42,023 nt of DNA from a virus. Position 1 is the stretch's first letter. Each line of letters opens with the position of its first letter. Made by a program: the position numbers and the translations under genes. The stretch is from the IMG/VR virus record IMGVR_UViG_3300010392_000249, positions 1 through 42,023 of that record; one strand, written 5' to 3'. Below the pieces are notes generated by a model that had not been told where the DNA came from, searched no databases, and worked only from the letters and a program-made list of their open reading frames with translations. Shown here piece by piece: positions 1 to 42,023 of this stretch.

Positions 1-127
1 ACGACATTGTGTTTGACTTCACTGCTGAGAGTTTTCAGAAGTCTCCCAAGATGTTCCGTAGATTGATTAGTCGTGGTGACTTTGCCCGGTACGTGCTGGA
101 ACGTCCTGATGCTGGCTTTGATATGGA
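1..127. repeat. Terminal overlap repeat (left copy)
   Basis: These 127 bases are identical to the last 127 bases of the window. They lie inside the portal gene, and joining the two copies gives one uninterrupted portal reading frame. This is what a circular or circularly permuted genome looks like when an assembler leaves a k-mer-length overlap. It is not evidence for a biological direct terminal repeat. Confidence 0.95.
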
Positions 128-1241
128 GCGAGTAGAGGATGTGTTGAACTACTACACCTCTATGTCCGGGTACACAGACATCGACATCAACAAACATAAC
201 CAACAGCGTATGGATGGATTTGACAGCTACGCTGCATATCTTCGCTCTGGAAAGGTAGAGTTGATTGAGTTCATTGGTGACATCTGGGATAGTTCAACTA
301 ACACGTTGATGAAAGACCGATTGATTACCGTAGCTGATAGGAAGTTTGTTGTCCGTAATCAAGGACAAGATGACTTCCAAGGGTTCGGTAAGATCTACCA
401 CAGTTCGTGGAGAAAGCGTCCTGACAATCTGTGGGGCCAAGGGCCACTGGACAACTTGGTTGGTATGCAATACCTTATCAACCACCTTGAGAACGCTCGT
501 GCTGATGCGTTTGACCAGATGCTATTCCCTGATCGTGTCCACGTAGGTAACGTACAGATCGAAGAGAACGGCCCTGTAACCAACTACTACATTGACGATG
601 GGCAAGGAAGTGTATCTAACCTTGCTCCTGATGCCACCGTACTACAGGCTGACCTTCAGATCCAAATTAAAGAAGCACAGATGGAAGCCTTTGCTGGTGC
701 TCCACGAGAAGCTATGGGTATTCGCACAGCAGGTGAGAAGACTGCGTTTGAAATCCAACAACTACAGAACGCTGCTGGTCGTTTGTTCCAAGTAAAGATT
801 GAAGATTTCGAACGTGAAATCATTGAACCAATATTGAACGGTGAGTTGGAAGTGGCAGTAAAGAACCTGTCCAGTGCAGACGTAGCCAAGGTGATTGATG
901 ATGATGATGGTGTGATTGAGTTCTTGACCATCACCAAAGAAGACCTCACTGCCCGTGGTAAGTTGAAAGCCCGTGGTGCATCTCACTTTGCTAAACGTGC
1001 CCAACTGGTACAGGAACTACAGCAGTTCAGTTTGGTACTGGCTAACGATCCAGAGATGAAGGTACACTTCCCTCCAAAGCTACGGGCAAAGGCTTGGGCC
1101 GATGCGTTGAACTTCGAGAACATGGAATTGTTTGTACCGTTTGGGTCTGTGTCCGAACAACTGGAACTGAACAGAACAATGCAAGCTGCACAGAACGCTC
1201 AAGCGCTGACAGATGCGGTAGAAGTACCACCTGAAGTTTAA
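1..1241 (+). CDS. Portal protein, C-terminal part (starts at 41383)
   Basis: Remainder of the portal gene that begins at 41383; the first in-frame codon here starts at base 3. The combined gene is 1,755 nt (584 aa). This part includes a segment rich in acidic and aromatic residues and a C-terminal helical stretch ending in VEVPPEV. A portal lies between the large terminase and the scaffold in T7-like phages, as here. An annotation that starts at the internal ATG at base 9 would truncate the protein by about 174 residues because of the arbitrary cut. Confidence 0.87.
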   Translation, partial: DIVFDFTAESFQKSPKMFRRLISRGDFARYVLERPDAGFDMERVEDVLNYYTSMSGYTDIDINKHNQQRMDGFDSYAAYLRSGKVELIEFIGDIWDSSTNTLMKDRLITVADRKFVVRNQGQDDFQGFGKIYHSSWRKRPDNLWGQGPLDNLVGMQYLINHLENARADAFDQMLFPDRVHVGNVQIEENGPVTNYYIDDGQGSVSNLAPDATVLQADLQIQIKEAQMEAFAGAPREAMGIRTAGEKTAFEIQQLQNAAGRLFQVKIEDFEREIIEPILNGELEVAVKNLSSADVAKVIDDDDGVIEFLTITKEDLTARGKLKARGASHFAKRAQLVQELQQFSLVLANDPEMKVHFPPKLRAKAWADALNFENMELFVPFGSVSEQLELNRTMQAAQNAQALTDAVEVPPEV

Positions 1242-1257
1242 CAACAAGGAATCAAAG

Positions 1258-1515
1258 ATGTCGGAAAAATACAACAGTCGTATCGTAAGGCAAGCCAAGG
1301 AAAACAATGTAGATTTAAAGTTGTCTTTTGAATCTGCACAAACTTTCACAAATATTTTAAAAAAGGTATTGACAGATGAACTAGAATCTGCTATACTTAA
1401 AAGTGAGTCGGAGGAAAACATTAAATGCTCTGACTTTGTAGCTGCTCAAGCGAACCTGCTTGGGTACAGAAAAGGACTAAGGTACGCTTTAAGCCTTCTC
1501 AACAACCAAGGATGA
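1258..1515 (+). CDS. Small hypothetical protein between portal and scaffold
   Basis: 85 residues, charged and predicted helical, with no recognisable domain. An AAGGA ribosome-binding site lies 9-10 bases before the ATG. Its position between portal and scaffold suggests a minor head-assembly role, but nothing in the sequence proves it. It is richer in A+T than its neighbours and carries an internal promoter-like sequence (1369-1397), so part of its conservation may reflect the promoter for scaffold and capsid. Confidence 0.7.
   Translation: MSEKYNSRIVRQAKENNVDLKLSFESAQTFTNILKKVLTDELESAILKSESEENIKCSDFVAAQANLLGYRKGLRYALSLLNNQG
1369..1397 (+). promoter_or_regulatory. Sigma-70-type promoter upstream of scaffold and capsid genes
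   Basis: TTGACA at 1369-1374, a 17-base spacer, then TATACT at 1392-1397. It lies within the small gene at 1258 and would start transcripts about 120 bases before the scaffold gene. The same TTGACA-N17-TATACT arrangement recurs at 7732, 29331 (minus) and 35978. Confidence 0.65.
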
Positions 1516-1523
1516 ATTAAACA

Positions 1524-2273
1524 ATGACAGATTTTACAAACGGGGCGACCACCCCAAGCAATGCCAAGCCTGAAGATAAGACCGATTTCAGCAACGGCAA
1601 TCAAGTGAAGCCAGAAGAGAACAACAACAAACAAGACGACCCATCTGTTGTGTTGGAGTTTAACGGACGGAAGTTCACAAAAGAGGACTTGATTACCAAG
1701 CTCTCAAGTGCAGACAGTTTCATTGAGACTTTGAAACAAGAACGTGCGCAAGATCGTGCGTTGTTGGAAGAGGTCAACAAGAAACTGGCAGAACAAGTTT
1801 CAGCACGTGAGTTGCTTAATCAGGTCAATAGCGGGAAGGATAAGGACACACCTGCTCCAACCCAAACTGTTGATCCAGAGGCCATTACCAAGCAAGTCTT
1901 GGCACAGCTTCAAAACCAACAGACTGCTAAACAACAGGAACAGAACTGGAGTGAAGTGACTGCTAAGTTGACTGCAACCTTTGGTGACAAGACCAATGCC
2001 AAGGTACAGCAAGTAGCAAAAGAGAACGACATGAGCGTAGAGGAAGCAGCCCAGCTTGCTAAGACTAAGCCCAAGATGTTCTTGAAGTTGTTTCCTGAGC
2101 TTAACGGCTCGGCTCCAAAAGGTTCAGCCTTGTTGCAAGGTAACTCTCAACGAGATATTTTTGGTCAACCAAAAAACACTGAATCAAAGAGTTCCGGGTA
2201 CAGTGCTACTCGAACAACCCGTGACAGTGTAAGTGTTTACTTGAAACGTCTCAATGAACTATCTGGTAAGTAA
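1524..2273 (+). CDS. Capsid scaffolding protein
   Basis: 249 residues, highly polar. There is a disordered Asn/Lys/Glu-rich N-terminus (about 1-45). A short ordered piece containing VLEFNGRKFTKEDL follows, then a long helical coiled-coil region (about 60-170) rich in Gln, Glu and Lys, and a basic C-terminus. This composition and the position directly before the major capsid gene are typical of podoviral scaffolding proteins, which template procapsid assembly inside the head and then leave. No protease motif is visible. It should be expressed from the promoter at 1369 as well as by readthrough from the portal. Confidence 0.85.
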   Translation: MTDFTNGATTPSNAKPEDKTDFSNGNQVKPEENNNKQDDPSVVLEFNGRKFTKEDLITKLSSADSFIETLKQERAQDRALLEEVNKKLAEQVSARELLNQVNSGKDKDTPAPTQTVDPEAITKQVLAQLQNQQTAKQQEQNWSEVTAKLTATFGDKTNAKVQQVAKENDMSVEEAAQLAKTKPKMFLKLFPELNGSAPKGSALLQGNSQRDIFGQPKNTESKSSGYSATRTTRDSVSVYLKRLNELSGK

Positions 2274-2308
2274 AACCTAAATTCAACAAACCTAAGTGGA
2301 GTCGATAA

Positions 2309-3280
2309 ATGTCGAACGTAACTAGCAATCAAAGTCCTCTAATCAAGGCACAAGTGTTCAGCGAGTTCATGCTGGAACAAATCAACGAGGGTTTCCTGCC
2401 CGATGGTCTGCACCGTGATGTGTCTGACTTCGGTGACGGTGACACTCTGTACATCCCTGTAATGGGTGAAACCACTCTGCGTGATTACACAGAAGACACA
2501 GCCGTTCAGTACGATGCTGTTGACACTGGTCAGATCCAACTGACAATCACCGAGTATGTATCTGCTGCTTCTTACATCACACGTAAGCTGCAACAAGATG
2601 GCTACAAAGCTGCTGCTCTTGAAGCTGCTATCCCTCGTGAACACCTACGTATCATTCGTGAGCGTTACGAGTCTGATATGCTGGCCCAAGCCAACAAGCA
2701 GACCTTGGCTGATCCCAACACCATCAACGGTTTCGCACACCGTTGGGTAGCTGCCTCTGGCTCTACCACTGGTATCATCACCTTGGAAGACTTCTTGTAC
2801 GCAAAGCTGGCTTTGGATAAAGCCTACGTACCAGATGAAGGTCGTATCGCCATCGTGGATCCTGTAACTGAAGCTGCTTTGAACGTAGCTGTTGGCAACC
2901 AAGCGTTCATCAACAACCCTCAGTTTGAAGGTATCGTGAACACCGGCTTTGCTCGTGGTCGCCGCTTTGTACGTAACATCTACGGCTTTGACATCTATGT
3001 GTCTGACCGTCTGCCACGTATTGCTGACGAAACCATCAACGGTGGCCCTCACGCTACTTCCAAGCAGATTGTTGGTGGCGTAGCTAACCTGTTTATGTCT
3101 GTGTTGGACGACCAGCACAAGCCATTCATGGGTGCATGGCGACAGGCTCCTAACACCGATGGTGAGTACAACAAAGACTTCCAGCGTGACGAGTATGTAA
3201 CAACTGCTCGTTGGGGCTTTGGTCTTCAGCGTCCTCAAACACTGGTGACTGTGTTGACTTCTGCTTCTGCATACAAGTAA
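2309..3280 (+). CDS. Major capsid protein
   Basis: 323 residues; the main shell protein. It lies directly after the scaffold gene. The acidic N-terminal arm is followed by segments characteristic of HK97-fold coat proteins, such as GDTLYIPVMGETTLRDYTED and a long spine-helix region around residues 95-130. The length fits the podoviral coat-protein range. The ATG follows a GTGGAG ribosome-binding site. A GGGGC-TTCG-GCCCC hairpin sits just after the stop and may stabilise or end part of the message. Codon use is strongly biased toward GTA, AAC and CGT, as expected for the most abundant virion protein. Confidence 0.88.
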   Translation: MSNVTSNQSPLIKAQVFSEFMLEQINEGFLPDGLHRDVSDFGDGDTLYIPVMGETTLRDYTEDTAVQYDAVDTGQIQLTITEYVSAASYITRKLQQDGYKAAALEAAIPREHLRIIRERYESDMLAQANKQTLADPNTINGFAHRWVAASGSTTGIITLEDFLYAKLALDKAYVPDEGRIAIVDPVTEAALNVAVGNQAFINNPQFEGIVNTGFARGRRFVRNIYGFDIYVSDRLPRIADETINGGPHATSKQIVGGVANLFMSVLDDQHKPFMGAWRQAPNTDGEYNKDFQRDEYVTTARWGFGLQRPQTLVTVLTSASAYK

Positions 3281-3288
3281 GCACTGAT

Positions 3289-3302
3289 GGGGCTTCGGCC
3301 CC
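3289..3302 (+). terminator. UUCG hairpin after the capsid gene
   Basis: GGGGC, a TTCG tetraloop, then GCCCC, starting 8 bases after the capsid stop codon. It has no following T-run, so it is more likely an RNA-stabilising or partial-termination hairpin than a full terminator. The same stem-loop followed by a T-run occurs on the minus strand at 18276-18289. Confidence 0.55.
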
Positions 3303-3335
3303 TTCACCAACCTTCACCAATTTTGGAGATTTAAC

Positions 3336-3806
3336 ATGACAGTTCAAAAAGTAAACACAGTTCGTGTGTTCTATGGCCCTCGTGATACTGAGCAAGTGGC
3401 CCCTTCTAAGACCAACAAAGGTGGTAAGACACAAGAGTTGGTTGTTCCTGTAACTTACAACAACCTACCAACCACTGACGCAACAGACGCAGTGATCCAA
3501 GCTATTCCTGCTGGTGCGTTGATTAAGTCAGCAACCTTGATCGTAGACGAAGCATTTGATTCTACATCAGGCACTACCACTATCAACATCGGCCTGTCCG
3601 AGTTGGATGGTACTGTAGTAGATGCTGACGGTATTGATGCTGCCGTAGCTTGGGATGCTGCTGCCGGTACAGTTGTTCTGTGCAACGGTGCTGACATCGG
3701 CACCATTCCTTCACTGACAGATCCTCTTCAAGTCACTATCGTTCCTAGCGTAGCTGATTTGGTTGCAGGTGCAGGTCGTCTAGTGATCGAATACACCACT
3801 GCTTAA
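3336..3806 (+). CDS. Probable capsid-associated (decoration-like) protein
   Basis: 156 residues, rich in Ala, Val, Thr and Asp, predicted mostly beta-strand, with repeated short hydrophobic strands from about residue 35 to the end (RLVIEYTTA). No cysteine pairs or catalytic motif. It follows the major capsid gene and precedes a strong terminator, so it would be co-expressed with the capsid at high level. Podoviral genes at this position often encode head decoration or stabilising proteins; that role is inferred from position and beta-rich composition only. Confidence 0.6.
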   Translation: MTVQKVNTVRVFYGPRDTEQVAPSKTNKGGKTQELVVPVTYNNLPTTDATDAVIQAIPAGALIKSATLIVDEAFDSTSGTTTINIGLSELDGTVVDADGIDAAVAWDAAAGTVVLCNGADIGTIPSLTDPLQVTIVPSVADLVAGAGRLVIEYTTA

Positions 3807-3830
3807 TTCAGTTATCCTTGGCTGAATGGG

Positions 3831-3861
3831 GGGATGGGGATTCTATCCCTGTCCCTTTTTT
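3831..3861 (+). terminator. Rho-independent terminator after the capsid/decoration genes
   Basis: An 11-bp stem (3831-3841 with 3845-3855, two G-U pairs) with a 3-base loop is followed immediately by TTTTTT and further Ts. It would cap the capsid transcript and lower expression of the downstream tail genes. Confidence 0.85.
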
Positions 3862-3884
3862 ATTTTTGGATCTAACAAACCACT

Positions 3885-4604
3885 ATGCCTACACAACACA
3901 ACGCTATCCTTAACGCTGACTGTCACGAGCCGAAGCACATTACCGATGCGTTGACATCTGACAGTGGTAAAGTAATTACCCCTTCTTCTACGTTGGCCGG
4001 TCAATCTGATTTACGTAGATTGGTTCACGCTGATTTATCAGATACAGCCAACTACAGTACGTATGCAGATACCCTTGCTGCTCTAATTGCTAACGATCAA
4101 ATTAACTACCAAGGTTGGGAAGCATCTCAAGATAGCCTTAGTACACCTACTATTGTTGTTGGGACAACCCCTGTACGATTAACTATTGACGGACTTGGTT
4201 CTCAATCACGACAATCCCACCTACCACTATGCATCCGTGGATCAGATGTTTTGTGGGATACATCTACAAACAAAATTAAACCTTGTGCAGCAGGGGACAG
4301 CTATATTGTTCGTATTAGCTTGACCATTACAGCAACTTCTGGGGCACCTGCTTTTCTTACAAAAACCTATGATATAGGGAACAACCCAACAACAATTACT
4401 GTTCCAATCATTAACGATGACGTTAACGTAACAAAAACACCTCCGTTTAGTTTTGCAAGAACCCAATCTATTTACACCTATGACACTGCTTTTGCTAACG
4501 GTGTTCAGATATTTTTAAATACAAACACTGGTACGGCTACTATCGCAGCAAGACGTATTGATATTTTTAGAATTGGCTCTGGTGCTAATGGAGTGGTTGT
4601 GTAA
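3885..4604 (+). CDS. Probable head or tail structural protein of unknown function
   Basis: 239 residues. The N-terminal ~75 residues include IPS/DLRRLVHADL-type text similar to attachment segments of phage fibres. The rest (about 85-239) is Thr/Ile-rich and predicted as a beta-sandwich ending in RRIDIFRIGSGANGVVV. A head fibre or fibre-like decoration protein is plausible. It follows a strong terminator and overlaps the next gene by one base (TAATG). It lacks a clear ribosome-binding site. Function was not recognised; the structural assignment rests on its place between capsid and tail adaptor. Confidence 0.6.
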   Translation: MPTQHNAILNADCHEPKHITDALTSDSGKVITPSSTLAGQSDLRRLVHADLSDTANYSTYADTLAALIANDQINYQGWEASQDSLSTPTIVVGTTPVRLTIDGLGSQSRQSHLPLCIRGSDVLWDTSTNKIKPCAAGDSYIVRISLTITATSGAPAFLTKTYDIGNNPTTITVPIINDDVNVTKTPPFSFARTQSIYTYDTAFANGVQIFLNTNTGTATIAARRIDIFRIGSGANGVVV

Positions 4605-5344
4605 TGGCTACTAAAAAAACTGTTCTTGAGTATGTAAAAAACTGTCTGTCAGTTATGGACAGTGATGAAGTTGACAGTATTACTGACACAGTTGAATCTC
4701 AACAGGTAGCCAATCTGTTGCAAGAGTGTTTCTTTGAGTTTATTAACCGAGAAGAGTGGACTTGGTTACAACAACCTGTAACTCTTGACGGTACAATCAC
4801 TGGCCCTACTCGTCCTACCCAAGTAGGGATTGATGACAACATCAAAAAGATTATGTACGTGGCTTACGATGTGTCGTCCACTGGCTTATTTGAGTACCGT
4901 GAGTTGCACTATCTGTCGCCTGTTGACTTCGTAAAGAAGTTCAGCCGTGGTGGAGATGACAAAGTTGCTGTAACTGTAGGCAGTTTTAAGTTCTACATTG
5001 ATACTTCTCGACAGCCTGAATACTGGACTAGCTTTGACGATGAGAACATTGTAGTGGATGCGTACAAAGCATCTGTTGAAACTTATGTTGACAGCGACAA
5101 GTTTTCAGTGTATGGTGTAGTTATCCCCTCTTTCACAGTGGATGATGACCATGTGCCTGATGTCCCGGTTGCAGTTGTACCGATGCTTCAGCACACCCTC
5201 AATGCAGCAGCAATGCTGTACTTTAAACAAACATCTTCACCTGTTGATGAACAGCGTATCGTCCGTCAACTAGCACAACTAAGACGTGAAGAAAGTAAAA
5301 CAAGGAACCGAGATTATGCCCCGAAGAAGTACGGTAGGAAGTAA
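4604..5344 (+). CDS. Tail adaptor / tail tubular protein A (T7 gp11-like)
   Basis: 246 residues. In T7 this protein forms the ring between portal and nozzle. Features of the family visible here: an N-terminal helical part with VNECFFEFINREEW-like sequence (here QECFFEFINREEWTWL, about residues 41-56), a beta-rich centre, and a C-terminal helical region with many Gln/Arg residues ending in KKYGRK. Length and order (adaptor, small gene, nozzle) match the T7-like tail module. The stop overlaps the start region of the next small gene. Confidence 0.82.
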   Translation: MATKKTVLEYVKNCLSVMDSDEVDSITDTVESQQVANLLQECFFEFINREEWTWLQQPVTLDGTITGPTRPTQVGIDDNIKKIMYVAYDVSSTGLFEYRELHYLSPVDFVKKFSRGGDDKVAVTVGSFKFYIDTSRQPEYWTSFDDENIVVDAYKASVETYVDSDKFSVYGVVIPSFTVDDDHVPDVPVAVVPMLQHTLNAAAMLYFKQTSSPVDEQRIVRQLAQLRREESKTRNRDYAPKKYGRK

Positions 5345-5597
5345 CCGAGCAACAGTTAAACAAGAACCTCGTAACCCAGATGCAGTGGATCTGGCCTCAC
5401 CAAACAAAGTTGAAGTCGGTGAAACAAAGAACGGAAGGACTCTTGTGGTTGAACGTACCCGGTGTGGTAGGTTCTTTACCATCAAGATCAAAGAGGGTGG
5501 GGAGCTTGCTCAAGATCTAAGTGGAATCTTCACCTCTTACGAGAATGCACAGTGGGCCTTGACCCAGTACAAACAACGAAAGAACATTGTGGACTAA
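5316..5597 (+). CDS. Small hypothetical protein between adaptor and nozzle
   Basis: 93 residues from the ATG at 5316, which has an AAGGA site 9 bases upstream; a GTG at 5286 would add 10 residues but lacks this spacing. It overlaps the end of the adaptor gene. The N-terminus is basic and Pro-rich; the second half (RTLVVERTRCGRFFTIKIKE) is predicted beta. No domain recognised. Likely a minor tail or assembly protein by position. Confidence 0.65.
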   Translation: MPRRSTVGSNRATVKQEPRNPDAVDLASPNKVEVGETKNGRTLVVERTRCGRFFTIKIKEGGELAQDLSGIFTSYENAQWALTQYKQRKNIVD

Positions 5598-5606
5598 GAA
5601 CCAAAC

Positions 5607-7874
5607 ATGGCCCGTATTGCACAAGACAAGCCGTATGTAAACTTTGTCAATGGATTCATTACTGAAGCCACAGGGATTACTTTTCCTGAGAACGCGCTTC
5701 AAGATGTTGACAACTGCGACATTGAACTCAAAGGCTCTATAAAGCGCAGATACGGGCTTGATATAGAAAGAGGTGGTGTGTCTATCACCTCTTCAGCAAG
5801 CTCGTCTGTAGCTGTCTCTACTCACATCTGGGACAATGCAGCCGGGGATTCTCTTCGTAGATATGTTGTAATTCAAGTAGGTAATTCTCTTGTAATTCGT
5901 AAGAGAGATGTAGAACCTGTATCAACTTCTGGATCAAAAGACAACGGTGACTCTGTTACCTTGTCAACCATCCCTTATCTTTACAATGCCACTGAGTCTG
6001 AAGGGGCAGCACAAGAGATTCAATCGGCATCTGGGTTTGGTCGTTTGTGGTTGGCCTCTCCTGCTCTTAAACCAATCTACATTGAGTACGATGTAGACTC
6101 AGACAACTTTATTCTGTATGAAGTAGGTACAGAGAAGAACGGAACTACACAACGATTTTTTATCCGTGACTTTACCGGGGTAGATGATGGGCTTCAATTT
6201 GATGAAGAACAACCTGATCCTTTGACGAACCTTCACTTGTACAACCTTTTAAACCAAGGGTGGAGGCAAGATGAAAATACAGCACAACGGAACTTAATTC
6301 AAGCGTACAGAGCAGCTATTGGTACTTGGCCGACTAACGCACAGCAGTGGGTGTTAGGCAAAAACTCTGATGACAATTTTGATGCAGCACTTCTTCGTAG
6401 ACAAGAGTTCGGTAACTCTCCTGCACCTAAAGGACGGTTTAAACTAAACCCGCTTACTGGGGTAAGAAACGGCATTGCTACGTTTGATGGTCTTACGGGA
6501 TCCACACTTACATCTCCTTTAGTTCTTAGTTCTATTTATGATGAACCAAGCTCTAAGTCGTACAGGACAACAGCTTTCTTTTCAGGCCGGGTGTGGTACG
6601 CTGGGGATGTAAATCCGAAACGTCCAAACGGTGTATACTTCTCCAAGGTGATTCAAACACCATCTGACTCTGGTGTATTTGGTCAAGAGAACGACCCAAC
6701 CTCTGAACACTTTACAGATCTATTGGACACAGACGGTGGTGTAGTTTACATTCCAGAAGCAGATTCTATTGAGCGATTGATTCCATTCCAACAAGGTATG
6801 TTGGTGATGGCAAAGAACGGTGTGTGGTACATCCGTGGATCTGACTCTGGATTCCGGGCTACTGACTACGGTGTGGATAAGCTGTCAAGCACAGGGTGCA
6901 TCTCTGCATCTTCAGTAATTCAAGCAGACACAGCCATTGCTTTCTTTGCTGAGAACTCTGTACACGTAGTGACAGGTGGTGAGTTTGTACCAAAGATTGA
7001 AGACATTGCTGAACAAAAGATTCTTCAATACTATGCAGAGATTCCTTTGCAGTATCGTGAGAAAGCCAAAGGTACTTACGATCCAATTAGTAAGAAGATG
7101 TTTTGGTTTCACGCAACTGAAGATGAAACAAACTTGTACAACGCTTGCTTGATCCTTGATGCACGTACTGGTGCGTTTACCAAGTACAGCTTCTTTAAGT
7201 CAAATACGTTTGGAATTGTAGCAGGGTTTGCATCACTTGCACCCACTGTACCTGTTGGAACAGATGAAGTAGTTATTGATGAAGACCCTGTTTTGATAGG
7301 AGCAGATCCAGTGATCACTAGCTTGTCAAGTGCAGAACTGCCTGACTTTATTGCCAACAACATTAAGGTCTTGGTGCTGACTGAAACAGATGTTGTTCTG
7401 TGTGAGTTTGCTTCTCTCTCTTTCAAGGACTTTGGTAATGTCACGAATCCGCAAGGACAAGCTATCAACTACACAAGCTATCTTGTTACCATTCCTGAAA
7501 CTTTGGGTGACTTGCAACGATATAAGCAATCGGTATATCTCCACTCTTTGTTTCTTGTTACGGAGATGAGCTACTTGAGCAACGGAGCAGGTTCGTTGTT
7601 CCTTGACAGGCCGTCTGGCTGCACTGCACAAGGTCTTTGGGATTGGCACAAAAATTCGTTAGGAAACAGATTCAGTCAAGCTCAACAAGCGTATAGGTTC
7701 CGTAAAGACCCTACTGTTGCTGCCGGGTCTCTTGACAACGGGGAAGGAATCGTGTATACTAAACTGAAGGTACGAGGAAAAGGACGAAGCCTTGCAATTC
7801 GGTATGAGTCACAAGAAGGAAAAGACTTTGTTCTTATTGGGTATAGCATCCCTTACACAGCCAACGGATTGTAA
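5607..7874 (+). CDS. Tail nozzle / tail tubular protein B (T7 gp12-like)
   Basis: 755 residues, matching the size of T7 gp12 (794 aa). The start MARIAQDKPYVNFVNGFITE followed by a segment about annotating the genomic order 'EATGITFPENALQDVDNCD' is the classic N-terminus of this family. The rest is beta-propeller-like, with recurring hydrophobic strands and Gly/Asp turns. The hexameric nozzle forms the distal tail tube and is the attachment point of fibres or spikes. The gene lies directly before the internal virion genes. A strong promoter-like sequence (7732-7760) lies near its 3' end. Confidence 0.87.
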   Translation: MARIAQDKPYVNFVNGFITEATGITFPENALQDVDNCDIELKGSIKRRYGLDIERGGVSITSSASSSVAVSTHIWDNAAGDSLRRYVVIQVGNSLVIRKRDVEPVSTSGSKDNGDSVTLSTIPYLYNATESEGAAQEIQSASGFGRLWLASPALKPIYIEYDVDSDNFILYEVGTEKNGTTQRFFIRDFTGVDDGLQFDEEQPDPLTNLHLYNLLNQGWRQDENTAQRNLIQAYRAAIGTWPTNAQQWVLGKNSDDNFDAALLRRQEFGNSPAPKGRFKLNPLTGVRNGIATFDGLTGSTLTSPLVLSSIYDEPSSKSYRTTAFFSGRVWYAGDVNPKRPNGVYFSKVIQTPSDSGVFGQENDPTSEHFTDLLDTDGGVVYIPEADSIERLIPFQQGMLVMAKNGVWYIRGSDSGFRATDYGVDKLSSTGCISASSVIQADTAIAFFAENSVHVVTGGEFVPKIEDIAEQKILQYYAEIPLQYREKAKGTYDPISKKMFWFHATEDETNLYNACLILDARTGAFTKYSFFKSNTFGIVAGFASLAPTVPVGTDEVVIDEDPVLIGADPVITSLSSAELPDFIANNIKVLVLTETDVVLCEFASLSFKDFGNVTNPQGQAINYTSYLVTIPETLGDLQRYKQSVYLHSLFLVTEMSYLSNGAGSLFLDRPSGCTAQGLWDWHKNSLGNRFSQAQQAYRFRKDPTVAAGSLDNGEGIVYTKLKVRGKGRSLAIRYESQEGKDFVLIGYSIPYTANGL
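7732..7760 (+). promoter_or_regulatory. Sigma-70-type promoter inside the nozzle gene
   Basis: TTGACA at 7732-7737, a 17-base spacer, and TATACT at 7755-7760. It would direct a transcript starting about 110 bases before the GNAT-like gene and covering the internal virion protein genes. Confidence 0.6.
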
Positions 7875-7879
7875 CACAC

Positions 7880-8347
7880 ATGAGCAATGACTACGTAATT
7901 CACAAAGTTGATCTGGTTAAGAATCGAGATGTGTTCCTGTACCTTGGTAAGAAACAACACGATGAGGTGGAGAAATACTTTACAGGAGTTGACCTATCTG
8001 GGAAGAACGCTGATTGGGAACAGTTGTTGACACTTACTCAACAAGGAATTATGCACTCTTATGTTTGTGCAACACCTGAAGGCTGGCCTTGTGGATACAT
8101 TGTTGTCTTTAAAACCAAACACCCTATGCTTGGTTACGTAATGGTTCAAGAAATGTTGATGTACGTAGACCCAGATCACAGAGGAAAAGGGTTGGCTGGC
8201 AGAATGATGTCAACTGTAGAGAAAGAGTTTGAAGGTCAAGTAGATATGTTTATGTTCTCAATCAAACCAAACCCAAGTGCTATGTCTTCAATGGAAAAAC
8301 AAGGGTTCGTTTTGTACGAACACGTATTTATGAAAAAGGGGAAATAA
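7880..8347 (+). CDS. GNAT-fold acetyltransferase-like protein at the T7 gene 13 position
   Basis: 155 residues. It carries the acetyl-CoA-binding motif A of GNAT enzymes: a strand (QEMLMYVDPDH) followed by R101-G102-K103-G104-L105-A106-G107. A later strand and helix (FSIKPNPSAMSSMEKQGF) match motif B and the C-terminal 'EKxGF' seen in the family. Podoviral genes at this location, between nozzle and gp14-like protein, correspond to T7 gene 13. Whether it acetylates anything or is a structural or assembly relic of the fold cannot be told from sequence. Confidence 0.75.
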   Translation: MSNDYVIHKVDLVKNRDVFLYLGKKQHDEVEKYFTGVDLSGKNADWEQLLTLTQQGIMHSYVCATPEGWPCGYIVVFKTKHPMLGYVMVQEMLMYVDPDHRGKGLAGRMMSTVEKEFEGQVDMFMFSIKPNPSAMSSMEKQGFVLYEHVFMKKGK

Positions 8348-8349
8348 CT

Positions 8350-8805
8350 ATGGGTATAGCAACCGCTATTGTAGGTGCTGTCCTTGTTGCCTCTACTGTT
8401 AAACAGCGTAGAGAAGAAAAGAAAGCAGCTTCCGAAGTGCAACGGCAGAATCAAATTGCACAGCGAAGAGAGACAATCCGTTCTCAACGTGAACGTGTTA
8501 TGGCGTTGCGTCAATCTCGTGTAGCTCAAGCATCTGCACTTGCAGCCGGGGTAAACTCTGGTATTGTGAGTGAATCTTCCGGGGCAATGGCTTCTGGGTT
8601 CTCTGGTGCAACAGCTTCGTACACATCACAGATGAATGCTAACCAAGCGTTTGCTGGTCAGATGGATCAGCTTGCACAACAGAACATTGACTCGTTGAAT
8701 CGTCAAGTAGGGTTTGAATCAAGAGCAAGAGGTTACGGTGCTGTTGCTGGCCTTGCTTCACAAGCCTTCCCTTACGCCCGTGGATTTGATACATCAAGGA
8801 AATAA
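8350..8805 (+). CDS. Internal virion protein (T7 gp14-like)
   Basis: 151 residues. An N-terminal hydrophobic stretch (GIATAIVGAVLVAS) is followed by a long Gln/Arg/Glu-rich helical coiled coil and then Ala/Gly/Ser-rich sequence. This matches the small internal core protein gp14, which is ejected and forms the outer-membrane channel in T7. The gene sits directly before two large internal virion protein genes and stops next to the following ATG (TAAATG). Confidence 0.75.
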   Translation: MGIATAIVGAVLVASTVKQRREEKKAASEVQRQNQIAQRRETIRSQRERVMALRQSRVAQASALAAGVNSGIVSESSGAMASGFSGATASYTSQMNANQAFAGQMDQLAQQNIDSLNRQVGFESRARGYGAVAGLASQAFPYARGFDTSRK

Positions 8806-11800
8806 ATGAATCCGTTCGATCAAGGACAAGTAGATCCAGCTATTGAGGCTTTATTTCTAGGCCAAGCTAATGCTGCCAACGCCAAAGACTATCTGAAAGA
8901 AGTTGGTGCAATCATTAGTGATAGAGGTACCGATCCAGAGCTTGCCAAACAGAAAGCTGTAAATGCTGGTGATGTGTACATTGAGAAAGAGGCAGAGCGT
9001 ATGCTTCAATCTTTTTCTCTTGATGTTGACACAGCCCGGTCTATGGGTGAGCGTCTTGGCAAAGGCGAGTACGAAGACAGCGTATCTGGTATGTACAACC
9101 AACTGGCTAACGCTGAAGAACAAGCAGTTGGTAAAGAGGTAATCAAGAAAGAGTTGGAAAAAGACACCAACCTTTCAAGGTACGAAATGCACATGAACCT
9201 TGCTCGTAATGCTGTAGTGTCCAGTCAAGAAAACCAAGGGTTATTGGCAAACGTAGGACAAGCAGCCGAGTTCTTGTTCTCACCAGCTTACGGCACAACC
9301 GTAGTAAACTCTGTACGTGCTGTGTTCCCTGAAGCCGGAGACATCACTGACTACGCCAACATGGGCCAAGTGATTGATTACGCTGCCCAACAGATTGTAA
9401 ACGCAGAGTCACCAGAAGAAGCAGAACGGTTAACTCGTGCTTTGATTGGTGAGTTCCGTTCTCGTGCTGGCGATCTTACAGACAATGCTTACGCCCTTGA
9501 GTCTATGCTGGATGACTTGGATCTTCGAGTAAAGACAAGGGCCAAAGGAGATGTCAACACAATTCGTAACTTTGTTGACGATGTGTTTGGTATTCTTGAG
9601 TACGTAGGGTTGGGCGGTACAGCACGAACTGTAGCAAAAGGGGTAGGGAAAAAGGTAATTGACAACCTTGGTATCGAGATGGTACAAGGCTCCCCTGCTC
9701 AAATTGCTTCGTTGACAGAAGAAGGACAACGCCGACTGTTCGACAGCATGGATGACATCGACAGGATGTTTGAGATCGGTACTCGTGCTGAAGATGTTAC
9801 AGGTTCTTTGATCCTACCTAAGACATCACCAGTGCCTCCAAGCAGCGCACCTTACACTTACCCTTTGCTGGACGAAGCAAGCCAACAGGCACTCACTGAG
9901 GTGTCTCGCAAGGCCGTTGCTATTCAAACCTTTGGTGTGCGCCTTCACGACACAGTGATTAACCCTGTGGAAGACGGTATTGAATACAGCATGAGGTTGG
10001 GTACAAAGAACGGTAAGCCATTCAAGAACGCTGAACGCCTTGAACGTGAGCTTGATTTGTTCGGCATGCCTAAAGGATCCTACGAGATTGAAAAGGTAGA
10101 AGGTGGTTTCATTGCTTCTATCAAAGGCAAAGACACATACTCAAACGACACACTGCTGCCAATGTCAGAGCTTGACATCAAAGGTGGCCGGTGGGCTGCA
10201 CTCTTTGGTAAAGGGTTACAGTTCTCTGATCGTTTGGTAAAGTCTTCTAACGTAGCTGCTCTTCGTTCTGCCAAAGAAGAAGAAACACTGAAGCAAATCA
10301 TTCAACCTTTTGAAAAACTGTGGGGCAAGAAACGTGCTGCTGTAGCGGAAGTGTTGCAAGAAGGCGACACTCAAGGCAAGACGTTTACCCGCAGTGAGCT
10401 TGTGGCCCGTGGGTTTGACCAAAGCCAAGTGCTTGCGTACAACGCTGTACGAGATGCAGCAGATCGAACCTTGTTGTTGAAGAACGAAACCGTCCGTATG
10501 CGACTTCAAGATGAAGGGTGGAACGCATTCAAAACCAAAGGTGGTAAAGAGTTTCTGGTACGCAGGGTAGAGGAAGGGTTTGTACCTAACCGTGTACTCG
10601 ATGTAGACACTGGCTCTATCGTAAGCAACTCTTCCAAACAAGCAGAGAAGTACGACTACTTCCAAGTTAAGGGTGATGGTGTAGGTGCCCAGTACGCACG
10701 TATCCCTAAAGGCGAGTCTCTGTCCCCTCTTCCAAAGCGAATCATTGGAAAGGTTCCCGGATACTTACCGCGGTTCTACACAGCCCCGGCTTTTGTTCGT
10801 AAGCGCATGGCTGACGGATCTACTCGTGCTATGTACACAGCCAACTCTATTGACGAGGCAGAGCGTGTAGCAAAGGATCTGGCTGACGAGACAGGGGAAG
10901 AGTTCTTTGCCATTCGTTCTTCCAACTTGCAAGAACAAGCACGAACCTTTGATGAACTGGAAGAGTTGGATGCTCAAGGTCTGTTGTGGACAAGCGAACG
11001 TAAAGAAGTTCTACGCAACTTTGACGGTACAATGTCAGGGTTAATGGGGCCAGAAGCAGCTATCCGTGGTATCGTTAGCAGTGGTTCAGCCAATGCCGGT
11101 ATTACCCGGTGGACAATTGCTGCCCGTAAGATGTGGGAAAACGGATTCCCTGAGTTCAAACAGTTTGACATGCTGAACCCACCTGTCCGTCCTGACTCCA
11201 TGACTGAAGAGAAGTACAAAGCAGCCAAGAGGTTGTGGGACTTCATCAACATGGTGAACGGTACACACCCGTCTCAAGCAGGTCTGTTGTCTCAAGCTGT
11301 GAAGAACGACATCTACGACTTCTTTGCAGGGATTGGTAAGACAGGTAGTAAGCTGAACAACGCTTCTCAATACGTGGGTCGAGAGATTAGCGGTCAAACA
11401 CAGAACGTAGCCAACATTGGTAAGTCATTTGCGTTTGCTGCTTACCTTGGTCTTAACCCTTTCCGTCAAGCGTTGTTGCAAATGACAATGATTCCCATGT
11501 ACGTAGGTGCAGAGGGTGGTTTGTCTTATGCTGCTTCAGGTAAGTTTGCCCGTGACTTCCTTATTCTGTCAGGTGCGCCTCTTGGCCTTGATGTGGCTAA
11601 GACAGCAAGACAGCTTGGTATGGATGTCAAAGAAGCACAGACACTTGTCAAGGCGTACAACGAATCTGGCCTGAACCAGTTGATATCTAACCACGCATTT
11701 ACCATTGGCTCTTTGTCAGATGCAACAGTTACACGGAGCAACGTGGTCACTCAAGGCATTGGCAGGTTTGTTGATACGGTAAAAGGTTACGGCTTTGATG

Positions 11801-13110
11801 TTGGTCTGAAGGCTGACAAGCGTGGATCTTTCTTGGTGTCTTACAACCGATTCAAAGTGCAAGAAGGCCGTACACCTACAACCAAACAAGACTTTGAAAA
11901 GGTAGCTGCTTTTGCAGAACAGTTGTCGTTGAACCAGAACAGATCTGACCAGTTGCCATACACTCAAGGTGTCCTTGGTATCTTGACACAGTTTATGTCT
12001 CACCAGTTTAAGATGACTGGTCGGTTGATGGGTGCTTTTGGTGGCCCAATCGAACAAGGGTTCTCTCGTGCAGAGATTCAGCGTATGGCTATTGCTTCTC
12101 TGTTGACTTGGGGTGTGGGTGGATATGGTGCGTGGAACGTGTACGATAGGTTCTTGCAAGAGAACGGTATCGACACAAACAACATGGATCCAACAGTACG
12201 TAACGCACTGAGGGACGGTATCGGTGGATTGATGATCGACACTGTGCTGAGTGTAGCAGACAACCCTGACCAGTATACTGACCTTGATACGTCAGCCTTT
12301 GCACCTACTAACGCTGGCTTTGTTGGGATCACACCTGACTCCTTGTTGAAGCTGTTTGACGGTACAAAGAAGTTGGGCAATCTTGGGGACTACGTATCTC
12401 TTAACGCACCTGCTTTGGCCTTGCCAGAGATGATCGTTAAGCCGTTGACACTTGGGTACAAGATGTACCGGACAACAAACGTAGAGGCTCCAGAGATTGC
12501 ACTACGTACTGCGGTAGAAACTTTGAAAGGTTTCCCCTTGTTTAATCAGTCATATCGTGGTATAATTGGCTTAGAGATTGGAAGTAAACTTGACAGCCGT
12601 GGCAATCCTGTGCTAGAGGCAACCAAAGGCGAGTTGGTAGGTTACCTTCTGACAGGCCTTCCTTCAGCCAAAGAGTCCGACCTACGAGTAGCACAAGCCA
12701 GATTCTTTGGTGAATACTCTGGTATGGATAATGCCGGGTTAAGCAAGAAGGTTAAAGAGGCTGCTACAGATTACGCAACAACTGTGTTGATGCCACTGCT
12801 CCAAGGGTTTGAAGCGGGTGAACAAACGATAGATCGAATCATTGAAGTGGTTGATGCAGTGAACGCTTTGAACTACTACTCTCTGTCTGAGATTAACCGT
12901 GACGCTTTCTACGAAACAGTGTTCAACGTAGTAGAGAAGAGTGGTGTTACAAAGACAGATCAGTTCCGTGATCGACTCTTTGATGCAACATTCAGTGACA
13001 GCGTGATTCCTAACGGTAACTTGCTGGACACAATCAGGGATGCCCCAATCACCGATGACGAGAAACGTATCCTTACTGAACAACTTGAACGTATGAGAGC
13101 TTACAAATAA
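8806..13110 (+). CDS. Large internal virion protein (ejection protein)
   Basis: 1,434 residues, the largest gene of the phage. The sequence is mainly helical and polar, with a hydrophobic Gly-rich segment around residue 265 (GILEYVGLGGTARTVAKGVG). A further region around 880-960 (FAFAAYLGLNPFRQALLQM and following) could insert into membrane. Size, place after the gp14-like gene and composition match T7 gp16-type ejection proteins that form the periplasmic channel. The N-terminal transglycosylase domain of T7 gp16 is not seen; the muramidase function may instead be supplied by the GH24 protein at 14759. It overlaps the next gene by one base. Confidence 0.8.
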   Translation: MNPFDQGQVDPAIEALFLGQANAANAKDYLKEVGAIISDRGTDPELAKQKAVNAGDVYIEKEAERMLQSFSLDVDTARSMGERLGKGEYEDSVSGMYNQLANAEEQAVGKEVIKKELEKDTNLSRYEMHMNLARNAVVSSQENQGLLANVGQAAEFLFSPAYGTTVVNSVRAVFPEAGDITDYANMGQVIDYAAQQIVNAESPEEAERLTRALIGEFRSRAGDLTDNAYALESMLDDLDLRVKTRAKGDVNTIRNFVDDVFGILEYVGLGGTARTVAKGVGKKVIDNLGIEMVQGSPAQIASLTEEGQRRLFDSMDDIDRMFEIGTRAEDVTGSLILPKTSPVPPSSAPYTYPLLDEASQQALTEVSRKAVAIQTFGVRLHDTVINPVEDGIEYSMRLGTKNGKPFKNAERLERELDLFGMPKGSYEIEKVEGGFIASIKGKDTYSNDTLLPMSELDIKGGRWAALFGKGLQFSDRLVKSSNVAALRSAKEEETLKQIIQPFEKLWGKKRAAVAEVLQEGDTQGKTFTRSELVARGFDQSQVLAYNAVRDAADRTLLLKNETVRMRLQDEGWNAFKTKGGKEFLVRRVEEGFVPNRVLDVDTGSIVSNSSKQAEKYDYFQVKGDGVGAQYARIPKGESLSPLPKRIIGKVPGYLPRFYTAPAFVRKRMADGSTRAMYTANSIDEAERVAKDLADETGEEFFAIRSSNLQEQARTFDELEELDAQGLLWTSERKEVLRNFDGTMSGLMGPEAAIRGIVSSGSANAGITRWTIAARKMWENGFPEFKQFDMLNPPVRPDSMTEEKYKAAKRLWDFINMVNGTHPSQAGLLSQAVKNDIYDFFAGIGKTGSKLNNASQYVGREISGQTQNVANIGKSFAFAAYLGLNPFRQALLQMTMIPMYVGAEGGLSYAASGKFARDFLILSGAPLGLDVAKTARQLGMDVKEAQTLVKAYNESGLNQLISNHAFTIGSLSDATVTRSNVVTQGIGRFVDTVKGYGFDVGLKADKRGSFLVSYNRFKVQEGRTPTTKQDFEKVAAFAEQLSLNQNRSDQLPYTQGVLGILTQFMSHQFKMTGRLMGAFGGPIEQGFSRAEIQRMAIASLLTWGVGGYGAWNVYDRFLQENGIDTNNMDPTVRNALRDGIGGLMIDTVLSVADNPDQYTDLDTSAFAPTNAGFVGITPDSLLKLFDGTKKLGNLGDYVSLNAPALALPEMIVKPLTLGYKMYRTTNVEAPEIALRTAVETLKGFPLFNQSYRGIIGLEIGSKLDSRGNPVLEATKGELVGYLLTGLPSAKESDLRVAQARFFGEYSGMDNAGLSKKVKEAATDYATTVLMPLLQGFEAGEQTIDRIIEVVDAVNALNYYSLSEINRDAFYETVFNVVEKSGVTKTDQFRDRLFDATFSDSVIPNGNLLDTIRDAPITDDEKRILTEQLERMRAYK
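12538..12566 (+). promoter_or_regulatory. Possible extended -10 promoter inside the large internal virion gene
   Basis: TATAAT at 12561-12566 preceded by TGG (extended -10) and, 17 bases upstream, TTGTTT (3 of 6 matches to the -35). It would serve the 553-aa internal virion gene. Weaker than the other promoters in this genome. Confidence 0.35.
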
Positions 13111-14771
13111 TGGCAGACATTCAACAAATCCTTGGTGCACCCCCAACCATCACACCTCTTGTTGGTGCTGAAGGGCGCAACTTTGAACGGCCAAGCTCAT
13201 CTCTTGAGAACTTTGCCAAGATTGCTGGTGTTGGCCTAGAGTTGTACGGCCAGTACAAAGAGCAGAAAGATGCTGAAGAAGCAGCCGCCGTTATGGGTGA
13301 GATCAACGAAGACATTGAACTGTCTGTTGCATCCACTATTGATCCTACTGTTCTTGATGAGATTGAATCGGCAGGTAAGCGGATTACTTCTCTTGAGGTA
13401 CAAGGTATTCGTACTCTTGATGTAGACCTTGCCCGTAACAAGACCTACGTGGCCCTTGCTGCCAAGTACGCTAACAATCCAGAGGCAATGGAAAAGATTG
13501 ACGATGTGTTCAAGCGTACAAACCCAATGGCCGAAGATCTGGAAGTTCGAGAGAAAGAGTTGCGTGACATGCAACAGAAGAACTACGAAGCAGGTATGGT
13601 CAAGATCCGTGACACGTTGAACAACAACGGATTCAACACCACATCCATGACAGACGGTGACGCTATCGCTTTGTACAACGAGAAGTTTGCGTCTCAAGAT
13701 CAACAGCTTGCTGCTGACAAACTTCGTCTGGAAGACTTGCGCCGTAGGGTTGACTCAAACAAACTGCGCCGTGAAGATGCAGCGTTGCAAGCAATGGATC
13801 TGTTGGGTGAAGCTGCTGGTAAGGTTCTGTCTGGCTATCAAACAGAGGCCAACAACATTATCTCTAACCCAAACACAACTAGGGAAGAGAAGTTGACACA
13901 GTTGACAACTTACGTAAACTCTGTCAAAGCACAGGTATACCAATCATCCAACGGTGTGCTCACTCCTGCCCAAGTGGACGAGAAGTTCAAAGCTATCCAG
14001 ACCTTGTACGATGGACACGTACAGATTTTGAGTGGTGAGTTCTCTGGTGCAGATGCAACCGTTATGGAGAACCGTAACAAGCTGATTACTGCTGCCTCTG
14101 TCAACAACCTGTTCAACAATCAACCTGACTTGGCCGACAGATTAGCCCGACTGGATGCGCTTGGTAATTCCATGAGGAACGTAGATCCTGTTGTTCAACG
14201 ATCCATCCTCGGTAAGTTCTCTAACCAGTTGGCACAGGACGTATTGGGGCCACAGAGCACTTCCGGTGGCCTTACCCAAGGTGACGCTAGGACAGGTGGT
14301 TCCAACGCAGCAGAGAAGGCTACAGACCTGTCTACGGCGATTCGTGGTTTAAACGACATCAACGAGGTCAGTGCTACTGCCATGAGTAAACTGGTGGTAC
14401 GTGGCCTGAATGACTACGAAAGCGGTAACTCTAACGTTATGTTCAACATGATTGGTGGCCTTGCTGATCCAAAGATGGTTGGTATCATCCAACAATCACA
14501 GAACCAAGAAGAGTTGATTGCTCGTGTTGCACCTGCTGTTGAGAAGTTTGGATCCGATGTGTTGAAGACAGCACAGAGTAGATTGAAGACTTACGAAGGT
14601 AAGTACACCAAAGAAGTAACCAAGGAAGGGTTGATTAAACTGCGTCCTTCCAGTAACAACTCGCAAGACTTACGTGCGTTGCAAACCATTGAGAACACCA
14701 TCAACAACTCGATCAAAGCAATGGCTCATGTCAACGGATCAACAGACTACAACTCAGTATGGGCAGATTAA
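13110..14771 (+). CDS. Internal virion protein (T7 gp15-like by position)
   Basis: 553 residues, acidic, predicted almost entirely helical with heptad-like Leu/Ala spacing. No catalytic motif. Two large internal proteins following the gp14-like gene are the rule in T7-like phages, so this is probably the second core protein, with order inverted relative to T7 (large one first). ATG overlaps the preceding stop (TAATG). Its 3' end overlaps or abuts the lysozyme gene. Confidence 0.75.
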   Translation: MADIQQILGAPPTITPLVGAEGRNFERPSSSLENFAKIAGVGLELYGQYKEQKDAEEAAAVMGEINEDIELSVASTIDPTVLDEIESAGKRITSLEVQGIRTLDVDLARNKTYVALAAKYANNPEAMEKIDDVFKRTNPMAEDLEVREKELRDMQQKNYEAGMVKIRDTLNNNGFNTTSMTDGDAIALYNEKFASQDQQLAADKLRLEDLRRRVDSNKLRREDAALQAMDLLGEAAGKVLSGYQTEANNIISNPNTTREEKLTQLTTYVNSVKAQVYQSSNGVLTPAQVDEKFKAIQTLYDGHVQILSGEFSGADATVMENRNKLITAASVNNLFNNQPDLADRLARLDALGNSMRNVDPVVQRSILGKFSNQLAQDVLGPQSTSGGLTQGDARTGGSNAAEKATDLSTAIRGLNDINEVSATAMSKLVVRGLNDYESGNSNVMFNMIGGLADPKMVGIIQQSQNQEELIARVAPAVEKFGSDVLKTAQSRLKTYEGKYTKEVTKEGLIKLRPSSNNSQDLRALQTIENTINNSIKAMAHVNGSTDYNSVWAD

Positions 14772-15655
14772 TAAATATGTTCAAGGAACTTCTGAAACAA
14801 TTTGTACAACCAACAGAGACGGAAGGAAAGGGATCAACAAACAACCCTTCCTCATCTGTTGCTAAACCACAACAAGGGTTTGTTGAAGGTTTGAAATCTT
14901 TCTTTGGTTCACCTGTTGACAACAACAAAGATCAACAGTATAATGGTGTTAAGAAGAATAATTCTTTAACTAACAAACCAAACAATCAATTAAATAATAA
15001 AGATGAAGAAGGTAATGTAGGAAATAATATGTTCACTATTGATTCTTTTGTAGATACTCTTGGTGATTGGGAAGGTAAAGAAGATCACAAAGACCAGATC
15101 GGTAAGTTCACTTACGGGTATGGAGTTCTTCCTGCTACAGCAAGACAGTTTGGTGTGAGTTACAACAACAAGTCTGATCGTAGAGAGAACGCTGTTCAAG
15201 TGTACTCAAAGATGTACGACAAGATTCGTGAAGAACAGCCTGAACTTGACTTTGACCAGCTTGGCCCTGAAGTAGCTACTGCTGTGTTCTCTACGTACAT
15301 TAACCTTGGTTCATTCAACAATGCTGAAACCTTTGTAGGTAAGCTGAAAGAAGGTGATGTAGAAGGTGCTGCTGACTCTCTGTTCTTGTACAAGAATGTA
15401 CGTGAGCAAGGTAAGCTGAAGTCTTCCAAAGGATTAGTAGCACGTAGGGCTAAAGAGTACAACCTGTTCCTTCGCTCACTTGGCAAGACAGAAGGGTTTG
15501 TCACCTCTGTTGAGGTGGAAGGTACACGAGACAAACCAGTGTTTGTTCTTAAAGATGATCAAGGCAACGAAGTGAAACGAGTAGATTCCAAGTACCCTCT
15601 TGCCCAAGGCAACAGCTTGAAGTCTGTTTCCATTGAACAACCAACCGTAGCGTAA
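14759..15655 (+). CDS. GH24 (T4-type) lysozyme, probably virion-associated, with possible internal start
   Basis: 298 residues. Residues 1-90 are a disordered Asn/Lys-rich linker. Residues 92-240 form a T4-lysozyme-like muramidase: W104-E105-G106, then D112 and F117-T118-Y119-G120-Y121-G122. The spacing of D112 to T118 equals D20 to T26 in T4 lysozyme, so E105, D112 and T118 are the likely catalytic residues. The tail (about 245-298) is beta-rich. The gene follows the internal virion genes, so the full-length protein may locally digest peptidoglycan during entry. Alternative starts are the ATG at 14777, and the ATG at 15029 (residue 91), which has an AGGA site 7 bases upstream and a perfect promoter ahead of it. 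No signal peptide is seen. Confidence 0.8.
   Translation: MGRLINMFKELLKQFVQPTETEGKGSTNNPSSSVAKPQQGFVEGLKSFFGSPVDNNKDQQYNGVKKNNSLTNKPNNQLNNKDEEGNVGNNMFTIDSFVDTLGDWEGKEDHKDQIGKFTYGYGVLPATARQFGVSYNNKSDRRENAVQVYSKMYDKIREEQPELDFDQLGPEVATAVFSTYINLGSFNNAETFVGKLKEGDVEGAADSLFLYKNVREQGKLKSSKGLVARRAKEYNLFLRSLGKTEGFVTSVEVEGTRDKPVFVLKDDQGNEVKRVDSKYPLAQGNSLKSVSIEQPTVA
14916..14944 (+). promoter_or_regulatory. Perfect-consensus sigma-70 promoter inside the lysozyme gene
   Basis: TTGACA at 14916-14921, a 17-base spacer, and TATAAT at 14939-14944: full consensus at both hexamers. It lies in the AT-rich linker of the lysozyme gene, about 85 bases upstream of the in-frame ATG at 15029. The transcript would encode just the GH24 domain and tail. 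Confidence 0.65.
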
Positions 15656-15672
15656 AAAGGTACACATAAACT

Positions 15673-16542
15673 ATGTTCGACTTCACCAACAAGAAAGCAG
15701 CTTTGGACAGGTTCAAACCAACCAACACTGTTACGTTCAACAAAGCAAACCAAACACCTACAGGTGAGGCCACTGACGTTTCGTTCAGAGAGGCCATCAG
15801 TAACGTGGAACGTAACCGAGTAAGCTCACCTATCACAGATGAGAAGCAACGCCCTGTACGTACCGTAAAAGACGTTCTGGATGTGTTGAAGAAGTATATG
15901 TCTTCTGGTGGTGGCAGTGGCGGTGGTGGTGCCATCATCAACTCTGAACCTGTTGCTAGACAGAAGGTATCTGTTGTAGCTATTGAAGGACAGACTCTAA
16001 TCAACATTGCTCCTTTTGAATACGAAGTCGGTGCTGATCTGATTGACGTTACAGTGAACGGTTTGGTTCAACAGAAAGATGCGTACACTGAGACACTCCC
16101 TTCAGAGTTGGTGTTCACTGATCCGTTGACTGCTGGTGATGTTGTAGAGATTACCATCTACCAAGCCGGTGCATTTACTGTGCTGCCAACTGCTGAGAAC
16201 ATTTCTGCTACAGATGGATTTGGTGGCTTATTGTGGAACACAGTACAGAAGTTCATCAACTACATCAAAGGCCCGAACGGATCCAGTCAGGTAGGATATA
16301 CCCCCGCAGGCACAGGGGCGGTGGCGACAGTAACAGGGAAGAAACTACAGAGAGAAGTTCGTAGCGTATTTGATTTTATGACGGAAGAACAGATCTCAGA
16401 CGCGCGAACCATGACTCCTGTTTTAGATCACACTGCGGCACTTAATGCGGCTTTTGTAGCTTGTTCGGTAGTTAATATACCTGCTAACTGCGTTATTAGA
16501 ATTACTTCACTTGTAATTATTCCAACAGTAAAGACCTTGTAG
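15673..16542 (+). CDS. Tailspike/tail fibre, N-terminal part (frameshifted from C-terminal part)
   Basis: 289 residues before a premature stop. Residues 1-85 form the virion-attachment region (start MFDFTNKKAALDRFKPTN). A Gly/Ser linker (SGGGSGGGG) follows, then a beta domain (about 95-180) similar to T7-fibre-type attachment domains. From about residue 205 (VGYTPAGTGAVATVTGKKL and REVRSVFDFMTEEQ) the text is the typical neck of pectate-lyase-fold tailspikes. The frame stops at 16540-16542, while the following frame carries on the same fold (VGESRYTSQI). A single missing base near 16537-16540 explains the break. Codon use changes around 16290, where GCG/GGC-rich sequence begins. Confidence 0.8.
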   Translation: MFDFTNKKAALDRFKPTNTVTFNKANQTPTGEATDVSFREAISNVERNRVSSPITDEKQRPVRTVKDVLDVLKKYMSSGGGSGGGGAIINSEPVARQKVSVVAIEGQTLINIAPFEYEVGADLIDVTVNGLVQQKDAYTETLPSELVFTDPLTAGDVVEITIYQAGAFTVLPTAENISATDGFGGLLWNTVQKFINYIKGPNGSSQVGYTPAGTGAVATVTGKKLQREVRSVFDFMTEEQISDARTMTPVLDHTAALNAAFVACSVVNIPANCVIRITSLVIIPTVKTL

Positions 16543-16571
16543 GCGAGTCTAGGTACACATCACAAATTCTT

Positions 16572-17684
16572 GTGGATGCAGACACGGATGGTATTCGCGC
16601 AGGAATTCAAACAACAGTAAGAGATTTGAGAATTAAAGGCGGCGCTAGCGTAACAGCGGCTAGAGCATTGTTTCTATTGCGGGACGATAATTGCTTTAGA
16701 TCTAACTTTACTCGTTTGATTATTGGTGGTTTTGGTACTTCACTTGGCGACACTACAAATACGCGCTGCCCAGCAATGGGCATCAAATCTGGTAACACTT
16801 TTTTAATCGGTTTTAGTGATAGCTATATTTTTAACTGCGGTATTGGCTGGGATAACTATTCAAGCACAAACGGACGCTTAAACGCTTGCGAAATTAGCAA
16901 TGTAGAAATGCACTCTTGCGGATTGGGCGCTCGGCTTAAAGTGCTAAATGGCGTGACGTTTAACAATTGGGTTTCTGAAAACTGCGATCAAGAGGGTCTA
17001 ATTGTTTCGTCGTGCCGGGGTGTCACTTTTAACAGCCCATATTTTGAAGTAAACAACCAACAAAACACCGGTTTGTATAAAGCGGAGTTCATTATTAAAG
17101 CAGATGGTTTAAATGGCGGCTCTAATGATGTGGGTGGCTCTGTGCAAATTAACGACCCTTATATGTCACCAGGAGCAAATTCGGTTGTTGGTTTGCAAAT
17201 TGAACAACAAAGACTTGCTTTCTTAAATGGCGGTCATTTTATTAACTTTGCTGGAAAGCCAAACACAATCATTATTGATGCACCGGGGCAAGCGACAAAC
17301 TTTTTCATTAATAGCGGAGTTGCGCCAGTATTTAACGCAAACTTGGTTGTTGGCCCATATACCCAAACAGGTGCCTCGCCTTTAGGTTTTGTCGGTCCAA
17401 GATTTCGCACTAAAAACGGACAAACCCCAAGTTTGGGAATTGGCGTCTCTTCTATACTGTTTACGCCGGTGGTTGGGGAGTCAGGAATTTTAACAATTCA
17501 GGCGACTAATAATAATTCATCCTTTAGGTGGTCTGGGGTGATACAACGATTTAGCACCTCAATAACGGTAGTCACGCTTGACAGCTCAAACCTCAGCGTC
17601 ACCGACTCGGCTGGCGCGGTTAATTTAACGCAAACGGGGGGCGGTGCTATTGCTTTTGTTTGGTCTTACATTCGGACACAATAA
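16572..17684 (+). CDS. Tailspike C-terminal part, right-handed beta-helix (frame shifted)
   Basis: 370 residues counted from the GTG at 16572, but the frame is open from 16500. The residues before the GTG (DLVGESRYTSQIL) continue the tailspike from the previous gene, so this is not an independent gene; no ribosome-binding site precedes the GTG. The sequence has the short repeating strands and Asn/Gly turns of a parallel beta-helix (for example SCRGVTFNSPYFEVNNQQ), then a beta-sandwich end. Such spikes bind, and often cleave, surface polysaccharide. Codon use (many GCG, TTA, ATT) differs from the surrounding structural genes, which suggests recent acquisition of the receptor-binding half. Either a real frameshift mutation or a sequencing error separates the halves. 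Confidence 0.75.
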   Translation: MDADTDGIRAGIQTTVRDLRIKGGASVTAARALFLLRDDNCFRSNFTRLIIGGFGTSLGDTTNTRCPAMGIKSGNTFLIGFSDSYIFNCGIGWDNYSSTNGRLNACEISNVEMHSCGLGARLKVLNGVTFNNWVSENCDQEGLIVSSCRGVTFNSPYFEVNNQQNTGLYKAEFIIKADGLNGGSNDVGGSVQINDPYMSPGANSVVGLQIEQQRLAFLNGGHFINFAGKPNTIIIDAPGQATNFFINSGVAPVFNANLVVGPYTQTGASPLGFVGPRFRTKNGQTPSLGIGVSSILFTPVVGESGILTIQATNNNSSFRWSGVIQRFSTSITVVTLDSSNLSVTDSAGAVNLTQTGGGAIAFVWSYIRTQ

Positions 17685-17731
17685 TGCAACTCTCAACCAA
17701 CTTCACCCTATCCGAGTTCACCAAACTATAG
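17684..17731 (+). pseudogene. Remnant 5' end of an M15-type endolysin gene (copy 1)
   Basis: A 15-codon frame starting in the tailspike stop (TAATG) reads MQLSTNFTLSEFTKL and then stops. This is the typical N-terminus of peptidase M15A-family phage endolysins, which usually begin M-L-S-x-N-F-T-L-x-E-F-T-K-S-x-T-A. Nothing downstream continues the domain; a terminator follows within 12 bases. A second, different copy lies at 38922. Confidence 0.65.
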
Positions 17732-17742
17732 TTTGTAAAGAA

Positions 17743-17770
17743 GGGAGGATCAAACCTCCCTTTCTTCTTT
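17743..17770 (+). terminator. Convergent rho-independent terminator
   Basis: GGGAGG (17743-17748), 6-base loop, CCTCCC (17755-17760), then TTTCTTCTTTTT. The A/G-rich left flank also gives a usable T-run for the minus strand. It separates the rightward virion unit from the leftward unit whose last gene ends at 17771. Confidence 0.88.
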
Positions 17771-18253
17771 TTACTCTTTGTACTCTGCAAGGATCCTGTT
17801 AGCAAAGAACACCATCTTTTCTGCATCGTACTTACCGTCTTCAAAACCTTGCTTGCCGTTTCCTTGACGAGCACTGGCTCTACGCCACAAAGCCTTTAAC
17901 ATATTTCCTTCAGCAAAGCTTAGATTCAACGCTTCAATGATGTCATTACACTCAGCCACGTAAGGTTCAGTGTCAGGTGTTGTTGGATGATCTACCTTGA
18001 CTTTGTAGTACGGGGAAGAACCACCTGTCAACACCTTGGTGTACGTGATTGGTTCTTCAGGCTTGTCTTGGAACAGGGATGTATCCACGTACAGGCCATG
18101 ATCGCAGTCATTTATTATACAAAGGTCTGCATTTATGTCGTAGGCACAGTTTCTACAAGCTGTCCCGTGTGTTTCCGAATTGAGAACAACATCCTTTCCT
18201 GAAAACTCTCTGAACTGCTCATAGTTCATGAACTTAATTGTTGATTCAGTCAT
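17771..18253 (-). CDS. DUF3310-like protein with N-terminal Cys-rich segment
   Basis: 160 residues from the ATG at 18253; an upstream in-frame start would place the terminator hairpin inside the gene. An N-terminal Cys cluster (CRNCAYDINADLCIINDC) is followed by a C-terminal part starting VDHPTTPDTEPYVAECNDII and containing EGNMLKALWR. This matches the DUF3310 pattern (VxHP ... ECIDxIE ... GNxxKYxWR), which is also related to the C-terminal region of T7 gp1.7, a nucleotide kinase. Its place beside the ribonucleotide reductase fits a role in nucleotide metabolism, but enzymatic activity is not demonstrated by the sequence. It is the last gene of the leftward unit. Confidence 0.65.
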   Translation of the reverse strand: MTESTIKFMNYEQFREFSGKDVVLNSETHGTACRNCAYDINADLCIINDCDHGLYVDTSLFQDKPEEPITYTKVLTGGSSPYYKVKVDHPTTPDTEPYVAECNDIIEALNLSFAEGNMLKALWRRASARQGNGKQGFEDGKYDAEKMVFFANRILAEYKE

Positions 18254-18262
18254 ACTATATCC

Positions 18263-18289
18263 AAAAGAAAAAAAAGGGGCCGAAGCCCC
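18263..18289 (-). terminator. Terminator downstream of the ribonucleotide reductase gene
   Basis: On the minus strand GGGGC-TTCG-GCCCC (18289 to 18276) is followed by TTTTTTTTCTTTT. It lies between the reductase stop and the DUF3310-like gene, which would be expressed by readthrough. Confidence 0.88.
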
Positions 18290-18297
18290 GTGTGTTA

Positions 18298-19191
18298 TCA
18301 GATCTCGCACGTACCACTAGAACATGCCAGTGTTTGAACTGACTCGGTGTTATCTGTACCTCTATCATACACCCCACTGTCTGCCCAGTCAACATCTTTC
18401 GGCATCAAGGAAAGGGTACGTTCGTACTCTTCTTTGGTACACTCGGTGTACGGTGCTTGTTGGTAGGTGTGCTCACTGTAAGGCAAGAAAGAAATACCAC
18501 TGATCTCGTCAAAGTGATTGTACACAAACTGACCAAGCTCAAGGAACTCACTGTCTTTGTAGTAGATCGTTACGCTTGGCTTGTGCTCACACCAGTGACG
18601 TTGATACGCTAACCACAGTTGCACCTGCTCAATGGCCCCTACTTCTTTTGTGACCACTGCACCTTCTGGTGCCTTTTGTGGAAAGCTGAACACGTACTGG
18701 TACTCAGGCTTCATCAAGTCATCCTCACAAGGGAACCCTTTGTCAATCATGAATTGAGCAAGAGGATCCTTCTTGTCTGCTCTTACTGTCCGAATGTAGT
18801 AAGGGGCAAACCGTGGATGAATGCCACTTGCCGAGTCAACCAACTGTGAGACAGTTCCACTTGGCTTGACGCATGTAATAGCCTTACTCTGCTCAACACC
18901 AAGAATCTTTGCCCACCTTTCGTTGACACGCACAGCTTCCAACCGTAGCTCGTCAAGTACCTCACCCAACTTTCCAAGTCCTTGCGCCCCACTGGTGAGG
19001 GAATTGTCACAGATACCTGTGAGGGACACTCCGAGCAAAGCCTCTTCCTTTGTGTTATTCTCCCACACTTTACGCAAGTACCGGAAGTTGGTGAGTGTGG
19101 ATTGCAAAGTCCCAAGGAGAGTAGCAAGGCCAACCTTGCGCTTGAGCGTTTCAACTGTGTCATCATGGCGAATCACTACCTCTGTTAAGTT
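18298..19191 (-). CDS. nrdJ: Class II ribonucleotide reductase, exon 2
   Basis: Codes for residues 339-635: it begins NLTEVVIRHDDTVETLKRK, directly continuing RPHQFC of exon 1. It contains VKPSGTVSQLVDSASGIHPR, the second active-site and substrate-binding region of class II enzymes. The C-terminal tail ACSSGTCEI has the redox Cys pair C628/C633 that is reduced by thioredoxin-type proteins. The ATG at 19194 that opens the apparent ORF is actually the last bases of the intron (its G is the terminal intron base), so this half has no start of its own. Confidence 0.92.
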   Translation of the reverse strand, partial: NLTEVVIRHDDTVETLKRKVGLATLLGTLQSTLTNFRYLRKVWENNTKEEALLGVSLTGICDNSLTSGAQGLGKLGEVLDELRLEAVRVNERWAKILGVEQSKAITCVKPSGTVSQLVDSASGIHPRFAPYYIRTVRADKKDPLAQFMIDKGFPCEDDLMKPEYQYVFSFPQKAPEGAVVTKEVGAIEQVQLWLAYQRHWCEHKPSVTIYYKDSEFLELGQFVYNHFDEISGISFLPYSEHTYQQAPYTECTKEEYERTLSLMPKDVDWADSGVYDRGTDNTESVQTLACSSGTCEI

Positions 19192-19956
19192 CATTTATGT
19201 TCACCACGTTTCGCTACTCCGTGGCAGGTATGTTTGAAAGAATCCACTGTGCAAATCTATGCAGCTCTTCATTACTTGCGTGACATTTCATTGCGTTAGC
19301 CAGTTGACTTATAACTTGAATGTTACCTTTTACGTAACCTTTTGTGTTGTCAATCCTGTCTAACGATGGGGAGTTTCTGTACGCCCCTGACCTTCCGCAA
19401 TTCATGTTAAGAGGTATTCCTAGTACCGGACAGACATCAGGAATAACAATGTCTGAAACCTCTATGTTAAAATCTCTACCAAGTTCTTTAGATCTTTGCT
19501 TGGCCCTCTGGTGCATCTTCCACTCAGGCGTTAGAGACTTAACACGGCTGCTGTTACACGGTTTACACAAGGTCATCTTGCTTGTCTTTTCAAATAGAGA
19601 TCCGCACTTTGTACACTCTCTATGTGTATCACTAACAAGATACCCTTCTCTGTTTCTTTCTAACATTTTTAACACCTTTGAATTATGTAATACCCGCAGT
19701 ATAACATAATTAATTTACGGTGTAAACCTTCTGCAAGTTTCCATGCAGATCAGACTATATCATCACCCAACATAGGTTGGGGCAGGGCACTTCCACTCGC
19801 TTGAGTGTACGGGATTCATCTACTAACGTGAGTCGGTATTCCCTAGTCGTTGAACCTTCCGATCCCTCGCGGGAAAGGCTTGGCTGCTGATTACCTTATG
19901 CTTACGCACTTAGGCTTCCCAGACAATTCACCCTGTTTTACTTCTGCTAACTATTA
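19192..19956 (-). ncRNA. Group I self-splicing intron in nrdJ
   Basis: A 765-nt insert between Cys338 and Asn339 codons. P1 is seen directly: the 5' exon end TTCTGT pairs with GCAGAA in the intron, ending in the required U-G wobble at the splice site. P10 is possible between intron AGUU and the first exon-2 bases AACU. The last intron base is G. Conserved core elements in order: Q-like AATCAGCAGCCAAG (19892-19879), R-like GTTCAACGACTAGG (19855-19842) and S-like GATGATATAGTCTGA (19764-19750). P7 can form between CGACTA and TAGTC. The HNH gene lies 3' of the core. This is the group IA-type pattern. Confidence 0.9.
19214..19666 (-). CDS. Intron-encoded HNH homing endonuclease
   Basis: 150 residues from the ATG at 19666, with an AAAGG site 7-8 bases upstream (a GTG nine bases earlier is possible). 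Two zinc-type Cys pairs, C18/C21 and C34/C37, precede a C-terminal nuclease motif with CPVLGIPL and SPSLDRIDNTKGYVKGNIQV, the HNH variant common in phage homing enzymes. It lies wholly within the group I intron, so its likely role is intron homing into intronless nrdJ copies. The codon use (AT-rich, AGA, TCT) differs from the flanking exons, as expected for a mobile gene. Confidence 0.85.
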   Translation of the reverse strand: MLERNREGYLVSDTHRECTKCGSLFEKTSKMTLCKPCNSSRVKSLTPEWKMHQRAKQRSKELGRDFNIEVSDIVIPDVCPVLGIPLNMNCGRSGAYRNSPSLDRIDNTKGYVKGNIQVISQLANAMKCHASNEELHRFAQWILSNIPATE

Positions 19957-20970
19957 ACAGAATTGATGTGGTCGTAGAATGATCTCTGAACACGGGTTAG
20001 TACCGAACTCATACGTAGCATCCCGGCGACCATTCTTGGCTGCTGCCTTCTGGCTTGCAACACGAGAGAAGATACCTCGCTCACCAGAGTACGACTGGTA
20101 CAAACTTGTCCACTCTTGCATGAACGTAGACAAGGAAGGCTTGGACTCGTACACTGCACTGTTGTTAGCCAACGCACGTTGTCCGTTTTCTTGCCACCAC
20201 TGACCAGACTTGCACACACGGATGTCGTCATCCCCAAGATCAGACAGAGAGATCAACGCTGAACGGCGTACACCACCCACAACCACGATGTCTGCAATCT
20301 TGCACACCAAGTCGTGACATTCAATCGGTGTCAGCTTACGGCCAGCAGCACCTTTCAACAGATCAACAGAGAATTGAAACAGATCAACCAAAGGTTTAGG
20401 GCCACTGGCACGACCACCAAACGTCTTCAGTCGGGCACCAGATGGGCGTACCTTGGACACATCCCACGAAGGGATCTTACCGGCCCACAACAAGGCCAAC
20501 AACTCACGGAAGGCAGAGGCCCAACCGATCTTGCTGTCACCCACTACGATGGTTGTGTCAGTCTTGTGAAAGCTATCTGCTACAACGGGCAGCTTGTTGG
20601 TGTACTTGGATTCAACAGAGAACCCAACACCTGTACCACACATCAAGATGTACAAGATCTCGTCAAAGTCACGGACAGATTCTACTGTGGTGTAAGAACA
20701 GTTGAATGCAGCTACCTCGTCACGATCAAGAGCCTTGCCTGCTGTCATCAACGTGCGCATGGAAGGCATAACTTCAAGGTTCAGGATGGCTTCACGCAGT
20801 TCTTGTAACGTAGAAGGGTTTACTTTGGTTGGGAAACGTCCCTTCCAGAAGTTGATAAGGCGATCCACTGTTTCTTCCCAAGTCTCACGGCGACCAAGGG
20901 TGTCGTTGAATCGGGAGTAGCGGGACAGATGAATGTACTTCTGAAAATCGGTAGGTAGTTTGTGTGTCAT
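19957..20970 (-). CDS. nrdJ: Class II (B12-dependent) ribonucleotide reductase, exon 1
   Basis: Codes for residues 1-338 of a monomeric adenosylcobalamin-dependent ribonucleoside-triphosphate reductase, which makes dNTPs for phage replication. Visible family features: EVMPSMRTLMTAG, the substrate-site segment AAFNCSYTTVE, LMCGTGVGFSVE, and the active-site loop GTNPCSEIIL with N325, C327 and E329. The exon ends at C338 (TGT, base 19957) and the frame stops at once in the intron. Joined to exon 2 the protein is 635 residues. The gene is flanked by terminators on both sides and has a GATAACNGTTATC palindrome just before its ATG. Confidence 0.92.
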
Positions 20971-20973
20971 AAT

Positions 20974-20986
20974 GATAACAGTTATC
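20974..20986. repeat. Palindrome GATAACAGTTATC before nrdJ
   Basis: Perfect copy of the GATAACNGTTATC repeat, 4 bases upstream of the nrdJ ATG and overlapping the only GGAG ribosome-binding site. A protein bound here, or a hairpin, would directly affect nrdJ translation or transcription. Confidence 0.85.
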
Positions 20987-21000
20987 TCCGTGTAGTTTGT

Positions 21001-21030
21001 GAAAGAAAAATCCCCACCGAAGTGAGGATT
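21001..21030 (-). terminator. Terminator/attenuator in the nrdJ leader
   Basis: On the minus strand AATCCTCAC-TTCG-GTGGGGATT (21030 to 21009, one G-U pair) is followed by TTTTCTTTC. It lies between the metallophosphoesterase stop and nrdJ, and downstream of a candidate promoter (21077-21049), so it may act as an attenuator. Confidence 0.75.
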
Positions 21031-21048
21031 TATTGTTGTTGGACTATC

Positions 21049-21077
21049 AGTGTATCAGGTTTACAGGTACCTGTCAA
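21049..21077 (-). promoter_or_regulatory. Candidate promoter for nrdJ
   Basis: On the minus strand TTGACA (21077-21072), a 17-base spacer and TACACT (21054-21049) with an upstream TG (extended -10). It overlaps the 3' end of the metallophosphoesterase gene. The start point would be near 21042, ahead of the hairpin terminator at 21030-21001. Confidence 0.5.
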
Positions 21078-21861
21078 GAAGATAATCAAGACTGAAAAAG
21101 GCTGGCTCGGCTGACCCGTCCTCTACTTCGTGCAGCATTGTAAGGCCAGACCACCAAGCGTGAGAAGATCCTTTGGCGTAGCTGTGATCTCCTTCATCGT
21201 AGCAACCAAGCACCAGACCGAATCGTTTACGGCCAGTGATGTCAGTTGTCTCCCAGTAGTTACGAAGGTGAGAGTGACCTGCCACACAACTCATGTAGTT
21301 CTTCTTGACCAGATGAGCAGCAGCGTAATCACCACTGATCGGCCTACCCATCAACCCACTGGTGAAGTAGTGCTGAAAGCAGATGTTGTGCAGCTTCAAA
21401 GGTTGAAGGAACGGTGTCACCTGCCAACCAAACTCTTCGTAACGCAGGTCGTGGAAACCAACGTGGTCAATCAACTCAGGGTTCTGGTTAGCGTACCTAA
21501 TGATACGTTCTTCGTGATTACCCATTACCATGTGGAACTCTGGATTCCACCGCTTCTTTTTGTTGGTCGTCAACCTTTGCTGTTCCTCTCTGACTGGTGA
21601 GAAGATACGTTGCTGTGCATCCCACACTGATTGAAGGTCTTCGTGGTATCGCTTACCTTCTGCCTTTCCAGTTCCTTTGTCGTATGAAGACAAGCTACCC
21701 ATATCAGCAAAATCCCCAATGCACACCACAATGTCAGGTCGTTTGTCCACAATAAAATTGCCAAGAGCAGTGAACCTCCGATTGCTAACATCAGGTCTAG
21801 CATGAGGATCACCGATGCAAAGAATCTTTGGTCGTTTCGCATTTTGATTACTCTTTCCCAT
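21061..21861 (-). CDS. Calcineurin-like metallophosphoesterase
   Basis: 266 residues from the ATG at 21861, which overlaps the end of the endonuclease I gene. All signatures of the two-metal phosphoesterase fold are present: G17-D18-P19-H20, G49-D50-F51, G114-N115-H116-E117 and a late GHSH. Substrates of the family include nucleic acids, cyclic nucleotides and phosphoproteins; which applies here cannot be read from the sequence. It stands between endonuclease I and nrdJ in the replication block, so a nucleic-acid or nucleotide substrate is a reasonable guess. The stop is followed by the nrdJ promoter and terminator region. Confidence 0.82.
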   Translation of the reverse strand: MGKSNQNAKRPKILCIGDPHARPDVSNRRFTALGNFIVDKRPDIVVCIGDFADMGSLSSYDKGTGKAEGKRYHEDLQSVWDAQQRIFSPVREEQQRLTTNKKKRWNPEFHMVMGNHEERIIRYANQNPELIDHVGFHDLRYEEFGWQVTPFLQPLKLHNICFQHYFTSGLMGRPISGDYAAAHLVKKNYMSCVAGHSHLRNYWETTDITGRKRFGLVLGCYDEGDHSYAKGSSHAWWSGLTMLHEVEDGSAEPAFFSLDYLLDRYL

Positions 21862-22243
21862 CAAGTATGTCCTTAATTGATAACCACTCAAACCCGTTCT
21901 TCTCTGCCCACTGTGCATACGATTGCGAGTTAGGTGCTTTTGTTAGTTTGTTGTACGGTGCTTGGAACACAAGAACAATCCGTTGATCTGGATACGCCCT
22001 ACGCACAGCCAACATCTTCTTCCTGTCAACAGCCGTGAACCTTCCCTTTGTTTCGTACCAAGTCTTACCGTCTGGTGTAACGAAGTCAGGTGTGTACTTC
22101 CTTTCTTCCTCTACCTTGTACACAAAAGCCTTTGGTTCGTACAAAAGGTGTGGCCGTAGCTCTTGGAATCGCTGCTCAAAACCGGATCGAAACCCGGCTT
22201 GAACAGCTTTCCGTCTGGTGTGAGACAGCTTAGGCCTCGCCAT
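21848..22243 (-). CDS. Endonuclease I, Holliday-junction resolvase (T7 gp3-like)
   Basis: 131 residues from the ATG at 22243 (MARPKLS); in-frame ATG/GTG-type starts at 22249 and 22261 would add 2-6 residues. Conserved catalytic residues of T7 endonuclease I are visible: E23 in GFEQRF, D53 in YTPDF, and E64/K66 in YETKG. The motifs DRKKM and YAQWAEKNGF are also typical. The enzyme resolves branched DNA and helps degrade host DNA. It overlaps the small gene upstream and the metallophosphoesterase downstream, so these are translationally coupled. Confidence 0.9.
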   Translation of the reverse strand: MARPKLSHTRRKAVQAGFRSGFEQRFQELRPHLLYEPKAFVYKVEEERKYTPDFVTPDGKTWYETKGRFTAVDRKKMLAVRRAYPDQRIVLVFQAPYNKLTKAPNSQSYAQWAEKNGFEWLSIKDILDGKE

Positions 22244-22424
22244 TGTCATCACCAAAGTCAAGGCTAAGTTGAATGTTGTTTTCTTTCAACAAATCTTGAG
22301 CTACCTCAAACAAAGCAGAAGCAACAGCCATAAGTGTAGATGCCTCTACCTTACGGGCGAAGTCAAGGTGACTTTCGTTAGGGTTCTGTTGGTACAGCGA
22401 ATGGATAAGTTCATCTGACAACAT
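22230..22424 (-). CDS. Small hypothetical protein before endonuclease I
   Basis: 64 residues, acidic, helical, ending LSLDFGDDNGEA. A good AAAGGAGA ribosome-binding site precedes the ATG. It overlaps the endonuclease I start (coupling). No recognised domain. Confidence 0.7.
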   Translation of the reverse strand: MLSDELIHSLYQQNPNESHLDFARKVEASTLMAVASALFEVAQDLLKENNIQLSLDFGDDNGEA

Positions 22425-22448
22425 GGTTGTCTCCTTTTAAAAATGTGA

Positions 22449-23117
22449 TTAGTTGATCTCGTCAACAAGACCAGCTTCAAGGGCACCTTCAGCATCAAAC
22501 CAGATGTCTCGGCGTTGTTTGAAGAAGTCATCCCAGATCTTTCGATCCTTTCCTGTACGCTGGACAAGGATTTTGATGATGGTTTCTTCAAATCGTTTGA
22601 CCAGTTCAACTGTATCTTCCACTTCAAACGCACTGCCTACTGCACCAAAGGCTGCTCGGTGTAGCATGATGAAAGATGTTGGGCCGATCTCTCGTTTGTC
22701 AGCAGCTTGCAACAAAATAGCTGCCATTGAACAAGCGTTACCACGTACACGGATAGTCAAGTGGTGTCCGTCACGGCGTAGCTTGGTAAGCTCATCGAAC
22801 AGAGCAAACCCTTCTACAATCTCACCACCGGGACTGTTCAACTCAAGAGTCAAAGGTTGTCCGGGATTCATGCGTGACCACCTGCGAAACGTAGCAGTGT
22901 AGTTACAACGAGATACATCGGTTACTGGTTCGTCAAAGACAAGGTAGTTATTCTTGAAGTCAACAGACCCACCGAAGTCGTAGTTGTACTTTTCCTTCTT
23001 CAACTCAAGCTGGCTCAACTCGTGTTCAACTACGTTGAGTGCAGCCTCGGTGTTCTCGGTCAGTACCTTGGCTTGGTTCAGTTCGATCTCTGACTTTTCT
23101 TTTAGTGACAGTGGCAT
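22449..23117 (-). CDS. ClpP-like serine protease
   Basis: 222 residues. An N-terminal coiled coil (1-45) precedes a ClpP/crotonase-type protease domain. The oxyanion/strand segment NSPGGEIVEG (94-103), the nucleophile S130 in NACSMAA, H153 in FIMLHRA and D204 in RRDIWF-DAEGALEAGLVDEI form the expected Ser-His-Asp triad. In phages such enzymes are usually prohead proteases within the head operon; here the gene sits on the opposite strand between the exonuclease and endonuclease I. A role in host or phage regulatory protein turnover is possible but unproved. The AGGAG site is 7 bases before the ATG. Confidence 0.85.
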   Translation of the reverse strand: MPLSLKEKSEIELNQAKVLTENTEAALNVVEHELSQLELKKEKYNYDFGGSVDFKNNYLVFDEPVTDVSRCNYTATFRRWSRMNPGQPLTLELNSPGGEIVEGFALFDELTKLRRDGHHLTIRVRGNACSMAAILLQAADKREIGPTSFIMLHRAAFGAVGSAFEVEDTVELVKRFEETIIKILVQRTGKDRKIWDDFFKQRRDIWFDAEGALEAGLVDEIN

Positions 23118-23119
23118 AA

Positions 23120-23989
23120 TTACTCCTGTAAGTGTTTACGGAAACCTTCGATTGTCCACAAAGGCTCTTTCTTATTTCTCTTGATCCACAAGAGCTGGCC
23201 TTGTTCTTCAACGTATTCTTTATTGTACCCTTTTTCTTCGTACAATGCAAGTGCTGATTCAAAGAAAGACCAGTTGTATTCGGCAGGTGTTGTAAGAGCA
23301 GAAGTCAACTCACTGGCTTCTTTGTACAACTTCTCAGCACCCTTCCAACCCATGCCCTTCATGCCGGGGATGTTGTCGGTTGTGTCACCAGTGAGAAGCT
23401 GCATGATGAAGAACCTGTCACCATCTGCTTTATTGACCTTGTACTTCTTACCAAGGTTCCAGTCGTAGTGAAGACCGGGTACTTGGTTCAAGTCTTTGTC
23501 AATGGTACAGATGACGTTGTGTGTATCTTGTGTGGCAAGAATACCCATCATGTCGTCTGCTTCCATACCGTCTACAACTTCAGCACCTACCTTGTTCAAG
23601 TACCAATCCTTTACCAAAGCGTAATGCACTGGCTTGTCTTGGGTACGGTTGCCTTTGTACGGTTTGGTTACAGCCACTTGCTCCCTGTAGTTACCTTCAC
23701 CTGTCAGGTACGCTTGATACTCTGTTGTACCTAGCTCGTTCAAGATAGCTTCGAAGTTGTTACGAGCAATGGACAAAGCTGCTGACTCAGGAAGTACATC
23801 CAACCAAGGTGTGATCTCACACTCCTTTTTGTCCACACCTTCAACCTTCAGGTACTCATCCCTGTCCTTTGCGTCCATGAAAGTCAGCACAGCAGTAGAA
23901 CCCGGCAGGGTTACATCGTACCGGGTCTTCTGTGCACCGAACGCACTGGCATACACCAGCACGTCACAGTCAATGATTGCAGTAAGCAT
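23120..23989 (-). CDS. 5'-3' exonuclease (T7 gp6-like, FEN family)
   Basis: 289 residues from the ATG at 23989 (TGATG overlap with the upstream gene). Acidic metal ligands of the 5'-nuclease family are visible: D7 and D9 in IIDCDVLVYA, the cluster DGMEADD, TIDKDLNQ, and GDTTDNIPGMKGMGWKGAEKL (helix-hairpin-helix-type DNA-binding turn, read in two parts). In T7 the homologue removes RNA primers and degrades host DNA for nucleotide reuse. Its neighbours (SSB, polymerase, endonuclease I) fit that role. Confidence 0.9.
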   Translation of the reverse strand: MLTAIIDCDVLVYASAFGAQKTRYDVTLPGSTAVLTFMDAKDRDEYLKVEGVDKKECEITPWLDVLPESAALSIARNNFEAILNELGTTEYQAYLTGEGNYREQVAVTKPYKGNRTQDKPVHYALVKDWYLNKVGAEVVDGMEADDMMGILATQDTHNVICTIDKDLNQVPGLHYDWNLGKKYKVNKADGDRFFIMQLLTGDTTDNIPGMKGMGWKGAEKLYKEASELTSALTTPAEYNWSFFESALALYEEKGYNKEYVEEQGQLLWIKRNKKEPLWTIEGFRKHLQE

Positions 23990-24252
23990 CACAGCCCCTC
24001 TTCACGTTCGATTGAATCTGGTTCCCAGTAGTCATCATCAGGCTTGGTAATACCAAGACGATCAGCGTATATCTGTGCTTGTGCTTGGTTAAGTCGGGCT
24101 TGATAGGCCAACACTTCCATGTCCTTTGTCATGGCTGCTACCTGTGCAGTCAACTCTTGCACTTGTTTGTACATCTTGAAGTTGTCAGATTCCAACGAAT
24201 CAAGATACTCTTGTCCCACCTCAACAACTGCTTGCTCTTTCATCTTACCCAT
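23989..24252 (-). CDS. Small coiled-coil hypothetical protein
   Basis: 87 residues from the ATG at 24252 (an ATG at 24243 is also possible). A GAGGTG site lies in the end of the upstream gene. The middle (about 15-65) is a predicted coiled coil rich in Gln, Leu and Ala. The C-terminus is acidic. No domain recognised. It overlaps the exonuclease start. Confidence 0.65.
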   Translation of the reverse strand: MGKMKEQAVVEVGQEYLDSLESDNFKMYKQVQELTAQVAAMTKDMEVLAYQARLNQAQAQIYADRLGITKPDDDYWEPDSIEREEGL

Positions 24253-24253
24253 C

Positions 24254-24532
24254 TCACACCTCGTCATCATTTTGAAACAGTTGGATGTACAACGGCTTGG
24301 CTACACCATCTACAATCTCCATACACACCAACAAATCTTTTCGTGCTTGTTGGCAAATCGGTATCTCTACATTATCAGGTACGTTGTCTACTGTCAACAC
24401 TTGCTTAGTGCCATCAGCCATCAACACAGGAACTTCCACTGTTCGGGCCATAGCATTACCTACGTAACCAAACATAAACAAAGCAAACACAACGAACACA
24501 ACACGCAAAACTATCCGGGCTATGGTATCCAT
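24254..24532 (-). CDS. Small exported or membrane-anchored protein
   Basis: 92 residues. Residues 6-27 form a hydrophobic segment (IVLRVVFVVFALFMFGYVG) ending near AMA-R, which could be a signal peptide with cleavage after AMA, or a membrane anchor. The remainder is soluble with three Cys residues (two in ICQQ and LLVC). A GGAGG site precedes the ATG directly after a terminator. A periplasmic or inner-membrane role is likely; function unknown. Confidence 0.68.
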   Translation of the reverse strand: MDTIARIVLRVVFVVFALFMFGYVGNAMARTVEVPVLMADGTKQVLTVDNVPDNVEIPICQQARKDLLVCMEIVDGVAKPLYIQLFQNDDEV

Positions 24533-24541
24533 AAAGCCTCC

Positions 24542-24577
24542 AAAAAAGAAAAAAGCCCGTAGGTTTAAAGTACGGGC
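24542..24577 (-). terminator. Rho-independent terminator upstream of the exported-protein gene
   Basis: On the minus strand GCCCGTA (24577-24571), a 9-base loop, TACGGGC (24561-24555), then TTTTTTCTTTTTT. It ends the transcript of the SSB and 65-aa membrane-protein genes, or reduces readthrough to the exonuclease block. Confidence 0.85.
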
Positions 24578-24609
24578 TAAAAAGGTTACACACTTAAAAG
24601 GGAGAATTA

Positions 24610-24807
24610 CTAACTTACTACTTGCGCCACAACTTCAGCAAACAAACACACTACAGAACCAAACACAAACAAAGGAACCAAGTACAACTGCTGGAACCTG
24701 TCGATCTTATCGGGGTACAGATCAAACACTTGTGCTACACGAGACACCACAGCACAGAACGTGATGGCTACAAGAGAAAGCAAGAACAACAAAATAAAAG
24801 TAGACAT
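24610..24807 (-). CDS. Small membrane protein with two transmembrane segments
   Basis: 65 residues: hydrophobic segments at about 3-24 and 42-64, separated by a short polar loop (DLYPDKIDRFQQ). The AAGGAT site precedes the ATG. It follows SSB, separated by a GATAACNGTTATC palindrome. Function unknown; small inner-membrane proteins in this part of phage genomes may alter the host membrane or act in superinfection exclusion, which is speculation here. Confidence 0.65.
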   Translation of the reverse strand: MSTFILLFLLSLVAITFCAVVSRVAQVFDLYPDKIDRFQQLYLVPLFVFGSVVCLFAEVVAQVVS

Positions 24808-24823
24808 GGTTAAATCCTTTGGT

Positions 24824-24836
24824 GATAACAGTTATC
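24824..24836. repeat. Palindrome GATAACAGTTATC after SSB
   Basis: Perfect copy. Its right edge supplies the SSB stop codon (TGA on the minus strand), and it lies between SSB and the 65-aa membrane-protein gene. Confidence 0.85.
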
Positions 24837-25533
24837 AGAATGGAACATCATCATCGAAGTCAGCAACAGACAGAACTTTCTTTTCTTCTTGTGGTTCTGG
24901 CTCTTCCTCTGGCTCTGGTGGTTGAGGTTCAGGGGGAAGTGTTGGCTTCTTCTTTGGTGCTGCCTTTGGCTTGTCTTCTTGCACACCGTAAGAACCATCC
25001 ATGATAGACACGAAGTTATCTTCCAAGTGCTTTGACAGACGCAAGATAGAGATGGCCTTGGCTTCAAGAACAGAAGCAGTGATAGGCTTACCATCTGCCA
25101 CTGCCAGTTGCACAGCGTTGTTGATAGCGTGACCTACTTTGATACCGGCTTCGTAAGGTGCCTTGGTACCACCAGTTGAACCACCACTTGCAGGTTTAGC
25201 TGCTGGTGCTTGCGACTTAGCTTGGGGCTTGGCTTGTTGTTGCGCTTGACCTGTACCCTTTGCAACGAGCTTGATGCCTGACGACTTGGCGTTGAAGTAC
25301 GTCTTGCCGTTGTACTCTGTCTCATCGTAGAAGAACTCAATCTCGTCACCCTCTGCCAACTTAACGTAGTCAGCACCTTTCTTGATGTTGATGGTATCGC
25401 CTTTGGATTTACCAAGGCCAAACCAACGATCATCATTCTCAAGTTTGAACGACTTGAGCATGGTGTTGCCGTAGTTATCCGGTGTGGTTTCTTTGATGTT
25501 GATACGGGCAATAATGCCTGAAGCTGCTGCCAT
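24835..25533 (-). CDS. Single-stranded DNA-binding protein
   Basis: 232 residues. An N-terminal OB-fold-like beta domain (about 1-95) is followed by a Gln/Ala/Pro-rich linker. A helical segment follows (about 130-185), then a Pro/Glu-rich stretch and an acidic tail ending DFDDDVPF, closely matching the interaction tail of SSB proteins (DDDIPF). T7 gp2.5 likewise uses an acidic C-terminus to bind polymerase and primase-helicase. AAGGAG precedes the ATG. The gene sits just downstream of DNA polymerase. Confidence 0.82.
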   Translation of the reverse strand: MAAASGIIARINIKETTPDNYGNTMLKSFKLENDDRWFGLGKSKGDTINIKKGADYVKLAEGDEIEFFYDETEYNGKTYFNAKSSGIKLVAKGTGQAQQQAKPQAKSQAPAAKPASGGSTGGTKAPYEAGIKVGHAINNAVQLAVADGKPITASVLEAKAISILRLSKHLEDNFVSIMDGSYGVQEDKPKAAPKKKPTLPPEPQPPEPEEEPEPQEEKKVLSVADFDDDVPF

Positions 25534-25551
25534 GTTTGTATTCTCCTTGGT

Positions 25552-25740
25552 TTAAATTAACTCTTGAATTTCAAGTGCGATCTGTTCGTAAGCTAACGGG
25601 TCAAGATCAACCTCGTTATCCCCAAACAGTACCTTTGTTACAACTACTTCTCCATTAACTACATTGTACATTGTTGTAACCTCAATGTCAATGTCGGCAC
25701 CGTTAAAAATAAATGTGCCCGGTAAAACTATCTTGTTCAT
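25552..25740 (-). CDS. Small acidic hypothetical protein
   Basis: 62 residues from the ATG at 25740, which has a GAGAGG site 4-5 bases upstream and starts 10 bases after the polymerase stop. A longer frame from 25779 would overlap the polymerase. Predicted beta-rich, acidic, ending EIQELI. It contains a candidate promoter for SSB. No domain recognised. Confidence 0.65.
   Translation of the reverse strand: MNKIVLPGTFIFNGADIDIEVTTMYNVVNGEVVVTKVLFGDNEVDLDPLAYEQIALEIQELI
25663..25691 (-). promoter_or_regulatory. Candidate promoter for SSB
   Basis: On the minus strand TTGACA (25691-25686), a 17-base spacer and TACAAT (25668-25663), 130 bases before the SSB start and inside the 62-aa gene. Confidence 0.5.
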
Positions 25741-25750
25741 ATCCTCTCCA

Positions 25751-27580
25751 TCAGTGGCACTCAGCCCAGTTGTTACCAATCATGTACTCACCAGACAAAG
25801 GACAGTTGACTTTGAGATACCTACCTGCCCATGCACAAGCCTGTTGGAACGTAAGCCCTACAGTCTCACCGCACTCAGGTGTTGTCTCAGCTTGCACCTC
25901 GTCGTGGAATGTACCCAACAACTTGAACGGTACCTTATTCTTGACGAGAACCTGTGCCCACTTGACCAACGCTACCTTGACTGCAATAGAACCTGCTGAT
26001 TGTAACAACGAGTTCAACGCTGCATGTTCGTGACGGACGTAGATCTTACGACCATCCAAACCTTTGAGCCAACCTTTCTTTGAAGCTGTCTGTACTCTTT
26101 CAATAAGTGTAGCGTACTTAGGCAAACCTGTCAAGAACTTACGGCGTAACCGTTTACCCGTGTTGGCATCACCATCAATGATAGAGCCTAGCTTCTCATC
26201 ACCTGCGCCGTAGAGTAGGGCGTAGATAAATGTCTTCGCTACATCACGGCCAGATGTCTCCTTACCACCGAACACGTACTGCTTCTTGGGTTCCAGACCA
26301 ATCAGCTTACAGTTGATAGAGTGAACGTCTGTCTCATCAGAGGACTTTCCGTTGACAATGGCATCGGTGTACGCTGCATCTCCCATGTAGTGAGCAAGCA
26401 TACGGAGTTCGAGTCCAGAGGCATCGGCTCCAACTTGCACTCTACCGTGAGGTACGGTAAACAAGGCCCTGAGTTCTTTACCATACGCAGAAGTGACTCT
26501 AGGTACGTTGACCACTGTACGGTGACGCATTCGTGCAGTTGGTGTAGCGTTTGGAAATGCTCCGGCCTCAATCCTCCCATCAGTTCTAACTTTACCAATC
26601 CAGCCTCCTACTTGTGAACGGCGAGTGACCATAACAAATCGGTCAACAAGAGTTTGTCCTGTCTCACCCATCTTACCCACAATGGAATCTTCCGTGAACC
26701 GTGGGTTGCCTTTCTCGGTGTACTCGGTAGGTTTCCATCCGTACTTCATCAACAGTTCGATCATCTGCTGTCGGCTACCAAGGTCAGGGTACACTACCTC
26801 AACAGGAAAGAACGGGCCACCAATGATGTCAGGTTGATAACCGTTATCATCACACCACTTCTGTGCAACAAGGCTTGGCTTGCCTGTAGCAGTGAACGGT
26901 ACGATAGGTGTCTTCCTGTCACCCTTCTTGCAGATCTTTGGTGTGATCAGCTTTGACAACTTCTCGTCTGCTTGAACGATTAAGTCGGACATCTTCTTGA
27001 CAAACTGTTGAGCAGCAGGTACATCGAACACCCAACCACAACGCTCTTGCCAAGCAATGACACGAGCAACTTGGTGTTCAAGAGCAATGGACTGTTGCCA
27101 GTCGTGATCTCCTGCTTCACGCCACAGCATGTCGAAGATACACGCAAGGGCTTCACTGTCTTGAATACAATACTCACCCATGTCATCGTTGTACTCTTCC
27201 CAACCACCGTTGTAATCACCCTTCCACGAGCCAGCTTGTTTGGATAGGTTATCCAACGAGTGACCACCTTCACGTTCAGGACTGAACAAACAAGACAACA
27301 CGAGTGTGTCAATGCACTTGGGTGCAAGGTTTACACCATGTAGCTTTTGGATAACAGGACAGTCAAACCCAAGACCGTTGTGAGCACACACACGCTTTGC
27401 TTTGGTAAGGATGTCAACAGCTTTAGCAACACCATCAGTGCCAACGTAAAGCTGTGTTGGCCCACGGCCTACCTTGATAGAAACACAGTGAATGGTGTGT
27501 GTCTCGTACAAGAATCCGTTTGTTTCCAAGTCAAAGAAGTGTATGTCACTTCCGAACCTGAAGTCGTTTATGTTTTGCAT
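25751..27580 (-). CDS. DNA polymerase, family A (T7 gp5-like)
   Basis: 609 residues from the ATG at 27580, overlapping the end of the primase-helicase gene region. The 3'-5' exonuclease is intact: D17/E19 in FFDLET, HNGLGFD with D73, and YCIQDSEA with D141. The polymerase has motif A GADASGLELRML (D386), motif B RDVAKTFIYALLYGAG (K449, Y453) and motif C TFHDEVQ (H559-D560). It is shorter than T7 gp5 (704 aa); a thioredoxin-binding insertion was not evident. Replicates the phage genome with the primase-helicase. It contains one GATAACNGTTATC copy within coding sequence (26836). Confidence 0.95.
   Translation of the reverse strand: MQNINDFRFGSDIHFFDLETNGFLYETHTIHCVSIKVGRGPTQLYVGTDGVAKAVDILTKAKRVCAHNGLGFDCPVIQKLHGVNLAPKCIDTLVLSCLFSPEREGGHSLDNLSKQAGSWKGDYNGGWEEYNDDMGEYCIQDSEALACIFDMLWREAGDHDWQQSIALEHQVARVIAWQERCGWVFDVPAAQQFVKKMSDLIVQADEKLSKLITPKICKKGDRKTPIVPFTATGKPSLVAQKWCDDNGYQPDIIGGPFFPVEVVYPDLGSRQQMIELLMKYGWKPTEYTEKGNPRFTEDSIVGKMGETGQTLVDRFVMVTRRSQVGGWIGKVRTDGRIEAGAFPNATPTARMRHRTVVNVPRVTSAYGKELRALFTVPHGRVQVGADASGLELRMLAHYMGDAAYTDAIVNGKSSDETDVHSINCKLIGLEPKKQYVFGGKETSGRDVAKTFIYALLYGAGDEKLGSIIDGDANTGKRLRRKFLTGLPKYATLIERVQTASKKGWLKGLDGRKIYVRHEHAALNSLLQSAGSIAVKVALVKWAQVLVKNKVPFKLLGTFHDEVQAETTPECGETVGLTFQQACAWAGRYLKVNCPLSGEYMIGNNWAECH
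26836..26848. repeat. Palindrome GATAACCGTTATC inside DNA polymerase
   Basis: Perfect copy inside coding sequence (encodes part of DDNGYQP). One of three copies lying in coding frames. Confidence 0.8.
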
Positions 27581-27582
27581 TA

Positions 27583-29205
27583 TCAAAGTTCTCCGTCATC
27601 TGGGTCTTCCGGTAGTTCAGCAGGGACAAGAGACATGGACTGGCGATCCCAGTACAGCGCATCAGCCATACCTGTATCACCTGTCTCACGACATTTGAGT
27701 ACGTGCAGTTGAGACACGTTCTTGATGTACTCGTCAGGGTGTTGCTTGTTACGGCTAACCCCAATGATGTCAAACGCAATCTGCTTCAGTGAACCACTGC
27801 CTTTCAGGTCGTCTTCACTAGGTACTGCACCTTGCTCAAACCCCTTGCCACCGGAGGGTGCCTTGCGTAAGTGAGAGATGATACACAAGTGTGCCTTGGT
27901 CTTCTCTACGAACTCAAGGAACTCGTTCATCATCCTGTCTTGATCTGCAAGGCCACCTCCATCACCAAATTCTGACACAGCAAGTGTGATGTGGTCAAGG
28001 AAAATAACTTGAGCACCCATCGAATAGTGCAAATATTCGAACTTACCAATCAGAGATTGTCCACGAGTGAACTGATTCCTGTGGTCAACAGTGAAGATAC
28101 GTTGTGTACCATACGTCTCTTCGTACACCTGTCGCTTGTACTCTGGTGTCATCTGTGACAAAGGCATACGTCCGTGGAACTGCATCAACCCACGCCATGT
28201 CTTCTCTGGTGACTCTTCCAACTCAACCTCACCGATCACGTTGTCCGTGTTTGTGAGTACGTGTTGTTTCAACCGGCGAATGTAGCTGGTCTTACCAACA
28301 GATGTACCGGCACACCACAGGCTGATCTCACCTTCACGCATACCTTCCATCCGTTCGTTCATCAACGTCCACTCAGGTGGGTAAGGGATAAACTTGGGCT
28401 TGGTGTAGTTCTGCATACGAAGCCACACTTCTTCCCCTGTAATTATCCCGTCAGGGCGATATGCCTCTGCCTTAAATAGCCCGTTGAGGAAACAATCAGC
28501 ACCACCTTTCTCACGCAACAGATCGTTAGGGTCTTTGGCATCACTGTTCCACGACATCAGGAATGCTTTCTTACTGCCTAACGCACACGCAAACTCTTTG
28601 GCTGCTTGTTGCCCTGCTGCATCTTTGTCGAAACAGATCACCACCTTCTCAAACGACTTGAAGTATTCGATGTTACGTTTCCAACCCTCAGTACCAAGGG
28701 TAGCAACAACACGGTACGCTTTGCCTTTGACAGCAAGCATCTGTGTCACGGCCATGCAATCCTCTGCACCTTCCACAACAATCAAGAACTTACCACCTGT
28801 ACCTGCAACTTGGGAACCAAACGGAAGAGCACCACCAGTGTCAGGAGTACGCTTGATCTGCTTTGGTAACTCACGTACTTGATACCCTAACAACCCACCC
28901 TTCTGGTTGTACAGTGGAAAGTAATACTTCATCTGTTGACCAGTCTCTTGACTGTACTCAACACGAACACCATATTGCTTACTAACTTCTTCAGAGATAC
29001 CTCTGTCAGTCAGTGCAGCAACAGGTAGTTTAGATATATCATCCAACCCAATTCTCCCTGTTAATTCTTCACGTTGATAACTGTTACCATCACCACGAGT
29101 AGAAGCAGTACAGACAAAGCAATAGGTGGAATTATTTTCGTACACTGCATTGCCATCACTACTACCACACTTAGGACAGGATGTGTGTTTGATGTATCTA
29201 CCCAT
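27583..29205 (-). CDS. DNA primase-helicase (T7 gp4-like)
   Basis: 540 residues. Domains in order: zinc-binding primase domain with C10, C13, C29, C32; TOPRIM primase core with E145 (VVEGAEDC) and D193/D195 (CFDKDAAG); linker; RecA-type DnaB-family helicase with Walker A AGTSVGKTS (299-307) and a Walker B-like VIFLDHI. This is the full two-function T7 type, unwinding DNA and making primers for the polymerase, whose start lies 3 bases after the stop. It is preceded by an AT-rich leader and a strong sigma-70 promoter. Confidence 0.95.
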   Translation of the reverse strand: MGRYIKHTSCPKCGSSDGNAVYENNSTYCFVCTASTRGDGNSYQREELTGRIGLDDISKLPVAALTDRGISEEVSKQYGVRVEYSQETGQQMKYYFPLYNQKGGLLGYQVRELPKQIKRTPDTGGALPFGSQVAGTGGKFLIVVEGAEDCMAVTQMLAVKGKAYRVVATLGTEGWKRNIEYFKSFEKVVICFDKDAAGQQAAKEFACALGSKKAFLMSWNSDAKDPNDLLREKGGADCFLNGLFKAEAYRPDGIITGEEVWLRMQNYTKPKFIPYPPEWTLMNERMEGMREGEISLWCAGTSVGKTSYIRRLKQHVLTNTDNVIGEVELEESPEKTWRGLMQFHGRMPLSQMTPEYKRQVYEETYGTQRIFTVDHRNQFTRGQSLIGKFEYLHYSMGAQVIFLDHITLAVSEFGDGGGLADQDRMMNEFLEFVEKTKAHLCIISHLRKAPSGGKGFEQGAVPSEDDLKGSGSLKQIAFDIIGVSRNKQHPDEYIKNVSQLHVLKCRETGDTGMADALYWDRQSMSLVPAELPEDPDDGEL

Positions 29206-29212
29206 AGATTTA

Positions 29213-29300
29213 CCTATAATAATTTATATTAAAGAAGTATTTAATAGGTTATTAAGTTATTAAATAAAAGATATATAAGTAATATATTCTTTCTTTAAAA
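29213..29300. other. AT-rich leader before primase-helicase, candidate replication origin
   Basis: About 90 bases of nearly pure A+T lie between a strong promoter and the primase-helicase start. In T7 the primary origin is an AT-rich segment just downstream of a promoter, so an origin is possible. It could also simply be an unstructured 5' leader. No iterons are seen. Confidence 0.4.
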
Positions 29301-29302
29301 CC

Positions 29303-29331
29303 AGTATAACCACACTTCCTGTTCTTGTCAA
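29303..29331 (-). promoter_or_regulatory. Strong sigma-70 promoter for the replication block
   Basis: On the minus strand TTGACA (29331-29326), a 17-base spacer, TATACT (29308-29303). It starts transcription upstream of primase-helicase, polymerase and SSB and lies in a noncoding gap, which strengthens the call. Confidence 0.8.
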
Positions 29332-29337
29332 CACCTT

Positions 29338-29616
29338 TCACACACTGTCGAACAAAGAAGCAATAGAAGGCTCCTGTTGCGTTTCTTTGTCGTACCCTTG
29401 TCTACCCCTTGACCAACCCATTTGAGCCTCGTCACGGGCCTCCTGTGCGTTCAGTGGATCATTTACGAACTGCGCACACTTCCTGCAAAGACCTAACTCT
29501 ACGTTGGACAGCGATCCTTTGATGTACATTTCTGATTCTTGCAACTCTCGGTTACACGCTTCACATCTTCCTACTGAAAGACGCACGTACTTTCCGTTTA
29601 CTTTTGCTCCACTCAT
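29338..29616 (-). CDS. Small zinc-ribbon protein
   Basis: 92 residues from the ATG at 29616 (overlapping the stop of the preceding 27-aa gene, CTATGAG). Two CxxC pairs (CEACNREL and LCRKCAQFV) form a likely zinc ribbon. The C-terminal part is polar with DEAQMGWSRGRQGYD. Possibly a nucleic-acid-binding or RNA-polymerase-binding regulator, but not identifiable. A longer frame from 29700 would use the 27-aa gene's DNA in another frame and is less likely. Confidence 0.65.
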   Translation of the reverse strand: MSGAKVNGKYVRLSVGRCEACNRELQESEMYIKGSLSNVELGLCRKCAQFVNDPLNAQEARDEAQMGWSRGRQGYDKETQQEPSIASLFDSV

Positions 29617-29696
29617 AGCCCAACCCCTGTGTACCAAATACCAAAAGGGACAGCAACACATGCTGTACAGAATATAACTGTAAAGATCTCTTTCAT
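29613..29696 (-). CDS. 27-residue hydrophobic membrane peptide
   Basis: Reads MKEIFTVIFCTACVAVPFGI followed by WYTGVGL. It has a strong GGAGGTAGGTGA site before its ATG. The start overlaps the upstream stop (ATGA) and its stop overlaps the next start (ATGAG), so it is locked into a coupled gene string. It would be a single-span inner-membrane peptide. Function unknown. Confidence 0.6.
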   Translation of the reverse strand: MKEIFTVIFCTACVAVPFGIWYTGVGL

Positions 29697-30004
29697 TCAC
29701 CTACCTCCACTTGCTTCCACGCTTCGCTCTCGTAACCTCTTGCCCAACTCTTTACTTCTCTTGGTGTGCAAAGGAAGTTACCTTCAGGTGATAGAAGTTG
29801 ACCTCCACGGGTGAAACACATCATCAACTCGTTACCATCGAAGTCAACCTCGCACTTATCATAAGACCAGTTCTCAGGGTCGGTCATGTCAGCACACTCT
29901 TGAAGTACGCCTATGAACAGGAAGTCCACATAGAACTCCCCGTCCACGTTACCACACACCTCAAGAGGAACCGACACGACTTGTGTGCCGTGTCGTTTAA
30001 TCAT
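29693..30004 (-). CDS. Hypothetical protein
   Basis: 103 residues, acidic, with mixed alpha/beta prediction and FYVDFLFIGVLQEC and CFTRGGQLLSPEGNFLC segments. Overlaps the next start (ATGA). No domain recognised; member of the leftward accessory-gene string. Confidence 0.65.
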   Translation of the reverse strand: MIKRHGTQVVSVPLEVCGNVDGEFYVDFLFIGVLQECADMTDPENWSYDKCEVDFDGNELMMCFTRGGQLLSPEGNFLCTPREVKSWARGYESEAWKQVEVGE

Positions 30005-30009
30005 GTGAA

Positions 30010-30483
30010 TTAATCTCCTTTGAATTTGTGAAGGGATGGGTCGTACTTCTCGGTACTGATCCCGATTGGGTGGCTATCGGCCTCCTTGGAACAGCGCAGG
30101 GCAACCACTGGATCTTTGAACGCCCACGTACCTCGGATGATCTCACCTTCCTTGGTAAAGTAGTAGTTCACATACACTTTTTCTGGTCGGTCTGGATCCA
30201 CATAATCTTCAGCATAGACGTGCGCTTCTTCTTGTAGTTTTTTCCGAAGGTAGTGGAAGATTTGTGTACAAGTGTTGTTTTCCTGTCCAAGTATCTGCAA
30301 AGCATTGACAACCTCTTCATCATACGGGTCAGAAAAATAACCGTTTATTTTATCTTTGAATCGACACAGCGAACCTTCCCTTGAGTAAGTGGATGAGTCA
30401 CCAATAGTCAATGTAATTAGCAGAAGGTCGGACAGTGGTATATGTAGGTCAACCATCGGGTCGGACTTAAAAACTTTTTTCAT
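30010..30483 (-). CDS. Hypothetical protein
   Basis: 157 residues from the ATG at 30483 (AGGAG upstream). Helical N-terminal half, then a beta segment (YVNYYFTKEGEIIRGTWAFK) and a polar C-terminus. No known domain. The upstream gene ends three bases before its start. Confidence 0.65.
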   Translation of the reverse strand: MKKVFKSDPMVDLHIPLSDLLLITLTIGDSSTYSREGSLCRFKDKINGYFSDPYDEEVVNALQILGQENNTCTQIFHYLRKKLQEEAHVYAEDYVDPDRPEKVYVNYYFTKEGEIIRGTWAFKDPVVALRCSKEADSHPIGISTEKYDPSLHKFKGD

Positions 30484-30485
30484 AA

Positions 30486-30824
30486 TCAATATGCTCCTAG
30501 TGTTGGTACTTTAATGATACCGGCAAACGCACCGTGGTCGGATGCCAGCTTCTTTACTGCGTGTACTACGCCTTCGGACTCAGCAGAGTCACCTGACAAT
30601 CGTACTTGATACATCACTGCTTGCTGTTTACCGTTCATCCACAAACCTTGTGTGTCTGCATCGAACGCATAAGGTAGCCTAATGAACTGTGCTTTGACTG
30701 AATTCAAAAGACTACCCACCATACCTTTGAGTGTGTTGAACTCTTTGCCAACAACCTTACCACGGTGTAACGATACAAATAACAAGTAGTTGTACTTGCT
30801 TTTGTCAACCAATGTTGCGCTCAA
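30486..30824 (-). CDS. Hypothetical protein
   Basis: 112 residues. Contains NYLLFVSLHRGKVVGKEF and VRLSGDSAESEGVVHAVKKL; alternating strands and helices, possibly a small alpha/beta fold. Overlaps the upstream gene by 20 bases. Function unknown. Confidence 0.65.
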   Translation of the reverse strand: MSATLVDKSKYNYLLFVSLHRGKVVGKEFNTLKGMVGSLLNSVKAQFIRLPYAFDADTQGLWMNGKQQAVMYQVRLSGDSAESEGVVHAVKKLASDHGAFAGIIKVPTLGAY

Positions 30825-31134
30825 TATAATCCTCCCTTTGTTTGTCGGTGTTGATAACTGTTATCAATCCAAGATTGATTGCTTGTTGAAGGGTACATCT
30901 TGGCATAGGTACTGTGTAGTTGTCAACACTTCTGTCGATGTATCTCAACACCACGTTGAATGTGTCAACAGATTCCAGCTTGTAATCACCCAACCTCATG
31001 TAAAGTCTGGATGATACCACACGATAGATGGGGCTGTCAAGCGTATCTGTTTGGTTTGGTTGGTTAGAGTCGAGCATCCCAATCCTACCTACTTCCGTTG
31101 TGGCATCCATACCACAGTGGTTTTGGTCACCCAT
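30805..31134 (-). CDS. Hypothetical protein
   Basis: 109 residues. The N-terminus is polar; the middle reads YRVVSSRLYMRLGDYKLESV. One GATAACNGTTATC copy (30853) lies inside its coding sequence. ATG overlaps the stop of the upstream gene region. No domain recognised. Confidence 0.62.
   Translation of the reverse strand: MGDQNHCGMDATTEVGRIGMLDSNQPNQTDTLDSPIYRVVSSRLYMRLGDYKLESVDTFNVVLRYIDRSVDNYTVPMPRCTLQQAINLGLITVINTDKQREDYIERNIG
30853..30865. repeat. Palindrome GATAACTGTTATC in the gene at 30805
   Basis: Perfect copy within coding sequence, about 30 bases upstream of the next gene's start (30824). Confidence 0.8.
31011..31040 (-). promoter_or_regulatory. Possible sigma-70-type promoter in the accessory genes
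   Basis: On the minus strand TTGACA (31040-31035), an 18-base spacer and TATCAT (31016-31011) with TG upstream (extended -10). Inside the gene at 30805. Confidence 0.38.
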
Positions 31135-31556
31135 TATTTTTCTCCACGATAGAACTCAGTACCCTTGTACTCTAAACCGTGACGCTGTGCAATACCAAGC
31201 AGACGTTCGGGCCACTCTTTTGGGTCTTCAAAAATGTCGTGCATGTCTTGAAGGTTTTCCACCAAATGTTGAGTGCCCTTCACATCAATCACTTTATCCA
31301 ACTCGTTGAAGAATGCATGAGACACAGCACCCCAGTTCATGTTCTCCATCCCAGTACGGTTATACACGTCATCGGGAATAAGGCACCCTGCTGCACACAT
31401 CATGTTGTTCTTTCCACGATACATGCACTTTGTATAGGCTGTGGTTTCACCCGCCACACCTTCGTCGTACTCTATCCCTACGCTACGAGCGTTTTGTGTG
31501 AGCAAGTGTGAGGCTACCTTGTCGAACACTTCTTGTTTGTTCAGTCGTTCAGTCAT
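31134..31556 (-). CDS. Hypothetical protein
   Basis: 140 residues from the ATG at 31556 with AAAGGAG upstream; the longer frame from 31643 overlaps the preceding gene and lacks such a site. Contains AYTKCMYRGKNNMMCAAGCLIPDD (seen in two parts) with three Cys residues, then a helical C-terminus. Similar short proteins of unknown function occur in tailed phages; no role assigned. Confidence 0.68.
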   Translation of the reverse strand: MTERLNKQEVFDKVASHLLTQNARSVGIEYDEGVAGETTAYTKCMYRGKNNMMCAAGCLIPDDVYNRTGMENMNWGAVSHAFFNELDKVIDVKGTQHLVENLQDMHDIFEDPKEWPERLLGIAQRHGLEYKGTEFYRGEK

Positions 31557-31569
31557 GATTGTTTCTCCT

Positions 31570-31776
31570 TTAGTTGAGCATGAGTTGTACTTTGTCGGCA
31601 AGATCACGCATCTTGTCGGCCAGATCCAAGGGGTGCAGTTCATCGTAATGTTGGGCCACCACTACGTCATCACCCCAGTTGGTGAGTGAGAAGAGCACCT
31701 GTTCGAACGATTGCGTGACATCCCACTCAGTGAGGAAGTGAGATAGGACAAGGTGTTCTGATTGTTTGTTGCTCAT
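31570..31776 (-). CDS. Small hypothetical protein
   Basis: 68 residues from the ATG at 31776, preceded by GGAG. Acidic and helical; contains VLFSLTNWGDDVVVAQHYDE and ends DKVQLMLN. The longer frame from 31899 overlaps the upstream gene and is not favoured. Confidence 0.62.
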   Translation of the reverse strand: MSNKQSEHLVLSHFLTEWDVTQSFEQVLFSLTNWGDDVVVAQHYDELHPLDLADKMRDLADKVQLMLN

Positions 31777-31781
31777 TGTAG

Positions 31782-32066
31782 TCAATTCTCCAAATGTAAA
31801 GGAGGAACTAAGCAGTCGTGTGCTTTTGTCCAGTAGAAGTGGTCGTGAATACCTGACAGTGTATCCAACACAAACGTATTCACTCCGCTTGGTTGACATC
31901 CCCAGTCACGGGCATCTTGACAACGCTTGCCAAGGTACAACAGCTTGTCAAAGATAGCGTGTCCAGTGTGGTTGTGGTACAGCCAGTGGTAGTAGTCCGT
32001 TGATATGAACGGAGCAGTAGGGTTGTTAAGATCACCGATGTAATCGGATACAGTCAAAGGTTCCAT
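31782..32066 (-). CDS. Hypothetical protein
   Basis: 94 residues, rich in His, Tyr and Trp (DYYHWLYHNHTGHAIFDKLL), with a C-terminal CLVPPLHLEN. GGAG precedes the ATG after a palindrome repeat. The His-rich segment might bind metal; no family recognised. Confidence 0.65.
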   Translation of the reverse strand: MEPLTVSDYIGDLNNPTAPFISTDYYHWLYHNHTGHAIFDKLLYLGKRCQDARDWGCQPSGVNTFVLDTLSGIHDHFYWTKAHDCLVPPLHLEN

Positions 32067-32084
32067 GTTTGTTTATCTCCAAGT

Positions 32085-32097
32085 GATAACGGTTATC
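32085..32097. repeat. Palindrome GATAACGGTTATC between two accessory genes
   Basis: Perfect copy; supplies the TGA stop of the gene ending at 32096 and precedes the GGAG site of the gene at 31782-32066. Confidence 0.85.
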
Positions 32098-32635
32098 AAT
32101 CTACATCAACGGTTAAAGTGATGTCGTAACGTAGGCAGTCACGGATTGAATCTTTCAAAATGTCAGTGGTTACAATGTCGTTGTCTAATATGAAGTCTTC
32201 CAGCTTGCTCTCTAGCTGTGTCTCCAACTCATCGTTGATACGCTCATCTACCAACTCGTTCAACTCCACCTTGGTGACAGGTTCCAGTTCTTCAAGGCGT
32301 TGCTCCACTACCTCACGTACAATCTTGCGCACCTCATCGGCAATGATGATACGCAGTGCGTTGGCAAACTCTTGGTGAGGCTGAGAAGGTGTGGGTGTTG
32401 GTTCAGTCATGGTTGTATTCTCCTTTGGTTGTGTGTCTTCATCAACAAGTGTGAGTGTTTCTTCGTAGCAGTACAGGCCATAGTCCAAGCTGTCGAACAT
32501 GACAGAGTATTGCATCAAACTTGTATCATCAACTTCAATGATTCGTCCAATGTCTCTACCCATGACAATACCGTCACTAAACGAATCAATCTTAGTGTAT
32601 TTTACAACATCACCTACTTTAAATTTGTTACCCAT
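32096..32635 (-). CDS. Possible two-gene fusion: SH3-like N-terminus plus acidic helical protein
   Basis: 179 residues. Residues 1-65 (KFKVGDVVKYTKIDSF ... GRIIEVDD) look like a small SH3-type beta-barrel. Residues 76-179 are acidic and helical, with coiled-coil potential (EVRKIVREVVEQRLEELE). At residue 76 lies an ATG (32410) with a strong AAAGGAG site nine bases upstream, just like the starts of neighbouring independent genes. The DNA of that site is itself translated as KENTT. This suggests an ancestral separate gene joined in frame by loss of a stop, with likely internal initiation still active. Confidence 0.62.
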   Translation of the reverse strand: MGNKFKVGDVVKYTKIDSFSDGIVMGRDIGRIIEVDDTSLMQYSVMFDSLDYGLYCYEETLTLVDEDTQPKENTTMTEPTPTPSQPHQEFANALRIIIADEVRKIVREVVEQRLEELEPVTKVELNELVDERINDELETQLESKLEDFILDNDIVTTDILKDSIRDCLRYDITLTVDVD

Positions 32636-32637
32636 GG

Positions 32638-32778
32638 TTAAAATTCCTCTTCAAGAATACGTTTAACTTCCTCAATATCATTGGCCTTGAGTGCATCCCG
32701 AAGGTCTTCGTTCTCAAGGGCAATGCCGTAGTAGATTGTGTGCTCTTCACACAGCGCAATAAATTCTGATTTGCTCAT
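32638..32778 (-). CDS. 46-residue acidic hypothetical protein
   Basis: Reads MSKSEFIALCEEHTIYYGIA and continues to EEVKRILEEEF; acidic and helical. It fits exactly between its neighbours (stop 3 bases before the next start) and its end carries the GAGGAA site for the next gene. Too short for many gene finders but the spacing and codon use support it. Confidence 0.62.
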   Translation of the reverse strand: MSKSEFIALCEEHTIYYGIALENEDLRDALKANDIEEVKRILEEEF

Positions 32779-32783
32779 GATTG

Positions 32784-32987
32784 TTAAATGTCCAGTTGAT
32801 AACCGTTATCAAGAAGTGCCCGTTGTACCTCGGAAGGTAAGGCGTACACACCATCGTAGTCAGTGAGTGTCCGGCCATCGAACCATAACCCACCACCACA
32901 TTCATCTCCCATTTCGTTGTGTTCGAAGAATCCTACACCAACATTGTCGTCAATGTCAATCATAAAATTTTTTGTTTCTATCTTCAT
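32784..32987 (-). CDS. Small acidic hypothetical protein
   Basis: 67 residues; contains DIDDNVGVGFFEHNEMGDEC and GGGLWFDGRTLTDYDGVYAL. Short proteins of this type, with a GLWF...L.DYDG pattern, occur in other phages, but the function is unknown. The palindrome copy at 32798 is translated near its C-terminus (DNGYQ). AAGGAT precedes the ATG. Confidence 0.66.
   Translation of the reverse strand: MKIETKNFMIDIDDNVGVGFFEHNEMGDECGGGLWFDGRTLTDYDGVYALPSEVQRALLDNGYQLDI
32798..32810. repeat. Palindrome GATAACCGTTATC at the end of the gene at 32784
   Basis: Perfect copy, within the last codons of the gene and about 20 bases before the next gene's start. Confidence 0.83.
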
Positions 32988-33003
32988 CTTAGTATCCTTT
33001 TTT

Positions 33004-33016
33004 GATAACCGTTATC
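33004..33016. repeat. Palindrome GATAACCGTTATC between accessory genes
   Basis: Perfect copy; supplies the TGA stop of the gene ending at 33015 and precedes the AAAGGAT site of the gene at 32784-32987. Confidence 0.86.
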
Positions 33017-33524
33017 AACCTAACTTACGGACGAACTCACCCCACACAAACTCACGTTGGTTGGTCACGAACATACCCATGTCATGGAAGAAGTCCATCT
33101 GTCCGATTGTGTCAGCCTCCATCAACACAACCTCATCTGAAGCAGGACCAAACTGCTTGGCCACCTCATAGATCTGAGTCATCGCCACCTCAACCTCACC
33201 ACCGTAGCTGAAGTCAGCCTTCAGGTCTATGTGCTTGAAGTCGTGAACGAATCGGAAGCAGTGGTTACCATAGCGGGTCATGTAGATGGTGTCGTCCATG
33301 CCACCGCTGTACACCTTGAACGGTTTGCCACCCCACACCACGTCACGCTTGTAATGCTCAAGCAATTCTTCGTACGTTGAGGGTGCATCTTCCACTGCCT
33401 CAATACCGTTGATACGGTACATCTGAAGCAAGGTAGCTGCCTGTCCACGGATGAACTTGTCAAGGTTGTTGCGTGCCTGAATGAAGCGAAGGCGAAGGCA
33501 CTCTTGTTTGTATGCTGAGATCAT
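33015..33524 (-). CDS. Hypothetical protein
   Basis: 169 residues from the ATG at 33524, which has an AAGGAG site. The longer apparent frame from 33590 would translate the palindrome as MITVI and is unlikely. Helical N-terminus (SAYKQECLRLRFIQARNNLD) and a mixed alpha/beta C-terminal half. No domain recognised. Confidence 0.66.
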   Translation of the reverse strand: MISAYKQECLRLRFIQARNNLDKFIRGQAATLLQMYRINGIEAVEDAPSTYEELLEHYKRDVVWGGKPFKVYSGGMDDTIYMTRYGNHCFRFVHDFKHIDLKADFSYGGEVEVAMTQIYEVAKQFGPASDEVVLMEADTIGQMDFFHDMGMFVTNQREFVWGEFVRKLG

Positions 33525-33575
33525 GTTAGTCAAACTCCTTGTGTGTGTGGGTTGAGTGTGAACCCAACCCGTGGT

Positions 33576-33588
33576 GATAACAGTTATC
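33576..33588. repeat. Palindrome GATAACAGTTATC between accessory genes
   Basis: Perfect copy, 7 bases downstream of the stop of the gene ending at 33596. Confidence 0.86.
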
Positions 33589-33595
33589 AAAGGTG

Positions 33596-33817
33596 TTACT
33601 TGGTGAACCCAATGCTACGTGCATTGGTGATGTCAATGAGGCCATAAGCAAACGCCCAGTCCACATCTTCGAACTCATTCTCTGCCCAAGCACGAGCAAT
33701 CTGCTCGGCTGCTCGTTCGTTACGAGCGTTGACTGTAACGTACTCTGAATGTTGAGCGCGTTGCTCCCCGTACACTTCTTTAAAAGACACTTCTACCTGT
33801 GCAAGAAACTTAGCCAT
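33596..33817 (-). CDS. Small hypothetical protein
   Basis: 73 residues from the ATG at 33817 (GGAG upstream). Beta then helix: MAKFLAQVEVSFKEVYGEQR, then ARNERAAEQIARAWAENEF. Resembles small phage proteins with a beta-alpha-beta pattern; function unknown. Confidence 0.66.
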   Translation of the reverse strand: MAKFLAQVEVSFKEVYGEQRAQHSEYVTVNARNERAAEQIARAWAENEFEDVDWAFAYGLIDITNARSIGFTK

Positions 33818-33843
33818 GATTATATTCTCCAATGGTTTTTTTT

Positions 33844-33856
33844 GATAACAGTTATC
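33844..33856. repeat. Palindrome GATAACAGTTATC between accessory genes
   Basis: Perfect copy; supplies the TGA stop of the gene ending at 33855 and lies upstream of the GGAG site of the gene at 33596-33817. Confidence 0.86.
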
Positions 33857-34124
33857 AGTTGGTGAACAGAAACTCACCTGTTACTTCTACGTACTTCAAT
33901 CCGAACACCGAAGGGAAGTATTGTGACACACGACCAGACCCATCGTCAACATACACTTTCCCCGTGCTTGAAGGCTTGTGCGGTGCATCACCACCTTTCA
34001 AGATAGAGGTATCCCCACGAAAAGATTGGACATTCTCATCAAGAGACACACTTTCTCCACCTTCACGAACAAGAGCGAACAGTTTGTTGTCGTAACCAGT
34101 GCGGTAAACTACTTTGCTAATCAT
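33855..34124 (-). CDS. Small hypothetical protein
   Basis: 89 residues, predicted beta-rich: VVYRTGYDNKLFALVREGGE and VFGLKYVEVTGEFLFTN. A GGAG site precedes the ATG. No domain recognised. Ends at a palindrome-provided TGA. Confidence 0.66.
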   Translation of the reverse strand: MISKVVYRTGYDNKLFALVREGGESVSLDENVQSFRGDTSILKGGDAPHKPSSTGKVYVDDGSGRVSQYFPSVFGLKYVEVTGEFLFTN

Positions 34125-34145
34125 AATATTCTCCAGTCAAAAATT

Positions 34146-34158
34146 GATAACGGTTATC
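34146..34158. repeat. Palindrome GATAACGGTTATC between accessory genes
   Basis: Perfect copy in the 46-base gap between two small genes, 12 bases after the stop of the zinc-ribbon gene at 34171. Confidence 0.86.
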
Positions 34159-34170
34159 ACAAAAAAAAAT

Positions 34171-34374
34171 TCAATACTCATCCCAAGGCTCTTCCCAAAG
34201 GGATGGGTCAACCAGCCTTTGTCCACTAGCGTTGAACAGTGCCCCGCAGTGGTCACAATCCGTGTCACCACCATAAGCATACAGCCTAGCCCCGCAGTCG
34301 CAGTCAAACTCTACACCAGCATACCTGCCGTTGTCATCCTCCAATCTCTTGAAGTTACGCTCTTCTCTGGTCAT
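34171..34374 (-). CDS. Small zinc-ribbon protein
   Basis: 67 residues. Cys residues in CDCGARLYAYGGDTDCDHCG form two pairs expected to bind zinc. It resembles many phage mini zinc-ribbon proteins of unknown role; DNA or RNA binding is possible. AGGGG lies just before the ATG. Confidence 0.68.
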   Translation of the reverse strand: MTREERNFKRLEDDNGRYAGVEFDCDCGARLYAYGGDTDCDHCGALFNASGQRLVDPSLWEEPWDEY

Positions 34375-34393
34375 GTTGTTCCCCTTTTTTCGT

Positions 34394-34406
34394 GATAACA
34401 GTTATC
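34394..34406. repeat. Palindrome GATAACAGTTATC between accessory genes
   Basis: Perfect copy; supplies the TGA stop of the gene ending at 34405. Confidence 0.86.
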
Positions 34407-34713
34407 ATGCCTTTACAAAGTGAACGGACTTGTCCACCACGTTCCCGTTCGAATCGTACTTGGTGACAAAGCAAGGCCCACTCGTAGCTTTCATACCTAC
34501 TTTGCCCACGTTCTTCTTGCCTTGCTTGGCGTTACGCTTCATCAAGCGTTCGTCCGCTGTCCTAGGACGGCCACCCCACGTACCGTAAAGCCCACGTTCC
34601 CTATATTCTTCCCGCAAAGCCCGTGTTTCTGCTTTGAATTCAGGTTTGCCCACACGTTCGAGCGAATCTTTGTGCGCACGTTCCATGTACAGTTGGTCAA
34701 AAGATTTAGCCAT
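34405..34713 (-). CDS. Basic hypothetical protein
   Basis: 102 residues, strongly basic (LREEYRERGLYGTWGGRPR and LMKRNAKQGKKNVGKVG). Possibly nucleic-acid-binding. GGAG site before the ATG. No domain recognised. It is the second gene of the leftward unit. Confidence 0.65.
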   Translation of the reverse strand: MAKSFDQLYMERAHKDSLERVGKPEFKAETRALREEYRERGLYGTWGGRPRTADERLMKRNAKQGKKNVGKVGMKATSGPCFVTKYDSNGNVVDKSVHFVKA

Positions 34714-34755
34714 GATTCATTCTCCAAGATTACCGGCCAACCCACGTCAGCCGGT

Positions 34756-34768
34756 GATAACCGTTATC
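34756..34768. repeat. Palindrome GATAACCGTTATC between the first two leftward genes
   Basis: Perfect copy; supplies the TGA stop of the first leftward gene. It is the copy closest to the control region. Confidence 0.86.
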
Positions 34769-35195
34769 AAACCTCAGCCTGTTCTGCGTGGTTCATTTCA
34801 ACCAACATGAGCCAAGCCTTTTCCATCAAGGTTTCCAAGGTTTTCATCTGGCCTTCTTCTTGAGCCTTCTCGATCAAGTTTTCCAATTGCTTAGCAAAGT
34901 CGGTTTGCTTGTCTGTTTTCTTCTCAGATACCGCCACAATCCATGAACCATCGGCCTTCTTCACTGTCATTTTTGGCAAATCCATCGACTTGCAAACCCG
35001 TTGCATAGCCATGCGAAGACCGGCCAATCGTGCCCGTGATTGTTCTTTGTCGAATCGTGGGTTCTCGTCGATCATTCGTGCCGCTTCAGTGATAGTGGCT
35101 TGATCGTTAGTCACAAAGCATTGGCGTACCAATTCTTGAACTTTGTTACCTTTGTTTGCCTGTTCCAGAATTGCTGTGTAGAGTGCGTTTGCCAT
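34767..35195 (-). CDS. First gene of the leftward unit, helical hypothetical protein
   Basis: 142 residues, Gln/Lys/Glu-rich and helical. Contains RMIDENPRFDKEQSRARLAG, then a short beta section (LPKMTVKKADGSWIVAVSE) and a coiled-coil C-terminus. A GGAGAT site precedes the ATG. It is the gene nearest the sigma-54-like promoters, so it would be the first made early in infection. Function not recognised; candidates for such genes include inhibitors of host proteins. Confidence 0.68.
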   Translation of the reverse strand: MANALYTAILEQANKGNKVQELVRQCFVTNDQATITEAARMIDENPRFDKEQSRARLAGLRMAMQRVCKSMDLPKMTVKKADGSWIVAVSEKKTDKQTDFAKQLENLIEKAQEEGQMKTLETLMEKAWLMLVEMNHAEQAEV

Positions 35196-35308
35196 GATGT
35201 AATCTCCAATGTGTTAGTCAAAAATTGCTGAACCGTTGTTCGCTGTCCAGGAATTGAATTATCCGGATTTTTTAACCGAGTGCAACAAAAAGATTTTTAT
35301 CGGAAACG

Positions 35309-35341
35309 GGAAACCGATAGGCAAAACCTATTGGGGTTTCC
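35309..35341. other. Hairpin in the early (leftward) leader
   Basis: GGAAA-CCGATAGG, loop CAAAA, CCTATTGG, 2-base bulge, TTTCC: about 13 bp of stem with one G-U pair. It lies between the sigma-54-type promoters and the first leftward gene, so it would form in the early mRNA. On the plus strand it is followed by TTCTTT. The part CCGATA can instead pair with TATCGG at 35299-35304, giving an alternative hairpin. Confidence 0.5.
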
Positions 35342-35379
35342 TTCTTTATATCTTGAAACGCACGCGTCACGCGCACACA

Positions 35380-35394
35380 CGCGCAATATGCGCG
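35380..35394. repeat. Inverted repeat in an alternating purine-pyrimidine tract
   Basis: CGCGCA-ATA-TGCGCG within a 30-base alternating CG/CA tract (about 35368-35397). This overlaps the expected start point of the nearest sigma-54-type promoter and could adopt Z-DNA or a cruciform under supercoiling. Confidence 0.5.
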
Positions 35395-35397
35395 CGT

Positions 35398-35413
35398 AGC
35401 AAAAACCGTGCCA
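35398..35413 (-). promoter_or_regulatory. Sigma-54-type promoter, proximal copy
   Basis: On the minus strand TGGCACG-GTTT-TTGCT, with the invariant GG and GC at the correct distance. Nearest of three such elements to the leftward genes; expected start near 35386. Confidence 0.7.
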
Positions 35414-35425
35414 GAAAATTGAAAA

Positions 35426-35445
35426 CACTGTACGTTTATACAGTG
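35426..35445. repeat. Inverted repeat CACTGTA-N6-TACAGTG
   Basis: Perfect 7-bp arms with a 6-base centre (35426-35432 and 35439-35445), lying 13 bases upstream of the proximal sigma-54-type promoter. Operator-like. Confidence 0.65.
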
Positions 35446-35575
35446 GATCTCACGATTTTATTTTTTAATACCTGAGTGACCCCTAGGGCCAAAAACGCAG
35501 CACAGAGCGTTTTGACGCGTTTTAGGACGCTGTACAAAAACACAGTAGAATTGGGTTGGCATGGTTTGTGCTATA

Positions 35576-35591
35576 GGCAAGAATCGTGCCA
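35576..35591 (-). promoter_or_regulatory. Sigma-54-type promoter, middle copy
   Basis: On the minus strand TGGCACG-ATTC-TTGCC. Only the last base departs from the usual TTGCA/T. Confidence 0.7.
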
Positions 35592-35652
35592 TGCGAGCAC
35601 GTCAGTGGTGCCAGCAACCTGCTAGGATTGGATGTTAACAACTGTTAACGAA

Positions 35653-35668
35653 AGCAAGTATCGTGCCA
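35653..35668 (-). promoter_or_regulatory. Sigma-54-type promoter, distal copy
   Basis: On the minus strand TGGCACG-ATAC-TTGCT, preceded by CT: a full match to the sigma-54 consensus YTGGCACG-N4-TTGCW. Confidence 0.75.
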
Positions 35669-35730
35669 AGAGTGGCTTGTTTACAAGTGTTAACAAGGTT
35701 GGTGTTGTCTGTCCCCATTTACCTATCAAA

Positions 35731-35768
35731 TCAATCTGACACGATGCAGTGTCACATTCAATCTGACA
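35731..35768. promoter_or_regulatory. Possible activator-binding region (inverted and direct repeats)
   Basis: TGACAC-GATGCA-GTGTCA (35737-35754) is a perfect inverted repeat, overlapped and followed by two direct copies of TCAATCTGACA (35731-35741, 35758-35768). It lies 70-115 bases upstream of the distal sigma-54-type promoter, where enhancer sites for sigma-54 activators usually lie. Confidence 0.5.
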
Positions 35769-35932
35769 ACAAGTATTGTCTGATAACTGTTACCTATTGG
35801 ACAAATAGTTTTTCATTTCTGTACACGGGGAAAGATTTGTGGTAGGGGATAAGGGGGGATATGGGGGTGGGTTCTGTTCTGTTCTGACCCAAGAAAAATA
35901 TCTCACCAATTTTTTCTTCCAAACCTCTTTGA

Positions 35933-35971
35933 GCATCTTCGATGCGATCGGTACTCAAATTATTTTTGAGT
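35933..35971. repeat. Two inverted repeats just upstream of the rightward promoter
   Basis: GCATC-TTC-GATGC (35933-35945) and ACTCAAA-TTATT-TTTGAGT (35953-35971) end 6 bases before the -35 box at 35978. They may be operators for the late promoter. Confidence 0.55.
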
Positions 35972-35977
35972 TACCTC

Positions 35978-36006
35978 TTGACACATAGGTTCAACTCTGG
36001 TATACT
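35978..36006 (+). promoter_or_regulatory. Sigma-70 promoter of the rightward (late) unit
   Basis: TTGACA (35978-35983), 17-base spacer, TATACT (36001-36006), in noncoding DNA upstream of all rightward genes. The transcript has a leader of about 455 bases. Confidence 0.8.
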
Positions 36007-36312
36007 TAAAGGGAGTGGGAGAGAACGCTTGCTAAATGACGAGACACCTCTTCCCTCTTGTCCGACCTGAACCCCACGGGGATAAACAAGCAGAACAGAT
36101 TTAACAGCTTGTGCGTATTGGATGACAAACAACTCGGAAGTCTTGTAAGGGACATGAGAATTCTGAGAGTAAGTGTCTGAACAAACAGCCACTTCGTACT
36201 TTGTCTGACAAACAGCCAAGGCACCTCAGATGAAAAGTAGTTAGGGTTGATCCTCCTTATTTGAATGGATAGCTTGATACAGGACAATAGATAAAGGTTA
36301 CTTGTGGTACTC

Positions 36313-36338
36313 GTTACTCGGAACTGGTTACTCGGAAC
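36313..36338. repeat. Tandem 12-base repeat in the rightward leader
   Basis: GTTACTCGGAAC at 36313-36324 and again at 36327-36338, two bases apart. Role unknown; possibly an RNA-binding or structural element. Confidence 0.6.
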
Positions 36339-36469
36339 ACGGAGTAGAACAGATAAAGGATAATGGGAGAGTTCATCAAGGAAGCTGACGTGGGGTAATA
36401 ATATCTAAAAATAATAATAATAACATACATTAAAAAAAATAACTTACACACACAAAGAGAGAACACACT

Positions 36470-36745
36470 ATGCCTAACAAACTTATCAGAAACCTTCCTG
36501 CTGGTGCACAACATCAAAGTTGGTTTGCTCCTAACAGGGTAGTCAGTCTTGCTGTAGGAGCCTCTTTAGATACAACCAACATTGCTGGTGTACGGACTAA
36601 CTCGGCTTTTGAATATCAAATTAACGGAGCAGGTGTAGAGGCAATACTACCTGCTGGACAAGTGTTGTGGATTGGTGAAGGTGTTAATTCAATTAAGAAT
36701 GGAAACGCTGTTTCTGTTGCTGTATTAGAAGTCATGGACGCTTAA
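36470..36745 (+). CDS. First gene of the rightward unit, hypothetical protein
   Basis: 91 residues, predicted beta-rich (VVSLAVGASLDTTNIAGVR; AILPAGQVLWIGEGVN). A GAGAG site precedes the ATG. No domain recognised. Its abundance and position resemble small virion or head proteins, but this is not certain. It may be a minor structural protein like those seen at the start of other late operons. Confidence 0.65.
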   Translation: MPNKLIRNLPAGAQHQSWFAPNRVVSLAVGASLDTTNIAGVRTNSAFEYQINGAGVEAILPAGQVLWIGEGVNSIKNGNAVSVAVLEVMDA

Positions 36746-36752
36746 TAACATC

Positions 36753-36893
36753 ATGCCACTGAAGAAAGGAAAGTCCAACAAAACTGTTTCATCCAACGTA
36801 AAGAAGTTGATGGGTGAAGGGTATCCACAGAAACAAGCAGTAGCTATCTCCCTGTCAACTGCAAAGCGTAAAAAGAAAGGAATGAAGAAATAA
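36753..36893 (+). CDS. 46-residue basic protein
   Basis: Begins MPLKKGKSNKTVSSNVKKLM and continues GEGYPQKQAVAISLSTAKRK with a Lys-rich end. Many tailed phages carry such a small protein, with the GxPxKQAxAIA pattern, near head or lysis genes; its role is unknown. Stop overlaps the next start (TAATG). Confidence 0.7.
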   Translation: MPLKKGKSNKTVSSNVKKLMGEGYPQKQAVAISLSTAKRKKKGMKK

Positions 36894-37096
36894 TGTTAAC
36901 TTACCTTGTCAAAGCAGCCAAGTCAAAGACCATGTGGTTCAGTGTAGCTGTGGTTACTGTTGGTGTTGTAGAACAGAACCTCAGTCTGTTTGAACAGTAC
37001 GTAGGTAATGAACACTTTGGTCTGTTTACTGTTGGAGTAGGTGTTGTATCTGCCCTGCTTCGTGTTGTAACAACTCAATCCATTACGGAGAAATAG
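36893..37096 (+). CDS. Putative holin
   Basis: 67 residues with two hydrophobic segments (about 14-29 and 42-60) separated by a polar loop, and a C-terminal LRVVTTQSITEK. This pattern (SKTxWF...LR.VTT.S...K) is typical of small phage holins that permeabilise the inner membrane. Location in the rightward unit before the terminases matches lysis modules of related podoviruses. Start overlaps the preceding stop. Confidence 0.7.
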   Translation: MLTYLVKAAKSKTMWFSVAVVTVGVVEQNLSLFEQYVGNEHFGLFTVGVGVVSALLRVVTTQSITEK

Positions 37097-37104
37097 ATAA
37101 AAAA

Positions 37105-37608
37105 ATGAAAACTAAATCTAATGCAAAAACCAGTCCGGCTAAAGGGCAGTTCGGCAATAAAAGAAATGCAATGCTGGTTGTAGAACAAGCAAGTGCAGTT
37201 CCAAAAGATCGTGGTGCGCCTATGACCAAGAAAGGAACAACCAACGCTTTTCGTCTTACTCCTGCATTAAATGAGAATGTAAAAAGCGAAGTTAAAAAGG
37301 ATTTTAGTCGTGTTAAAAAAGCACTCAAGTCAGGAGAGAAATCTTCCCTTCCTGTTGGGGCCAGAGACACTCAGAAGTTGGCTGGTATTAGGGCTGCAAG
37401 TCGTCTTATTGGTAGGGCAAATCTGGTTACTGGTGCAGCTACTACAGGAGTAGCAATCGGAAAACGAATCAACGAAGGTGTTGAGTACAAGAAGAAGATG
37501 ACTGACGGTAAAAAGAAAGTTGATTCCAAAATGAACAAGACTGGAAACAAGAATTACAAACAAGCAGTAAAGAACAACAGCAAAGGTGTTGGAGGTTTTT
37601 TTAGGTGA
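37105..37608 (+). CDS. Basic hypothetical protein
   Basis: 167 residues, very basic and Lys-rich (VKSEVKKDFSRVKKALKSGE), with a hydrophobic middle (RLIGRANLVTGAATTGVAIG) and a Gly/Asn-rich end. No known domain. Overlaps the next gene by 4 bases. A DNA- or membrane-associated role is possible. Confidence 0.62.
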   Translation: MKTKSNAKTSPAKGQFGNKRNAMLVVEQASAVPKDRGAPMTKKGTTNAFRLTPALNENVKSEVKKDFSRVKKALKSGEKSSLPVGARDTQKLAGIRAASRLIGRANLVTGAATTGVAIGKRINEGVEYKKKMTDGKKKVDSKMNKTGNKNYKQAVKNNSKGVGGFFR

Positions 37609-37982
37609 ACCCTTGGACAATCTTTACCACTGCAATCTCTACTGTGTTTGGCAGTTGGGTAGACCTCAAGAAAGCTCGTGTTGAAGCAGAGAAAGCTCAC
37701 CTGATGCGTCAAGCACAAAGCGAAGCTGACTGGGATCTTGAAGCTATCCGTCAAGCACAGTACAGTTGGAAAGATGAACTCATTACAATCATCTGGTTTG
37801 CTCCGTTGGTTGTTGCTTGGTTCTATCCACAAGACGCTCTTGAGTGGGTAGTGTTCGTAGGTGAACTCCCTTTCTGGTATCAGATTGGTATGTTTGGTAT
37901 CATGGCTGCTTCATTCGGTCTACGTTGGTTTTTTAAACAGGCTGGATTAAAAACAATTAAGGGGAGGATAGGTGTTGAATAG
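37605..37982 (+). CDS. Membrane protein, possibly a second holin
   Basis: 125 residues from a GTG start. An N-terminal amphipathic helix and a charged coil (DLKKARVEAEKAHLMRQAQS) precede two hydrophobic segments (ITIIWFAPLVVAWFY and FWYQIGMFGIMAASFGLRWF). Similar proteins with a 'WKDE ... W.P' pattern occur in the lysis and terminase regions of podoviruses and are often called holin-like. Function remains a prediction. Confidence 0.62.
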   Translation: MNPWTIFTTAISTVFGSWVDLKKARVEAEKAHLMRQAQSEADWDLEAIRQAQYSWKDELITIIWFAPLVVAWFYPQDALEWVVFVGELPFWYQIGMFGIMAASFGLRWFFKQAGLKTIKGRIGVE

Positions 37983-38472
37983 TTTTACCTGTCAATCTTG
38001 CGATGTTTCTAAGCCTACAGAATCTTTTAAAAGAAGTTCAACAGCCAAACGAGGACATAGGGCTGTCTGTAAAGAGTGCGACTCCGTTGCAAATACAGCT
38101 TGGAGAAAAAACAATAAAGATAAAAAGGATGAAAAAGATAAAGAGTGGAAAAAACAAAACCCATCTAAAGTAAAGAATAGCTATTACAAATACAACCTTA
38201 AAAGGAAGTTTAACCTTTCTGAACAAGATTACGAACAAATGCTTACTTCTCAAGAAGGTTGTTGTGCTATTTGCAGACAAACATACTGCTCTACAGGGTA
38301 CCGTTTTGCAGTCGATCATTGTCACGTTACAGGAAAAATAAGAGGACTTCTTTGTCAAGCCTGCAACACTGGGATTGGTAAATTAAAAGACAATGTTGAT
38401 CTTCTTAAAAGGGCTATTGAATACCTTGAAAAAGATCAAGCATTGAAGATTACACAATCAAAAGGGAAGTAA
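37972..38472 (+). CDS. HNH nuclease, endonuclease VII family
   Basis: 166 residues from the GTG at 37972 (GGGGAGG just upstream). An N-terminal zinc-type segment (FTCQSCDVSKP, VCKECD) is followed by a Lys-rich linker. The endonuclease VII-type HNH core comes next: C98/C101, D115-H116 in AVDHCHVTGKIRG, and C128/C131-N132 in LCQACNTGIG. T4 endonuclease VII resolves branched DNA; free-standing relatives can be homing genes. AT-rich codon use suggests mobility. The start overlaps the preceding gene. Confidence 0.85.
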   Translation: MLNSFTCQSCDVSKPTESFKRSSTAKRGHRAVCKECDSVANTAWRKNNKDKKDEKDKEWKKQNPSKVKNSYYKYNLKRKFNLSEQDYEQMLTSQEGCCAICRQTYCSTGYRFAVDHCHVTGKIRGLLCQACNTGIGKLKDNVDLLKRAIEYLEKDQALKITQSKGK

Positions 38473-38477
38473 CATCT

Positions 38478-38834
38478 ATGGCTAAGATTGAAAAATCCAA
38501 GATGCCTTGCAACAAACCAAGAGCACAGAAAAGTGGTGGTAAGAAATCTGTGGTAAAAGCGTGTGAAGGTGGTAAAGAAAAAATCGTCAGGTTTGGTGAT
38601 GCCAACATGACAATTAAGAAAAGTGACCCTGCACGTAGAAAATCTTTCCGGGCACGGCACAACTTGGGGTTGCTTGCAAATACCTATGCAGTAACAGCGA
38701 CACCTTCTGGCGCACCTGGAACGGGTTATTGCTCAGGCATGGCTCTTTCAACCAATTCGTTTGAAATTTATTTTACAAATCCTGCGGGTGCATTGGCAGA
38801 CATGAATTTTAATTTCATGTTGCAAGCGATTTAA
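38478..38834 (+). CDS. Chimeric protein: small basic phage protein fused to tail-fibre-like C-terminus
   Basis: 118 residues. Residues 1-62 (MAKIEKSKMPCNKPR ... SVVKACEGGKEKIVRFGD ... RRKSFRARHN) belong to a family common in phages that usually ends shortly after a CxxxxGxK..ARYWSC motif. Here the sequence changes abruptly after ARHN (about 38660) to LLANTYAVTATPSGAPGTGY and then TSFEIYFTNPAGALADMNFN. This looks like the last strands of a tail fibre, with different codon use (GCG). A deletion or recombination joint within the gene is the simplest explanation. Confidence 0.6.
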   Translation: MAKIEKSKMPCNKPRAQKSGGKKSVVKACEGGKEKIVRFGDANMTIKKSDPARRKSFRARHNLGLLANTYAVTATPSGAPGTGYCSGMALSTNSFEIYFTNPAGALADMNFNFMLQAI

Positions 38835-38921
38835 GGTTTTAAAATGCAACCAATCACCGCCGCCATTCAGTATTTTTCAGAAGCCGAGTTGCGGTGTTGT
38901 TCTAAGTTATAAAGGTTAAGT

Positions 38922-38993
38922 ATGCAACTCTCCAAAAACTTCTGGCTCTCTGAGTTCACCAAGTTCGCAGACAGCCTTGCGGCTTGGAATTGA
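38922..38993 (+). pseudogene. Remnant 5' end of an M15-type endolysin gene (copy 2)
   Basis: Starts MQLSKNFWLSEFTK and then goes out of frame. Removing one T at 38964 restores SQTALRLGIDNI, exactly the usual endolysin M15A continuation, up to a TAA at 39001. The rest of the catalytic domain is absent. An AAAGG site is still present before the ATG. The DNA differs from the remnant at 17684 at several positions, so the two have separate origins. Confidence 0.7.
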
Positions 38994-39014
38994 CAACATC
39001 TAATAAAAGTATGT

Positions 39015-39263
39015 ATGGAACACGTAACCAACGAACAGATAGCAGTCTTGCTTAAACATATTGACGAAAAGATTGATCGTCTTGTGTGGAGGGCTGACCA
39101 GACTGAAACAAAACAAGCTGACTTTGATAGACGTTTGACTATCTTAGAGACTACTCTTGTGACTAAACAAAACTCGTTTGGTATGCAAGTGTTGGAAAAG
39201 GGCGGCTTTGTGTTTGTTGGTACTCTTATAACATTCATTGCAAAACAATTAGGATTGGTGTAA
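39015..39263 (+). CDS. Small membrane-anchored coiled-coil protein
   Basis: 82 residues. A coiled coil (about 5-50, IAVLLKHIDEKIDRLVWRAD) is followed by one C-terminal hydrophobic segment (GGFVFVGTLITFIAKQLGLV). This N-in, tail-anchored layout resembles XhlA-type hemolysin/holin accessory proteins. It lies between the endolysin remnant and the small terminase. It may be part of the lysis module. Confidence in function is low. Confidence 0.6.
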   Translation: MEHVTNEQIAVLLKHIDEKIDRLVWRADQTETKQADFDRRLTILETTLVTKQNSFGMQVLEKGGFVFVGTLITFIAKQLGLV

Positions 39264-39266
39264 ATT

Positions 39267-39833
39267 ATGCACAACAAGGACAACCCTGTAGTTTTTAATT
39301 ACAAAGAATTTCCTCACCTTCCACGATCAGGAATTCACGCAGAGAGTAACCTTAGGTTCCGTACCGTATCTTTATTCCTTGAGACCTGTCCAAAAGGATC
39401 AGAAGATGAAGTCAAGTGGTCTCTGTCTGAGACCGAGCAGTGGTGTGAGGTAACTCAACGGTGGATACCCTCTGCTTGGATGTGCTACATCTATGCTGAA
39501 AACGAGTACGATGCCATGCGTAAGATCGTAGGTAACATCCGTCAGTGGGAAATGCTTAAAGGTTTGAAATGGTTTAAAGAGAAGTTTTCCATGTGGGAGG
39601 CTGAACAAGACATGATGATTAAAGCTACCATCCGTAGTTCTCTTGAGCGTACAGTTCTGGAGGGTGGACAAGGAAGCACAACAGCTTCTAAGATGTTGCT
39701 TGACTACTTCAGTCACGAGCCAAAGAAACCTCGTCAGAAGACTTCTACGGCCAAGACAAAAGAACAAACCAAACAAGAGGATGATGTTGCAAGTGACCTT
39801 GCTCGTATCACACCGTTGACACGAACCAAGTAA
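39267..39833 (+). CDS. Probable small terminase subunit
   Basis: 188 residues ending 20 bases before the large terminase. The middle is helical (CYIYAENEYDAMRKIVGNIR; EQDMMIKATIRSSLERTVLE), and the C-terminus is a flexible Lys/Gln-rich tail. A small terminase recognises phage DNA and hands it to the large subunit. The call is based on gene order and helical composition; no specific motif proves it. Confidence 0.62.
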   Translation: MHNKDNPVVFNYKEFPHLPRSGIHAESNLRFRTVSLFLETCPKGSEDEVKWSLSETEQWCEVTQRWIPSAWMCYIYAENEYDAMRKIVGNIRQWEMLKGLKWFKEKFSMWEAEQDMMIKATIRSSLERTVLEGGQGSTTASKMLLDYFSHEPKKPRQKTSTAKTKEQTKQEDDVASDLARITPLTRTK

Positions 39834-39844
39834 CGTGATACAAT
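39816..39844 (+). promoter_or_regulatory. Sigma-70-type promoter immediately before terL
   Basis: TTGACA (39816-39821), 17-base spacer, TACAAT (39839-39844) with TG upstream of it. The expected start lies 2-4 bases before the terL ATG, so the mRNA would be almost leaderless. Confidence 0.5.
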
Positions 39845-39853
39845 ACCTCTTAT

Positions 39854-41386
39854 ATGGCGACTAAAGAACAAATTAAAAAGATGGCAGAGGACGACTTTGT
39901 GGTGTTTGCAAAGCTCGTCAACCCGTCACGTTTGTACGGAGAGGTGCACTACGAAGTAATGCGGTGGTTGTCAGATCCCAACGCTTCAACAGATCAACTG
40001 TTGTTGTTGCCACGATCTCACATGAAGTCCCACTTGATCGCTGTGTGGTGTGCTTGGTGGATTACTAAACACCCAGACACAACCATTCTGTACGTATCGG
40101 CCACAGAAGACTTGGCAATCTCGCAGTTGTATGCCATCAAGTCAATCCTTGAATCTCCTGTGTACACCCGGTACTGGCCTGATATGATTGTTCCTGAAGA
40201 AGCCAAAAGGGAAGAGTGGAGTGCTCGGAATATTAAAGTCGATCATCCGCTTAGGAAAGAGCGTGGGGTACGCGACCGCACTGTTGCTGCACGTTCGGTT
40301 GGCAGTAATACTACTGGTCTTCACTGTGACGTTCTTGTTTTCGATGACATCGTGGTGCCAACAAATGCGTATACTAAAGAGGGCCGCCAAAAGGTACAAG
40401 CGTCTTATTCGCAATTTAGTTCGATTGCAAACACAGGGGCGATCACAAAAGTAGCAGGTACTCGTTACCACGGTGACGACATCTACAACATGCTACTCAC
40501 TATGAACTACGAAGTGTTTGATGATGAAGGGCAGATCGTAGACACCCGGCCACTATACGACAGTTTTGTTCGTGAGGTAGAAGAGAACGGATCTTTCTTG
40601 TGGCCCCGTGAGATCTGTCCAACCACAGGTAAGTGGTACGGGTTTGACAACAAAGAGTTGAGTAAGATCCGGGCTAAGTACATTCGGGCTGGTGAACGGG
40701 CACAGTATTACGCACAGTATTACAACAACCCAAACGACCCAGAAAGCGAACGGGTAGACGGAGACAAGTTCCAATACTACGACAGAAAACACTTGACATT
40801 TGATAACGATACGTGGTATTTTAACAGTAAGCCTTTGGCAATTTTCTGTGCTGGTGACTTGGCATACACTACAGCAGCTACCTCTGACTTTACAGCTTAC
40901 GCTGTTGTTGGGGTGGATAGTGATGGGTATATCTACCTGTTGGAGTTAGATCAATTCAAAACTTCTAAGTACCACGATTACTACATGGCCCTTGAAAGGT
41001 TGTGGGAGAAGTGGAGATTTAAAAAGGTACGGATTGAATCAAACGCTGGTGCCAGTGTAATCATTGAGTACATCAAAGATCAGTTTAGAAAGGAAGGTAT
41101 CCCGCTTGTTGTAGAAGGTAAACAAAGCCGGGGTGAAAAGGTTGAACGGGTTGCTGCTATTCTTGAACCACGGTACGAGTCAGGATCAATCTGGCACTAC
41201 CGAGGCGGGTACATGAGCATCTACGAAGAGCAGTTGATTCTTGAACGCCCATCACATGATGACTTGAAAGATGCCGTAGCAGCAGCAGTAGAGATTAGCA
41301 AGCCTCCCTCTGCCCGTCAACACGGGTTTGTACGTAGGGGTGAGAACATTATTACACATGAACGGTTCGGTGGACGCAGACGATGA
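39854..41386 (+). CDS. terL: Terminase large subunit
   Basis: 510 residues. The ATPase has a Walker A variant PRSHMKS (53-59) and Walker B VLVFDD (160-165). The RNase H-like nuclease has D335 in CAGDLAY, E395 in RIESNAG, and D473 in HDDLKDAVA. This enzyme cuts and pumps DNA into the head through the portal. No ribosome-binding site precedes the ATG, in contrast to most genes here, and a promoter ends ten bases before it. Its stop overlaps the portal start (ATGA). Confidence 0.93.
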   Translation: MATKEQIKKMAEDDFVVFAKLVNPSRLYGEVHYEVMRWLSDPNASTDQLLLLPRSHMKSHLIAVWCAWWITKHPDTTILYVSATEDLAISQLYAIKSILESPVYTRYWPDMIVPEEAKREEWSARNIKVDHPLRKERGVRDRTVAARSVGSNTTGLHCDVLVFDDIVVPTNAYTKEGRQKVQASYSQFSSIANTGAITKVAGTRYHGDDIYNMLLTMNYEVFDDEGQIVDTRPLYDSFVREVEENGSFLWPREICPTTGKWYGFDNKELSKIRAKYIRAGERAQYYAQYYNNPNDPESERVDGDKFQYYDRKHLTFDNDTWYFNSKPLAIFCAGDLAYTTAATSDFTAYAVVGVDSDGYIYLLELDQFKTSKYHDYYMALERLWEKWRFKKVRIESNAGASVIIEYIKDQFRKEGIPLVVEGKQSRGEKVERVAAILEPRYESGSIWHYRGGYMSIYEEQLILERPSHDDLKDAVAAAVEISKPPSARQHGFVRRGENIITHERFGGRRR

Positions 41387-42023
41387 GTGGATCAGTAGAG
41401 ATTAACGGTTATCAATCAGACTGGGTAGCAGAAGATATTGCTCAACGGTTTGAATCTTGGGATGCCGGTAAACAGGTGTGGAAGAAACGTGTTGGAGAAG
41501 TGATACAGTACGTGTACGCTACATCTACTCGTGAGACAGCTAACGTAGAGAACGAGTGGTCACACTCTACTCACATTCCAAAGATCACACAGATCCACGA
41601 CAACCTTGGTGCCAACTATGCCAGTGCGTTGTTCAGCAAGCGTGAGTTCTTTACGTTTGATCCAGCTACACCTGACGAAGCCACGGCCAAAAAGCGTCAA
41701 GCTATCGTCAACTACCTGCGTACCAAGCATGACTACTCTGGGTTTAACGACACCATGAAGCAGTTGTTGAACGATTGGGTGCAGACTGGTAACTGCTTTG
41801 CTCACGTAGAGTATGTACGAGAAACTGCTTACGATCAATCGACAGGTGAAGAAGTGGTGGTCTACGAAGGCCCACGAGTCAACCGTATTTCTCCTTACGA
41901 CATTGTGTTTGACTTCACTGCTGAGAGTTTTCAGAAGTCTCCCAAGATGTTCCGTAGATTGATTAGTCGTGGTGACTTTGCCCGGTACGTGCTGGAACGT
42001 CCTGATGCTGGCTTTGATATGGA
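41383..42023 (+). CDS. Portal protein, N-terminal part (continues at base 1)
   Basis: Head-to-tail portal (connector) subunit of a T7-like podovirus; it forms the ring at the capsid vertex through which DNA is packaged. The ATG overlaps the terL stop (ATGA), indicating translational coupling. The frame runs off the end and continues in phase at base 1; joined across the 127-bp overlap it gives 584 residues, a normal length for T7-type portals. The N-terminal part reads as helical, with early segments on bringing the cell to collapse onto IPKITQIHDN-type text seen in this family. The identification rests mainly on position directly after the large terminase, on length, and on general resemblance to podoviral portals. 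Confidence 0.85.
   Translation, partial: MSGSVEINGYQSDWVAEDIAQRFESWDAGKQVWKKRVGEVIQYVYATSTRETANVENEWSHSTHIPKITQIHDNLGANYASALFSKREFFTFDPATPDEATAKKRQAIVNYLRTKHDYSGFNDTMKQLLNDWVQTGNCFAHVEYVRETAYDQSTGEEVVVYEGPRVNRISPYDIVFDFTAESFQKSPKMFRRLISRGDFARYVLERPDAGFDM
41897..42023. repeat. Terminal overlap repeat (right copy)
   Basis: Exact copy of bases 1-127. Removing it leaves a 41,896 bp circular map. The length of 127 matches a common maximum assembly k-mer, so it is most likely an assembly overlap. Confidence 0.95.

Follow-up and report, generated by a model that had tools for sequence, protein, structure and literature searches.

The replication genes of the phage studied here are preceded by three tandem copies of a sigma-54-type promoter motif, all on the minus strand and all directed into the leftward gene unit. 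We consider it likely that these sites, P1, P2 and P3, are tandem sigma-54 (RpoN) promoters of that unit, used by host E-sigma54 together with a host activator, a reading for which there are no transcript or binding data. This promoter identity, first put forward in a sequence-only reading of the window (the whole analysed stretch of 42,023 bases), is now well supported by a sigma-54 matrix, a spacer control, the consensus at unfixed positions, conserved place and orientation, and the lack of machinery of the phage's own. Observed were the three sites and their high scores, a position and direction conserved among relatives, and no recognisable phage sigma-54, activator or T7-type polymerase.

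Three tandem sites ahead of the leftward unit

The virus record that forms the window bears a direct terminal repeat of 127 bp (a DTR phage). Its terminase has its best relatives in the Zobellviridae, at about 50% identity, and the structural genes follow the terminase. Judged by homologous terminase and gene order alone, without a tree or proteome network, the phage fits this family. The leftward unit begins at 35195 and encodes a primase-helicase, a DNA polymerase A, an exonuclease and a ribonucleotide reductase; it is separated from the rightward unit by a gap at 35196–36469. We infer from its replication genes that the leftward unit is an early one. The relevant features are as follows.

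25751–27586, minus strand: DNA polymerase family A, leftward unit
27583–29205, minus strand: T7-type primase-helicase, leftward unit
34767–35195, minus strand: first leftward gene, 142 aa, no known function
35399–35413, minus strand: P3, sigma-54-type site TGGCACGGTTTTTGC, exact 15-mer, matrix score 20.6, expected start ~35388
35556–35572, plus strand: weaker sigma-54-like site TTGGCATGGTTTGTGCT on the opposite strand in the same gap, score 15.1, rank 4 in the genome
35577–35591, minus strand: P2, sigma-54-type site TGGCACGATTCTTGC, exact 15-mer, matrix score 17.4, expected start ~35566
35654–35668, minus strand: P1, sigma-54-type site TGGCACGATACTTGC, exact 15-mer, matrix score 20.6, expected start ~35643
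35978–36006, plus strand: sigma-70 promoter of the rightward unit, a good match in the consensus scan, serving as the contrast case

Two further elements were noticed. The minus strand at 19731–19966 matches the group I intron family (Rfam RF00028, E 5.7e-19); this intron borders the ORF of a B12-dependent ribonucleotide reductase (19954–20970) and probably splits it. A ClpP-family protease of the head maturation protease type is encoded within the replication unit at 22449–23117 on the minus strand.

The three 15-mers share the pattern TGGCACG-N4-TTGC, and the expected start of P3 lies ~190 nt ahead of the first leftward gene. The sites are exact and lie where the sequence-only reading had placed them, except that its lower bounds were one base too low and are corrected here to 35654, 35577 and 35399. 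Its estimate of chance occurrence was reproduced: with 11 fixed bases, about 0.02 exact sites are expected, versus three observed. No other site with zero or one mismatch to the pattern exists in the 42,023 bases, and shuffled sequences contained a mean of 0.71 such sites. The window sites have the two elements that define sigma-54 promoters, GG at -24 and GC at -12, at the required distance. They also agree with the extended consensus around both elements, as judged by a matrix derived from 41 E. coli sigma-54 ChIP sites (table of PMC4591121), on which P1–P3 are the three top-scoring positions of the whole genome (20.6, 17.4 and 20.6). The E. coli ChIP sites themselves score a median of 16.1 and a maximum of 20.8 on this matrix, which puts the window sites level with strong E. 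coli promoters, and first-order Markov genomes of equal length yielded a mean of 0.17 sites scoring at least as high as the third-best window site. P2 and P3 match exactly TGGCACnnTTnTTGC, the consensus published for the E. coli RpoN holoenzyme alone (PMC8743547).

The rightward unit has a textbook sigma-70 promoter, with an 11/12 match and a TG ahead of the second hexamer. For the leftward unit, a scan of the minus strand found no sigma-70 promoter above chance, the best candidate being a 9/12 match at 35221–35194 over the start codon; the scan can overlook weak or UP-element promoters. Both results bear out what had been read from the sequence, namely that 35196–35977 holds no convincing minus-strand sigma-70 promoter and that such promoters occur elsewhere in the genome. 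Domain searches of the window found neither a sigma-54 domain (PF04552) nor a sigma-54 activator domain (PF00158), in line with the earlier failure to see an activator gene. A search for the T7-type RNA polymerase domain (PF00940), whose positive control worked, was likewise empty, and with no phage single-subunit RNA polymerase detected the criterion for T7-type promoters is not met. Since no phage sigma-54, activator domain or T7-type RNA polymerase is detectable, we infer that the leftward unit is most likely transcribed by host polymerase.

A sigma-54 promoter stays silent unless an ATP-driven activator, responding to nitrogen, envelope or other signals, acts on it. Under the sigma-54 promoter reading, host RNA polymerase carrying sigma-54 would occupy P1–P3 as closed complexes once the DNA enters the cell, a host AAA+ enhancer-binding protein would open them, and transcription would then pass through the 142-aa gene to the helicase, polymerase and reductase genes. 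Polymerase binding, early timing and the need for a host activator are inferences; dependence on the activator, which is untested, follows from sigma-54 biology, and the activator for this phage has not been identified. Besides the missing transcript and binding data, it counts against the sigma-54 reading that the host is unidentified, so that its rpoN is not shown.

Conservation of the sites in related phages

Relatives of the window phage carry comparable sites at comparable positions. GP100, a phage of Pseudomonas protegens, has TGGCATGGCTATTGC 145 bp ahead of its first annotated gene in a strand-switch gap, and Vibrio phage 1.253.O has TGGCACGATGCTTGC in its strand-switch gap; among the isolate and complete phage records checked, these two carry one strict site (TGGCAYR-N4-TTGC) each. 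Sites directed away from the terminase were found in a similar gap with one mismatch in Phage GX1 and Pseudomonas phage DMTU_1, in a weaker form in Vibrio phage 1.264.O, and in contigs L048, L057, L058 and L059, the last with two in tandem. The uncultivated ctYwJ313 has two strict sites, not in tandem. No strict site was found in ICP2, CW02 or VP41s3. A blastn comparison of two arrays with 50,697 phage records revealed nothing convincing as to isolates with arrays, and the main text of the Tn-seq study of P. protegens CHA0 against GP100 does not mention rpoN.

A second sample comprised 79 loci (763 kb) fetched solely for a helicase related to that of the window, motif presence not being a criterion. 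The helicase query alignment included helicases from array contigs, and the sample is therefore close to array phages. Eight strict sites were present in five of these loci, and all eight lay upstream of the helicase, on its strand, at -3.2 to -5.4 kb. Control patterns with other spacers, reversed or scrambled, gave at most four sites each in the same loci, and these were scattered. The naive probability of eight out of eight is 8e-7 if the sites are independent, an assumption that fails: L264, L273 and L277 are one common sequence, so that only about three of the lineages are independent. The sites of L239 and L291 occupy the strand-switch gap and precede the first rightward gene. The terminase-based sample alone showed only weak enrichment, with 20 upstream sites of zero or one mismatch versus 4–8 in spacer and reversed controls, on both strands.

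Strict sites were missing from 26 of the 31 helicase loci having at least 3.2 kb of upstream DNA, and they accordingly mark only a subset of the helicase relatives. The sequence-only reading had named a lack of conservation in related phages as grounds for refutation, and this check did not refute it: GP100, 1.253.O and some helicase loci have sites in the corresponding place and orientation. The lack of strict sites in these 26 loci and in several Zobellviridae, including ICP2 and CW02, does weigh against the sigma-54 promoter reading.

Dense arrays and candidate activator sites

Tandem pairs 45–75 bp apart occur in at least 120 viral stretches, versus 11 for a five-base-spacer control in the same scan. 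The unfixed positions of 401 viral sites agree with the known sigma-54 consensus: a Y precedes TGG in 84%, an R follows the second fixed block letter in 78%, and an A or T follows TTGC in 91%. Among the loci listed, 50 of 120 form a single shared-protein component that includes homologues of the window helicase and polymerase, while the remainder are spread over 50 further components, and in many of these the terminases belong to other families. Site spacings peak at 25–29, 36–38 and 46–47 nt, with almost none below 25; we infer that this minimum of ~25 nt is what is expected if every site needs room for a polymerase. It counts against the promoter reading that in other phages some arrays face both directions or away from genes. 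In L087, L094, L097, L104, L113, L120 and L181 the arrays have a 47-bp period with sites on alternating strands.

Dense triple arrays were likewise found in at least 120 viral stretches, 120 being a lower bound for both scans, versus only 20 in 84,980 prokaryote species genomes. Twelve of these 20 are near-identical tandem repeats, usually within ORFs, seven are MAG contigs with varied sites, and L348 is ambiguous. All seven MAGs that hold the array contigs encode sigma-54 (PF04552), binning being weak evidence for a host. Among the contigs, L342 is clearly viral, with phage terminase and portal genes; L345 and L353 encode a primase or helicase of phage type; and single tested proteins of L347, L349, L350 and L355 had no family match. 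Dense arrays are found in several phage lineages and are nearly absent from bacterial chromosomes. L353 adjoins a tRNA-Pro gene and is for that reason possibly an integrated element. Beside this gene, at L353:5135–5777 on the minus strand, six sigma-54 sites precede a hairpin near 5135 that resembles a terminator; if the element is integrated, it may produce a short RNA from sigma-54 promoters.

The gap of the window contains several elements near P1–P3.

35426–35445, minus strand: palindrome CACTGTATAAACGTACAGTG followed by TTTTC, located between P2 and P3 and readable as a LexA-like dyad or as a terminator-like hairpin
35597–35611: weak NtrC-like dyad GCAC-N7-GTGC just 5' of P2, with three mismatches to the full NtrC consensus
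35634–35649: palindrome GTTAAC-AGTT-GTTAAC, centred ~-76 of P2, on the expected P1 start
35679–35694: palindrome GTTAAC-ACTT-GTAAAC, candidate enhancer or repressor site, centred ~-121 of P2
35845–35867, plus strand: G-rich, quadruplex-like tract, C-rich on the promoter strand, in the strand-switch gap upstream of the sites

No convincing enhancer site of any known activator was found in the window, a point against the sigma-54 promoter reading. NtrC was rejected as the activator of the window sites, the best box being too poor at three mismatches to TGCACCA-N3-TGGTGCA, the E. coli NtrC consensus (PMC8743547). The two GTTAAC-N4-GTWAAC palindromes, the only occurrences of GTTWAC-N4-GTWAAC in the window, are better enhancer candidates than this NtrC-like site, but may just as well serve a repressor. 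The idea that the palindrome is a known host enhancer was rejected, since it is absent 30–60 bp upstream of bacterial sigma-54 sites in the 84,980 species genomes, only that spacing having been searched. A LexA reading of CTGT-N8-ACAG palindromes was also set aside, though not finally excluded: the extended form was not seen in the array regions of relatives, and the copy at 35426–35445 doubles as a terminator-like hairpin.

Tracts similar to the G-rich one were observed in L057, L058, L059, L239, L273 and L291, and C-rich tracts occur near arrays more often than chance predicts (in 18 of 158 clusters versus 1.5 expected). DnaA-box-like TTATCCACA repeats adjoin the sigma-54 sites on their upstream side in L239, L264, L273, L277 and L291, the last with a variant box only; such repeats occur in 17 of 158 clusters versus 3.7 expected and perhaps mark an origin.

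Elsewhere among the viruses, an activator domain was absent from 41 of 43 array contigs, the two exceptions being 223 and 323 kb long. In 101 non-redundant array regions, NtrC boxes numbered three exact and six within one mismatch, as compared to one and five in 396 background stretches. An NtrC box followed by a sigma-54 site was found in 36 viral stretches; there was no matched control, and a pattern of similar information content gave 11. One family with terminase genes, including L186, L437, L441 and L454, has one or more perfect TGCACCA-N3-TGGTGCA boxes, along with sigma-54 sites placed head to head at a distance of 3 bp. In a second NtrC-box family of nine, seven loci have a homologue of the window helicase or polymerase. 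The clearest modules, with perfect NtrC boxes and facing sigma-54 sites upstream of terminase genes, are the following.

L437:806–1113
L441:5565–5798
L454:7234–7463

Tentatively, and as a possibility that we would not yet call probable, dense sigma-54 arrays, some with perfect NtrC boxes, may be a widespread viral module that ties expression to host NtrC and sigma-54 or sequesters them, infection being gated by the nitrogen-stress response or rewiring it.

The repeated perfect boxes and head-to-head sites of L437, L441 and L454 are also what a decoy would look like, in which the sites serve mainly to tie up E-sigma54, and NtrC too in some phages, on the phage genome and thereby weaken the sigma-54 response of the host. 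Since E-sigma54 can bind promoters in an inactive state, as reported in PMC4591121, such a site could work without being transcribed. The dense packing down to ~25 nt and the direction of the L353 array, towards the 3' end of opposing ORFs, are in keeping with sequestration. However, both in the window and in all eight cases of the helicase sample the sites point one way, to the replication genes, and in array loci having a helicase the orientation count is 42 versus 16. Only three sites per genome would make a poor sponge, and a decoy would leave the leftward unit without a visible promoter. We regard this main rival reading as unlikely, though not excluded.

It is very improbable that some DNA-binding protein of phage or host uses the sites as operators and that they resemble sigma-54 promoters only by accident. 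All three copies do contain a partial dyad, GGCA-N7-TGC, and the nearby palindromes point to a regulated region, but the dyad does not predict the sigma-54 consensus that the 401 viral sites follow on both flanks, the window sites score like E. coli ChIP sites, and the asymmetric form with its N4 spacing recurs across unrelated phage lineages. We give least credence to chance or relic sites with the unit read from an unrecognised sigma-70-type promoter: a consensus scan may miss such a promoter and some Zobellviridae lack strict sites, but three exact sites far exceed expectation, their location is conserved in distant relatives and tandem sites exceed the spacer control more than 10-fold in viral contigs.

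Comparison with known systems

Phage early genes are usually thought to fire immediately from strong sigma-70-type promoters. Our reading of P1–P3 as sigma-54 promoters suggests instead that a stress or nutrient regulator of the host turns infection on. If this is true, infection by a class of environmental phages is gated by host physiology as soon as transcription begins, which would affect latency, host range and the dependence of lysis on nutrients. An isolated phage, GP100 with its host P. protegens CHA0, allows a direct test of the idea. Sigma-54 promoters are already known; no report of their arrays in phages, nor of tandem phage use for a replication unit, was found in open-licence PMC full texts, a scope that leaves out most subscription journals.

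Members of the Zobellviridae (ICP2, GP100, CW02 and others) resemble the window phage in their ~50% identical terminase and similarly placed strand-switch gap. Some carry a single sigma-54-type site, but three tandem sites, as in the window, occur in none of the checked isolates, and the ICP2 record has annotated sigma-70-like promoters in the gap where the window has sigma-54-type sites. In T4-like cyanophages, NtcA-type promoters make use of a host nutrient regulator with a sigma-70-type polymerase. The idea of a host nutrient regulator is alike in the two cases, whereas sigma-54 needs an ATP-driven activator.

Bacterial sigma-54 promoters, such as those of E. coli hypA, rpoH, pspA and glnA (PMC4591121, PMC8743547), have the same -24 and -12 elements and spacing. 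In contrast to them, the window sites belong to a phage, stand three in tandem before replication genes and have no identified activator site. As at NtrC-activated glnA-type promoters, perfect TGCACCA-N3-TGGTGCA boxes lie beside the sigma-54 sites in a subset of the viral modules; unlike those promoters, the window has only a poor NtrC-like dyad and the viral modules include head-to-head promoter pairs. Dense triple arrays, nearly absent from bacterial genomes, set the viruses apart.
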